Of a stretch of DNA of 49,986 nucleotides, positions 1-49,986 are shown one piece after another. Under the pieces are notes generated by a model. That model was not told where the DNA came from. It did no database searches and was given only the letters and a program-made list of their open reading frames with translations. Each line of letters starts with the position of its first letter. Position 1 is the first letter of the stretch. The DNA lies in the NCBI GenBank assembly GCA_028871815.1, contig JAGWMJ010000016.1, positions 1 to 49,986 of the forward strand, written 5' to 3'. The position numbers were made by a program, and so were the translations under genes. The stretch comes from Armatimonadota bacterium. GTDB lineage: Bacteria; Armatimonadota; Chthonomonadetes; Chthonomonadales; Chthonomonadaceae.

Positions 1-318
1 CACGGTTTGAGATGCATCGGTCGCGTCGGCAAAGAACCAACCGCCCGTGGATACCGTCGGCTCAATACCGCCCGGATTGGTTATCGAATAGGTCAGCGTG
101 ATCCGGGCCGTTCCGGCATAGACGGCGTGGTCCGCCGAAGCGGTGAAAATCAGGCCGGCAGCGGAGCGTGGCGTCGAGCTTACCGCCGCGCTCGACGGCG
201 GCGCGCCGTTTACGCCGTTACCGCCGCAGCCGCAAACGGCGCCAATGGCCGCGACCGACGCCAGCATGAGCGTGCCGAATCGCGAGCGAGTCCCGGAACC
301 AAACCGTGGATATTGCAC
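1..318 (-). CDS. Secreted lipoprotein, C-terminus outside window
   Basis: The reading frame is open from a GTG at 318 to the window edge (106 codons). The start is supported by a purine-rich AAAGGGGG six bases upstream. The first 35 residues form a lipoprotein signal: a short Arg-rich stretch, a hydrophobic run LMLASVAAIGAV, then Cys-Gly-Cys-Gly-Gly, so export and lipidation at a cysteine are likely. The mature part contains an Ala/Ser-rich linker and then a beta-rich segment (ARITLTYSITNPGG followed by GGWFFADATD). This vaguely resembles an immunoglobulin-like or BsuPI-type domain, but too little is visible to assign it. It lies 35 bases downstream of the GloVer-repeat gene on the same strand, so the two may be co-transcribed. 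Function unknown. Confidence 0.6.
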   Translation of the reverse strand, partial: MQYPRFGSGTRSRFGTLMLASVAAIGAVCGCGGNGVNGAPPSSAAVSSTPRSAAGLIFTASADHAVYAGTARITLTYSITNPGGIEPTVSTGGWFFADATDASQTV

Positions 319-353
319 GAGAAACCCCCTTTGCGCAGGCGGACGGCGCTGCG

Positions 354-1468
354 TCAGTACGAGAACGAGTAGAGATAGTTGATCGTTGAACCGGTATTTG
401 TGATGGAGTAGACCAGGCCGTTGGCGTAGCCGCCTCCGGCGGCCGTCGTCCCAAACAGCGGGCCGTTGGAATCCTCCACCAGCGTGGCGTAAGGTGACGA
501 GCCGTCGCTGGCACCCGGGTTGTTCGCGTTGAACCCGGAGAACGAATGCATGCGGGTGTAGAGAGTATTCGAGAGGTCGAATGAATAGACCATGCCAAGG
601 TCATAACCTCCGCCCTGGTAGGTCTCGCCGTATAGCGTGCCACTCACGTCCAGCAGGCTGGCAAGCGGTTTATCGCCGTCGCTCAGCGGGTTGTTCGGAC
701 CCAGGTAGCCAGCGAACATGTGAAGCGGCGTATAGGCGACAGGGCTGGCGGTGGTGATGGAGAAGAGGACCCCCTTTCATTTTTGGCGTTTGCCGCGATA
801 CTGCCGGTGCCGTAGGAGATGGCGCCGTTGGGGTCCTGCAGAATGCCGGTCTGCTGTACCGTGCCAGTCGTCGAAAGTTGGCACCACTGGACGCCGGCCT
901 GGGTGGGAGCATTCGCCAGCGAATTGGTAAAGGTCTCACCTCCGACCGGAGTGACGTTTAGCCCAATGCCGACCCACGAGGCATTGAAGCCTGTGCTCGG
1001 GTAGTCGTACCAGACGCCTCCGCTGGGGTCGTCACGGTAGGCCCATCCGTTCCAGAACTGCGTGGGATCGTCACTCTGCGTCACCGCGATAAGCACCATC
1101 GCATTCGCCTGGTGAGCCGTGGTGTCTGTGTTCGCTATTGCCGCGGCGATATACCGGTCGGTATACGGATCGTACAGAAAGTGAGGGTCCGTCACAAAGT
1201 TGAAAATCAGTCCGGTGACCCCGTGCCAGAACGAATTCAGATCGGGATCACTGATCAGCTTACCGGCGCGGTCGGTTACGACGACGAGATAGTTCAGACC
1301 GGTAACGATGTAACTCTTGCCGACAGCGCCTTCGGTGTCCGGCGGTATGCCGTCGTTTCCGGTCAGGTCGCCGGGGATGCTGAATGTTTCCGTGGGTGTC
1401 GGCGAGGGGATATTCGTGACTGGGCTAAACAACTGCGGCACGGCCGGTCCGGATAAGCCGATTTCCAT
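354..1468 (-). pseudogene. GloVer-repeat secreted-type protein, frameshifted
   Basis: Two frames join to make one protein. The first (from about 1468) has GIPPDTEGAVGKSYIVTGLN, VVTDRAGKLIS and a long beta-rich region typical of surface proteins with this PPDT-GAVG signature. The second (ending at 354) has about three copies of the choice-anchor GloVer repeat: MVYSFDLSNTLYTRMHSFSG, ASDGSSPYATLV and GPLFGTTAAGGGYANGLVYS. The switch falls at a run of five C at 770-774 (G on the coding strand). One extra base there restores a continuous reading ...KNERGVLFSITTASPVAYTP... into the repeats. It is either a real frameshift or a homopolymer sequencing error. The start is uncertain because I see no good ribosome site; an in-frame codon at 1648 is also possible. 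Likely an exported beta-propeller-like protein. Confidence 0.55.
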
Positions 1469-2041
1469 TCGTGCCGCCCAGAACCATTCTATCACATGTC
1501 GCGCCGGCCCGCTGGAGGCGCGTCTCTGACAATCGGCGTGTCCCGCGGGCCCGGTGGCTGCGGTGTCCGTGCAGCTAGGCTGCCTCCTACCTGTGTCGCC
1601 TGATAACTCTGGCTCGCGGCAGGCACACGGGGCCCGCCAATGACACAAGCAATAGAGACAAGGTATGACCTATGTAGTCGACTTGCTGTCGCGCTGGGGT
1701 CCGCAGCGATGCAGGAGGACGCAACGGCGCTTCGCGGGTGAACTGCGTTCGAACGGGGATTGGGAAGCGCTTGAAGAGATGCACGTCGCGCCTAACGCGG
1801 TCAATTCAACGGTAGATACTGGCGGCAGCGCATTTCAGAAGTTCGCGCGCAGCGTAGTCGATACGAGCCGAACGAGTGAAGCTCGGTGTGCCCTAGGGAC
1901 GGCTGGCCGGTGGAGCTGCCAGCCGTGGGGCCAGACATTCCGGCCTTGCGGAAGCCGGAGCCGTATTTGTGGCAGCAGATGCCCGATGCGGCGCAACCGG
2001 CCATGCCCTGGCCGGCGCCACATGTACGCGGCCCGCGCTCT
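1469..2041. other. No supported gene between GloVer gene and fucosidase
   Basis: Open frames here are short or Arg/Cys/Pro-rich and look like shadows. I see no tRNA, repeat array or good promoter. The part nearest 1470 could hold an N-terminal extension of the GloVer-type protein if its start is upstream at 1648. Confidence 0.5.
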
Positions 2042-3343
2042 TTATGGTGAGCTGTTGCCCGCAGCCTCATCTTCCGCATACACGGCCATCCTGGCGATCT
2101 CAGGAACGCCCTCGGCTCTGGTGATTATCAAGCGTACGCTCGTAACGGCGACGGGCGGGCAATTGAGGATGAGCTTGCTGCCGATGGCGGTTCCCTCCGC
2201 CACCTGCCGCCAACCAGCCGGCGTTTGACCTTCGATGGTAAATGCCCGCACGCGCGCTCCATTGGCGATCCGCTCCTTCAGAACCAGCCGGCCGATGCGG
2301 ACTGGCCGGGCAAGGTGCACCGTGAGCAGCATCCCCCTCCCGCGTGCGGTCGCCACAGGCTTGCCGTACAGAGTGCGCAGCGCGGCGCCGAACGCCTGCA
2401 GCGCTGCGAAGTCGCCGGCATCAATCCGTCCGTCGGTGTTCGGAGGCACGTTCAGAAGCAGATTGCAGCCGTGGCCAACGGAACGTTGGTAGATATCTAC
2501 GAGCTGCCCGGTGGACAGTCGGTTCTGAGCGTTGGTGGTACTCCAGAACCAGTACGGCCGGCGGATCGAGACATCCACCTCGGCGGGAAGCCATGTCGCG
2601 CCATCCGGGTCGCCATCGGCGCCGGTTGCTGCGCCCGTTGCGGCTTTATCCGGAGCGACGGTGTTCCATGTGGGGTAGGGCGCCAGCCCATCTTCGTTGC
2701 CGATCCACCGGATCGACGCTAACGGGCCTTGAAAGAATACGGCATTCGGCGCATACTGCCGCAGAATGTCGTCCACTGGAAGCTTGAGGTTGCCATCGAA
2801 CCAGACCTCGCAAATTGGCCCATAACGCGTCAACAACTCCTTCAGTTGCTCCCGGTAGATCCGCGTGTATGCGGCCTGACGCGCGGGGTCTTTGCAAATG
2901 CCCCCTATGCCGGCGCCGAAGTGGTCGTCACGCGGACTCAGATAAAAGCCGAGCTTCAGGTGGTACTTCGCGCAGGAGGCGGCCAGGTCGGCCATCACGT
3001 CGCCGTGTCCATTTCGCCACGGTGTTTCGCGGATACCATAGTCGGTGGTATGCGTCTGCCACATGCAGAATCCGCCGATGTGCTTGGCTACAAACACCAC
3101 GTATTTGGCGCCGAACCCTCGCGCTGCCCGGCACCACTGGTCGGTATCCAGGCCGGCCGGATTGATGTCGGCTAAAGGTTCCTGCAGGTCATCCCCCTCG
3201 AGATTGCGCCATGTGTTGGGAGCGAAATGAATGAACATACCCATCTCCATGCGCTGCCAGGCAAGTTGTGGCCGCGTGGGCCGGGCGATGGTCTTTGGTG
3301 GAATCATGGTTAAAAGGATGGAAAGAGTAGAGAGTAAGAGCAT
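2042..3343 (-). CDS. Alpha-L-fucosidase, GH29 family, exported
   Basis: A 433-residue retaining exo-alpha-L-fucosidase that would release terminal fucose from glycans. Residues 1-20 look like a signal peptide (MLLLSTLSILLTMI). The TIM-barrel domain shows MGMFIHFAPNTW (35-45), VAKHIGGFCMWQTHTTDY (85-102) and EVWFDGN (179-185); Asp183 is the expected catalytic nucleophile. The family pattern KHHDGF reads KHIGGF here, as in some GH29 subgroups, so the subfamily is not the classical one. Residues 330-425 (VRIGRLVLKERIANGARV, then VRLIITRAEGVPEIARMAVY) match the C-terminal beta-sandwich of this family. It starts six bases from the divergent acetyltransferase gene. Glycan use fits the GH95 fucosidase at 37320-39662. 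Confidence 0.9.
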   Translation of the reverse strand: MLLLSTLSILLTMIPPKTIARPTRPQLAWQRMEMGMFIHFAPNTWRNLEGDDLQEPLADINPAGLDTDQWCRAARGFGAKYVVFVAKHIGGFCMWQTHTTDYGIRETPWRNGHGDVMADLAASCAKYHLKLGFYLSPRDDHFGAGIGGICKDPARQAAYTRIYREQLKELLTRYGPICEVWFDGNLKLPVDDILRQYAPNAVFFQGPLASIRWIGNEDGLAPYPTWNTVAPDKAATGAATGADGDPDGATWLPAEVDVSIRRPYWFWSTTNAQNRLSTGQLVDIYQRSVGHGCNLLLNVPPNTDGRIDAGDFAALQAFGAALRTLYGKPVATARGRGMLLTVHLARPVRIGRLVLKERIANGARVRAFTIEGQTPAGWRQVAEGTAIGSKLILNCPPVAVTSVRLIITRAEGVPEIARMAVYAEDEAAGNSSP

Positions 3344-3349
3344 GGTGGA

Positions 3350-4165
3350 GTGCTGCGGTTCCTGCCGGGCCGATCAGATTTGAATGCCGCTGATTGGCCG
3401 CGCGTCTTCCAGAGTGAGGCAACCTGCTTTGGCTGGTGTCAAACAAGCCTGGACCGGCCGGAAGCCCACTATCTGTTCGACGGTCGGCTACCGAATTGCG
3501 GGGACGCGAACCGCGCCTTTCGTCCGCGGACGGTCGATGGGTCGGCGCACCACGCCGCAGCCGAGATTTGCCGCTGCTTCTCTTCGTTCGGCCGCAGGGT
3601 GGTGGTAGACGTGGATCCGGTTGCCGAAGAGCAAGGTGTTGGCGCTGCACTTCGCTCACGGGGAGTGATGCCTGTGACGGGGCGGATGGTGCTCATGGGC
3701 TTAGCGGCTCTTCCGGCCGTCGCGCCTGCGTGCCACGCAGATTGCGAGATTCGGGTTCTGCGAGCGGGGCAGCCCGGCATGCGCGATTGGTATCACGTGG
3801 CAGCGGCCGGGTCCGGCGATCCTGATCCAGCTCCGTGGGCGGCATTCGTGGCCGAGCAGGAGGCGTCACTGCCTCTAGCAGTTTACTACCTGGCGTTATG
3901 GAATGGCAGCCCGGCGGGCGCCTGTCTGCGCATTGACCACGATGGTTGGGCGCGGATCGAGTCGGTTGCCGTGCTGCCGGAGTGCCGCAGAAAGGGCATC
4001 GCTCGGGCAATGGTGCGACGTGCCTGCGAAGACCCCGAGCTTGCCGGCAGCCGGGTCACATGGTTAATGGCGGAGGGCGGCAGCCCGGCCGAACAGCTCT
4101 ACGCTGGGCTCGGCTTCTCAGTTTGGGCCGTGAGGCCGATGCACCGGCACATAGGACCGGCTTAG
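3350..4165 (+). CDS. GNAT family N-acetyltransferase
   Basis: A 271-residue protein whose second half is a GNAT domain: LALWNGSPAGACLRI, then ARIESVAVLPECRRKGIARAMV (acetyl-CoA loop with the R-x-x-G-I-A pattern) and AEQLYAGLGFSVWAVRPMHR near the end. The first half (HYLFDGRLPNCGDANRAFRP ... GRRVVVDVDPVAEEQGVGAA) reads like a degenerate N-terminal GNAT-type half, so I keep the long frame. The start is uncertain: GTG at 3350 is only six bases from the divergent fucosidase start, and TTG at 3380 is an alternative. Substrate unknown. Its stop codon overlaps that of the convergent kinase gene by four bases (TTAG, 4162-4165). Confidence 0.75.
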   Translation: MLRFLPGRSDLNAADWPRVFQSEATCFGWCQTSLDRPEAHYLFDGRLPNCGDANRAFRPRTVDGSAHHAAAEICRCFSSFGRRVVVDVDPVAEEQGVGAALRSRGVMPVTGRMVLMGLAALPAVAPACHADCEIRVLRAGQPGMRDWYHVAAAGSGDPDPAPWAAFVAEQEASLPLAVYYLALWNGSPAGACLRIDHDGWARIESVAVLPECRRKGIARAMVRRACEDPELAGSRVTWLMAEGGSPAEQLYAGLGFSVWAVRPMHRHIGPA

Positions 4166-4764
4166 CACGGCGATCCCTCCGCTGCGCATAACGCGCGCAC
4201 CTCGTTCAGCCACCGTCTGGTTTGTGCCGGATTTCGGAATAGAAGCACACGCTTACCGGAAGCTTCCGCGTCGGTGAGCAGATCACGGTAGCGTTGCTTG
4301 CGGGCGTAATGTGTGCGCAGCACCCACAGGTAGAGCGAATCACGAGACAAAAGGTTTCGCACGGTTTCCGTGTTGCCGTTACAGCATGGCTCGCGGAACA
4401 CAAGCCGCCGCCAGGTGCGCTGCGTGAGGCGCGCCAGCACCACCGGCATTGCATAATCCAGCCAGATGATCGTGTCGGATCGGTTCCAAACGTGTTCACG
4501 CATCGAGCTGTAGTTGCCGTCGGTAACCCAGTGTGGCCCGGCGATGCCTTCAGCTACCAGGGCGCGGTACTCATCTCGGGGCCGCTCCTGCCAATCCGGC
4601 AGCCAATGGAATGCGTCTGTATCCAGGTATACGGCGCCGGTCAGCCGGCTCAACGTCAGCGCCAGCGTGGTTTTGCCGCTGCCCGAACTGCCGATGATGG
4701 TCACGCGCTCCAGGACGGACCTCCCGTGATGCGAGGCGTACGGATCTGACGTTCGCTCATTCAT
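4162..4764 (-). CDS. P-loop kinase, adenylate-kinase/topology-modulation type
   Basis: About 200 residues with a Walker A motif at the N-terminus (TIIGSSGSGKTTLA), then YLDTDAFHWLPDWQERPRDEY, a substrate-lid-like region, WVTDGNYSS, and a Walker-B-like TIIWLDYAMPVVL. This layout is that of the small proteins annotated as adenylate kinase-like or DNA topology modulation protein FlaR-like, which phosphorylate an unknown small substrate. The ATG at 4764 has GAGG only two bases upstream, which is tight. A start nearer the Walker A is possible, because GGGAGG lies six bases before the CTG of LERVTIIG. Cytoplasmic; convergent with the GNAT gene. Confidence 0.75.
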   Translation of the reverse strand: MNERTSDPYASHHGRSVLERVTIIGSSGSGKTTLALTLSRLTGAVYLDTDAFHWLPDWQERPRDEYRALVAEGIAGPHWVTDGNYSSMREHVWNRSDTIIWLDYAMPVVLARLTQRTWRRLVFREPCCNGNTETVRNLLSRDSLYLWVLRTHYARKQRYRDLLTDAEASGKRVLLFRNPAQTRRWLNEVRALCAAEGSPC

Positions 4765-5163
4765 CGCCTCATGCGAGAATCCGACTTTCGCGGAGCTTGG
4801 AAATCGTGTGCTGCCACTGACGGGCCCGGCAGCCTGCCATATTTGCAATGGGCTCCATTCCGTCAGCGGTCCTCCCTTCCGTTGTGTGCGTGCTTCTGCA
4901 ACGCGGCATCCCGGAATGTTGTGCGAGATGAGAATCTGCCCGCGCGCCTGGCCGTTTTCCCTCCGCACCACATCCTGCGCAATCCGCCGTCCGTCCGGAG
5001 CGCCCGTCCGCGCCGTTGTGATCTCTCAGGAAAGCCGGCAAACTGTTTGGGGCGCCCTCAGGTTTCCGGTGGGCCGCATCGGCTCCTTGACCGCTGTCCG
5101 TAGATACCGCTACAATCGCGCGTGGCCCGCGGCTGGAGCCGCGCGGCGAGGGAGTTTACCACG
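4765..5163. other. Intergenic region between divergent genes
   Basis: No convincing gene. The only clear signal is the promoter at 5087-5116 that serves the CoA-binding protein. The open frames here are Arg/Cys-rich and lack ribosome sites. Confidence 0.5.
5087..5116 (+). promoter_or_regulatory. Sigma70-like promoter of CoA-binding protein gene
   Basis: TTGACC at 5087-5092 and TACAAT at 5111-5116 are separated by 18 bases. Transcription would begin near 5123, about 40 bases before the GTG start of the next gene. Confidence 0.55.
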
Positions 5164-5568
5164 GTGTCAATGCGAGATGTGATGGAGCAGGTTCTGGCGC
5201 AGCGACGGTTCGCGGTGGCTGGGGCGTCGCGAGATCCGGACAAGCCTGGCCACAGTGTCTATACCGTGCTGAAGGCGGCTGGGCGAACGGTGTACGCCGT
5301 CAATCCCAACGCCGAAACCATCGATGGAGATAGCTGCTATCCGTCGCTCGATACGCTGCCGGGACCGGTTGATTGTCTTGTAACCGTGACGCAGCCCGAG
5401 GTAACGCAGAGCCTGCTCATCGACGCCGGCAGGCTCGGAATCCCGTACGTATGGATGCAGCCCGGTTCGGATTCGCTAGCGGCCTTGCACTATGCGCAGG
5501 CGTTCTCGATGCAGGTTGTGGCTGGGGGCCCATGCATCATGCTCGCCTTGAAACGCGCAGCCGTCTAG
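5164..5568 (+). CDS. CoA-binding domain protein (Rossmann fold)
   Basis: A compact 134-residue protein of the CoA_binding_2 family, single-domain relatives of the CoA-binding part of succinyl-CoA synthetase. Visible marks are FAVAGASRDPDKPGHSVY (nucleotide-binding Gly-Ala-Ser loop), TVYAVNPNAETIDG, DCLVTVTQPE, YVWMQPGSDS and a final GGPCIMLALK; the GGPC(I)M ending is characteristic. I place the start at GTG 5164, nine bases after GGGAG; ATG 5170 is an alternative. It has its own promoter and shares the four bases CTAG (5565-5568) with the stop of the convergent large secreted protein. The cellular role of this family is poorly defined. Confidence 0.85.
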   Translation: MSMRDVMEQVLAQRRFAVAGASRDPDKPGHSVYTVLKAAGRTVYAVNPNAETIDGDSCYPSLDTLPGPVDCLVTVTQPEVTQSLLIDAGRLGIPYVWMQPGSDSLAALHYAQAFSMQVVAGGPCIMLALKRAAV

Positions 5569-7508
5569 TGCCAGGCGGTGATTCTCGCCGCCACCACGTC
5601 ATCGAGCGCCGAGCCTGTTTGTGCCGCGGCGCCCTGCCAACTGCCGAGTAAAAGCCGATACGGAGGCTGTGACACGCCTTTGAGAGTGCCGTAGATGTCC
5701 ATCTGCGGGTACTCCCACTTCATCGCCAGAGCGAGCGACTGGTCGGTCTTCGTGTTGATAGCGCTGTCTGCAGAAGCGACGAGAAAATCCTCCACATACG
5801 CGGCCGTCTGCATCTGAATCACCGGGTCACCGGCACCGGACTCCGGCCAGACGCCGTTGGCCCACTGACGCGCAATGCCATCCTTCACGAACATCGCCGC
5901 CGGGCCGTTCAGCGTGGAGTCGCCGCTGGCATCGGCCGTCTGCTGATACGCGGCGCCCACCAGAAAGCGCCGGTCGGTGTAGGGGGCGTCGTTGATCCAT
6001 GCCGCGTTCTCAATAGCCGGCTCCGTCATCCAGTCTGTTGCCAGATGGGCATGCTTCGCTAACTCCGCTGCCCAGCCGGCATAGTAGCCGGGCGTTGGTG
6101 TAAACGTTACCGGGTGGAAGTTCTGGAGCAGCAGCGCGGCATGCGCAATAGCTTCCACAAACTCGGCGGTGGAGTACCACGGGCTGGATGTACCGGCGAA
6201 AGAGCCATCCGTGGCCTGGTGGGACCACGCCCAACGAAAGGCCAGCATGCCTTTATCCAGGTAGGTGCGATTCTCATCGGCGATGCCGGCCTCGATCCAC
6301 TCGATGCCATGCTTCTGGAACGCGATGGACCACGAACTCGCTTTGCCCTGTTCCCAGATGATGTTTCCAGCCATAGCACCATCGACTGCCGGGTTATACG
6401 CACTTGCCGCGCGGTTGCGTGTGATCATCCTCTCGTCAACAACCGCAAATCGGGCCAGTCCAGTCTCTTCGCCTGCCAACGCATAAGCCTGTTCGGCCGT
6501 GGCATAGGCCATCGGTTTCAAACTGCCATCGTGCTCCTTCTCAATACCAACGCGCGTGCTGCCAACGATGTTGACCAGTCCTCCGGTAGACGTACGGCTG
6601 CGCTCCCAATCCAGGCCGTGCTCCAGCATGCCGGCAATCTCGGGCTTCAGCGAGGCGCGTGAGCATACGGTATAAAAGGCGGCCGCGTAGAAGAGCCCCA
6701 CCGCCTGGTAGCTGACGTCGTAGCCGCTTGCTTCCGGATTGACTCCTACGGCGCTGAATGTGGATGTGGCGTTCGCCGGCGGGTTTGCTCCCGGTGCAAC
6801 CAATACGGCGGGAGGCACAACGCCGTTTGATGCTGGCAGAAGCGACGCCCGCCAGCCCGGGCCAAGCTGAAGCGTGAGGCCATCCTCCGCGTACGGTATG
6901 GCGGCAGCCGAGAATGTGGCGTTTCCCGTGAATACTCCGCTCTCGCCGAGCGCTGCCGCCAAAAGCCAGCGACGGTGCGTGAACGGCTTGTCGTACAGGA
7001 TGCCGTTCGGCTGTACGGTACTTCGAAGCAGCCAGTTGCAGGCGCGCGTGAGGTGCAGCGCCCAGTAAGTCAGGTCGGTGCTGTAAGTTCCGGCGGGCAG
7101 CGTGTAACTTACCGGATGGTAGCCGCTCAGGGCGATCGCAGCACGTGCGACGGCCTCCACGAACAGCGACGTGCTGTGGTACATCGGGCCCAGTACGCCA
7201 CCGGCGGTGCCAGGAAAGCTGCCGTTGGTCGATTGGTGGGCGAATCCCCAATGGAAAATCACCACGCCCTCTTTGATCAGATTGGGGTTTTCCTGGGCAA
7301 CCCCTGCGGTTATGAAATCGGCGCCGATACGCTGCTCTTCAATCCACCAGGTACTGCTCTTACCCAACTCCCACTGGGCATTAATACCTACCGCGCCATC
7401 GCTCGCAACGGTTTGGCAGCGGGCGGACCCTGCACTCCAAACGGCCAGCAGCGCGCAGAACAACCAGCTGTGCTTTACCGTGAAACGGACCCATGCTTTT
7501 GCCAACAT
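5565..7508 (-). CDS. Secreted protein with two homologous alpha-helical halves
   Basis: A 647-residue exported protein; the start at ATG 7508 follows GGGGA by five bases. Residues 1-35 are a signal peptide (WLFCALLAVWSAGSARC). The rest contains two related halves. In each a W-x-x-GK-S-S-x-W motif is followed by WGFAHQSTNGSFPGT or WAWSHQATDGSFAGT, then FVEAVARAA or FVEAIAHAA, then YHPVSYTLPAG or FHPVTFTPTPG, then a late TxRRWLLAAA or TDRRFLVGAA. The first half carries extra sequence (SYDVSYQAVGLFYAAAFY, SRTSTGGLVN). The Trp-rich helical pattern suggests an alpha/alpha-toroid fold as in polysaccharide lyases or GH-like proteins, but I recognise no catalytic signature. Stop shared with the convergent CoA-binding gene. 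Confidence 0.75.
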   Translation of the reverse strand: MLAKAWVRFTVKHSWLFCALLAVWSAGSARCQTVASDGAVGINAQWELGKSSTWWIEEQRIGADFITAGVAQENPNLIKEGVVIFHWGFAHQSTNGSFPGTAGGVLGPMYHSTSLFVEAVARAAIALSGYHPVSYTLPAGTYSTDLTYWALHLTRACNWLLRSTVQPNGILYDKPFTHRRWLLAAALGESGVFTGNATFSAAAIPYAEDGLTLQLGPGWRASLLPASNGVVPPAVLVAPGANPPANATSTFSAVGVNPEASGYDVSYQAVGLFYAAAFYTVCSRASLKPEIAGMLEHGLDWERSRTSTGGLVNIVGSTRVGIEKEHDGSLKPMAYATAEQAYALAGEETGLARFAVVDERMITRNRAASAYNPAVDGAMAGNIIWEQGKASSWSIAFQKHGIEWIEAGIADENRTYLDKGMLAFRWAWSHQATDGSFAGTSSPWYSTAEFVEAIAHAALLLQNFHPVTFTPTPGYYAGWAAELAKHAHLATDWMTEPAIENAAWINDAPYTDRRFLVGAAYQQTADASGDSTLNGPAAMFVKDGIARQWANGVWPESGAGDPVIQMQTAAYVEDFLVASADSAINTKTDQSLALAMKWEYPQMDIYGTLKGVSQPPYRLLLGSWQGAAAQTGSALDDVVAARITAWH

Positions 7509-7802
7509 ACAGATCCCCGGTCCTCGCCTCGGACCCAAGCTGCGGAGGAAAACAGCCGCCGCAATTGTAACACACGGCGGCCAAGGCTGCAACCGACCAC
7601 GGAGCGCCGGTTGTGACACGATCGAGCAAACGGGCGACGCAGGCGCACTGCCCACATCGCCCGCTGTATTGGGAAGGAGAGTTGCCCAAAACGGTTGCAT
7701 TATAGGCTGGCGGCGCCGGCTGCAACAGGGTCGCAGTGTCCGTTCGGGCGCATGCGCCGCTGGAAAACCGGCCCGACCCGGTTGTGCCGATCGGAGGTCG
7801 CT

Positions 7803-8726
7803 TTGACCAGGTTAATCAGCCGTCGCCAGCTTGTAACCTCTGCCGCCGGAGCCGCAGCCGCGGTCACCAGCGGCCTTGCGTCCGACGCATCCGCGAAGCC
7901 TAAACCACAGAAATCGGTGATGTGGACGATGCTCCCTGCGTCGCTGCCGGTCACGGACCGATTCCAGCTGGCGCATACACTGGGGTTCGCGGGTGTGGAG
8001 ATACCGCCGGTAGGCGACAGGGCTGAGTGCGAAAGCATGCGGTCGGCCGCCGCGGCTGCTGGAATACGGATTCAGTCGGTCATATACGGTGGCTGGGATG
8101 CGCCACTCTCAAGCCCGGACGCTGCTGTGGTGCAGCTAGGCCTGAAGAACGCGATGGCTGCGATGCACACTGCAGCTTGGGTGGGGGCCGACGACATCCT
8201 CCTGGTGCCGGCATTGGTGACCGATAGCGTGCGGTATGTGGATGCCTGGCGCCGCTCGATTCCCAATGTGCGCAGGTTGCTTGATACCGCCGAAAAACTT
8301 AACGTGATGATCCTTATTGAGGAGGTATGGAACCACTTCCTGCTGAGCCCGATCGAGTACACGCACTACATCGATCAGTTTCGCCACCCACTGATTCAGT
8401 CGTACTTCGACGTGGGCAACGTAGTGATCTTCGGTTGGCCCGAAGACTGGATTCGTACGCTGGGCAAGCGGATCCGCAAGGTCCACCTGAAGGACTTCAA
8501 GCGCAGCGACTACCAGTTTGTGCCGCTGTGGGAGGGTGATGTCAACTGGTCCGCGGTGGGGCAGGCGTTTGCTGAGACAGGCTTCACGGGCTTTATGAAT
8601 ACCGAATTGCCTGGCGGTGACGAAGCCTACCTGCGCGACGTGAGCGCGCGCGTGGATCGGATTATTGCCCAGGTCAAATTACCGCCGCGCCTGCGCCAAG
8701 CTGCTACGGGTAGGCCGCCGGCTTAA
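7803..8726 (+). CDS. Tat-exported sugar-phosphate isomerase/epimerase-like TIM barrel
   Basis: A 307-residue xylose-isomerase-like TIM-barrel protein. The N-terminus carries a twin-arginine signal (SRRQLVTSAAGAAAAVTSGL), implying export as a folded, probably metal-loaded enzyme. Candidate metal ligands occur in order: ILIEEVWNHF (Glu), SYFDVGN (Asp), RKVHLKDF (His) and MNTELPGG (Glu). I choose TTG 7803 because GGAGGT (7793-7798) lies four bases upstream and the Tat motif follows at once; the longer frame adds only Arg/Pro-rich residues. The substrate is probably a sugar or keto-sugar, unidentified. Its stop overlaps that of the Spy-like gene (TTAA, 8723-8726). Confidence 0.85.
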   Translation: MTRLISRRQLVTSAAGAAAAVTSGLASDASAKPKPQKSVMWTMLPASLPVTDRFQLAHTLGFAGVEIPPVGDRAECESMRSAAAAAGIRIQSVIYGGWDAPLSSPDAAVVQLGLKNAMAAMHTAAWVGADDILLVPALVTDSVRYVDAWRRSIPNVRRLLDTAEKLNVMILIEEVWNHFLLSPIEYTHYIDQFRHPLIQSYFDVGNVVIFGWPEDWIRTLGKRIRKVHLKDFKRSDYQFVPLWEGDVNWSAVGQAFAETGFTGFMNTELPGGDEAYLRDVSARVDRIIAQVKLPPRLRQAATGRPPA

Positions 8727-9499
8727 TCCGCAAAGTCGAACTTCCGTCCGACCATACTGTCCCACTTTTTGCGCTGTGCCGGCGTCAGGAGCTGCAGCGC
8801 ACCGGTATTCCCGGCCGCGCGGGCCGCGAATATCTGCTGTACGGCAGCCTGCCGACCACCGCTCTGCCGGGCCTGCGCAGTACCGGACGGCGGTGCGGAA
8901 GGCGCTTCCTGATTCTGCGCCGCCTGAAACGCCTTCTGCTGCGCGCGCTGGTAGGTTGCCAGCAGCTTTGCAACGGCAAGGCGCTGCTGGGCATCCAGCG
9001 CCAGTTCAGAAGCCACGTCCTCGCTCGCCATCGCCAGCGGTCCGCGCCACTGCAAATCGAGTTGAGTCAAGCGCTTGTTCTGCTCCGGCGTCAACAAGCC
9101 CTGAGTCCGTTTTGCAACATCGCTCTGCCAGTTGACGATCATATCGCGCATCTGTTTGCGCCGTTCGGCCATCTGCTGGCGGCGTACCTCCGGAGAGTAG
9201 GTGGTCTGACCGTTGCTGCGGAACGACTTGAAGTAGTTCATCATCCGGTTATGCAGGTCCGACTGCGTCGCCTGCACCAGCGCTCGCTCCTCCTGGCGCT
9301 GTTGGTCGGTTATCGCCAGTTCGCGCTGAACGTCGGTACGGTTCAGCAACAACCATGCGTTGCTGTGGGTTGGGTCAACCAGCGCGCCACCCAGCCTCTG
9401 CGCAGCCGATAAGCCGGCGGTTGGTGCCTGAGCAACCACGAGTTGCGGCGTTAAAACCGCCAGCACCGTCAATACCGCAACCACTTTCCACTTCATCAT
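8723..9499 (-). CDS. Spy/CpxP-like periplasmic protein
   Basis: A 258-residue exported, helix-rich protein. Residues 1-23 are a signal peptide (KWKVVAVLTVLAVLTPQLVVAQA). The mature part has repeated LTxxQ-type motifs: LAITDQQRQEE, LLTPEQNKRLTQLDLQWRGP, LALDAQQRLAVAKLL and LLTPAQRKKWDSMVGRKF. These resemble the LTxxQ repeats of Spy/CpxP chaperones and of longer relatives common in Planctomycetes and Armatimonadota. A Gln/Ala-rich low-complexity linker (about 180-215) separates the last repeat. Start at ATG 9499 after GGGAAAGAAG; a second ATG follows directly. Possibly a periplasmic chaperone or sensor; its partner is unknown. Confidence 0.8.
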   Translation of the reverse strand: MMKWKVVAVLTVLAVLTPQLVVAQAPTAGLSAAQRLGGALVDPTHSNAWLLLNRTDVQRELAITDQQRQEERALVQATQSDLHNRMMNYFKSFRSNGQTTYSPEVRRQQMAERRKQMRDMIVNWQSDVAKRTQGLLTPEQNKRLTQLDLQWRGPLAMASEDVASELALDAQQRLAVAKLLATYQRAQQKAFQAAQNQEAPSAPPSGTAQARQSGGRQAAVQQIFAARAAGNTGALQLLTPAQRKKWDSMVGRKFDFAD

Positions 9500-9579
9500 C
9501 GTCTTCTTTCCCTCAACGTGTCGTATCCGTTTCGCGGCCCACCGCACTGTACGTCGCATCCCCTGCAGAATGGTTACCG

Positions 9580-10689
9580 CTAACGCGCATCAAAATCCGG
9601 GCATGGGGTGATTCGGGCAATCGGTCGCAGGCGGTCCCTCAGCGCCACGGCGCTCTCCGCAGTTACATTAATATGCCCCAGCTTTCGCCCGGGACGCGCG
9701 CTTTTACCGTAAAGATGGAGGTGCGCTCCGGCACATCGGAGCACATCCTGCGGTGCGGGTACAGCGCCGATCAGGTTTACCATCGCGCTGAAGCTTCGCC
9801 GGCTGCAGTCTCCCATTGGCCAACCAGCCACCGCGCGAAGGTGATTCTCAAATTGGCACGTTTCGGCTCCATCCTGTGTCCAGTGCCCGCTGTTATGGAC
9901 ACGCGGCGCGATCTCGTTCGCCATCAGCCCCTGCTCCGTTTGAAACATCTCCAGTGCCAGTACGCCGCGATATTCAAGGTGCACGGCCAGCCGAGATGCA
10001 TATTCACGCGCGGTATCCGAGGTCGTGCCGGCGGCAGTCTCCGGTCCCGCTTCACTCAAGCGCAGCATGCCCTCCCGGTGTACGTTGCGGGTGATCGACC
10101 AGTCTGCGATCGAGCCATCGTGGCCACGCGCGACAACCTGCGAGAGCTCCCGCAGAAAAGGAACAAACTGCTCAATAACCAGCGGCTGCCCGCCAAGCTC
10201 GGCCCAGCACGCCTCGGCCTGGCTCATATCGCGCAATACCATCTGGCCCTTGCCGTCGTAGCCCAAGCGGCGGGTTTTTGCCACCGCGGGCAGTCCGGTT
10301 ATCTCCAATGCCTCCTTCAGTTCCGCCAGAGAATTGGCAGGGGCAAACTGCGGCGTCGGAATACCGCACTGCTGAAACAGCCTCTTCTCGTTCAACCTGT
10401 CCTGCGCCACGGCCAGAGCGGCAGGCGGCGGATAGACCGGTGTGGCTTCCGCAAGCAGAAGCGCGGTCTCAACCGGCACGTTCTCAAACTCCAGGGTAAC
10501 GGCGTCAACTCCCTCCGCGAATCGATGCAAGGCATCACGGTCGCGCCAGTCGGCTGAAACCAGCGGCGCCAATTTGCCTGCCGTAGCCTGGGGCTCCGGG
10601 TCGAAGAATCGAAACTCCATGCCCAGCGGCAGCCCCGCAAGCGCAAGCATCCGGCCAAGCTGTCCGGCCCCCAGTATGCCGATTTTCAT
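9580..10689 (-). CDS. purK: N5-carboxyaminoimidazole ribonucleotide synthase
   Basis: ATP-grasp enzyme of purine synthesis that converts AIR plus bicarbonate and ATP to N5-CAIR. The 369 residues are the usual length. It begins [19 protein letters not shown] (Rossmann-like preATP-grasp), then [40 protein letters not shown] (glycine-rich loop) and [18 protein letters not shown]. The metal-binding end [17 protein letters not shown] is intact. Its ATG overlaps the purE stop by four bases (ATGA, 10686-10689), so the two consecutive pathway enzymes are translationally coupled. Confidence 0.97.
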
Positions 10690-11192
10690 GCAGCAGAGGC
10701 CGGGTCCGGCGCGGATAGCACCGCTGCAGTCTGGTCGGCGCGATATCGCGCAAGCGCGGAGGCTACTTCGGGAAACTCATGCGCGAGCAGCGATGCGGCA
10801 AATAGAGCCGCGTTCACGGCGCCGGCACGGCCGATGGCGAATGTGGCCACGGGAATTCCAGCCGGCATCTGGACGATCGAGAGCAGCGAGTCCATGCCCC
10901 GCAATGCCTTCGATTCCACCGGTACGCCAAGAACCGGGAGGGCGGTTTTGGCCGCTGTCATGCCAGGCAGGTGCGCCGCACCGCCGGCGCCGGCGATAAT
11001 GGCCCGCAGACCGCGATCGGCCGCGGTTGCGGCGTATTCGAGCAGAAGATCCGGAGTTCGGTGCGCCGAAACAACCCGCTGCTCAAATGGAATACCAAGT
11101 GCCTCCAGCACCTCAACCGTGTGGAGCATCGTGTCCCAATCCGAACGCGAACCCATAATCACGCCAACCAGCGGGTTTGAACTCAAGATCAT
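10686..11192 (-). CDS. purE: N5-carboxyaminoimidazole ribonucleotide mutase
   Basis: Class I PurE, 168 residues, which isomerises N5-CAIR to CAIR directly after PurK. Diagnostic motifs are [42 protein letters not shown] and [20 protein letters not shown]. The start at ATG 11192 is preceded by GGGGAT; the frame extends far upstream but only with Arg-rich non-coding sequence. It is divergent from ilvD, with 140 bases between starts that contain an inverted repeat (11242-11277). Confidence 0.97.
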
Positions 11193-11241
11193 GCATCCCC
11201 ACGGCTGCCGGCGTCGCCGGGTGCCTTGCGCGCGCCAGCGT

Positions 11242-11277
11242 CTATACTTTAAGCGCCTGTACGCAGCAGAAGTATAG
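11242..11277. promoter_or_regulatory. Inverted repeat between purE and ilvD
   Basis: CTATACTT (11242-11249) and AAGTATAG (11270-11277) are exact reverse complements separated by 20 bases. Each arm contains a TATA-type hexamer, so they could be symmetric -10 elements of two divergent promoters or an operator for both genes. Confidence 0.4.
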
Positions 11278-11332
11278 CATAGGGCCGGATCGGCGTCCCC
11301 GGGCGTCGCGATCCCGGTATGAGGGAGAACCC

Positions 11333-13009
11333 GTGACCGACTCCGAACCGCTGCACCGCCAAACGACCTGGGGAATAGAACGTGCGCCGAACCGCGCAAT
11401 GCTTCGAGCTGTGGGCTTTCTGGATGACGACTTTGACCGCCCAATGATCGCCCTGGCAAACCTGCACAGCGATATCACCCCATGTAATGCGCATCTCGAT
11501 CGGTTAGCTCGCAAAGCGGCTGAAGGTATACGCGCGGCTGGGGGCGTGCCGCAGACATTTGGCGCACCGACCGCCTCTGACGGCATTATGATGGGCCACA
11601 AGGGCATGCGATACAGCCTGGTCTCACGCGAGGTCATTGCCGATTCGCTTGAGATTGTTGCCGGCGGTATGAACTCCGATGGGCTGCTGGCTGTTGGCGG
11701 CTGCGACAAAAACATGCCGGGATGTCTGATGGCTATGGTTCGGCTCAACATCCCTTCGGTTTTTGTCTACGGAGGCTCGATTCTGCCAGGCGACGGACCG
11801 GACGGCGATATCGACATCGCGTCGATTTTCGAGGCGGTCGGCCGGCACCAGGCCGGAACTGCGACGGATGCGCAGGTGCATGAGGTGGAGTGTGAGGCAT
11901 GCCCCGGCGCCGGCGCCTGCGGCGGAATGTACACCGCCAATACCATGAGCTCGGCGATTGAGGCGATGGGCATGTCGCTGCCTGCGGACGCCAGCTTTCC
12001 TGCCGTTTCGGCGGCCAAGGAGCGCGAGAGCTTCCTTGCCGGAAAGGCGCTGGTGGGGCTGATCAAGAGTGGAATCAAGCCTCGCGACATCGTCACGCGG
12101 AAATCGCTCGAGAATGCCTGGACTGTGGTGCTGGCGCTCGGGGGTTCAACCAACGCTGTGCTGCATCTTACCGCCATCGCACGCGAGGCCGACGTACACT
12201 GGACGCAAGAGGATTTTGAACGCGTCAGCCTGAAGACGCCGCACCTCGCCGATCTCAAGCCCGCTGGCCGGTACGTCATGTACAACCTTCATCGTGCCGG
12301 TGGCGTACCGGCCGTTCTTCGGGCGCTCCTGGATGCGGGAATGCTTCACGGCGATTGTATAACGGTTACCGGCAAAACCCTGGCGGAGAACCTCAAATGG
12401 ACGCCATCGGTCTACAGCCGCACACAATCGGTTGTGCGGCCGCTGGAGGCGCCGGTTCACCCATCCGGCCATATCGCCATACTGAAGGGAAATCTGGCTC
12501 CAGAGGGCGCCGTGGCGAAGCTGGCGGGCCTCCAGGTCCGGAGGATGACGGGCCCGGCTCGCGTGTTCGATTCGGAAGAGGAGTGTTTTGCAGCGGTTCG
12601 GAGTCGCAGCATCCGCGCGGGCGACGTAGTGGTGATTCGTGGTGAGGGACCGGTTGGTGGGCCCGGTATGCGTGAGATGCTGGCGGTTACCGCAGCGCTG
12701 GTGGGCCAGGGCCTCGGCGACACTGTGGGTCTGATCACGGACGGGCGATTCTCCGGCGCGACCCACGGGTTGATGGTGGGGCATGTTGCCCCGGAAGCAT
12801 GGGTAGGCGGTCCGATAGCGCTGCTGCGTGATGGCGACGTAATTACGATTGACGGCGATGCCCGCACACTTTCCGTTGCCCTGAAGGATGCCGAACTGCA
12901 GCAGCGGCGGAGAGAGTGGCGGAAGCCGGATATCCGCGAAACACGCGGCGTACTTGCGCGTTATGCCCGCACCGTCCGATCCGCGTCCGACGGCGCCGTG
13001 ACCTTCTGA
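11333..13009 (+). CDS. ilvD: Dihydroxy-acid dehydratase
   Basis: Fe-S dehydratase of valine/isoleucine/pantothenate synthesis, 558 residues, similar to the shorter family members. Cluster cysteines are seen in [21 protein letters not shown] and [20 protein letters not shown]. Also present are [33 protein letters not shown] and the C-terminal [11 protein letters not shown] and [14 protein letters not shown]. The start is GTG 11333, five bases after GAGGGAG. The stop TGA overlaps the ATG of the next gene (TGATG), tying it to the ABC transporter genes. Its product 2-ketoisovalerate also feeds the panB reaction encoded at 27845. Confidence 0.96.
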
Positions 13010-14589
13010 TGGGTGAGGAGCGGGCAACCGCGCTGCGGCTGCGCGGAATTACGAAACGGTTTGGCAGCATAACGGCGAACCGAGACGTGACCCTCACGGT
13101 CGCCAGGGGCTCGTTCCACGGCATCATCGGCGAAAACGGCGCCGGCAAGTCGACGCTCCTTGGCGTGCTGTATGGTCTCATCCAGCCGGACTCGGGAACG
13201 CTGGAACTGGCTGAGCGTCCGCTTGATTTGCGCCACTGGCATCCTGCAGACGCGATCCGTGCCGGTATTGCGCTCGTCAGTCAGCACTTTGCGCTGGTAC
13301 CTGGCCTCACCGGCCTGGAAAACGGAATGCTGGGGGTCGAGCGCTCACGGCTGGGCCTGCTGAACCGCCGGCAAGCGCGCACCGAGCTGGAGGGTTTGCG
13401 GCTTAAGCTGGGCCTGCACGCGGTTCGCCTGGACGTGCCCGTCGAACGGATGGATGTTGCGGCGCGCCAGATGCTTGAGGTGCTAAAAGCGCTCTATCGC
13501 GGCGCCGGGATCCTGCTGTTGGATGAGCCGACCGCGGCACTGACGCCGGAACAGGCTCGGACACTTTTCACAGCGCTGGCCGGCCTGCAGCAGGCGGGCG
13601 CGACCATCATCCTGGTGACGCACAAGCTGCCGGAAGTGATGGAGTGGTGCGATGCAGTAACGGTCATGCGCGCCGGTGGGGTGGTCTTTGCTGGAGCGGT
13701 CGCCGGCACCGACACGAGCCAACTGCTGGCTGCCATGGTGGGATCGCAGCACATCGAGGCGCCATACCGCGACGCCGGTCCCCAACCCACCAACGCTGGA
13801 CCGGTGCTGTATCTGGATGGCGTGAGCGTTCGCGGCGATCGCGGTGAGTTGGCGATTCGTGACGTATCCTTGGAGGCGCGCGCAGGCGAGATTGTGGCGC
13901 TTGCCGGGATTCAGGGCAGCGGAGAGCGCGAGTTGGTTGAGGCCATCGTGGGGCTGCGGCCGCCGTGTGCCGGCCGAATACTCCTGAACGGCGTCGATTG
14001 CCGCAGGCTTTCTATTCATCACCGCCGGCAAATGGGACTCGCGTGGATACCGGAAGACCGTCACCGCGAAGGTCTGGCGTTGGATCTGTCGGTGAGCGAG
14101 AATCTTCTGATGGGGCACGAGCGTGATCCCGCGTGGGGAGGTGGCGCCATCCTGGACAGAAAGCGGACGCGAGAGCACGCGCAGCAGGTGGTCGAGGATT
14201 ACGCGGTGCAAGGAGCTATGCCGCCCGATACCACGCATGTACGGGCACTTTCCGGTGGCAACCAACAGAAGCTCATGGTTGCGCGCGCCATGGAGGCGAA
14301 ACCAAGCCTGCTGATCGCCGGGCGGCCGGAGCGTGGACTGGATTATCGCTCTACGGCCGCCTTGATGCGACGCCTTGAGCAGTGCGCGGACCGCGGCGCA
14401 GCGGTGCTGCTGGTTTCGCCGCCAATCGACGAAACGCTGGCGGCCGCAGCGCGAGTTGCCGTGCTGTATGACGGCAGCATTGCCGGCTTGCTGGAAGGCG
14501 AGGCCGCAACTCCTGAGCGCGTCGGCACACTCATGACCGGCGGGACTGAGGCACCGGGCGCAAGTCAACGCGCCGGCATGGTGCGCTAG
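13009..14589 (+). CDS. ABC transporter ATPase, nucleoside/simple-sugar (BMP) type
   Basis: A 526-residue double-ABC protein of the kind paired with two permeases in nucleoside (BmpA/PnrA) uptake systems. The N-terminal ABC domain has GENGAGKSTLLGVLYGL (Walker A), a Q-loop region LVSQHFALVPGLTGLEN, and LLLDEPTAALTP (Walker B). The C-terminal domain has a degenerate P-loop (LAGIQGSGERELVEAI) but a proper signature, LSGGNQQKLMVARAME. Its Walker B reads LLIAGRPERGLD, the usual degeneracy of this family. The ATG overlaps the ilvD stop, so translation is probably coupled. Two permeases follow; no substrate-binding lipoprotein gene is adjacent. Confidence 0.93.
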   Translation: MGEERATALRLRGITKRFGSITANRDVTLTVARGSFHGIIGENGAGKSTLLGVLYGLIQPDSGTLELAERPLDLRHWHPADAIRAGIALVSQHFALVPGLTGLENGMLGVERSRLGLLNRRQARTELEGLRLKLGLHAVRLDVPVERMDVAARQMLEVLKALYRGAGILLLDEPTAALTPEQARTLFTALAGLQQAGATIILVTHKLPEVMEWCDAVTVMRAGGVVFAGAVAGTDTSQLLAAMVGSQHIEAPYRDAGPQPTNAGPVLYLDGVSVRGDRGELAIRDVSLEARAGEIVALAGIQGSGERELVEAIVGLRPPCAGRILLNGVDCRRLSIHHRRQMGLAWIPEDRHREGLALDLSVSENLLMGHERDPAWGGGAILDRKRTREHAQQVVEDYAVQGAMPPDTTHVRALSGGNQQKLMVARAMEAKPSLLIAGRPERGLDYRSTAALMRRLEQCADRGAAVLLVSPPIDETLAAAARVAVLYDGSIAGLLEGEAATPERVGTLMTGGTEAPGASQRAGMVR

Positions 14590-14593
14590 CGCG

Positions 14594-15703
14594 ATGCTTA
14601 CCGGCCTGATATCGAACCGAATCTCATGGCGGCAGGCGCTGGTGAGCGTAGGTGTGGGTCTGCTGTTGGCAGCCATTATCATGCAGGCAGCCGGGTTCAA
14701 TGCGCTTCATGCCTTCCAGTGGCTGTTTTCCGGCGCGAGCGGGTTGCGCTTTCACAACGCTGGTGCACCCTCATTCAACCTCTACAACGCCGCACAATCT
14801 CTGGCGCAGGCTGTTCCGCTCCTACTTTGCGGCATGGCCGTGGCTGTGGCATTCCGTGCCGGCTTGTTCAATATCGGCGGTCAGGGGCAGATGGCGCTAG
14901 GAGCTCTTGCGGCCGGCATTGCCGGATTGGCGGCGCCGCGGAGCGGTTGGGGCGCGCCGTGGGTTTGCCTGGCTCTGCTCGCAGGGGCGTCGGCCGGCGC
15001 GGCACTGGCAGCGGTAGCGGCTCTACTCAAGGCATGGCGGGGCGTGCACGAGGTGCTCTCCACAATCATGCTGAACTTTATCGCGATCAATATCTGCACC
15101 TATATCGCTAGCGGACCGCTTCGTGACCCACATAGCATGGCCACGCAGACGCCAGGCATAGGAGCCGCTGCGCACCTGCACGCCTGGGTAACCGGCAGCA
15201 ACCTGAATGCCGGCCTGATTCTGGCGCTGCTGTTGGCAGCCGGCTCCGGCTGGCTGCTGCAGCGCACGTCGCTCGGCTTTGCCATCCGCGCTGTTGGCGC
15301 CAATCCGCGCGCAGCCGAGGCATCCGGAATCTCGATAGCAGGCGCCACAACATGGGCGATGGCGATTTCAGGCGCCCTTGCGGGTGTGGCCGGCGCCCTG
15401 GCAGTGCTCGGCGTTCAGCATCGCTACGTGGAGGGTATTGCCGGTAACTTTGGCTTCGATGGCATCTCGGTGGCGCTGCTCGGCGGGATTGTAGCGCCTG
15501 GTGTGATCGTTAGCTCTCTCTTCTTCGGCGCTCTCGCTAACGGCGCGGCCGTCATGCAACTGCAAGTCGGCGTGCCGGATGCCGTGGCTACCGTGGTGCA
15601 GGCTGCAGTCATTCTGATGGTAGCTGTACGGCCTGGAGGCGGTTTGCGCCCGGCGCGCCGTGTGCCGGCCGAAACACCAGGATCACTTCATGCTTCTGGT
15701 TAG
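14594..15703 (+). CDS. ABC transporter permease 1 (nucleoside/BMP type)
   Basis: A 369-residue inner-membrane permease with eight or more hydrophobic segments (for example VSVGVGLLLAAIIMQAAGF and PLLLCGMAVAVAFRAGLF). The family hallmark NIGGQGQMALGALAAG is present, as are HEVLSTIMLNFIAINI, GFAIRAVGANPRAAEASGI and YVEGIAGNFGFDGISVALLG. It lies four bases after the ATPase and overlaps permease 2 by 14 bases. It would form a heterodimeric channel with it. Confidence 0.93.
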   Translation: MLTGLISNRISWRQALVSVGVGLLLAAIIMQAAGFNALHAFQWLFSGASGLRFHNAGAPSFNLYNAAQSLAQAVPLLLCGMAVAVAFRAGLFNIGGQGQMALGALAAGIAGLAAPRSGWGAPWVCLALLAGASAGAALAAVAALLKAWRGVHEVLSTIMLNFIAINICTYIASGPLRDPHSMATQTPGIGAAAHLHAWVTGSNLNAGLILALLLAAGSGWLLQRTSLGFAIRAVGANPRAAEASGISIAGATTWAMAISGALAGVAGALAVLGVQHRYVEGIAGNFGFDGISVALLGGIVAPGVIVSSLFFGALANGAAVMQLQVGVPDAVATVVQAAVILMVAVRPGGGLRPARRVPAETPGSLHASG

Positions 15704-16574
15704 CAGCGGGGCGCTGCGCGCACTGGTCGCCGCATCGATCACCGGCGCTGCGCCGCTTGCCATCGCTGCGGTCGCCGGTGTACTGTGCGAACGCGCCGGT
15801 GTGGTGAACATTGCTCTGGAGGGCCTCATGCTCGCCGGAGCGTTTGCCGGCGCGTGGGCGGGCCAGGCTTCGTGGCTGGTGGGCCTCGCCGCGGTAGTCG
15901 CGACGGGCGCCGCGATCGGCCTGCTGCATGCGTATCTCACACAGATCATGCGCATGGATCATGTGGTCAGCGGCCTGGGCATCAACCTGCTGGCCGCCGG
16001 CAGCACTCGATTCCTGGCGCTGGTCTTGTTCCCGGAGGGCATGCGGGTGGCTGGCCTCGCGGTTACTCCGTGGATCGTCGTGGCCCTGGTACTCCCGCCT
16101 CTTGTGATGGTTATGCTGCATGCCACTCGCTTCGGTTTGCGACTGCGCGCCGCGGGAGAAGATCCAATGGCCACGGCTATGGCTGGCGTCTCAACACTTC
16201 GGGTGCGACTTGCGGCGGTAACCATCTCCGGTGTTCTGGCCGCCTTCGCCGGCGCGTATCTCTCCATGGCAGACGCGCACACGTTTTCCAGCGGAATGTC
16301 TGCCGGTAAAGGCTATGTGGCGCTTGCCGCCGTCATTTTCGGAAAGTGGAAGCCGGTCGGCGCTGCGGCCGCGGCGCTCTTCTTTGGGTTTTTCTACGCG
16401 CTGCAAACGCAGCTGCAGATTGCCGGGACGCATCTGGTGTGGCTGGGTATCAACTGGACCAGCCCCTATCTGCTCGATAGTGTTCCGTACGCCATGACGA
16501 TTCTGGCGCTGGTGAGTGTGATTGGGCGGGCGCAGCCGCCGCGTGCGCTTGGGGCCGGTGAGACCGGGCTGTGA
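15690..16574 (+). CDS. ABC transporter permease 2 (nucleoside/BMP type)
   Basis: A 294-residue membrane permease. Conserved elements are AAVAGVLCERAGVVNIALEG (the usual start of this subunit), LMLAGAFAGAWAG, MDHVVSGLGINLLAAGSTRF and RAAGEDPMATAMAGVSTLR, ending with SPYLLDSVPYAMTILAL. The ATG at 15690 follows AGGA and overlaps the end of permease 1 by 14 bases. Its stop overlaps the ruvC GTG (GTGA). It completes the transporter core; the binding protein must be encoded elsewhere. Confidence 0.93.
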   Translation: MLLVSSGALRALVAASITGAAPLAIAAVAGVLCERAGVVNIALEGLMLAGAFAGAWAGQASWLVGLAAVVATGAAIGLLHAYLTQIMRMDHVVSGLGINLLAAGSTRFLALVLFPEGMRVAGLAVTPWIVVALVLPPLVMVMLHATRFGLRLRAAGEDPMATAMAGVSTLRVRLAAVTISGVLAAFAGAYLSMADAHTFSSGMSAGKGYVALAAVIFGKWKPVGAAAAALFFGFFYALQTQLQIAGTHLVWLGINWTSPYLLDSVPYAMTILALVSVIGRAQPPRALGAGETGL

Positions 16575-17071
16575 GCATACCGATGCGCATCCTCGGTATC
16601 GATCCGGGCACGGCCACCACGGGCTATGCTGTCATCCAGCGCGAGGGCGGAAACCTTGTGCATATCTGCAGCGGTGTGATTCGCACGTCGGCCGTTTCAC
16701 CGATGCCCGACCGGCTCGCCGCCATCCACGATCGCGTGCTGGAGTTGATCTCAGAGCATTCACCGGATGTACTTGCCACGGAACGGCTGTTCTTCAGCAA
16801 CAACGTCAATACGGCGTTTCAAGTTGGCGGAGCTATTGGTGTGGTGCTGCTCGCGGCCGCCAAATGCGGCCTCGCCTGGAGCGAGTACCGGCCAAACGAA
16901 GTGAAGATGGCCGTGGTCGGTTACGGCGCGGCCGATAAGAAGCAGGTGCAGTACATGGTGGCGCGGCTGCTCAACCTGAAAGCCGCGCCTAAGCCGGATG
17001 ACGCCGCCGACGCGCTGGCGATCGCCATCTGCCATGCCAACAGCCTCCGGATGGGCGCCGCCGCGGACTGA
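16571..17071 (+). CDS. ruvC: Holliday junction resolvase RuvC
   Basis: A 166-residue endonuclease that cuts Holliday junctions during recombination repair with RuvAB. Active-site acids are in place: Asp11 in ILGIDPGTATTGY, Glu71 in LATERLFFSNN, and Asp144/Asp147 in PDDAADALAIAICH. The GTG at 16571 overlaps the upstream stop; ATG 16583, with GAGC six bases before it, is an equally good start and would give MRILGIDPG. Placement behind transporter genes is unusual, since ruvC normally sits with ruvA, ruvB or yebC. None of these is in the window. Confidence 0.95.
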   Translation: MSIPMRILGIDPGTATTGYAVIQREGGNLVHICSGVIRTSAVSPMPDRLAAIHDRVLELISEHSPDVLATERLFFSNNVNTAFQVGGAIGVVLLAAAKCGLAWSEYRPNEVKMAVVGYGAADKKQVQYMVARLLNLKAAPKPDDAADALAIAICHANSLRMGAAAD

Positions 17072-17494
17072 CGGTCCGGTTTGAGCACTCCGTCTCCGTT
17101 GCGGCCCTCTCGGTTGGCAGTGTTGCGAGCGCAACCTGCATGCCTGCGCTGTCGGACCAATAGGATCCTTACGACACATGGCCGGATTGGCCGCTGACTG
17201 CTTTTCGCCGGTGGGTGTGGCCCTGGCCAATGGCGGAGCGAACGCCTGTGATATCTCGCAAAGGCTTCGTCGGTCCCATTCTGGGCTTAAGTCAACCCGC
17301 GTTCGTGATCTGCGGCTGCTGCCTCGGGTTTCGGCACAATCCTGCAAACGCCTTTGAGTTCCGGGTCAGCTTTTGTGCAAGGCGTCGCAGCCTGCTGTTC
17401 CCGGGTCCGCTTTGGCGGTACACTGGCGACCGGATGCAGGCTTACGGCCGCCGAAGCGGCGTCGTACCGGACGAAACCTCCGCGGAGTTTCTGA
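17072..17494. other. Intergenic region between ruvC and CDF exporter
   Basis: No supported gene, tRNA or recognised riboswitch. Open frames are short or shift into the following exporter gene. A metal-responsive leader is conceivable, but I cannot fold one with confidence. Confidence 0.4.
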
Positions 17495-18439
17495 ATGCCG
17501 CACTTGCATGGACCAGCCGCAGGCCGAAAGCTTTGGCTGGCGTTGGGCGCTACGCTGGTGTTTGCCGCAGCCGAAGCAGCCGCGGGTGGATTCGCGCATT
17601 CGCTCGGTCTGATCTCCGACGCAGGCCATAACCTGAGTGACGCTCTGGCCCTCGGACTTGCGGCATGGGCCGTCTCGGTAGCGCGCCGTCCCGCCACGGC
17701 GCGCCACACTTTCGGCTTCCACCGTGTCGCCATCCTGACGGCGCTGGCAAACGCAACGATCCTGCTTGTAATCGCGGTAGCAATCGGATTCGAAGCCTGG
17801 TCACGCCTGGTTCATCCACAAGCGGCCAACTCGGGGCTTATGATCGGCGTTGCTGCCGCCGCGCTCCTGCTTAACAGTGGTATTACCATAGCGCTGGCTG
17901 GTGATGCACGCCACAGCCTCAACTCACGCGCGGCCTGGCTCCATGCGGCGGGTGACGCATGCTCCAGCCTGGCGCTCATTGCAGCGGGCGTTTTGCTGCG
18001 GTGGACGAACTGGGCGGCGGCGGACGCGGTCGCGTCGATCTTCATCGGCGTGCTGATTGCCGCTTCGGCGTGGGGAATCGTGGTGGAAGCCACGGGCATT
18101 CTTATGGAGAGCACTCCGCAAGACGTGGATGTTGACGCCCTGGTCGGAACGATTCGCGCTGCTCCGCACGTTTCGGGCGTCCACGATCTCCACATCTGGA
18201 CGGTTGGCGATGGTGTCCGGTGCCTGAGCTGCCACGTGGTGATGCCGTATGACTCCGATGTGCAGACATGCGCTGCTGTGGTAGCGGATCTGTCACTCAA
18301 GTTGGCAGATCAGTTCAACATCGGCCACGCAACCATTCAGACCGAGGTGGAGGGAGTATGCCAGGTCAGTGATGACGGGGGCCTCTATTGTGCGATAGAG
18401 CCGCAAGGCGCAGACGCGCGCTGCGGCCATTCGGCGTGA
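17495..18439 (+). CDS. Cation diffusion facilitator, zinc/cadmium-type exporter
   Basis: A 314-residue CDF transporter that exports divalent metal in exchange for protons. About six membrane helices are seen. The metal-site motifs are LISDAGHNLSDALAL (HxxxD in helix 2) and AWLHAAGDACSSLALI (HxxxD in helix 5), the ZitB/CzcD pattern favouring Zn/Cd. RHTFGFHRVAILTALANA follows helix 2. The cytoplasmic end has ILMESTPQDVDVDAL and VSGVHDLHIWTVGDG, typical of the ferredoxin-like CTD. The start ATG 17495 follows GCGGAG by seven bases. A strong hairpin lies 36 bases beyond the stop. Confidence 0.93.
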   Translation: MPHLHGPAAGRKLWLALGATLVFAAAEAAAGGFAHSLGLISDAGHNLSDALALGLAAWAVSVARRPATARHTFGFHRVAILTALANATILLVIAVAIGFEAWSRLVHPQAANSGLMIGVAAAALLLNSGITIALAGDARHSLNSRAAWLHAAGDACSSLALIAAGVLLRWTNWAAADAVASIFIGVLIAASAWGIVVEATGILMESTPQDVDVDALVGTIRAAPHVSGVHDLHIWTVGDGVRCLSCHVVMPYDSDVQTCAAVVADLSLKLADQFNIGHATIQTEVEGVCQVSDDGGLYCAIEPQGADARCGHSA

Positions 18440-18474
18440 GCCGCTGCAGTAGTGGGCTGCAGCCGGACCGGCAT

Positions 18475-18507
18475 GTGCGGCCGGCCCGCTCAGCGGTCCG
18501 GCCGCAC
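18475..18507 (+). terminator. GC-rich hairpin after CDF gene
   Basis: GTGCGGCCGG (18475-18484) pairs exactly with CCGGCCGCAC (18498-18507), and the inner CCGC/GCGG continues the stem after one mismatch, leaving a 3-base loop. There is no T-run, so a factor-independent terminator is only a guess; an mRNA-stabilising hairpin is also possible. Confidence 0.45.
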
Positions 18508-18557
18508 ACCACATCCAACCCATCTGTCAGCCACCGAGCGCCGCGCGCGACCTCTGG

Positions 18558-18758
18558 TTACTCGCCGGGGGCCTGTCGTCCGATCGAGCGCCGCGATTGA
18601 TCGATGCCTTTCAGATTCTTGTCCACGACCTCGCGCATGACATGCTCAGCGCGCACGCGATGCTGGACAATGTCCTCGCTTGGAACCGCTACCGGGCCGC
18701 TTTCGGCTGGCGACGGCGGTGCCGGTGTTGGACTTGTGAGCCGAGTTGCTCGTTCCAT
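18558..18758 (-). CDS. Small hypothetical protein with strong ribosome site
   Basis: A 66-codon frame on the opposite strand to its neighbours. What supports it is a very good Shine-Dalgarno sequence, GAAGGAG five bases before the ATG. The predicted product has a Pro/Ser-rich first third (TSPTPAPPSPAESGP), then a charged, probably helical part (HRVRAEHVMREVVDKNLKGI). No family is recognised. It points away from the D-aminoacylase gene and lies between the CDF hairpin and the 94-base tandem repeat. It could be a small regulator, or noise. Confidence 0.4.
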   Translation of the reverse strand: MERATRLTSPTPAPPSPAESGPVAVPSEDIVQHRVRAEHVMREVVDKNLKGIDQSRRSIGRQAPGE

Positions 18759-18803
18759 ACCCTCTCCTTCTCCCAGGCTTTGGGCTGCTGTGCCGACTGA
18801 GTG

Positions 18804-18991
18804 ACGGCCAGCTTCCCATACCCTAAATAGGTTGCGGCCCCCTGAAATGTTGCAGTACTCCGAGCTTGCCTCGTGGCCCTGGATTCAAGTACACGTTACG
18901 GCCGGCTTCCCACTATGATATAACGAGCTGCTGCCTGAAACGTTGCAGCTCGGCCGAGCTTGCCTCGCGGCCCTGGAACCGACTACAATGG
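18804..18991. repeat. Two-copy 94-base tandem repeat upstream of D-aminoacylase
   Basis: Copy 1 spans 18804-18897 and copy 2 spans 18898-18991. Both contain ACGGCC[A/G]GCTTCCCA, CTGAAA[T/C]GTTGCAG and CGAGCTTGCCTCG followed by GGCCCTGGA, in the same order and at nearly the same spacing. In copy 2, TTGCCT (18960-18965) and TACAAT (18984-18989) sit 18 bases apart like a promoter; in copy 1 the second hexamer reads TACACG. A duplicated promoter region is the likeliest reading. Confidence 0.7.
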
Positions 18992-19005
18992 AGTGAGCAC
19001 TGCCA

Positions 19006-20631
19006 TTGCGATACCCAGATTCCACCACGCGCGCCGACCTGATTATTCGCAACGCTGCCATTTTAGACGGCTTGGGCGGCCCGGTATTTCACGCAGATGT
19101 AGCGATAACCGGCACCCGAATCAGCGCGGTTGGGAACCTTGGCGACACAACTGCGGTGAAGGAGAGGGATGCAGCTGGGATGACATTGGCGCCAGGCTTT
19201 ATTGATATTCACACGCACTCCGACATCTCCGTGCCGTACGATCCTGGGCAGGGAAGCGCCATCGCAATGGGCGTGACCACGCAGGTGGTGGGTAACTGCG
19301 GTCTGTCTGTAGGTTTCGCTCAAAACCGCGAGCTATTTGGTTTTGAGAAGCGGGCAATTGAGGCTCACGGTGGCCGCCTTGACTGGGATGACTTTGCCGG
19401 CTCCCTCCGCGCCGTCGAGGATCTGGGTCCGGCAACCAACTACGTGCCGCTGGCAGGGCATGGAACGCTGAGAAAACGCGTAGTCGGCATGGAAAATCGG
19501 CCGGCCGATGCGACCGAAATGCGTGAGATGCGGCTCTTGCTGGCCGAGGCGCTGGAGGCCGGCGCATGGGGGCTCTCATCCGGCCTTGAGTACCCGCCGT
19601 CGTCTCACGCGGGAGAAGCGGAGCTGGTTGAGCTCTGTCTGGAGGTGGCGCTGAGCGCGGGCATCTATGCCACGCACTTGCGAAACGAGGGCGACACGCT
19701 GCAGGAAGCGGTTCAGGAAGCGCTGAACGTGGCGCGGACCGCGGAGATACCGCTGCAGCTTTCGCATCATAAGGCCGAAGGGCGTCGCAACTGGGGCAAA
19801 GTCGGCATCACTTTGCCGATGGTAACCGCTGCCCGCGCCGACGGCATGGATGTGCAGTTGGATCAGTATCCCTACACGGCGTTCATGACCAGCCTGGCGG
19901 TTCAGACCTTGCCGCGATGGGCACTGAACGGATCGCAGGAGGATACGCTGGCGCGGCTGCGTGACCCCGCGCAGCGGGACCGGATGGCGAAAGAGATGGC
20001 GCACGCGCACCCGGAGTGGGACGACGCGAATGATCGGTCTGCCTGGGAGGCGATTCGTATTGGCGTGGTGCGGGCGCGCCCGGAACTGCAGGGTCAGTCG
20101 ATCGCCGATCTTGCTCGCAATGCGTCAATCGCTCCGATCTCCTACGTGCTCGAACTGCTCGCACAAACGGAGGGATTCATCAGCGCCATCAACTTCGCTA
20201 TCGATGAGGCAGACATTGCCGCTGTGATGCAGTATCCGTTTACCTCCATCGGTTCGGATGGCGTGGGAACGCATGTCGGCGGTTCCGCGTCGCATGACCG
20301 TATCCATCCTCGCGCCTATGGCTGCTTCCCGCGCGTACTGGGTCGATATGTGCGCGAATTGGGTGTGCTCACCGAGCCTGAAGCGATCCGCCGCATGACC
20401 AGTCTGCCGGCTGACCGCCTTGGTCTGAAGGATCGCGGGCGCATCGCGCCGGGCTATTTCGCCGACATCACCGTTTACGACTCCGCCATTATTTCCGATC
20501 TTGCAACCTACGATGAGCCGCACCAGTACGCACAGGGAATCTCGATGGTGTTGGTAAACGGCCGGCCGGCGCTGGAGCAGGGGAATCTGACCGGAACGCG
20601 CGCGGGCAGCGTGCTGAGGCGCACGACATGA
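19006..20631 (+). CDS. N-acyl-D-amino-acid deacylase (D-aminoacylase)
   Basis: A 541-residue amidohydrolase-superfamily enzyme that hydrolyses N-acyl-D-amino acids, perhaps in cell-wall or D-peptide recycling. It begins DLIIRNAAILDGLGGP (small beta domain). The metal motif FIDIHTHSDIS (His69, His71) follows, then TTQVVGNCGLSVGF, whose Cys98 is the family's metal-ligand cysteine. Also seen are THLRNEGDTLQEAV, PLQLSHHKAEGRRNWGK, SIGSDGVGTH and the closing GLKDRGRIAPGYFADITVYD. The TTG start has GGAG about 12 bases upstream. The end overlaps the purB ATG (ATGA). The upstream promoter would leave a leader of only about 10 bases. Confidence 0.92.
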   Translation: MRYPDSTTRADLIIRNAAILDGLGGPVFHADVAITGTRISAVGNLGDTTAVKERDAAGMTLAPGFIDIHTHSDISVPYDPGQGSAIAMGVTTQVVGNCGLSVGFAQNRELFGFEKRAIEAHGGRLDWDDFAGSLRAVEDLGPATNYVPLAGHGTLRKRVVGMENRPADATEMREMRLLLAEALEAGAWGLSSGLEYPPSSHAGEAELVELCLEVALSAGIYATHLRNEGDTLQEAVQEALNVARTAEIPLQLSHHKAEGRRNWGKVGITLPMVTAARADGMDVQLDQYPYTAFMTSLAVQTLPRWALNGSQEDTLARLRDPAQRDRMAKEMAHAHPEWDDANDRSAWEAIRIGVVRARPELQGQSIADLARNASIAPISYVLELLAQTEGFISAINFAIDEADIAAVMQYPFTSIGSDGVGTHVGGSASHDRIHPRAYGCFPRVLGRYVRELGVLTEPEAIRRMTSLPADRLGLKDRGRIAPGYFADITVYDSAIISDLATYDEPHQYAQGISMVLVNGRPALEQGNLTGTRAGSVLRRTT

Positions 20632-21929
20632 TCGACCGCTATTCCAGTGAGGCGATGCGCTGGCTGTGGAGCGCGCAGAACAAAACGGCGCGCTGGCTCG
20701 ATGTGGAGCTGGCGGTATGCGACGCGCTGGAACGGCATGGCCGAATCCCGGCGGGATCGGCGGCGGCCATCCGGCAAGGGGCACGTTTTGACCTGGCGCG
20801 AATTGCCGAGTTGGAGAAGGAGACCCGGCATGATGTGATGGCGTTTGTCAAGAACGTCGCCGAAAACCTCGGGCCAGAGGGGCGGTTTGTCCACTACGGC
20901 GTAACCTCGTATGACATCGTGGATACGGCGCTGGCCATGCTGCTGCGCGACGCAGCCGGTGAGATTCTGGCCCGGCTGGAAGAGTTGATCGCCGTATTGC
21001 GCGGCCTTGCGGCCAAACACCGCGGAACCGTGATGATTGGGCGCACGCACGGCATCCATGCCGAGCCGATAACGTTCGGCTTCAAGGTTGCGGGTTGGAT
21101 CGATGAACTGGAACGCAGCGTGGAGCGACTGGCCCGAGCGCGAGTTGCCGTTGCTGCAGGCAAAATCTCGGGCGCGGTTGGCACGCATGCCAACGTGACG
21201 GCTGAGATTGAGGCCGAGGTCTGCGGCTCACTGGGGCTCTCGGCGGCGCGGTTTTCCACGCAGATCGTTGCGCGCGACCGCATCACCGAGTTGATGGCCG
21301 CGCTGGCGATCCTTTCAGCATCGCTCGAGCGGTTCGCCACCGAGATTCGCAATCTGGCTCGAACGGAGATCCGCGAGGTACAAGAGCGGTTTGCCGCCGG
21401 CCAAAAAGGATCGTCTGCCATGCCGCACAAGCGGAATCCATGGAACAGTGAAACCGTTTGCGGTTTGGCTCGCGTGGTGCGCGGCTACCTGATCCCTTGC
21501 ATCGAGAACATGGCCACCTGGCACGAGCGCGATCTGACCAACTCCAGCGTGGAGCGCATCGCCCTTCCCGACGCTACCATTCTGGTGGAGTGGATGGTGG
21601 CGAAGTTCACCGGCATCGTTACCGGCCTGGTGGTCTTCCCCGAGAACATGCGCCGGAACCTGCAGCAGATGGGCGGTTTGGTCTTCTCCGAGCAGTTGAT
21701 GATGGCGCTGATCGTCAAGGGCATGTCACGCGAGGCGGCATATTCGGTGGCGCAGCGGAATGCTGCTTCGGCGTGGGATGGCGCCGATTTCGAGCAGTCC
21801 GTACGCGGCGACTCCGAGGTCAATGCAAACCTTACCGAGGCAGAGATCGACGCCGTGTTCGACCTGGATCATCATCTGCGGAACCTGGACGGTACCTTTG
21901 ATGCTTTGGGGATCGGCTGCGCGGCCTAG
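20628..21929 (+). CDS. purB: Adenylosuccinate lyase
   Basis: A 433-residue fumarase/aspartase-superfamily enzyme acting twice in purine synthesis, on SAICAR and on adenylosuccinate. It begins RYSSEAMRWLWSAQNKTARW as purB products do. Motifs are HYGVTSYDIVDTALAML, GRTHGIHAEPITFGFK and the signature GSSAMPHKRNPWNSE. The ATG overlaps the D-aminoacylase stop, so the two are translationally coupled, an unusual pairing. Its TAG shares CTAG (21926-21929) with the stop of convergent miaB. purE and purK are 10 kb away. Confidence 0.97.
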   Translation: MIDRYSSEAMRWLWSAQNKTARWLDVELAVCDALERHGRIPAGSAAAIRQGARFDLARIAELEKETRHDVMAFVKNVAENLGPEGRFVHYGVTSYDIVDTALAMLLRDAAGEILARLEELIAVLRGLAAKHRGTVMIGRTHGIHAEPITFGFKVAGWIDELERSVERLARARVAVAAGKISGAVGTHANVTAEIEAEVCGSLGLSAARFSTQIVARDRITELMAALAILSASLERFATEIRNLARTEIREVQERFAAGQKGSSAMPHKRNPWNSETVCGLARVVRGYLIPCIENMATWHERDLTNSSVERIALPDATILVEWMVAKFTGIVTGLVVFPENMRRNLQQMGGLVFSEQLMMALIVKGMSREAAYSVAQRNAASAWDGADFEQSVRGDSEVNANLTEAEIDAVFDLDHHLRNLDGTFDALGIGCAA

Positions 21930-23398
21930 TCGCTCAGGCGCCCGGTAAAGCCCCAGAGGTGGCCCTCCAACGCTTCTACCGTTACCAGTTTTCCGGTCAG
22001 AGAGTCCGCCTCGGGCGAATCTACGGGCGCATCAAAGTTGACCGTCTTGTTGGTGCGGGTAAGGCCAGTCAGGCGGCTTGGGTCTTTGGGGCTGCGGCCC
22101 TCAACCAGTACCTCAAATCGGCGCCCGGCCAATGCCTGATTCACATCAACGGTAATGGCGTTCTGCAGCGCGATGAGCGTATTCAACCGATCGATTCTGG
22201 TCCGATGGGGTATCTGGTCCTCGCGGCTCGCCGCCTTCGTACCGGGCCGCTGACTGTAAGCGAACATGAAGGCCGAGTCGAAGCGCACCTGCTCCACAAC
22301 AGCCAGAGTGTTGCGGAACTGCTGATCCGTCTCGCCCGGAAACCCGAGCATGATGTCGGTAGTGATCGATATTCCGGGCGCCGCGGCCCGAAGCTGCTCC
22401 ACAATCTCCAGGAATCGCTCCACCGTGTAGCCGCGTCCCATATCCGCAAGCAGCTCATTATCCCCCACCTGCAGCGGCAGGTGGACGTGTTCGCATACGC
22501 TCGGCAGGGCGCCGATCGCTTCAATGAGGTCGTCCCGGAAGTCTCGCGGATATGGCGACGTGAACCGTATCCGTTGGATGCCCGGAATACTGTCCAACCG
22601 CCCAAGCAACTGAGCAAACGGCACACGCCCCTCCGCAAGGTTCTTGCCATAGGAGTTCACGGTCTGCCCCAGCAGCGTGATTTCGCGCGTGCCGCCCTGT
22701 GCCAGCATCTCCACTTCCGCCACAATCTCCGCGGTGGGCCGGCTTCGTTCCCGGCCGCGGGTATATGGCACAATGCAGAAGGCGCAGAATTTGTCGCACC
22801 CATACATGATCGGAACGTGGGCTTTCAGCTTGGGACGCCGTCGCGTACTGCGCCCAGGAATGTCGGTGACCACCGCGCCCCTACGTGCGGGCAGGTCCAA
22901 CCGCAACACCGGCGCCCTGTGCTCGCGCAGCTGAAGCGGGATTGTCGCCGCGCGCGGGGCCAGGCTCTGCTGCGCGGCGCCGGAAGCCGCGCGCTCAATC
23001 AGGGTAGGCAGTATCGCCAGATTGCCGGTGCCCATCACCAGATCCACGTGTGGCGCCCGCCGCAGGATCTCGGCGCTCTCAACCTGCGCCATGCAGCCGC
23101 ACACGCCAATGACCATGCCGGGCCGCTGCTGCTTGATGCCTCGCAGTCGTCCAAGTTCGCTCCAAACCTTCTCTTCGGGCTTGCTGCGCACCGAACAGGT
23201 ATTCAGCAGCACGACGTCGGCGCAGCAAGTGTCATCGGTGCGACGGTAGCCCATCTCCTCAAGAAACAGCGACATCTGTTCGCTGTCTTCTTCGTTCATC
23301 TGGCAGCCCCAGGTGAGGATGGCGTATCGTCCACGCGGTGCGGCGCTGGAGAGTTTCAATGAGGAGTGCGCCGCGACGTCGTCCACCGAAACCGTCAC
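21926..23398 (-). CDS. miaB: tRNA-2-methylthio-N6-dimethylallyladenosine synthase
   Basis: A 490-residue radical-SAM methylthiotransferase that modifies A37 of tRNAs reading UNN codons. The N-terminal UPF0004 domain has its three cluster cysteines (Cys32 in TWGCQMNEEDSE, Cys68 in LLNTCSVR, Cys102 in GVCGCMAQ). The radical-SAM domain has CDKFCAFCIVPYTRGRERSR (Cys201, 205, 208) and HVHLPLQVGDNELLADMGRG. A C-terminal TRAM domain (FEVLVEGRS, then GKLVTVEALEGHLWGF) ends it. The start appears to be GTG 23398 with a weak ribosome site. It lies 46 bases after the crp-type gene on the same strand. A Ser/Arg-rich insert (about 135-185) is longer than usual. Confidence 0.95.
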   Translation of the reverse strand: MTVSVDDVAAHSSLKLSSAAPRGRYAILTWGCQMNEEDSEQMSLFLEEMGYRRTDDTCCADVVLLNTCSVRSKPEEKVWSELGRLRGIKQQRPGMVIGVCGCMAQVESAEILRRAPHVDLVMGTGNLAILPTLIERAASGAAQQSLAPRAATIPLQLREHRAPVLRLDLPARRGAVVTDIPGRSTRRRPKLKAHVPIMYGCDKFCAFCIVPYTRGRERSRPTAEIVAEVEMLAQGGTREITLLGQTVNSYGKNLAEGRVPFAQLLGRLDSIPGIQRIRFTSPYPRDFRDDLIEAIGALPSVCEHVHLPLQVGDNELLADMGRGYTVERFLEIVEQLRAAAPGISITTDIMLGFPGETDQQFRNTLAVVEQVRFDSAFMFAYSQRPGTKAASREDQIPHRTRIDRLNTLIALQNAITVDVNQALAGRRFEVLVEGRSPKDPSRLTGLTRTNKTVNFDAPVDSPEADSLTGKLVTVEALEGHLWGFTGRLSD

Positions 23399-23444
23399 GG
23401 TCGGCGGCCCAACCGGCGCGGCCGTCGTGGTTGGGAGGGCCGTA

Positions 23445-24137
23445 TCAAGCTTCGGTACGATGGCGCAGCGCTTCGGGCTGCAAAACCGTGATCCGGTAGC
23501 CGGTATCCACGGTGATCAGGCCACTCTTGCGATACGATACCATCACCTGGTTCACGCGCTCTCGGGAAGCTCCAACCAGGTCAGCCATGGAACCTTGCGT
23601 GAGGCGGATCGGCACGTAGATGCTGCCATCCGGTTCGGTGCGCCCATATAGTTCGGCAAACTCCAGTATCTGCCGCGCCACCAGGCCATACACATCGAGC
23701 GTGCAGTGAGCCTGGATGCGCACGTTGGCGAGGCGCAGCCGGCGGGAGAGCACACTCAGCAGGTTGCGCGTGAATGCCGGTGTGGTGTCGATCAGCTCGT
23801 TGAAAGTGCGGCTGTCAATAATCAGCAGCGACGATGCCTCCAGCGTCTCGACATCGGCCGAGCGACCGCCGGTATCAATCAGGCTCAATTCGCCAAATGT
23901 GTCGCCGGCGGCCAGCAGCGCCAGGAACACGGCGCTGCCATCGGGCAGCGTGGTGGATACCTTTACCGTGCCGCTCAACACCACGTAGAGCGTTTGACCA
24001 GGGTCCTCCTGGTGAACGATGGCTTCGCCGGCTGGGTAGGTGCGAGCGCGCGCCGTGGCGGCTATCTTCTGCAGCACTGCCTGCGGCAGCGTGCGGAACA
24101 GGTCGGTGCTTTCCAGTGTGGAAATATCCAGGTTCAT
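23445..24137 (-). CDS. Crp/Fnr-family transcription regulator
   Basis: A 230-residue regulator. Residues 1-125 form a cyclic-nucleotide-binding beta barrel (GEAIVHQEDPGQTLYVVLSG, AAGDTFGELSLIDTGGRSAD), and 150-220 a winged helix (IRLTQGSMADLVGASRERVN, then YRKSGLITVDTGYRITVL). The FGELSLIDTGGRSAD phosphate cassette is close to that of cAMP-binding members, so a cyclic nucleotide ligand is plausible. No Fnr-type cysteine cluster is present. The start ATG follows AGGAG by nine bases. Probably co-transcribed with miaB. Confidence 0.93.
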   Translation of the reverse strand: MNLDISTLESTDLFRTLPQAVLQKIAATARARTYPAGEAIVHQEDPGQTLYVVLSGTVKVSTTLPDGSAVFLALLAAGDTFGELSLIDTGGRSADVETLEASSLLIIDSRTFNELIDTTPAFTRNLLSVLSRRLRLANVRIQAHCTLDVYGLVARQILEFAELYGRTEPDGSIYVPIRLTQGSMADLVGASRERVNQVMVSYRKSGLITVDTGYRITVLQPEALRHRTEA

Positions 24138-24316
24138 ACTGCAAGGCTCCTCACAGATGCGGCGCCTCGGTAAGAGCGCTGCGGCAATCGCTATTATGGG
24201 CGGGAGATGCCCCTATGTCAAGCCTTGCCCACCGCAGCCACCGTTCGCGCCGAAACCCGCGCGGTGCAGTGTACAATTGGCGCAGCATGCCATTTGGCTG
24301 TACGCTGGAGTGACAC

Positions 24317-24991
24317 ATGCCAGAAGAGACCGAGGTCGAGACGCAGGATCTGCAGGACGAGGTCGATGAGATTCGCAAGGAGCAGCGCGAGGAGAAGGCG
24401 GAGTACGGCTGGGTACGATGGGTATCGCTTTCCACCGCACTCCTGGCCGTGGTTGCAGCGGTGGCCGCGCTTCACTCCGGCCAGCTTATCAATGAGGCGC
24501 TGCTGGCCAAGAATGAGGCCGTGCTGAGCCAGGCTCAAGCGTCGGATCAATGGGCGTACTATCAGGCCAAGGGCATTAAATACAACACATCACGTCAATC
24601 AGCCGACCTCCTTGCACTTGTTCCCGGCGGCGCGGCCCGAGCGGCAAAGTGGAAAGCGGATGCCGCGAAGTACCGCAAGCAGCAGGCATCGATTACCGGC
24701 GTGGCGAAGCGATACGAATCCGAACGCGACCGGGCGAACCGTGAAGCGGCCAGGCTGGTCTCACGTCACGAACTCTTCGCAATCTGCGTTACATTCACCC
24801 AGATCGCCATCGCGCTGGCAGCCATCGCCGCGCTGACCCGACGTCGCTCGGTCTGGCTGTTCGGACTCGTGATTGGCGCCATTGGCATGGCGCTTCTTGT
24901 GGTTGGGTATCTACGTGGCGGCATCGATAAACGCGCAGCACGCCGGGAGCCCGCGGCAGCTGCACAGGCGCATACTTCCACGGGAGATTGA
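24317..24991 (+). CDS. DUF4337-like membrane protein
   Basis: A 224-residue inner-membrane protein of unknown function. It opens with a very acidic, coiled-coil-like segment (EETEVETQDLQDEVDEIRKE). A first membrane helix (VSLSTALLAVVAAVAALHSG) follows, then NEAVLSQAQASDQWAYYQAK, a hallmark of the DUF4337 family. A charged helical region (about 100-150) and two more membrane helices (FAICVTFTQIAIALAAIAAL, WLFGLVIGAIGMALLVVGYL) complete it. The ATG follows GGAG by six bases. It precedes the E2 acyltransferase by 55 bases and could be co-transcribed with it. Confidence 0.85.
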   Translation: MPEETEVETQDLQDEVDEIRKEQREEKAEYGWVRWVSLSTALLAVVAAVAALHSGQLINEALLAKNEAVLSQAQASDQWAYYQAKGIKYNTSRQSADLLALVPGGAARAAKWKADAAKYRKQQASITGVAKRYESERDRANREAARLVSRHELFAICVTFTQIAIALAAIAALTRRRSVWLFGLVIGAIGMALLVVGYLRGGIDKRAARREPAAAAQAHTSTGD

Positions 24992-25046
24992 TGAGCGGGC
25001 GTACCGCGGACAACTGCGGAGCGGGTATGGGGAGAAGCGACGGTTT

Positions 25047-26372
25047 ATGACAACACCGGTAATTATGCCTATGGTTGGAACGGAGATGGAGGAGGGCACG
25101 GTGGTCGCATGGCGAAAGGCCGTAGGCGATCGTGTGCGCGCGGGCGAGGTGCTGCTCGAGATCATGACCGATAAGGCCACGATGGAGGTGGAGGCGGAGG
25201 CAGATGGTGTCCTGCTGGAGATTCTGGCGCCGGTCGACACCACGATGCCGGTCCGCGCCACGCTCGCCATCATTGGCGAGGCGGGCGAGGTGACGGCCGC
25301 GGATACGTCGGCGAGCACAGGGTCACGGCCCACAGCTGCTTCATCGACAAGGCTTTCGCCCAGGGCGCGCCGCGCGGCCGAAGCGGCCGGCGTGCCGCCG
25401 GAGCTGCTGGCGGGCCGTGGTACCGGTCCGAACGGGCGGATCGTGGAGCAGGATGTGGCTGCCCTCGTGGCGGAGCGCGGCGCCGAACCAACTGAGCGCG
25501 CCGTCCGCGCCACACCGCTGGCAGCCAGGATGGCGGCCGATCTGCAACTTGACCTGAGTCGCCTGGAGTTGGGGCTGCCCGGAAGCCGCATTCGAAGCGA
25601 TGAGGTGCGCGCCGCGGCAGCCTCTTCTCCCTCAGCAGATGGACCGCTGGAAACTGTTATCCGGCTCTCCGCCATGCGAAAGAGTATCGCAGACCATGTG
25701 GCGGGTTCCGCCTTCAGCGCTCCCCACGTGACTCTGGCGACGGAAGTTGATATGACTGAGGCCGTGGCGCTGCGAAAGCAGCTGCTTCCGGTGGTCGAAT
25801 TGCGCTACGGCTCGAAACTCAGTTACAACGATCTGGTCGTCAAAGCGTGTGCGGTAGCGCTCGTGGAGCACCCCTGGCTGAACTCCACACTGTCCCGTTC
25901 GGAGATCACGCTGCACGCGCATCGCAATATCGGTGTCGCCGTCGCGCTGGATCCATCCGCGGAGCCCGGCATGGAGGCCATGTCGCAGGGTGGGCTGGTG
26001 ACGGCGGTGATCCGCGATGCCGACATCAAGTCGGTTGGCGCGGTGAGCGCTGAGCTGAAGACGATCGTGGATCGCTGCCGGTCCGGCCGGATCCGCCCGG
26101 AGGATACCTCCGGCGGTACCTTTACGATCAGCAATCTGGGAAGCTTTGGTGTCGAGTTTTTCAATCCCATCATCACTCCCGGCCAGTGCGCCATCCTTGG
26201 AATCGGGCGCATGGCGGAGCGCGCAGTGGTGCGTGGCGGCGCCGTGGTAGTGCGGACCACCATGTATCTTGCGCTCAGCTTTGACCACCGGATTGTGGAT
26301 GGCGCGCCGGCCGCCAGATGCCTGCAGCGCATCCGGGAGCTTCTGGAGGCGCCGGCGGCTATTCTGGCGTAA
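25047..26372 (+). CDS. 2-oxoacid dehydrogenase E2 (dihydrolipoamide acyltransferase)
   Basis: A 441-residue E2 core. The lipoyl domain (1-78) has the attachment lysine in EIMTDKATMEVEAEADG (Lys43). The peripheral subunit-binding domain (about 103-138) reads LSPRARRAAEAAGVPPELL, then GTGPNGRIVEQDV. The catalytic domain (about 210-441) ends with LALSFDHRIVDGAPAA, whose His and Asp match the acyltransferase HxxxDG motif. A Thr/Ser/Pro-rich linker separates the domains. No E1 or E3 gene is adjacent, so whether it serves pyruvate, 2-oxoglutarate, acetoin or branched-chain acids cannot be told. The last 14 bases overlap the convergent GNAT gene. Confidence 0.93.
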   Translation: MTTPVIMPMVGTEMEEGTVVAWRKAVGDRVRAGEVLLEIMTDKATMEVEAEADGVLLEILAPVDTTMPVRATLAIIGEAGEVTAADTSASTGSRPTAASSTRLSPRARRAAEAAGVPPELLAGRGTGPNGRIVEQDVAALVAERGAEPTERAVRATPLAARMAADLQLDLSRLELGLPGSRIRSDEVRAAAASSPSADGPLETVIRLSAMRKSIADHVAGSAFSAPHVTLATEVDMTEAVALRKQLLPVVELRYGSKLSYNDLVVKACAVALVEHPWLNSTLSRSEITLHAHRNIGVAVALDPSAEPGMEAMSQGGLVTAVIRDADIKSVGAVSAELKTIVDRCRSGRIRPEDTSGGTFTISNLGSFGVEFFNPIITPGQCAILGIGRMAERAVVRGGAVVVRTTMYLALSFDHRIVDGAPAARCLQRIRELLEAPAAILA

Positions 26373-26886
26373 GGCGCCGGCGGAACTTCACCACATCCAC
26401 GTGTGGCGCTGCATCGTGCGGCACACGCTCCACAATCTCAAACCCGCGGGCCAGGTAGAACGCCACGTTCTGCGGCAATGTGCTCCGTGAGGAGAGCCGT
26501 ATCTCCTGCAGACCGAGCCGTTGCGCAACAGTTGCCAGATACTCCAGCATACGCGTTGCGATACCCCGGTGCTGGAACTCCGGCAGAACGCTGATGCGCC
26601 CGGTGTACAGGTGGTTGGCCTCCGCCGCGAAACGCGCTGAGCCGCAATGGATGCCGGCGCATTCGGCCAGAATCGCACCGCCTTCGCGCATCGCAAGCTC
26701 TACATCCTTCAGTGTTTCCCGGAGCGCGCCCGGCTCCGGCTCAAGCTGTCCGGCGTACACTGCGAACGCGCGCGTCATCACCGCCATCACCGTGGCAGCC
26801 TCGCTTTGTAACGCGATGCGAATCTTCAGCGGCACGCCGGTTCGGTCGTGCGTCTCCAGGAGCGGAAGACCCTCAAGCGCGGACAT
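26359..26886 (-). CDS. GNAT family N-acetyltransferase
   Basis: About 175 residues, a single GNAT domain: IRIALQSEAATVMAVMTRAF at the N-terminus, then GRISVLPEFQHRGIATRMLE (the Q-x-x-G-I-A acetyl-CoA loop) and AQRLGLQEIRLSSRSTLPQN, and finally VAFYLARGFEIVERVPH. The substrate is unknown. The start is uncertain (ATG 26886 or TTG 26901; neither has a clear ribosome site). It lies about 45 bases downstream of the SDR gene in the same direction. Its 3' end overlaps that of the convergent E2 gene by 14 bases. Confidence 0.87.
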   Translation of the reverse strand: MSALEGLPLLETHDRTGVPLKIRIALQSEAATVMAVMTRAFAVYAGQLEPEPGALRETLKDVELAMREGGAILAECAGIHCGSARFAAEANHLYTGRISVLPEFQHRGIATRMLEYLATVAQRLGLQEIRLSSRSTLPQNVAFYLARGFEIVERVPHDAAPHVDVVKFRRRLTPE

Positions 26887-26932
26887 TTGCGGGCGTTTCA
26901 AGGCGTCAAACCGTATGCGGCAGGACCCGGTC

Positions 26933-27697
26933 TCAATGCAGATACGATCCGCCGTTGACGTCGATTGTCACACCGGTCAGGTAATCCGCATCGGCGGAGG
27001 CCAGGAACATCGCGACGCCGGCAACATCGTCCACGCTCGCAATTCGGCGGAGGGGTATCTCGCTCACAATTTGCGCTCCCATCGCCTCCATACCCTCTCG
27101 CGCCATCGCAGTCTCCACCCAGCCGGGTGCAATGCAGTAGGCGAGGATGCCGTTGTGCGCCTCGGCACGCGCCAGGCATCGCGTGAGACTCACCAGACCG
27201 GCCTTGGATACCGCGTAAGCCGGAGCATCGGTTTCGGCACGGAACGCCGACCGCGACGCCACACTAATGATCTTTCCTCCACCGGACTCTCGCATATGGC
27301 GGATCGCGCTCCAGGCAGCATGAACGCTGCTCATCAGGTTGATGTCCAGAATGCGCTGCCATTCGCTCTGCCATGTCTCAAAACTGACGGTGCCGAAGGG
27401 GGAGAGTTCGTAGACGCCGGCATTATTGACCAGGATATCGATTGCGCCGAACTCCTCGGCTACCTGATCCACGAGGGTGCGCGCTGCGGTTGGATCACTA
27501 AAATCCGCCTGGCAGGCGATATGCCCGGCGCCGGGAAGCGCCTGCACCAGCGCGGCCGCCTCTGCCTGGCCGCGGTTAAAGTGCACTGCCGTGCGGATGC
27601 CTGCCGCAGCAAAGCGCCGTGCGATAGCGGCGCCGATACCGACGGAGGCTCCCGTGACGAGTGCGGTACGAGGGGCGGGTGGGTGACTGTCGCTCAT
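26933..27697 (-). CDS. Short-chain dehydrogenase/reductase
   Basis: A 254-residue classical SDR, an NAD(P)-dependent oxidoreductase. It has the cofactor loop TALVTGASVGIGAAIARRFA, IDILVNNAGVYE, the catalytic Ser in IISVASRSAF and the Tyr/Lys in PAYAVSKAGLVSLTR. It ends DYLTGVTIDVNGGSYLH, typical of FabG-like members. The HFNRG sequence after the second strand, in place of an acidic residue, hints at NADPH preference. The substrate could be 3-oxoacyl chains or a sugar/alcohol; the context does not decide. Confidence 0.92.
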   Translation of the reverse strand: MSDSHPPAPRTALVTGASVGIGAAIARRFAAAGIRTAVHFNRGQAEAAALVQALPGAGHIACQADFSDPTAARTLVDQVAEEFGAIDILVNNAGVYELSPFGTVSFETWQSEWQRILDINLMSSVHAAWSAIRHMRESGGGKIISVASRSAFRAETDAPAYAVSKAGLVSLTRCLARAEAHNGILAYCIAPGWVETAMAREGMEAMGAQIVSEIPLRRIASVDDVAGVAMFLASADADYLTGVTIDVNGGSYLH

Positions 27698-27844
27698 TGC
27701 GTGGCTCGGCTTACGGCGGTTGACGGCGCAACTGGGTAATCAGTGTACCGCCGCGCAGCCCGGGTCATAAACCGGTGCCTAAAAGGTAGAATAGCGCCGT
27801 CGACTCCCGCAGGCAAGCGGGCGCCGGCCCTTCTTGAACCACCC

Positions 27845-28663
27845 ATGGAAAACACCACGTCCACACGCGCCAAAGTAACGGCGCCGGGCCTCCTGGCCTG
27901 GAAAACGGAAGGCCGCAAGATCGTGATGCTTACGGCCTACGATTACCCGAGCGCACGCCTGGCCGACCGCGCCGGCGTGGATATCGTATTTGTGGGCGAC
28001 TCGCTTGGAATGACGGTTCTGGGTTACGATACCACCATACCGGTCACCATGGAGGAGATGATCTTCCACGTCAAGGCAGCGCGCCGCGGCGTAGCCAAAG
28101 CGCTGCTTCTGGCCGATATGCCCTTCGGTTCGTACCAGGCCTCTCCGGAAGATGCGGTTCGCAACGCAACACGCCTGATGAAAGAGGCTGGGGCGGCTGC
28201 GGTAAAACTGGAAGGCGGCGCGCCGGTTGCCGCCACGGTTCAGAGGCTGACGCAGGCCGGCATGCCCGTGATGGGGCATCTCGGACTCACTCCGCAATCT
28301 ATCCACCTCATGGGCGGCAATCGTCTTCAGGGCGCCGGCGCTGCCGAGGCCGAGCGCATCATCGACGACGCGCGAGCGCTGGAACAGGCGGGCGCGTTTG
28401 CGGTGGTGCTCGAGACGATTCCCGCAGCGCTCGCGCGTGAGGTGACGGCCGCGCTGACCATTCCCACAGTCGGGATCGGCGCCGGGCCGTACTGTGATGG
28501 CCAGGTGACGGTGTGGCACGATATGCTGGGTATCACGCCCGGGCGCGCCTTTCGGCATACCCGCCGGTATGCGGAACTGGGCCGCGAGATGGAAGAGGCC
28601 ATAACGCGGTACGCGCAGGAAGTGCGTGACCAGACCTTCCCGGGTCCGGAGAACTACGTCTGA
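27845..28663 (+). CDS. panB: 3-methyl-2-oxobutanoate hydroxymethyltransferase
   Basis: First committed enzyme of pantothenate synthesis: 2-ketoisovalerate plus methylene-THF gives ketopantoate. 272 residues. Motifs are MLTAYDYPSARLADRAGVDI, FVGDSLGMTVLGYDTTIPVT, KLEGGAPVAATVQRL, PVMGHLGLTPQSIHLMGG and PTVGIGAGPYCDGQVTVWHD. The start at ATG 27845 is chosen because upstream codons are Arg/Pro-rich; the ribosome site is weak. panC follows after three bases. Its substrate comes from the ilvD product pathway. Confidence 0.96.
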   Translation: MENTTSTRAKVTAPGLLAWKTEGRKIVMLTAYDYPSARLADRAGVDIVFVGDSLGMTVLGYDTTIPVTMEEMIFHVKAARRGVAKALLLADMPFGSYQASPEDAVRNATRLMKEAGAAAVKLEGGAPVAATVQRLTQAGMPVMGHLGLTPQSIHLMGGNRLQGAGAAEAERIIDDARALEQAGAFAVVLETIPAALAREVTAALTIPTVGIGAGPYCDGQVTVWHDMLGITPGRAFRHTRRYAELGREMEEAITRYAQEVRDQTFPGPENYV

Positions 28664-28666
28664 CCC

Positions 28667-29578
28667 ATGCGATCCTTTGACACGGTGGCCTCGCTGCGCG
28701 TCCACCTGGCCAGTCTTCGCAGCGACGGCCGGTCGGTTGGCCTCGTGCCCACAATGGGTGCTCTGCACGATGGGCATATTTCGCTGGTGAGGAAGGCGCG
28801 AGCCGAGTGTGACGCCGTGGTCCTCTCCATTTTTGTCAACCCATCGCAGTTTGGACCGAGCGAGGACTATACGCAGTATCCGCGCGATATTGCGCGTGAC
28901 TGCCGACTTGCCAACGACGCCGGCGTCGACGCCGTATTCACGCCATCCGTCGAGGAGATGTATCCGGCCGGCTTCCAGACGGTAGTGACCGTGCCGAAGC
29001 TTGCCGGACTGCTGGAGGGCGCCGTGCGTCCCCATCACTTTGCCGGTGTCACCACCGTGGTGCTGAAACTGCTGAATATTGCGACTCCGGACAGGCTATT
29101 CATGGGCCAGAAAGACTACCAGCAGGCGCTGATCATCGACCGGATGATTGCAGACCTGAATGTGGATGCAACGATGTCGCTGGCGCCCACTGTTCGTGAA
29201 GCCGACGGGCTGGCGCTCTCATCTCGTAACGCTTACCTTACAGCGGAACAGCGTCAGGTAGCGCCGGACATACATCGTGCGCTGATGCGTGCCTCAGAGA
29301 TGGTCCACGGCGGCGAAACCGACCCGGAAACGGTTATTGAGGCAATGCGGAATCTGCTCGCGGAATCGGGCCAGTTATCGGCGGATTACGTCGTCCTGGC
29401 AGACCCCGGCAGCCTTCAAAACGTCACCACGCTGGCGAACCGCACCGCTCTCGCCGCGATCGCCGCCAGGATCGGCTCAACCCGCCTCATCGACAACATG
29501 CTCGTCGCACCAGCGGGTAGTCCGCCGGCGCCGTTCGGAGCCAGGCGCGTCGAAACAGGGAGCGGCCGGGTGGCGTAG
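28667..29578 (+). CDS. panC: Pantothenate synthetase
   Basis: ATP-dependent ligase joining pantoate and beta-alanine. Signature elements are VGLVPTMGALHDGHISLVRK (the HIGH-type ATP site), LSIFVNPSQFGPSEDYTQYP, KLLNIATPDRLFMGQKDYQQ and READGLALSSRNAYL. 303 residues, with a short extra Arg/Gly-rich tail after MLVAPAGSPPAP. It begins three bases after panB, so the two form an operon. Confidence 0.96.
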   Translation: MRSFDTVASLRVHLASLRSDGRSVGLVPTMGALHDGHISLVRKARAECDAVVLSIFVNPSQFGPSEDYTQYPRDIARDCRLANDAGVDAVFTPSVEEMYPAGFQTVVTVPKLAGLLEGAVRPHHFAGVTTVVLKLLNIATPDRLFMGQKDYQQALIIDRMIADLNVDATMSLAPTVREADGLALSSRNAYLTAEQRQVAPDIHRALMRASEMVHGGETDPETVIEAMRNLLAESGQLSADYVVLADPGSLQNVTTLANRTALAAIAARIGSTRLIDNMLVAPAGSPPAPFGARRVETGSGRVA

Positions 29579-30054
29579 TGGGCGGCCGGGCTGAAACATG
29601 CATCTCGCTTGGCGCGAAGCAAGCTGACGCAAGGGATTCGTGGCCCGGTTCCATACAACTCCGGCGCGGACTCGAATGTAAGCGGCCGAACGAACCGGCC
29701 GGCCGGGATCAAGCTGACGCCAGAGAACGCATTGACCGCGAATCAGCGTGTTGCCTCGCATAGGAATCCGACTTTCGTGCACTCGCCGCCTCAGGCAAGA
29801 ATCGGACGTTCGCAGGACATGAGTGGACTGCTCCGCGCCTGGCAGCGCGCCGTCTGCCGACCGGCGCCGCTTTGCCACGTCGGCGCCGCTCGGCGGGGTT
29901 TCTCCCGCAACATCAGCGATGGCTGGAAGAAGTTGACCGGCCGCCACACCAGGCTGTAGAGGCTGCCCGGAGGCCGGCACGGCTGTCGGTCTTGCACACC
30001 GGCGGCAAACTCTATCGCCCACTCGTCGTAGTTCCGGCAGATACAGTTTCGCTA

Positions 30055-30083
30055 TTGCATTTTTCGCAGTGGTCTGATATAAT
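30055..30083 (+). promoter_or_regulatory. Near-consensus sigma70-like promoter
   Basis: TTGCAT at 30055-30060 and a perfect TATAAT at 30078-30083 are 17 bases apart, and transcription would begin near 30090. There is no gene for almost 390 bases downstream, so it drives either a structured RNA or a long leader of the ankyrin lipoprotein gene and the array behind it. Confidence 0.65.
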
Positions 30084-30089
30084 GACTTT

Positions 30090-30260
30090 GTGCCCGGTTT
30101 CGGCGTTCGTTGTACACGCCGGAATGCGGTGGGGGTTCGAACGGCATTGCGTTGCGGCGTTGCGCCGCGGAAAACGGCAGGTGACCGGTATGCAGCGATC
30201 ATTTGACGTGGCTTCTTGCCTACGGGGGTGGGGAGTAAGGCCCCAGTAGCTAGTGGTGTG
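30090..30260 (+). ncRNA. Candidate structured RNA or long leader, unidentified
   Basis: Immediately after the promoter, three hairpins follow one another. CGGCGT/ACGCCG pairs 30101-30106 with 30116-30121, AATGC/GCATT pairs 30123-30127 with 30144-30148, and GCGGCG/CGCCGC pairs 30154-30159 with 30163-30168 (3-base loop). Further G/C-rich self-complementary segments lie up to about 30250. I could not match it to tmRNA, RNase P, SRP or 6S RNA, or to a known riboswitch. The 3' end is a guess. Confidence 0.3.
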
Positions 30261-30474
30261 ATGCCTCGACGTTTCGCCTCACTTGCCGCCGGCCTCCCTG
30301 GCTCCCTCCCGGAGCTTCGCCTCTGCAGGATCCACGGTGGCCGTAGGAGCTATTGTGACCCCACGAACGGCTGCCTGCGCCTCAACCAGCCTGACCAGAA
30401 CCGCCTGGTTGATATCATCCGGCATAACCGCGGCCCTGGGCGGAAATGGCTGATCGTGAATTAGGCCGGCGCGC

Positions 30475-31425
30475 ATGCCAAGTCCACTCGCTCGCTCTGC
30501 CGCCGTTTGCTGCGCTCTGTTGTTGTGCATCGGCGTCGCTGCGTGCCGTGCCACGCACTCAGCGATCCGCGTCAGCATCGGGACAGCAGGCCACGCTGTA
30601 CGTCCTAAGGGGCCGCGCGACGCCCGGCTCGGCAGCCTTAATGAACAGTTGGTGGATGCCCTCGCGGAGTTTAACTCGAGGGCGGTCAAGAAGCTGCTGC
30701 GGGACGGCGCCGATCCAAACTACGTTGACCGCAATGGCTACACACCAATTTCATGGGTTAGCGACGTTTCGGATGCTCGAGCCCTGCTTGCTGCCGGCGC
30801 TCGCATGGACGGAGCTGGAGCGTCCGCCGCCATCTGCCGGGCCATTGAAGGCAAGGACCCAGCGATGGTCGCGTGGTTATTGGCCCATGGCGCCAATCCA
30901 AACGTGATCACGCCAGACGGTGACCTGCCGCTGACCGACGCGACGGACTGGAACGAGACCTCGTCCGCGCTTGCGCTCCTGCGGGCCGGCGCCAAAGTGA
31001 GCCCGCCTAGGCAGGTGGAGGATTCGCTGGTTGTGTGTGCCGCGATCGACGCCAATCCCGAGCTTGTCGTGGCGTTTCTCAGGCACGGCGCGGACCCGAA
31101 TAGCCTGAGCACAGAGGCGACTTGGGGAATCGGGCGCACCGCGCTCTTTTGGGCCGCTACCAATGTCGACGTCGCCTCGGTCGCCGCGCTGCTGGCGCGT
31201 GGCGCCAGCCCGAACCTCTCCCGGTGTGGCGAAACGCCGCTGACCGCAGCGCTTAGATCGCGATACGACGGCTCGCCATCGGACTGGGACCACCGGTCGC
31301 GCCGTCGCTACTTGTACGATCAGAAGCAAGTAATCGTAATGTTGCGGAGTTTCGGGGCGACGCTGGTCCCTGTTGATGCGCTTCCGGCTGCGCCTAAGCC
31401 CGTGCGACGGCCAGCCGTGCGCTGA
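30475..31425 (+). CDS. Ankyrin-repeat lipoprotein, possible immunity protein
   Basis: A 316-residue lipoprotein. The signal AAVCCALLLCIGVAAC gives a lipobox ending at Cys24. The mature part carries about five ankyrin repeats: VKKLLRDGADPNYVDRNGYT, MVAWLLAHGANPNVITPDGD, LALLRAGAKVSP, LVVAFLRHGADPNSL and VAALLARGASPNLSRCGETP. Ankyrin proteins are among the known immunity proteins of polymorphic toxin systems, and this one directly precedes the first Rhs core fragment (about 35 bases), so I infer such a role. A membrane-anchored, probably periplasmic position would suit a toxin arriving from outside. A general protein-binding role is the alternative. Confidence 0.8.
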   Translation: MPSPLARSAAVCCALLLCIGVAACRATHSAIRVSIGTAGHAVRPKGPRDARLGSLNEQLVDALAEFNSRAVKKLLRDGADPNYVDRNGYTPISWVSDVSDARALLAAGARMDGAGASAAICRAIEGKDPAMVAWLLAHGANPNVITPDGDLPLTDATDWNETSSALALLRAGAKVSPPRQVEDSLVVCAAIDANPELVVAFLRHGADPNSLSTEATWGIGRTALFWAATNVDVASVAALLARGASPNLSRCGETPLTAALRSRYDGSPSDWDHRSRRRYLYDQKQVIVMLRSFGATLVPVDALPAAPKPVRRPAVR

Positions 31426-31460
31426 AACCGCCCATGCCCGGTACTTGGGGGTCACAATAG

Positions 31461-32276
31461 CGGCAGCGGGCGCCGGCGCCAAGCCGCGACGCCTTCGGCA
31501 GCCACTCCATCTCCGGTACGGCAACCGATCCGTACTCCGGCTTCGGTTCGCAATATGGGTACTATAGCGACAGCGAAACGGGCCTGCAGCTCCTCGGCTA
31601 CCGGTACTACGATCCGGCGCAGGAAAGGTCTGTAAACCGGGATCCGATCCGCGTTTCGGTCAACCTCTATTCGTACGGGCTAAACCGCCCACTGACCGGG
31701 GCGGACCCGCTCGGCCTCGACTGGGTTGACAACGCTTCGAACTTCTTCGCCGGATGGGGCGATACACTCACCGGCGGTCTGACGGGAGTCATCCGGACTG
31801 CCATCGGCGTCTACCCCTCTACCGTGGACCCGGAGGACCCGTGGTACAAGGGTGGCGTGGTTGTCGGTACAATTCACAACCAGCTCCTCATCGGAGACGG
31901 CGACCCGGAGGCAGGCGGTGGCGGAGCGGGATTTGGTGAAGGCGACGGTGATCCTGGCGGCATCGGCTTCACTCCGGGTCCTGGGGGCGGACCGGAGCTC
32001 AACCCGCCGCAGCTCAGACCGCGGCCCGGCCGCGAGGCGTATCCGTATCCGCCCGCCCGGCCGATCGACGTAACAGGCCCCAACTCGCCGCCTCCGCCGC
32101 TTCCGGGCGGCCCATGGGAGCGGCGCGGGCGCAACATGTTCCACGAGCCCTCGGGTTGCTCGATCCACAGGGACGACGTTAAGCGACACCACGGGTGGCC
32201 GTTCCATTGGGACATTGACCAGAAAGGTACCCGTGGTTGGCACCTCGGCCCGGACGGACGGTATGAAGTTAAATAA
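31461..32276 (+). pseudogene. Rhs core fragment 1 with toxin-like C-terminus (CT1)
   Basis: Open without ATG/GTG/TTG from a TAG at 31458 until 31824, so it looks like a displaced 3' piece of an rhs gene. The Rhs-associated core reads DAFGSHSISGTATDPYSGFG, YYSDSETGLQLLGYRYYDPA and NRDPIRVSVNLYSYGLNRPL, then the usual core end DPLGLDW. A pretoxin linker follows (FFAGWGDTLTGGLTGVIRTA, DPWYKGGVVVGTI), then a Gly/Pro-rich spacer. The last 55 residues contain WERRGRN, HHGWPFHWDIDQ and GWHLGPDGRYEV, a His-Trp-Asp/PDG ending seen in polymorphic toxin tips. It overlaps the following immunity-like gene by 14 bases. Activity unknown. Confidence 0.7.
31488..31653 (+). repeat. Rhs core DNA repeat, copy 1
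   Basis: One of four direct copies of the segment encoding the end of the Rhs core. Bases 31505-31597 are identical to 34636-34728 (93 bases by my reading). Copy 2 (33085-33283) is close, copy 4 (36211-36300) diverged. Confidence 0.85.
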
Positions 32277-33000
32277 CGAGCCCACGGCATCACCGAGCGC
32301 TGACGGCGTGTCGATACGCTGGTTCGAATTGGACCGTCGGGCCGATGCGTACTGCCGGTTGTGGCTAGAAACGTATCGCAGTGATTGGGGCAGCGTGTTC
32401 GCCGGTGCGGTTCACGCGGGCGTCAATCTCGAGGCCGGCCGTTGGTTCACGTACGCGCGTTCCGACGCGATCTCCGCTGAGCGACTCTACGACTTCTTTG
32501 ACTGGGACCAACTGGAGCACGGTGGCGACTTGCGCCTGAAGCACGAGAAGATCGCGAAGGAGGGGTCCGTGTTTCGCTGGGAGGCGAGTTGGCTGAAGGA
32601 GGATCCACGTGCCGTGGCGGTTGGCGATGGAAGGGCCACGACATGGGACGGCCCGGGCGTCGATGCCAGGGTCGCCGCTCATGGAATAGCCGCATGGCAG
32701 GTCTCGGGCGAAACCCTGTACGTGATGACGAGCGAGCGCGCATCCGCCGAGGGATGCGAATACCAATACCGAGATGTGGAGTTCGGAACGAATAACGCGC
32801 TCGTGGTTCTGTCGCAGTGCGACTGCCAGGATGTCTTGCCACTGGACCGTATAGCCCATGGCTCGTCGTCGTACATCGCAGAGATTACAAGAAATGCACA
32901 AGCCCTGCTGCTTGGCGTGTACGATCAGTGCGGCATCGCTGTCTGGCTAGGCCCAACGATGGCGGTGCCCGCGTTTATATCAGATGAACTTGGGCCGTAA
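32263..33000 (+). CDS. Immunity-like protein paired with CT1
   Basis: A 245-residue cytoplasmic protein with no signal or membrane segment. The ATG lies inside the last codons of CT1 (14-base overlap) with GGACGG in front, the arrangement of coupled toxin/immunity pairs. Visible features: RWFELDRRADAYCRLWLETY near the start, ERLYDFFDWDQLE, and a C-terminal segment LLLGVYDQCGIAVWLGP. That last motif recurs in the protein at 35423-36175 (IYFGAYDNSGFIEWLAPG), so the two are probably paralogous. I do not recognise the family. Immunity function is inferred only from position and this pairing. Its stop is followed directly by Rhs core fragment 2. Confidence 0.65.
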   Translation: MKLNNEPTASPSADGVSIRWFELDRRADAYCRLWLETYRSDWGSVFAGAVHAGVNLEAGRWFTYARSDAISAERLYDFFDWDQLEHGGDLRLKHEKIAKEGSVFRWEASWLKEDPRAVAVGDGRATTWDGPGVDARVAAHGIAAWQVSGETLYVMTSERASAEGCEYQYRDVEFGTNNALVVLSQCDCQDVLPLDRIAHGSSSYIAEITRNAQALLLGVYDQCGIAVWLGPTMAVPAFISDELGP

Positions 33001-33396
33001 CAACATCCTCGAGCCTTCGATCCGCAGGGCAACGCGGCCGAAGAAATCAACTCCAGCGACACCGTCCTTGCCTCTTTCGCTTTCGACGCCTTCGGCAGCC
33101 GCTCCATCTCGGGCACAGCGACCGATCCGTACTCCGGCTTCGGCTCACAATATGGGTACTATAGCGACAGCGAAACAGGCCTGCAGCTCCTCGGTTACCG
33201 GTACTACGATCCGGCGCAGGGCAGGTTTGTAAACCGGGACCCCATCGGCATGGCCGGCGGGGTGAATGTTTATGGGTACGTGGGGAATGATGCGGGGAAT
33301 GCTTTCGACGGCACGGGCCTCCAGAGTAAGGACAGCCGGGGCAAGGGTAGCGGGCGTAAGGAGGGGAGACAACCCGGAAGGGGCAACGACCCGTAG
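33001..33396 (+). pseudogene. Rhs core fragment 2 with short basic tail (CT2)
   Basis: It starts right after the preceding stop, in the same frame: FDPQGNAAEEINSSDTVLAS, FAFDAFGSRSISGTATDPYS, YYSDSETGLQLLGYRYYDPA, GRFVNRDPIGMAGGVNVYGY. This copy carries about 25 residues more of the core on its left than the other three. After NDAGNAFDGTGL only some 25 very basic residues remain (QSKDSRGKGSGRKEGRQPGR) before a TAG. There is no start codon ahead of the core. The frame continues beyond the TAG into the next gene, so a nonsense mutation may have split a longer tip. Confidence 0.65.
33085..33283 (+). repeat. Rhs core DNA repeat, copy 2
   Basis: Direct repeat of the core segment. It shares with copy 3 the extension through GTAAACCGGGACCCCATCGG (last base of the first codon block differing) and GGCATGGCCGGCGGGGTGAA, which copy 1 lacks. 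Confidence 0.85.
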
Positions 33397-33795
33397 ATGA
33401 AACCGCACCCCGATTGCGCAGCATTGAGGGCGTTTATTGACACATTGCCAGCGGGACCGCGTAAAGATGCGCTCAAGGCCTTCTACAAGTACTGGTGCCA
33501 GAAGCCGGGCGGCCAGGGCCCGGGCAACCGTGCGCGTGTCCGCGTACCGGAGCCGGTGAAGCATCCGCCCATGGACAAGGCCCCGTATGATCCGCCGCTG
33601 GTTGACGAGACCCCCGAGGTCATCGGCGGCCCTATATTCATCATAGCAGATCCCGAGCTCTGGCCTGAGCTCTGGCCTGAAGCCTGCGCGGCAATCGGTA
33701 AGCTCATTGGACGCGGAGGTTCGCCGGACGTGCCGCCGATACGATGGACGCTACCGGCCGGCGAGTCTCCGCGCGTGCCGGCGCCGGTGCCGTGA
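33397..33795 (+). CDS. Hypothetical protein, possible toxin part after CT2
   Basis: 132 codons with ATG immediately after the TAG of Rhs fragment 2, in the same frame. N-terminal HPDCAALRAFIDTLPAGPRK is helical; the middle is Pro-rich (RVPEPVKHPPMDKAPYDPPL); the later part has GGPIFIIADPELWPELWPEA, then GKLIGRGGSPDVPP. No family is recognised. Either it is the catalytic end of the second Rhs tip cut off by a nonsense codon, or a separate small protein. GGAAGGGG lies 13 bases upstream, rather far. The HEAT-repeat gene follows after 28 bases. Confidence 0.5.
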   Translation: MKPHPDCAALRAFIDTLPAGPRKDALKAFYKYWCQKPGGQGPGNRARVRVPEPVKHPPMDKAPYDPPLVDETPEVIGGPIFIIADPELWPELWPEACAAIGKLIGRGGSPDVPPIRWTLPAGESPRVPAPVP

Positions 33796-33823
33796 CCGGG
33801 TAGAGGAGTCCGAGGTAATCTCC

Positions 33824-34624
33824 ATGGCTAAGCCCAGTACGTACTCGATCTGGCCGCGGGAGGTGTGGAAGGCCGCGACCCAGGCAGAGCGCGTGGCGAT
33901 GGTGGACGAGTTTGCCCTCGGATCGCTGGATGATCCGGAACGGTTGCTGGTGCTCCTGGAGCACCCACATGACTTTGTCCGGGCTCGGTCGGTGTGCGCG
34001 CTGGAACGGCAAGACACGCCCGCGATTCGCGCGTTTATGCGCGCAGCCATGACGGATCCGGACAAACATGTGAGAACAACCGCCGCAGATGCAATCGGAT
34101 TATATCGCGACGGGCGCGATATAATCCGATTAACCATCGCACTCGCCGGCGACCCGTCATGGTTCGTGCGGTCGTCGGCCGCGGATGCGTTGGGCACTAT
34201 CGGGCACAGGTCCGCGGCGCCGGCCTTGAAGGCAGCGCTGCGGTACGACAGCGCACCGATCGTCCGCCGCAACGCTGCCGCAGCGCTGGTCGCCGTACGC
34301 GCGAAGCACACGCACCGAGCGCTGGTGGAGGCACTCGCTCGCGAACACAACGCGTTTTCCCGGATCGGTATCAGTATTGGGCTCTACACGTACGGTGACC
34401 GCGCCGCGCGGCGCCGACTGCATCACGCTATGCGCAGCGGTGACAGGTCGATACTGTCAAACATCTTCAACTTTGACCTTGCGGACTACGTCCGCCAGGA
34501 GGATTACGACGGATTTCGCCGGCGTGCTTCGCGCATTATGGAAACGCATAATGTGGAGGTTGTTCGAGACGAGGCGGCTGCCTTCATCTCGCGGCTCGAC
34601 GCCCGCCTGCTCCCAGCCGCCTGA
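33824..34624 (+). CDS. HEAT/PBS-lyase repeat protein, possible immunity protein
   Basis: 266 residues; ATG 33824 follows GAGGT by seven bases. It is built of HEAT-like helical repeats: LLVLLEHPHDFVRARSVCAL, MTDPDKHVRTTAADAIGLY, LAGDPSWFVRSSAADALGTI, LRYDSAPIVRRNAAAALVAV and YGDRAARRRLHHAM. No signal peptide. HEAT-repeat proteins serve as immunity proteins in some polymorphic toxin systems, and this gene stands between two Rhs core fragments, so I infer that role for the CT2 module. A perfect 17-base inverted repeat lies inside the gene (34093-34131). Its stop codon is followed within nine bases by Rhs core fragment 3 in the same frame. Confidence 0.75.
   Translation: MAKPSTYSIWPREVWKAATQAERVAMVDEFALGSLDDPERLLVLLEHPHDFVRARSVCALERQDTPAIRAFMRAAMTDPDKHVRTTAADAIGLYRDGRDIIRLTIALAGDPSWFVRSSAADALGTIGHRSAAPALKAALRYDSAPIVRRNAAAALVAVRAKHTHRALVEALAREHNAFSRIGISIGLYTYGDRAARRRLHHAMRSGDRSILSNIFNFDLADYVRQEDYDGFRRRASRIMETHNVEVVRDEAAAFISRLDARLLPAA
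34093..34131. repeat. Perfect 17-base inverted repeat inside HEAT gene
   Basis: AATCGGATTATATCGCG (34093-34109), loop ACGGG, then the exact reverse complement CGCGATATAATCCGATT (34115-34131). It brings two TTA codons, rare in this GC-rich sequence, into the frame without breaking it. Confidence 0.9.
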
Positions 34625-35314
34625 CGCGGCGCCCGCTCCATCTCCGGTACGGCAACCGATCCGTACTCCGGCTTCGGTTCGCAATATGGGTACTATAGCG
34701 ACAGCGAAACGGGCCTGCAGCTCCTCGGTTACCGGTACTACGATCCGGCAGAGGGCCGGTTTGTAAACCGTGACCCCATCGGCATGGCCGGCGGGGTGAA
34801 TGTGTATGGGTATGTGCGTAACGACCCGCCCGTGTTCGTGGACGGTCGCGGCACGCAGGCAGAGGATGTCGAACCGGACGATGGTCTTGGTGCAGATGGA
34901 CCGGGGGGCGAGGACGGTGATGGTGGGCTGGATTACGATCCGCCGCTGCCAAGTCTGCCCTTCTCCGACCTCGACCCAGAGGTCTTTCCGAGAGCACCAG
35001 AGCATCGGCACGGGGCGCGTCCGCCGTATCTTTTCAGTCCGCGCGGGTCGCTGCTGCCGGGTCCGGAGCTACCCGATCCAAATGAGCCTGATGAGCCGCC
35101 GTTCCCTGGGTGGTACCGGAAAGGACCGGGTCGCAGGTGGTGGTCGCCGGACGGCAATATGTGGATGTTTCCTGACGGCGTCGGCGGGGAGCACGAAGAC
35201 GACCCGCATTGGGTCGTCTGCTTTTACGACAGGAAGAACGGCAGGAAATGGGTTGGGCGGATGTACCCGGACGGCGGGTGGTGGTACAAGGAAGGATCGT
35301 GGATTCCGGAGTAA
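34625..35314 (+). pseudogene. Rhs core fragment 3 with toxin-like C-terminus (CT3)
   Basis: The core reads RSISGTATDPYSGFGSQYGY, YYSDSETGLQLLGYRYYDPA and GRFVNRDPIGMAGGVNVYGY. No start codon precedes it; an internal ATG at 34784 could start a shortened product. After NDPPVFVDGRG comes an Asp/Gly/Pro-rich spacer, then a Trp-rich tip: PGWYRKGPGRRWWSPDGNMW, EDDPHWVVCFYDRKNGRKWV and GRMYPDGGWWYKEGSWIPE. The order W-R-G, P-G, H-W, W, PDG resembles CT1, so both tips may belong to one toxin type. An immunity-like gene follows after 108 bases. Confidence 0.7.
34636..34816 (+). repeat. Rhs core DNA repeat, copy 3
   Basis: Its first 93 bases (34636-34728) match 31505-31597 exactly by eye; the remainder follows copy 2 more closely. 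This mosaic suggests recombination or gene conversion between copies. Confidence 0.85.
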
Positions 35315-35422
35315 CACGTACCGTTGCCGCGGATCTGCCAACGGTCCCCGGATCCGGCGCGGTGCGCCGCGACGAGGAGCCTCAAACGGGGTGGTGCGCC
35401 TACGACGCCGGAGGACGATGGC

Positions 35423-36175
35423 ATGGTTCGATTACCAATTTATCGCCACCCGCTGAACCTATACGCGATCGGCTGGCTGTACGAAGCGATCCACGAGGAC
35501 GGCGTTGGGTCTTCACTTTCCGCCGAGATACTCCGGCGCGCGCCTCTGGACCGCGGTCAGTTTGCCACCTACCTGCGGTCGCCCACCTTGCCACCCGTGG
35601 CTTGGTGGTTTGGCGACGGATTTAGCCCCGAGAAGGTGATTGGGCGTGCGCTCACGCCTGCCGAACGCGATGACCACGTGTTCCCCGGCCACAAAGATGA
35701 CTTGCTCGTCACGCTGCTTGCGGGCCACCTGCGCCGCAATCGAGCTTGGGTGGCGGCTGCGTGCATGGACGGCGGCTATCCTGGCCGCTCGGCTCGTGTT
35801 GTTGGGGAGGACGGATCGACGTGTCCGCCGGTGCCTGCGCCCGACGAGGTCGCCGGAAGGGTCCGCGGCAAATTCTGGCGCCACGAAGGAGAGTGGTATC
35901 TCACGGCCTCCGACCCTGACGACGGCGAGGAACTGCGTATGTTGGTTGAGTGGCCCGTGGGGGGCTTCCCAGCTTGGCATTTCTGGCTCTCGGCGCCGCC
36001 GATATCCGTGCGCGCGCCGGCGGCTGCTGTTGGCGCCGAGATCGACGCCGAGGACGCTCGGGTGCTCACAACATCGGTCTGCGCGATCTATTTTGGGGCC
36101 TACGACAACAGCGGGTTCATCGAGTGGTTGGCGCCCGGCGTCGAGCCGCCTCCCTTGGAGGGCGTCACGGCATAG
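35423..36175 (+). CDS. Immunity-like protein paired with CT3
   Basis: A 250-residue soluble protein; ATG 35423 has GGAGGA seven bases upstream. It opens with MVRLPIYRHPLNLYAIGWLY, has AWWFGDGFSPEKVIGRALTP and EWYLTASDPDDGEELRMLVE, and ends TTSVCAIYFGAYDNSGFIEW followed by LAPG. That end matches the CT1 partner (GVYDQCGIAVWLGP), which supports a shared family of immunity proteins for the similar tips CT1 and CT3. No known domain is recognised. The role is inferred from position only. Confidence 0.65.
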   Translation: MVRLPIYRHPLNLYAIGWLYEAIHEDGVGSSLSAEILRRAPLDRGQFATYLRSPTLPPVAWWFGDGFSPEKVIGRALTPAERDDHVFPGHKDDLLVTLLAGHLRRNRAWVAAACMDGGYPGRSARVVGEDGSTCPPVPAPDEVAGRVRGKFWRHEGEWYLTASDPDDGEELRMLVEWPVGGFPAWHFWLSAPPISVRAPAAAVGAEIDAEDARVLTTSVCAIYFGAYDNSGFIEWLAPGVEPPPLEGVTA

Positions 36176-36208
36176 CCACTGGTACAATAGGCGCGGAGTT
36201 AGCAGCCA

Positions 36209-36557
36209 ATGCGAGGGGCTTCGGCTCACAATATTGGACCTATCGCGACACAGAAACCGGCCTACAACTGCTCGGCTATCGGTACTACGGCCCGGCTTCT
36301 GGCCGATGGACCCGCCGATCAGGACGGGCCCCGCGAAGCCCCGCCGTGGAGGTTCGTGGTTCATTCCGATTGGTCACTGCGGGCAGCCGCGGTTAGATCG
36401 GCATACGGGTATCCACGGCCCGCCGGAGGCGGGCAAAAGGAAGGGCAATCCGGCACATGCGACCCTCGGCTGCCCACGGTGCGTGCAGAGTGCGGTGAAT
36501 TGCATCGTAGGCGGTATGTTCGAGAACACCGCTGGAAACTGGATAGACGTTCAGTAA
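36209..36557 (+). pseudogene. Rhs core fragment 4 with CT4, frameshifted
   Basis: GFGSQYWTYRDTETGLQLLG and YRYYGPASGRW are a diverged core copy. The expected continuation (RDPI...) is out of frame: near 36300-36310 the coding signal moves to another frame, which reads MDPPIRTGPAKPRRGGSWFI, then IPIGHCGQPRLDRHTGIHGP, then GNPAHATLGCPRCVQSAVNC and VGGMFENTAGNWIDV before TAA. No start codon precedes the core. It is shorter than CT1 and CT3 and probably decayed. The next ATG follows the TAA directly. Confidence 0.5.
36211..36300 (+). repeat. Rhs core DNA repeat, copy 4 (diverged)
   Basis: It encodes the same peptide order as the other copies (GFGSQY, ETGLQLLGYRYY) but with many base changes, so it is the oldest or an independently acquired copy. 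Confidence 0.6.
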
Positions 36558-36935
36558 ATGGTCACACCAAGCAAGAGCGGTCGATGGTGTACGCGCGCTG
36601 GCTGCCGGGTGCTGATCGGCGTTGCAGCCTGCTCTTGTCCGATCCAGGCGGGTGCGCGCCGCGCGGCCCGCTCTGCAGAGACGCTCATCCTGCCGTGGCG
36701 CTCCGGGCCGTCACGTAACCTCGGCATCCTCGGAGCCAGGCACATACGTACGCGCCTCGAGCGCTGCCTCATCGATTGCCTCGTAATTCCTCCGGAAAGG
36801 CCACAAAACTGTTGGGCCCTCGGTCAGGATCTAGGTGAGGCAGCGCCACGTGTTGACAACCAGTCCCTGACCGTGCTAAATTACCCTGTTGCCGCCCTGG
36901 TGCGGCGCGGTTGTTGCCCGCTAGCTCAACGGTAG
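36558..36935 (+). CDS. Possible lipoprotein remnant at the end of the Rhs array
   Basis: ATG directly after the TAA of CT4. Codon third positions are GC-rich for the first 80 codons. RVLIGVAACSC near the N-terminus resembles a lipobox, as in the ankyrin lipoprotein that opens the array. The frame then runs through the tRNA promoter and 21 bases into the tRNA gene, which no intact gene should do, so the original 3' end is probably lost. It may be a degraded immunity gene; confidence is low. Confidence 0.3.
   Translation: MVTPSKSGRWCTRAGCRVLIGVAACSCPIQAGARRAARSAETLILPWRSGPSRNLGILGARHIRTRLERCLIDCLVIPPERPQNCWALGQDLGEAAPRVDNQSLTVLNYPVAALVRRGCCPLAQR
36853..36882 (+). promoter_or_regulatory. Promoter of tRNA-Asn
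   Basis: A perfect TTGACA (36853-36858) and TAAATT (36877-36882) are 18 bases apart. The tRNA gene begins 33 bases after the -10 element. Confidence 0.7.
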
Positions 36936-36986
36936 AGCGTTCGGCTGTTAACCGAAATGTTGATGGTTCGAATCCATCGCGGGCAG
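36915..36986 (+). tRNA. tRNA-Asn (anticodon GTT)
   Basis: A full cloverleaf is visible: acceptor TGCCCGC/GCGGGCA, D-arm GCTC/GAGC, anticodon stem TTCGG/CCGAA with loop CTGTTAA (anticodon GTT at 36947-36949), T-arm GATGG/CCATC with TTCGAAT, discriminator G. 72 bases; CCA is not encoded. Confidence 0.97.
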
Positions 36987-37020
36987 TAGCTTCCTCGTTG
37001 TCGGCAGCAAACTGGCTGTG

Positions 37021-37254
37021 CTATTGGGGGCTTGCAGTTGGTCTGCTCGGCGGAACATGTCGTACTTCGAGCCGGGCGCTGTTTGGTTCAACCATGTGCA
37101 GTGTGCGGCGAGCCCAACCTGGCCCACGACGGATGGTATGAATTGTGGCGCGGATTCCGCCATAGAAGCCTGCCAACAGCAGCACGAGCCAGAACAGGCA
37201 CGAACAGCAGGCCGGCCGCGATCGTTTGCTTCGAGATTTTCCCTGGGCGCTCAT
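37021..37254 (-). CDS. Small single-pass membrane protein
   Basis: 77 residues. GGAGA stands four bases before the ATG. A positively charged N-terminus (MSAQGKSRSKRSR) is followed by a Cys-rich hydrophobic helix (PACCSCLFWLVLLLAGFYGG) and a basic tail, a layout giving a cytoplasmic N-terminus. No family is recognised. It lies 65 bases after the GH95 gene on the same strand and might be the last gene of that operon. Confidence 0.5.
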   Translation of the reverse strand: MSAQGKSRSKRSRPACCSCLFWLVLLLAGFYGGIRATIHTIRRGPGWARRTLHMVEPNSARLEVRHVPPSRPTASPQ

Positions 37255-37319
37255 AGATTCTCCGTTCCCGCACTACCGCGCACTACGAGTTACCAGGCGG
37301 CGGCGTTTCGTGCCACGGA

Positions 37320-39662
37320 CTAACGCGGCGGTGTCGCTTCCGCCGTGCCGGACGGATCTGGCGTCAAGACGTAGGCTTCCCCGACTGCAGTGGCAAATTC
37401 CGTTGCGCAGCTCCGCATCTTATGGCCTGTTGCAAAGTGGTGGGTCGGGCACAAACTTCCTGCACGACGCACGGTCAGCCAGCGGTCGGCGCACACCACG
37501 CAGTTCCTGCCGGCACGAGAGAGTATCTCCGCGGTTGTGAGGCGCCCGTTCTCCCACCCGATTGAAACATCAAAGCCGCCGCGGGCGCATAAACCTCGAA
37601 CGCTCCCGCTCGGCCATGCTTCCGGCAGCGCCGGCAGCAGCCGGATGATGCTGCCGTGGCACTGGAGCAGCATCTCGCCGATGCCCGCGCATCCACCGAA
37701 ATTGCCGTCAATCTGGAACGGAGGGTGCATATCAAACAGGTTTGCCGCCGTACTTGCCAGCAGCAGCTGACGCAAGTGCTCGTGGGCGCTGTCGCCGTCG
37801 GCCAGGCGGGCGAAGAAGTTGATCATCCACGCACGACTCCAGCCGGTGTGCGCGCCGCCGTTCGCCAGACGCCACTCCAGCGATTTGCGGGCCGCCTCCG
37901 CCAGCTCCGGCTGACTTTCCAGTTCAATCTGCTCACCGGGATGGAGCGCGTAGAGGTGCGAGACATGACGGTGCCCAGGCTCGACCTCATCGAAGTCCTC
38001 CAGCCACTCCTGCAGGCGGCCCGTTCGAGCGCTGATCTGCAGCGGCGGCAGACGGCGCAGCGCGCTCCGCACCTGTCCGAGGAACGCCTCATCCCGCCCA
38101 AGAACTTCGCCGGCGGCCAGTGTCATAGTGAAGAGATCGCCCACGATCTCCAGGTCCATCGTGGCGCCGATGGTAAATGACGCGGCGCGCCCGTCCGGCA
38201 GCCGATAGGCATTCTCCGGTGAGCTGGATGGGGAGGTGACGAGGCGGCCATCGTCCATTTCCACGAGGAAGCCAAGCATGAACTCGGCCGCGCCCCGAAT
38301 GGTGGGCCAGTAGCGCTGCAGCAGCGTCACGTCCTGGCTGTATTGCCAATCCTCCCACAGATGGCGGCACAGCCAGGCTGCGCCCATTGGCCACACGCCC
38401 CACACCCCATCCGCAGCAGCCGTATAGCCGAAGATATCGGTGAGGTGATGCACCACCCAGCCGCGGCATCCGTACTGCCGACGAGCCGTTTCCGCGCCGG
38501 ACGCAACCAGTGACTCGATGAAATCACCGAGCGGCGCCGCACACTCGGCGAGGTTGGCGCGCAGAGCTGGCCAGTAGTTCATCTGCAGGTTGATGTTTGT
38601 GTGGTAGTCGGCGTTCCATGGCGCCTCAAAGTGCTCGTTCCAGATGCCTTGCAGGTTAGCCGGGAGGCTGCCTGGACGGCTGCTTGCCATCAACAGATAC
38701 CGCCCATACTGAAAGTAGAGCGCCGCAAGATACCCGAACGCACCGCTCCCGGCGGCGTCTGCCGCAATCTCTGGTACGGATCGACCGGTCGGCGCTTCCA
38801 GGAAGAGATCCACACGATCAAAGAGCGTGCGATGCTCGGCTATATGCCGATCCCGGATGGCGCTGAATCCCAGTGATGCGCCGCCTTCCACGGCCTGGAT
38901 GCACATCTCGATTGGGCTGCCGCCGCGGAAACTCGTCCCCGCAGCCACCAGCACTTCGATCCATGTGGCCTCTGTGACGCGGAGACCGCCACCGAACCGC
39001 TCCACGGCGCCGTCCGTGTTCACGGCAGCCAGGGCTGCGAAGCGCACGGCATCGGCTGGCGGCGCCGGCTCGTTGCGGCCGCAGACCGTGCCCATCATCC
39101 AGATCCGGTTCTCATCGGCAGTCACCTCCGCATCGCGCGCCCGGCTCAGGCGTACAACAAGCGCAGGTAGCTGCGTGCCGCCGGTGCTCGTCCTAACGGC
39201 AAGCAGGTTGGCTTCCGCGCTGACGAACGTCTCGCGTTCGATCCGGGAATCGGCGATTGTGAAGGTGGTAGCAGCGATTCCGGTGTTCAGGCACAACTCG
39301 CGCCGGTAGTCTGCGACCCCGTCCGTCAGCTCCATGTCAAGTTCAAGGTCGCCGAGCGTTTGGTACGAATCGACACCCGGCGGATCACCCAGCATTCCGG
39401 CGCGTGCCGCTTCCTCGGCATCCTGGGGTCGGCCTTGCCGCAGCAGGTCCCTTACCGTTTCGAGGGCCGTCCGAGCCTCGGGCCGAATCGGGACTCTGCG
39501 TCGGCCCGCCCAAACAGTCTCTTCGTTCAGCGCGATCCGCTCATGAGCAACACCGCCGAAGACCATCGCGCCAATGCGACCATTTCCCACAGGCAGCGCT
39601 TCCAGCCACTGCTCGGCGGGCATCGGGTACCAGAGGCGCCAGGCATGCGCGTGAGCCGCCAC
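37320..39662 (-). CDS. Alpha-L-fucosidase, GH95 family
   Basis: A 780-residue inverting fucosidase, usually acting on alpha-1,2-linked fucose. The N-terminal beta domain begins [20 protein letters not shown], then [12 protein letters not shown]. In the (alpha/alpha)6 domain the catalytic apparatus known from this family is present: two Asn in [12 protein letters not shown] (356 and 358), the acid Glu483 in [10 protein letters not shown] and Asp652 in [12 protein letters not shown] place the start at GTG 39662, which overlaps the TAG of the upstream oxidoreductase gene (TAGTG); this gives [15 protein letters not shown], the normal start of the fold. No signal peptide, so probably intracellular. 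Third gene of a coupled operon. Confidence 0.93.
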
Positions 39663-40675
39663 TACCGGTGCGGCGCTTCGCCGGGCCAGAGCACGCCGGC
39701 CGAGTGGCGCCACCAGTCCAATGCTCGCGCCTGACCCAGAGAGTCTTGCCAGCTCATCCACGGGCGAGGCGCCTGCCGGTCTTTCAGATGCGTCGCAACG
39801 GCATCTGCCTCAAGGGCGAAGAGGTGGGTGTTGGAGTCCACCGCCAGTGTCTCCGGGGCAGAAGCGCCAAGGCGCATCACGGTGAGCGTTTCGCCCTGCT
39901 CGCCGGGCAGCCAGGGGTGCGGTATCCGGATCCAGCCATCGCTGCCCCACACGCGAAATTCAGAGTCCGCGCCAACGCTCATCCCACACGCAAGATTCGC
40001 GAGGCAGCCACCGGCGAACTTCACGGACGCCGTGGCCCATTCATCCACGCCAGTTGGTCCAAACTCAGCGTGGCCCGCGATCGATTCCGGCTCGGCGCCG
40101 GCTGCCAGGCGGGCGAGGCTCATGGTGTAACAGCCTACATCCATAATGCCGCCGCCGCCTATGGCTGCCTGCCGGCGCACATCATCCTGCCTGTCTCGCA
40201 TGTGGAATGAGAACGTGGCTTGTATCATTCGTGGCGTACCGATCGCGCCTTCCTGCATCAACTGCCACAACTTGTGGATCTGTGGGTGGCAGCGATACAT
40301 GAACGCCTCCATAAAGAAGACATCGGCACGCCGGGCCTCGCCGATCACGGTTTCGGCCTCCTGGGCATTCATCGCCAGCGGCTTTTCGCACAGCACGTGC
40401 TTTCCTGCCCGCGCCGCCGCCACACTCCACTCGGCGTGAAGGTGGTTCGGCAGCGAGATGTAGACGGCCTCAGCGTATGGGGAATCAACCGCCTCCTGGT
40501 AGGTTCCATAAGCATGCTCAATCGCGCGCGGCGAGGCGAACTCCTGGGCGCTCGCAGCGGTCCGGCTGCCGACCACCGTAACTTCGCCGGTCAGCGACCG
40601 CGCCACGCCATCCGCAAACTTGTTGGCGATGCGGCCGGTGCCCAGTATTGCCCAACGCAGCTTGTCAGCCGTCAT
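39662..40675 (-). CDS. Gfo/Idh/MocA-family oxidoreductase
   Basis: A 337-residue NAD(P)-dependent dehydrogenase, probably acting on a sugar or inositol-like compound. The Rossmann fold begins [34 protein letters not shown] and [12 protein letters not shown] (the family's EKP motif) follow, then [16 protein letters not shown] and [18 protein letters not shown], which hold the Asp and aromatic catalytic region. ATG overlaps the sulfatase-like stop (ATGA), TAG overlaps the GH95 GTG. The operon suggests oxidation of a sugar released by GH95, but the substrate is not determined. Confidence 0.92.
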
Positions 40676-42108
40676 TCCGCCGTACCTCCAGCATTCGATT
40701 TGTTCTCGTCATCGCGCTCGTACCCGATGAAGTCGCCGCCTGGGAGCTTCTCATCCAGGATGCTGGCTCGCTCCCGAAGCAGTCCTTCATCGTGCGGCAC
40801 CGCCGTAGCCAGGCTGCCAATATACCGAAGCGGAATCGGCTGCCGCGGCAGAGGGTCGGGTAGTCCGGTTGCTTCCAGTCGCTCCGCAACATGCTCCTGC
40901 ATCTGGGCGGAGAGGCGCGCCACCATCTCCGGGCGTTGAGCGGCAAGGTTCTGCCTCTCACCCGGATCGGCATTCAGGTCGTATAGCTCCACGTCTCGCG
41001 CTCCGTGCATATCCGGAACCTCCAACGGCACGATAAACTTCCACGGGCCGGTTCGAAGCCCGCGCTTCTTCATCCACGTGTTTTCCGTGATGTGCAGGAA
41101 TGGCGCGGTGTCGGCGGTCACATCGCCACTGCACAGGGGCAGCAGGGATCGACCGGGCAGTCCTTCGCGCGCAGCAAGATCGCCTGCTCCGCAGTAGTCC
41201 AGAACGGTGGGTGCGATGTCCAGCATACTTGAAGTCGCAGCCACCCGGCGTCCGCCTGGGATCCGCGCTCCGGAATCGGAAAGTACCAGTGGTATGCGCA
41301 GGTTGGTATCGTACAGGCCGTGGTGATCGAACCAGTAACTGTGCTCATCCAGCTCTTCACCATGATCAGCCGTGATTGCGAGCAACGTGTCATTGAGAAG
41401 CCCCAGCGTCCTGCAGAGTTCGATAATACGCCCGAGGCTGGCATCCATGTAGGCGATTTCGGCATCGTACTGTGCCTTCGGAAACTCGATGTCGGTCACC
41501 CCGGGCATCCATTCGGCGAAGTAGTTCTTGAATGTCTCAAATTGCCAGACTGGATCCATGCTGTGGTTTGCCGGGTCATGTTCGTCACCGTTATAGAAGC
41601 ACCGGTCAAACGGCGCCGGTGGCAGATACGGCGTGTGCGGGTCCCAGTAGTGAATAAAGAAGAAGAATGGCTGGTTCTGGCCGGCGATACGCCCGGCGAC
41701 GCGAGTGGCGGCAGCTTCCACCGCCTCGGCCTTACGCCATCCACCCGAAACCGCGCGCTCCCACTCGTACGTTTCGTAATGCCGGAAACCGCGCTGAAAC
41801 CAGTTCCCAAGGTTATCGGCCCCGGCAGTAAAGTAGCCGCGCTCGGCCAGCAGCTCCGCGATGGTCCGTACTCCCGGCCTTGGCTTGTGGTCGATCGATT
41901 GGCAGGTGACGCCATGCGCGTAAATATCCTTGCCGGTGAACATCGTGGTATGGCCGGGAAACGTTGGGATGAATGGACTAAAAAAGTTCTGGAAGACGGC
42001 GCCCTGGCCGGCGACCGCGTCCAGAGCGGGCGAAGTAGCCCGCGCGTAACCGTAGCACCCGAGGCGGTCGGCGCGGGTAGTGTCCATGCTGACCAGAATC
42101 ACATTCAT
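40672..42108 (-). CDS. Sulfatase-superfamily enzyme with Thr at the Cys/Ser site
   Basis: A 478-residue alkaline-phosphatase-fold hydrolase. It starts MNVILVSMDTTRADRLGCYG, has the metal ligands of the family (MDTTRADR and ITADHGEELDEHSYWFDHHG), HYWDPHTPYLPP, and a C-terminal domain ending DLNADPGERQNLA. The active-site stretch that reads C-x-P-x-R in formylglycine sulfatases reads PTFPGHTTMFTG here, with Thr49, Pro51 and His53. Threonine is the nucleophile in phosphodiesterase members of this superfamily, so classical sulfatase activity is doubtful. No signal peptide. First gene of the operon with the oxidoreductase and GH95. Confidence 0.88.
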   Translation of the reverse strand: MNVILVSMDTTRADRLGCYGYARATSPALDAVAGQGAVFQNFFSPFIPTFPGHTTMFTGKDIYAHGVTCQSIDHKPRPGVRTIAELLAERGYFTAGADNLGNWFQRGFRHYETYEWERAVSGGWRKAEAVEAAATRVAGRIAGQNQPFFFFIHYWDPHTPYLPPAPFDRCFYNGDEHDPANHSMDPVWQFETFKNYFAEWMPGVTDIEFPKAQYDAEIAYMDASLGRIIELCRTLGLLNDTLLAITADHGEELDEHSYWFDHHGLYDTNLRIPLVLSDSGARIPGGRRVAATSSMLDIAPTVLDYCGAGDLAAREGLPGRSLLPLCSGDVTADTAPFLHITENTWMKKRGLRTGPWKFIVPLEVPDMHGARDVELYDLNADPGERQNLAAQRPEMVARLSAQMQEHVAERLEATGLPDPLPRQPIPLRYIGSLATAVPHDEGLLRERASILDEKLPGGDFIGYERDDENKSNAGGTAE

Positions 42109-42219
42109 AGAGGAATCTCACTGTGGGATGACCGTGTGCGGCAGGAAGCGACAACTGCGCCGGCGAAAGCAGGCACGGACTTGGGGCACTCGCTTAGTGA
42201 CGGGCACAAGGAGCTAGCG

Positions 42220-43509
42220 GTGAACATCGGCATCCGGTTGCGGCTTACCGTTATGATGGTGCTGGAGTACGCCATTTGGGGCGCATGGTCCGCGGCGGGC
42301 GGCCTGTACCTGACCAGCGCTATTCGGGACCATGGCCTGGGGCTTAGCGGCGCCCAGGTCGGCCTGATATTCAGTATGCTGCCGCTCGCCACCATCTTTG
42401 CTCCGATGCTCGCCGGGCAGATTGCCGACCGGTGGATGAATACGGAATGGCTGCTGGCACTCTGCCACGTCATGGCAGGTGTAGCGCTCATCGTAATGGG
42501 AAGTGAGCGCCACTTTGGCCCACTGGCCGCGCTGATGTTCTTTTCATCCATATTCTACGCGCCAACCCTCGCGCTGACCAACTCGATCACTTTTTCGCAC
42601 CTTTCCAGCAGCGAGCGGGAGTTTGGCGGAATCCGGGTCGGCGGTACGATCGGCTGGATCCTGGCCGGCTGGATGCTCACCGGATGGCGAACGATTAGTG
42701 GGATATCGGGGAACGGCGATGTATTCTATCTCGCGGGTGTGCTGGCGCTGGTCCTCGCGGTTTTCTGCCTGTTTCTGCCGGCGACACCGCCGAAGGGCGA
42801 AGGCACCGACCCGTTTGCTTTTCTCAAAGCGCTCACGCTCTTCCTGGACTGGGATTTCGCGATTTTTATGGCGATCTCATTCGTGGTCGGTACGGAACTG
42901 ATGTTCTACTACTTGCTCACATCGCCATTTCTTGGGGCGCCGAGAGCGGAGCACGGTGTGGGCATCGCAGCCAACCTCGTGCCGATGGTGATGACCCTGG
43001 CCCAGGCTGCCGAGTTTACCGTGATGCTGCTCCTACCGCTGTTCCTGCGGAAATGGGGCGTACGGAAGACGCTCGTGATCGGTATTCTGGCATGGCCGAT
43101 CCGTTACGCCATCTTTGCGTTTTTCCCGTACCCGTGGCTCGTGATTCCGGCCCTGGCGCTGCATGGGCTCTGCTACGTCTTCTTCTTCGTGGTAGGTTAC
43201 ATCTATGTGGATCAGGTGGCGCCGGCCGATATCCGGGCGTCGGCGCAGGCCCTGGTGGCCGTCGTAGTGCTTGGTGGCAGCATGTTCGTTGGCAGTATTG
43301 TTGCCGGCAATATTCAGAGCATGTTCACGCACAGCAGGCTAGTCGCCGGTAAAATGCAGCAAGTCTCCGATTGGCGCACCATTTTCCTCATTCCCTGCGC
43401 CATGACCGTCATCTGCGCGCTGGTGTTTCCGCTCCTGTTTCGTGGCAGCAAGCGCCGAGGTCGCATGGATCACGGCAGCGAAGGTGCGCCACAGCCGCCT
43501 GTACCGTAG
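42220..43509 (+). CDS. MFS transporter, nucleoside:H+ symporter type
   Basis: 429 residues with about 12 membrane helices. GTG 42220 follows AAGGAG by six bases. LRLTVMMVLEYAIWGAWSAA, FSMLPLATIFAPMLAGQIAD and REFGGIRVGGTIGWILAGWM are close to the nucleoside symporter (NupG/XapB) family. A late YIYVDQVAPADIRASAQALV is the second family hallmark. Relatives in glycan-degrading bacteria may carry other substrates, so nucleoside specificity is not certain. It diverges from the sulfatase-like operon; the 111 bases between hold no clear promoter. Confidence 0.9.
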   Translation: MNIGIRLRLTVMMVLEYAIWGAWSAAGGLYLTSAIRDHGLGLSGAQVGLIFSMLPLATIFAPMLAGQIADRWMNTEWLLALCHVMAGVALIVMGSERHFGPLAALMFFSSIFYAPTLALTNSITFSHLSSSEREFGGIRVGGTIGWILAGWMLTGWRTISGISGNGDVFYLAGVLALVLAVFCLFLPATPPKGEGTDPFAFLKALTLFLDWDFAIFMAISFVVGTELMFYYLLTSPFLGAPRAEHGVGIAANLVPMVMTLAQAAEFTVMLLLPLFLRKWGVRKTLVIGILAWPIRYAIFAFFPYPWLVIPALALHGLCYVFFFVVGYIYVDQVAPADIRASAQALVAVVVLGGSMFVGSIVAGNIQSMFTHSRLVAGKMQQVSDWRTIFLIPCAMTVICALVFPLLFRGSKRRGRMDHGSEGAPQPPVP

Positions 43510-43672
43510 CCCGGCCGCAGGCGGGTTGGCGATTGCCGAGCGCGACCCTGCACGACGCGCGAGACCCGCGGCACATCGCAGGTAACCATACGGAGCCGGC
43601 GCCAGGTGCTGAAGCGCCACGGCGGAAGCGGGCTGCCCTGACGCGGCAAGCCAGTGGAAGGAACCTGTAAGA

Positions 43673-43960
43673 TTGAGCCTGGAGATAACCTATCGCGGCC
43701 ACCGTGCACGACTGATGTGCAGTGGCGCCTACACGGAACGCCCGCGCTCCGGCATTGATCCGGAGACTCCGGCCGAATACCTGGCGCTGTACCTGGATAA
43801 TCGCTGGCGCCGGATCGATTTGAACATTATCCGCGCGCTGCGCGAAGGCCGGATCGACGAGGCGCTGCGAAAGCTTATCGATAAAGAGATTGCGATGATG
43901 CACGAGTTGAAGGCGGCACAGATGGATGCGCTGCCAACGGTGGATATGGGCTTCTGGTAG
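43673..43960 (+). CDS. Hypothetical 95-residue protein
   Basis: TTG start nine bases after GGAAGGA. Soluble, charged, no signal: SLEITYRGHRARLMCSGAYT, then ETPAEYLALYLDNRWRRIDL, then a helical segment (ALREGRIDEALRKLIDKEIA) and LPTVDMGFW. Codon usage fits the neighbours. No family is recognised. It lies between two transporter/glycan genes but shows no operon overlap. Confidence 0.65.
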   Translation: MSLEITYRGHRARLMCSGAYTERPRSGIDPETPAEYLALYLDNRWRRIDLNIIRALREGRIDEALRKLIDKEIAMMHELKAAQMDALPTVDMGFW

Positions 43961-44071
43961 GCCGTTACTTACCGCCGGCCGCTCTGGTTGTCTGCCAGGC
44001 GACGCGTCGGCGACACGGTCAAGGAATTGATGGGCTTCAGCGGGAACCACTCTTTACGGAGGTTCCTGTGA

Positions 44072-45289
44072 ATGCCGCTGCTGTTTGCCGTACTCGTCGC
44101 TTTGCTGCCTCAGCCTGACGGTCTGCAATCGCAACTTATATTTCCGCTGCAGCGGCTGCACAATCATGCCAGCTGCGTGGTTCAGTGCCCCAACGGCGAT
44201 CTGCTCTGCTGCTGGTACCGTGGTAGCGGCGAACGCGAGGCCGACGACGTGCGGATCATGGGCGCGCGGCTTCATGCCGGAAGTCAGCGTTGGTCCGCCC
44301 CGTTTGTTATGGCCGACACAGCGGGATTCCCTGACACCAACCCGTGCATGATCATCGATCCCGGCGGGCGGCTTCACCTATTCTGGAACATCATACTGGA
44401 TCACCACTGGGAGCACGCTCTGCTGCAGCAGGAGTGGAGCGACGACTATCAGCAGCGGAGTGGTCCGCCCAAGTGGCAGTGGCAGCAGAACGTGCTGACC
44501 CGCCCCGGCCCCCGGTTCCAGGCTGCAGTTGCGGCTCACCTTGACGCTCAATGGGCGCCATACCGCGCCGCGGCTGACGCGCGGGACAAAGCCCGCATCG
44601 ATACGTATCTTGCAGAGCACCACGCCATGGCCGGGAATATGTTGAGCCGGCGGCTGGGCTGGATGGGCCGCGCGCATCCGTTTGTCGCCAACCGAAAACG
44701 ACTCATCGTGCCACTCTATTCCGATGGGTTTGATTTCTCCATGATGGCGATCAGCGACGACTGGGGCTTGACCTGGCACAACAGCGAACCCCTGGTCGGA
44801 CCCGGTGGCGTGCAGCCGGCCATTGCTGAACGGAAGGACGGTACACTGGTCGCCTTTATGCGCGACAACGGACCTCCGCCTCAACGCATCCAGATGAGCG
44901 AATCGAAGGATGACGGAGAGACCTGGACTCTTCCACGGGATATATCGCTGCCAAATCCGGGCTCGGGCCTCGATGTGGTGGTTCTGAAGAGCGGAAGGTG
45001 GCTGTTGGTGGGTAACGACACGCAGGAGTCGAGGCGGCGCCTTGCCGTGTGGGTCTCCGACGACGAGGGCCGTACGTGGCCGGTGATGCGTCACATCGAG
45101 AACGACACGCGCGCTACCGGAGCTGGATCGTACTCCTATCCGTCGATTATCCAGGAACGTGATGGGCAGATCGACGTAACGTACAGTTATGCGCCGGGCA
45201 TTGACCAGGCGACCGGAAAGCCCGCGGGTGAATCGATCAAGCACGTCCGCCTCACGGAGGCGTGGCTCTTGCAGAAACATGAGCCTTAG
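44072..45289 (+). CDS. BNR-repeat sialidase-like protein
   Basis: A 405-residue six-bladed propeller protein of the exo-sialidase-like superfamily. Asp-box motifs (S-x-D-x-G-x-T-W) are AISDDWGLTWHNSE, SESKDDGETWTLP and VSDDEGRTWPV; CPNGDLLCCWYRGSGEREAD and FPDTNPCMIIDPGGRLHLFW at the front are common to this group. The first 16 residues are hydrophobic (LLFAVLVALLPQPDG) and may be a short signal. GGAGG lies nine bases before the ATG. The substrate could be sialic acid or another sugar. An MFS transporter follows after 21 bases, suggesting uptake of the product. Confidence 0.87.
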   Translation: MPLLFAVLVALLPQPDGLQSQLIFPLQRLHNHASCVVQCPNGDLLCCWYRGSGEREADDVRIMGARLHAGSQRWSAPFVMADTAGFPDTNPCMIIDPGGRLHLFWNIILDHHWEHALLQQEWSDDYQQRSGPPKWQWQQNVLTRPGPRFQAAVAAHLDAQWAPYRAAADARDKARIDTYLAEHHAMAGNMLSRRLGWMGRAHPFVANRKRLIVPLYSDGFDFSMMAISDDWGLTWHNSEPLVGPGGVQPAIAERKDGTLVAFMRDNGPPPQRIQMSESKDDGETWTLPRDISLPNPGSGLDVVVLKSGRWLLVGNDTQESRRRLAVWVSDDEGRTWPVMRHIENDTRATGAGSYSYPSIIQERDGQIDVTYSYAPGIDQATGKPAGESIKHVRLTEAWLLQKHEP

Positions 45290-45310
45290 CCGCCGGTCAT
45301 CGCGCGCAAG

Positions 45311-46564
45311 ATGATGCGCCTGGGCGGCGATCGCCGCTACCGGTGGATGGTGGTTGCGATGTTGTGGCTGATCTGCGTGCTCAACTATGCAGATCGTCAA
45401 GCGTTATTTGCTATTTATCCGCTGCTGGAGTCCCGGTACGGCTTTTCGAAGTCGTCGCTGGGTCTCATCTCGCTCGCCTTCATGTGGGTCTATGCGCTCT
45501 CTGCGCCGCTGGCCGGGGTGGTAGTGGATCGCGTAGCGCGGAAGCCGGTCATCCTTCTGGGTTTGGCTATCTGGAGCGCGATAACCGGCGCGACGGCTTC
45601 GTGCCGGCTGGTCTGGCAGTTTGTTGTGGTTCGTGGCGCCGAAGCGCTGGGGGAGACGTTCTATTTTCCGGCGTCGATGTCGATGCTCGCCGACTACCAC
45701 CCCACCTCAACGCGATCGCGCGCGATGGGTATCCACCAGACGGGTGTCTATGCCGGCACCGTCCTCGGTGGCGGCCTGGCCGGTTGGATGGCGCTGCACT
45801 ACGGTTGGCGCTCGCCATTTCTCCTGCTGATGTTCGCCGGCGGTATTCTCAGCATACTGCTGGCGAGGATGCTGCTCGAACCCGTCCGAGCCAGCCGGGC
45901 GGCGCCCGCGGAAAGCCGGTGGGAAGAAACGGCGCAAAGCGAGCCAGCCACGCTGCTTCCATTGGCGGCCGCATTGCTGGCAGCCGCGTTCTTCGGCGCA
46001 AATCTGGTGGCGCTCATATTCCTGGTGTGGATGCCCACCTTTTTACACGACAAGTTTCACCTCAACCTCGCGGTCGCGGGCATCGGCGCGGTGCTGTTCC
46101 TCCAGGTCGGCAGTATGTTTGGCAGCGCATTCGGCGGTTGGATAGGCGACAGGTACCAGATGCGTCATCGCGGCGGCCGTATAGCTTGGCAGGCCGTTGC
46201 TGCGTTGGCGGGAGCGCCGTTCATTGCGCTGGCAGGGCTTACCCGATCGGTGCCCGTGCTTGTGCTTGCGCTCACGCTCTTCGGCTTCTTCAAAGGGTGC
46301 TATGATGCCAATATATGGGCAGGTCTGTTTGATGTCATCCGACCCGGAGATCGCGGCGCCGGCGTTGGGCTGTTGAACATGATCGGTTGGTTTGGAGGCG
46401 GCCTTGGCACAGTCGCAGTCGGCTTTGCCTCGGATCATGGCTTCCCCATGAGCCTGTCGATCGTGTCTGCCGCCGTTGTCTACGTTCTGGTCGGGGCGAT
46501 CCTGGCCGCTGCCGCCAGGCTGGCAATGCGGGCATGGTTGGCTGGTGTCAAGCCCGGTCGATAG
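45311..46564 (+). CDS. MFS transporter, sugar-acid (ACS) type
   Basis: A 417-residue 12-helix major facilitator. The N-terminus RYRWMVVAMLWLICVLNYAD matches anion:cation symporters for hexuronates, glucarate or sialate. APLAGVVVDRVARKPVILLG is the loop 2-3 motif; GETFYFPASMSMLADYHPTS and GVYAGTVLGGGLAGWMALHY are typical. The ribosome site is weak, so translation may depend on the preceding sialidase-like gene, 21 bases away. It probably imports the acidic sugar freed by that enzyme. Confidence 0.9.
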   Translation: MMRLGGDRRYRWMVVAMLWLICVLNYADRQALFAIYPLLESRYGFSKSSLGLISLAFMWVYALSAPLAGVVVDRVARKPVILLGLAIWSAITGATASCRLVWQFVVVRGAEALGETFYFPASMSMLADYHPTSTRSRAMGIHQTGVYAGTVLGGGLAGWMALHYGWRSPFLLLMFAGGILSILLARMLLEPVRASRAAPAESRWEETAQSEPATLLPLAAALLAAAFFGANLVALIFLVWMPTFLHDKFHLNLAVAGIGAVLFLQVGSMFGSAFGGWIGDRYQMRHRGGRIAWQAVAALAGAPFIALAGLTRSVPVLVLALTLFGFFKGCYDANIWAGLFDVIRPGDRGAGVGLLNMIGWFGGGLGTVAVGFASDHGFPMSLSIVSAAVVYVLVGAILAAAARLAMRAWLAGVKPGR

Positions 46565-46629
46565 GCCCGTGGTCGGACTGTGTCGCGCGGGTCTATCGCC
46601 AGATTCTGTAGGAGTATCGACTACGGGGG

Positions 46630-46635
46630 TATAAT
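46630..46635 (+). promoter_or_regulatory. Perfect -10 element upstream of sigma-like gene
   Basis: TATAAT 81 bases before the ATG of the first sigma-like gene. No consensus -35 hexamer is found 16-18 bases upstream, so activation or an alternative sigma factor is possible. Confidence 0.45.
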
Positions 46636-46715
46636 AAGGGATGCAGTTTGCGGTCGACGCGTTATGGCCGGCCGCTGAGCGTCGGACGGGAGATCGGTTT
46701 TGCAGGGACGGGAAA

Positions 46716-47525
46716 ATGTCTCACACCCCTTCAGCCGAGCAGATCGAATGGGACGTTTTGCTGCAGCGTGCCCGAGCGGGCAGCGACTCGGCGTTTGAGC
46801 AGGTCGCTCATCGCATTGATCGCCGTGTGCGCCGGATCGCTGCGCGTACCCTGAACCTTGGCGGCAGCAAAGCTCCAGCGCCGGCACTGCGCGATTTGAT
46901 TGACGATTGCGCCTCGGAGATTGTGATCTGGGCGCTCACGCGCATTCGCAAGGACAAGCCGGTAAACCCCTGGTCGGCGGTTTTCGACAACTGGGTTCGG
47001 CATCGCGCGCTCAGGGCCTCGCGGCGCATTGAGTTCGTGAACGCACACCTTAACTCATGGATGGACGACCGCTGCCGCCAACACGACGTGGATCCGGCTG
47101 CCGACCGGATGGCATTGGACGCCGAACTGGTGCACGATCTGGCTCAGAGCGTGCCATCGGTGAAATGGCTGCTTCTGAGAACAGAGGGCTGGACGCTCCG
47201 CGAGATCGCACAAGAGGCCGGCCTTTCGCAAAGCGCAATCTCTCGCGTTATAGAGCGGGCACGCATCGTGGTTGCGGATCGGCTGTCGGAGGCGAACTCC
47301 GAGTTACGGCCCGTCTCGCGCCGACCAGCGGCGGCGCGGCGCGAGTGGCGCACCGCTCCCACGGCCCCTCCGGTCCCGCGCCGCGTGACGCGTGAGCCGG
47401 CGCGAGCGCACTTTGATCTTCCACCCGTGCTGCGGTTCTCGTTACGATTGCAGCAGCCCGATTCGCCCGCCGCCGCCGAATTTGCAGATCGACCAGGACT
47501 CTGCAACACCCGCGCGCCGCGCTGA
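46716..47525 (+). CDS. Sigma-70-family (ECF-like) transcription factor 1
   Basis: 269 residues. Region 2-like: WDVLLQRARAGSDSAFEQVA, DLIDDCASEIVIWALTRIRK and WSAVFDNWVRHRALRASRRI. Region 4-like helix-turn-helix: LLLRTEGWTLREIAQEAGLS, then QSAISRVIERARIVVADRL. A 70-residue Arg/Pro/Ala-rich tail of unknown function follows. I choose ATG 46716 with GGGACGGGAAA in front. The second sigma-like gene follows on the same strand, and an anti-sigma-like gene faces both. It probably responds to an envelope or external signal, but this is inference. Confidence 0.75.
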   Translation: MSHTPSAEQIEWDVLLQRARAGSDSAFEQVAHRIDRRVRRIAARTLNLGGSKAPAPALRDLIDDCASEIVIWALTRIRKDKPVNPWSAVFDNWVRHRALRASRRIEFVNAHLNSWMDDRCRQHDVDPAADRMALDAELVHDLAQSVPSVKWLLLRTEGWTLREIAQEAGLSQSAISRVIERARIVVADRLSEANSELRPVSRRPAAARREWRTAPTAPPVPRRVTREPARAHFDLPPVLRFSLRLQQPDSPAAAEFADRPGLCNTRAPR

Positions 47526-47592
47526 CTTCTTCTATATGTGGGACCAACTCGGCCTGGTACGTCCGTCGGCGGCCAGGCGATCGGAGCGGAGC

Positions 47593-48234
47593 ATGGCCAG
47601 CATGACATTACAGGACCAGCAGCGTCGGGCGACATGGGAGGCCTGGAATGCGCTCGTGGCAAGGTGGTGTGACGGCGACCCGCGCGCGCGCGAGGATGGC
47701 TGGAAGTCGGTCGAGGAGCGCGTCACGAAGATTCTTTCGCCGTACTCCGGATCTGTCAGCTGGTCCCAGGATGCCCACGCGGAGTGGATCGGCGACGAGG
47801 TGCTTCGCTGGCAATCGTGGGCGGACCGAAGGGTAAGCCGCCAGTTGGACGTGACCATCTGGACCGTAGACTTTCGCCGATGGGTGCGGTCGGCTGCGGC
47901 ACGGGCCAACAAAAAGTGGAATCACAGCGAGTGCGTCTGCGCGATTGCTGAGTTGGGCCCGGAGGGGCTCGAAGCCCTTGACTTTGCCAGGTGGTTGCGA
48001 CGGTGCGAGGAAACCGACCCAGATGAAGTCGTCCAGCTGATAGCCACTCATATAAAGAATCCGACCTACCGCCAGTGGTTAACCTGGAACGTAGTCTATG
48101 AAATGACCTGCCAGGAGATCTCACTCCAAGCGAACCCCCCTATGAACCCGGCGACAATTCGATCCGGCGTCATGAGGGCACGTCAAGTCCTGGCTGCAGT
48201 TCCGGAAGTCCGCGCATGCCTGGAAGGATGGTGA
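47593..48234 (+). CDS. Divergent sigma-like protein 2
   Basis: 213 residues, same general plan as the gene before it. An N-terminal helical part (QQRRATWEAWNALVARWCDG, DAHAEWIGDEVLRWQSWADR, DFRRWVRSAAARANKKWNHS) corresponds to region 2. A C-terminal part (YRQWLTWNVVYEMTCQEISL, then NPATIRSGVMRARQVLAAV) corresponds to region 4. Core residues of both regions are poorly conserved, so it may be a sigma factor gone astray or a regulator derived from one. Start at ATG 47593 after CGGAG; ATG 47536 is possible. It shows no separate promoter and lies 67 bases after the first. Confidence 0.55.
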   Translation: MASMTLQDQQRRATWEAWNALVARWCDGDPRAREDGWKSVEERVTKILSPYSGSVSWSQDAHAEWIGDEVLRWQSWADRRVSRQLDVTIWTVDFRRWVRSAAARANKKWNHSECVCAIAELGPEGLEALDFARWLRRCEETDPDEVVQLIATHIKNPTYRQWLTWNVVYEMTCQEISLQANPPMNPATIRSGVMRARQVLAAVPEVRACLEGW

Positions 48235-48395
48235 GCCTCACGCGCACCTCGGGCTGCGGCTTGCGGCCGCGCGGCGGCTGCAGCCTGAACCTCTGCGCTT
48301 TGGGACCTCTGTGACCTATAGGCGGTAGGCGCCGTGGATCGGGCTGGCCGCGCACGCGAGAACGGCAGGGCGAGGCCTCAGAAGCGCCATCGCGC

Positions 48396-49604
48396 TCAAT
48401 GAGTCGGTTGGCCGGTTGGAGGTACGGTGGTGTCGTGTGGCGGCTGTTGCGCCTGCCCAATACCGGCAGGCTCATCCTGTGGCTGAGGAGCAGGTGGCAG
48501 GTTTGTGTGGAAATGGCGCCGCACATAGGCGACTACGTTCCTCGCCGCGGTCGGATCCAGTCCGGGATGCTCCGTTGCCGCGATTGCATCGTCTGCGAGG
48601 CCATAGTAGGTATAGAGGAGCGCCATCTGTAGGGAGCTCGCTGCCTCTTCGGCCCTGGCTTCCTGAACTCTTGAGGCAGCGGCCGAGTCGAGGACGAGGA
48701 ATGTGGCGTCCGAGGAACGCTGGCCGTTCGCGGCCCGGACATACCATCGGTAAGTGACGCCGCGGGCGAGTGGCGTGGCCACCTTAAACGTGTGCGATAC
48801 CGACGTGGTGCGCAAAACCACCTCCCAATGCTGGCCGCGCAGTGTTTCCAGCACGAACAGCAACGGCGCCTTTTTCGGCGCCGTTGCAATCAACTCAGGC
48901 TGTGTAGTTAGGATGGCCGTGCCGCTGGGTGACGCGGCGAACAGCGAGAGACCCGGCGTAACCGACATGCCGCGACCGGTCTGCGCCGCCGGTTCCGCGT
49001 GGTAGAGCGCCCTGGTCACCAGCGGTGAAACGGATGGCTGGGAGGGCAGCAGGGATGTCTCGGGAAGAACGGGAGCTTGAGCGCGGAACGTGTGAATAGC
49101 TAACAGCGCGGCTGTGCCGCCGGCGGCAACCAGCAGCACACCGTAGCCGAGCGCCTGCCCGAGGCGGCGTGTCCGCTCGCGACGGCGCTCGCCTCGACCG
49201 GTAGTCCGGATGATCGAAAAGATCTTTTCTGGTCCGGCCGCGATCGACTCTCGCAGCCGGTTCTCGGCGCCGAGCGCCAGCAGCTTGTTTATCTCACGGT
49301 ATTCGTGCTGACAAAACTCACAACCCGCGACGTGCCGCATCACGGCTGCCGCCTGGTGGTACCGGATGCCTTCCTGGATAACGCGCCGCAGTGCGTCATC
49401 ACCGACACACTCGGGCGAGGCGGGCGCGAGGAAGTCCAGGTCGTCCGCGTCGAATTCGTCAATATGTTGAGAGTCCGCCTCGATGTCAACGGGGTCGACA
49501 GGGTCCCTTGCAGCAATCGGCGGCCGCTCATCGGCTACCGCGGAGGCTGGACTATTGCCCGTGTCGCGCTCACGGCGCGCGCGTGATTTGGGGGTCCGGA
49601 TCAG
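48396..49604 (-). CDS. Anti-sigma-like zinc-finger membrane protein, CTG start
   Basis: 402 residues. An acidic first segment (DIEADSQHIDEFDADDLDF) precedes a zf-HC2-like zinc finger: ECVGDDALRRVIQEGIRYHQ, then MRHVAGCEFCQHEYREI (H-x3-C-x2-C). A basic stretch (RGERRRERTRR) leads to one membrane helix (GYGVLLVAAGGTAALLAIHT). The outer part has a beta-rich domain (HWEVVLRTTSVSHTFKVATP, YRWYVRAANGQRSSDA) and a Pro/Gln-rich end. No ATG, GTG or TTG occurs in the first 87 codons although the sequence is clearly coding; CTG 49604 lies seven bases after a perfect AGGAGG (49612-49617). It likely holds one of the convergent sigma-like proteins at the membrane. Confidence 0.75.
   Translation of the reverse strand: MIRTPKSRARRERDTGNSPASAVADERPPIAARDPVDPVDIEADSQHIDEFDADDLDFLAPASPECVGDDALRRVIQEGIRYHQAAAVMRHVAGCEFCQHEYREINKLLALGAENRLRESIAAGPEKIFSIIRTTGRGERRRERTRRLGQALGYGVLLVAAGGTAALLAIHTFRAQAPVLPETSLLPSQPSVSPLVTRALYHAEPAAQTGRGMSVTPGLSLFAASPSGTAILTTQPELIATAPKKAPLLFVLETLRGQHWEVVLRTTSVSHTFKVATPLARGVTYRWYVRAANGQRSSDATFLVLDSAAASRVQEARAEEAASSLQMALLYTYYGLADDAIAATEHPGLDPTAARNVVAYVRRHFHTNLPPAPQPQDEPAGIGQAQQPPHDTTVPPTGQPTH
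48860..48887. repeat. Perfect 11-base hairpin inside the anti-sigma-like gene
   Basis: GCAACGGCGCC (48860-48870), loop TTTTTC, reverse complement GGCGCCGTTGC (48877-48887). It lies in the coding sequence for ATAPKKAPLL and could act on the antisense or sense transcript. Confidence 0.7.
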
Positions 49605-49937
49605 TGGTACGCCTCCTGAATGCGATTATGCCGATGCGAACGCCTCTGTGGCGATACGTCTTGGCCGTAAAAGAAAACGATCTCAAAATCACAAGCTTTT
49701 TAGATGATTAATAAACCGGTGTTCGCAGGCGCCGACCAACTAATTGTGGTTTTCGTGCTCACACATGCGAACTGTGCATGTGCGGTCAGCCCCGTGCAAT
49801 CAGGCGCTTCACGTGCCTGTAGGGCGCTGATAGAAGTCAGCGGGATGACGGAATCGGCGCAGGAAACCAACCTTGGTGTGGCAAACAGCACGGCAATGCG
49901 CTTCGCGTGCGGGACGGCAGCGCATCGGAGGCGGAAT
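49605..49937. other. AT-richer intergenic region
   Basis: Base composition is noticeably richer in A and T between about 49665 and 49760. Probably it holds the promoter of the anti-sigma-like gene (minus strand) and perhaps one for the gene starting at 49938; no hexamer pair is convincing enough to name. Confidence 0.4.
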
Positions 49938-49986
49938 ATGCTTCAGCCAGGACTGCCGGCTCCGCGGGTCGGAGGCATACTCAGCA
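49938..49986 (+). CDS. Start of an unknown gene, cut by the window end
   Basis: ATG 49938 is six bases after GGAGG, and 16 codons are open to the edge (MLQPGLPAPRVGGILS). The spacing is ideal for translation initiation, but the visible product is too short to identify. An upstream in-frame ATG at 49845 has a poorer ribosome site. Confidence 0.35.
   Translation, partial: MLQPGLPAPRVGGILS

Follow-up and report, generated by a model that had tools for sequence, protein, structure and literature searches.

Non-canonical start codons are used by infC in many bacteria. They are stated for infC and for Streptomyces in the excerpted text of PMC5472188, according to which IF3 represses Streptomyces sigR, whose start is a GTC behind AGGAGGTG, and making this start canonical leads to excess SigR. 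In Listeria monocytogenes, rsbW mutants with the start codon ATA or ATT are described, in the excerpt of PMC13068326, as less translated and higher in SigB activity, and their authors propose a changed anti-sigma to sigma ratio. PMC11497404 (excerpt) presents a solved initiation complex formed on CUG, in which the initiator tRNA is a variant. Among the zinc-binding (ZAS) anti-sigma factors, the excerpted reports name His25, His50, Cys54 and Cys57 as the ligands of RslA (PMC2877774) and Cys11 and His37 as ligands of RsrA (PMC2893595). Within the literature covered, a search joining anti-sigma factor and CUG start codon found no paper, and a search on CTG and anti-sigma brought up sigR and, within the excerpts returned, no CTG anti-sigma gene.

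Here we examine a putative anti-sigma gene whose frame opens without a canonical start codon. The window, meaning the whole stretch of DNA analysed (49,986 nucleotides), is one entire contig of the 22 that make up a draft genome of 3.68 Mb, and only 382 bases remain between position 49604 and the contig end. The features discussed are as follows.

49612-49617, minus strand: AGGAGG Shine-Dalgarno sequence, 7 nt before CTG 49604 (anti-SD match).
49602-49604, minus strand: proposed CTG start codon (inferred); ATC 49601-49599 follows directly and is indistinguishable from it as a start.
48396-49604, minus strand: putative gene for a ZAS-type membrane anti-sigma factor, 402 residues from CTG 49604 (open frame, translation, codon usage).
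49410-49604, minus strand: N-terminal tail, residues 1-65, predicted disordered (pLDDT below 50 for residues 1-64).
49341-49343, minus strand: GTG, first canonical start-like codon, codon 88 from CTG 49604; a start there loses C66.
49236-49409, minus strand: ZAS domain, residues 66-123, with ligands C66, H91, C95 and C98 (alignment and model).
49095-49151, minus strand: hydrophobic segment, probably a single membrane helix, residues 152-170 (Kyte-Doolittle 19-residue maximum 1.96).
48690-48956, minus strand: FN3-like beta domain, residues about 217-305 (AlphaFold2 and VIA-align, Z about 6, low-confidence model).
47593-48234, plus strand: second convergent ORF, between the sigma-like and anti-sigma genes (no family match above cut-off).
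46641-47525, plus strand: convergent ECF-sigma-like gene, candidate partner (TIGR02937, E 1.3e-9, 37.9 bits, below the cut-off of 42.9).

The open frame lies on the minus strand between an upstream in-frame stop, TAA 49628, and TGA 48396. From TAA 49628 down to 49343 it contains near-cognate codons only (CTG 49604, ATC 49601, ACG 49562, ATT 49517, AGG 49508, ATC 49484, ATT 49463, CTG 49439, CTG 49391, ATC 49379 and ATC 49367), which bears out the statement of the first-pass annotation that no ATG, GTG or TTG precedes codon 88. Such a lead is exceptional. Counted from the stop it measures 94 codons and ranks third among 303 ORFs sampled from 445,076 bases of this genome, where the median is 9 and the 99th percentile 92.7 codons. 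The two longer leads belong to a 165-codon ORF judged spurious and to an ORF in which the lead scores as non-coding (-0.20 bits per codon). The lead of the anti-sigma ORF scores like the gene body in codon usage (+0.16 and +0.15 bits per codon), in agreement with the earlier view that the zinc segment and the acidic stretch before it are coding.

We have little doubt that the product is a zinc-binding membrane anti-sigma factor, for which sigma binding is predicted. The anti-sigma-like identity, named already in the first-pass annotation, is upheld by the ZAS motif, by the fold match and by homologues located after ECF sigma genes. The putative ligands are arranged as C66-x24-H91-x3-C95-x2-C98, including the HxxxCxxC motif, and the 25 residues from C66 to H91 agree with the position of the fourth ligand in the ZAS family, about 25 residues upstream. 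In the excerpted reports RsrA and RslA likewise have HxxxCxxC and, some 25 residues ahead of that motif, a fourth ligand; the ligand spacing of RslA is identical to that of the window protein, and the gap between the first two ligands of RsrA is one residue longer. Since a fold search with the full-length model was filled by FN3 domains and thus did not probe the ZAS part, the zinc segment was modelled alone (residues 60-150, 91 residues, mean pLDDT 71.9). The best match of its ZAS domain was ChrR (2z2s, Z 8.1, 61 aligned residues, rmsd 3.5), followed by RslA (3hug, Z 5.4), the anti-sigma factor of SigK, which we take to be RskA (4nqw, Z 4.4), and ChrR again (2q1z, Z 4.3). All four top matches are thus anti-sigma chains, with Z values moderate for a helical domain. 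By sequence, the top PDB match was RsiW, a weak one (E 0.38), and no Pfam or NCBIfam anti-sigma or zf-HC2 model was listed after filters that drop weak matches. Compared with RsrA, ChrR, RslA, RskA and RsiW, the window protein additionally has an outer part, in which helical hairpins are modelled beside the FN3-like domain, and a long acidic tail, whose second half (residues 30-64) counts 11 D/E and 1 K/R.

Comparison with homologues places the start upstream of the GTG. A paralogue in the same genome (contig C3; positions 1057-1878 of locus L002, minus strand) matches at 48% over residues 65-152, carries the four ligands and starts with ATG; its outer part is shorter. Outside this genome, the closest full-length homologues are L003 and L006 (from genomes G050 and G076). 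Both are distant, have the ligands and the outer part in common with the window protein, and come immediately after an ECF sigma gene (TIGR02937, 2.9e-17 and 1.8e-14, above cut-off). C66, H91, C95 and C98 are invariant in the four aligned homologues, and because they are kept in the paralogue and in both distant full-length homologues, C66 appears to be needed. A start at GTG 49343 would drop C66 together with the first helix, both kept in homologues, which argues for a start further upstream and confirms the earlier remark that the first half of the zinc finger would be lost.

Alignment of homologues had been named in the first-pass annotation as a check on the start, and besides the invariant ligands it brought out how uncommon this gene is. 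Of 291 genomes searched with the profile, 45 produced matches, 62 rows in all; 30 rows came with loci, which together with the window yielded 31 ORFs, reduced to 30 distinct ones because L130 is the window's own gene, and to 29 after removal of L154, which is without the motif. A canonical start codon precedes the first ligand, the equivalent of C66, in 28 of these 29 genes, the window gene being the only exception. A script found 27 of the 28, and the remaining one (L137) was settled by reading: its ATG stands three codons before the presumed real first Cys, the script pattern having caught an earlier Cys. The distance from the first canonical codon to the first ligand is 28 to 40 codons in the three nearest homologues and 2 to 9 in many others. 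A close orthologue in which the CTG could be compared was sought among 60 relatives, where G050 alone matched, weakly; in genome contigs with query A1, which gave none; and in five genomes titled Armatimonadetes or Chthonomonas/Chthonomonadaceae, where a scan run without a positive control gave none either. No congeneric genome was found, the best match in a PurK scan having only 58% identity. Chthonomonadaceae and further Armatimonadetes stood among the top PurK matches alongside other phyla, a hint that the genome may belong to Armatimonadota.

Several lines of evidence point to CTG 49604. The 16S rRNA of the same genome ends in GGATCACCTCCTTTCT and so carries the anti-SD CACCTCCTTT. AGGAGG does stand at 49617-49612, seven bases before the CTG as previously stated, and its duplex with the anti-SD amounts to -10.3 kcal/mol, a value reached or surpassed at 16 of 203 first-ATG sites, which serve here as proxies for starts rather than as verified ones. 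On the same footing, the 60-nt fold around the CTG is open (-9.5 kcal/mol, against means of -14.7 at the 203 first-ATG proxies and -17.6 at 303 mid-ORF sites), and a weaker local fold occurs at 14% of the first-ATG sites. The coding signal begins at the same place. The 65 codons from CTG 49604 to the one before C66 score +9.7 bits (null mean -26.7), and the 29 codons preceding ATT 49517 score +2.8 bits (null -9.9, p 0.021) in the anti-sigma frame and as coding in no other, in comparison with -32.3 bits for the 55 codons above the upstream stop.

The Shine-Dalgarno site is strong yet not unique in the genome. AGGAGG occurs 20 times in the window, counting both strands, and in the 445-kb sample 64 of 24,240 codons (0.26%), among them 10 of 504 ATG codons, have a perfect AGGAGG 5-9 nt ahead of them. 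The claim that this is the best ribosome site in the window stands as to its strength, and as to its rank has been checked for part of the starts in the window. We rejected the idea that CTG serves as a general start in this genome, at least for the 445-kb sample: a Shine-Dalgarno sequence precedes CTG at the background rate (22 of 808, 2.7%; all codons, 693 of 24,240, 2.9%; ATG, 45 of 504), from which it follows that a start at CTG is at best a rarity in this genome.

A parallel exists in the same genome. Its infC gene (contig C8, 57185-57697, plus strand; above the family cut-off) lacks an ATG, GTG or TTG ahead of codon 43, which in this frame already falls inside the family-matching part, and an ATC is found five bases after AGGAG, within GGGAGGAG. 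As judged from the sequence, infC likely starts at this ATC, and the organism probably uses starts that IF3 discriminates against. The lack of a canonical start in infC makes a real CTG start in the anti-sigma gene more believable; it also makes ATC 49601, the codon directly after the CTG, an alternative to be taken seriously.

We infer that translation of the anti-sigma gene starts at CTG 49604, and hold this to be probable, well short of certain. The original proposal that the protein begins there is sustained in so far as the CTG is the best available start by Shine-Dalgarno sequence, open RNA, coding signal and the infC parallel; initiation itself is deduced from these. Support is lowered by the absence of Shine-Dalgarno enrichment at CTG codons and by a tail longer than in most relatives. 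A start at ATC 49601, in the manner infC seems to adopt behind GGGAGGAG, would lie 10 nt after AGGAGG, outside the scored range of 5-9, and the CTG at 7 is better placed; we consider the ATC unlikely. The 65-residue tail, exceeding that of most relatives, means that the start might be found further downstream, at ATT 49517, ATC 49484, ATT 49463 or CTG 49439. A tail from one of these codons would be of relative-like length (28 to 40 codons between first canonical codon and first ligand in the nearest homologues), and the coding signal is strongest from 49484 on. However, no AGGAGG-like sequence was found before these four or before other near-cognate codons of the frame, and the 29 codons upstream of ATT 49517 are still coding, in the anti-sigma frame alone, which leaves a later start with a small probability.

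It is equally improbable, in our estimate, that base 49604 is truly A, G or T and that an ordinary start is masked by strain variation or by an error in sequencing or assembly. A single wrong or variant base would explain everything, because each of the three alternatives is canonical and well spaced from the Shine-Dalgarno sequence, and the gene lies near a contig end in a draft assembly. Yet the error would have to hit one particular base, still 382 bases from that end, and infC shows that absent canonical starts can be real in this genome. An indel hiding a start in another frame was discarded, as by eye no canonical codon follows AGGAGG directly in any frame; a substitution alone could hide a start for the same reason. 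Least probable of all is that the gene is decaying after loss of its start, or is made only in a short form from GTG 49343. That GTG is the first canonical start-like codon, but it has a weak Shine-Dalgarno duplex (-5.8 kcal/mol) in strong local structure (-19.9 kcal/mol), the short form would be without C66 and helix 1, and the frame runs unbroken for 402 codons whose usage resembles that of coding sequence. CTG 49604 accordingly remains our preferred start.

In the 382 bases left in the contig upstream of the anti-sigma gene there is no sigma gene. The nearest sigma-like gene is arranged in tandem with the second ORF, which has weak relatives, and the pair (46641-48234, plus strand) is convergent with the anti-sigma gene. 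TATAAT stands just 5' of ATG 46641, and the sigma-like gene may in fact begin at a second ATG, at about 46716. With the nearest sigma-like gene convergent and none upstream in the contig, simple operon stoichiometry is inapplicable as it stands. A sigma gene was detected directly upstream in 6 of 28 distinct homologues (L148 dropped for having no ORF of 100 codons, L173 being a repeat of L145), including the two closest, by a small profile of five sequences, including the one from the window and those from L003 and L006. It matches the window, L128 and L129 by construction (the sigma genes of two homologues were also found by NCBIfam), and a non-match upstream of other homologues is weak evidence. 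With only 6 of 28 homologues having an adjacent sigma gene, separation of the two genes may be common in the wider family. Within 20 kb of locus around the paralogue, the same profile gave no cognate sigma gene. Elsewhere in this genome (contig C21, 13458-14141 and further on), one open frame joins a sigma-like domain to a long stretch of repeats, TPR-like by eye; the frame counts at least 588 codons and continues past the edge of the locus.

These features suggest a possible mode of action. A membrane-anchored anti-sigma factor would hold an ECF sigma factor by its cytoplasmic acidic tail and ZAS domain, and would detect a signal with its outer part, which is FN3-like and helical. CTG 49604 would be read by initiator tRNA as fMet at low efficiency, partly compensated by the perfect AGGAGG seven bases upstream, and such a weak start may keep anti-sigma synthesis low or sensitive to IF3. 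It is plausible, as a hypothesis, that the weak start sets the ratio of anti-sigma to sigma. A more specific version, which we think rather improbable, is that the level of a ZAS anti-sigma factor with no co-transcribed sigma gene and a CTG discriminated against by IF3 would track IF3 and initiation fidelity, as a mirror image of sigR, and that infC would be controlled in a similar way.

Set beside the described systems, so far as the excerpted reports describe them, the locus resembles Streptomyces sigR in that an extensive AGGAGG-type site precedes the non-canonical start, the gene belongs to a circuit of a sigma factor and a ZAS anti-sigma factor, and annotation missed the start. In Streptomyces, however, the weak start is on the sigma gene, with the anti-sigma factor RsrA in excess, whereas here it is on the putative anti-sigma gene, which, unlike the sigR circuit, has no linked sigma gene upstream in the contig and is known from sequence alone. 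Listeria rsbW carries its weak start on the anti-sigma gene, as proposed here, but in selected mutants instead of as a resident CTG. RsbW, moreover, is not known as a ZAS protein.

With a start caller limited to ATG, GTG and TTG, the protein would be truncated to residue 88 onward and its zinc site lost, and the gene would therefore be missed or mis-annotated. Weak starts in sigma-factor circuits are already known, and the window gene most likely adds one such case. Among the literature found, as excerpted, the earlier weak starts are on a sigma gene (sigR) or in selected mutants (rsbW); if the CTG is used, the weak start of this gene would be a natural one and would belong to the inhibitor in a sigma circuit.
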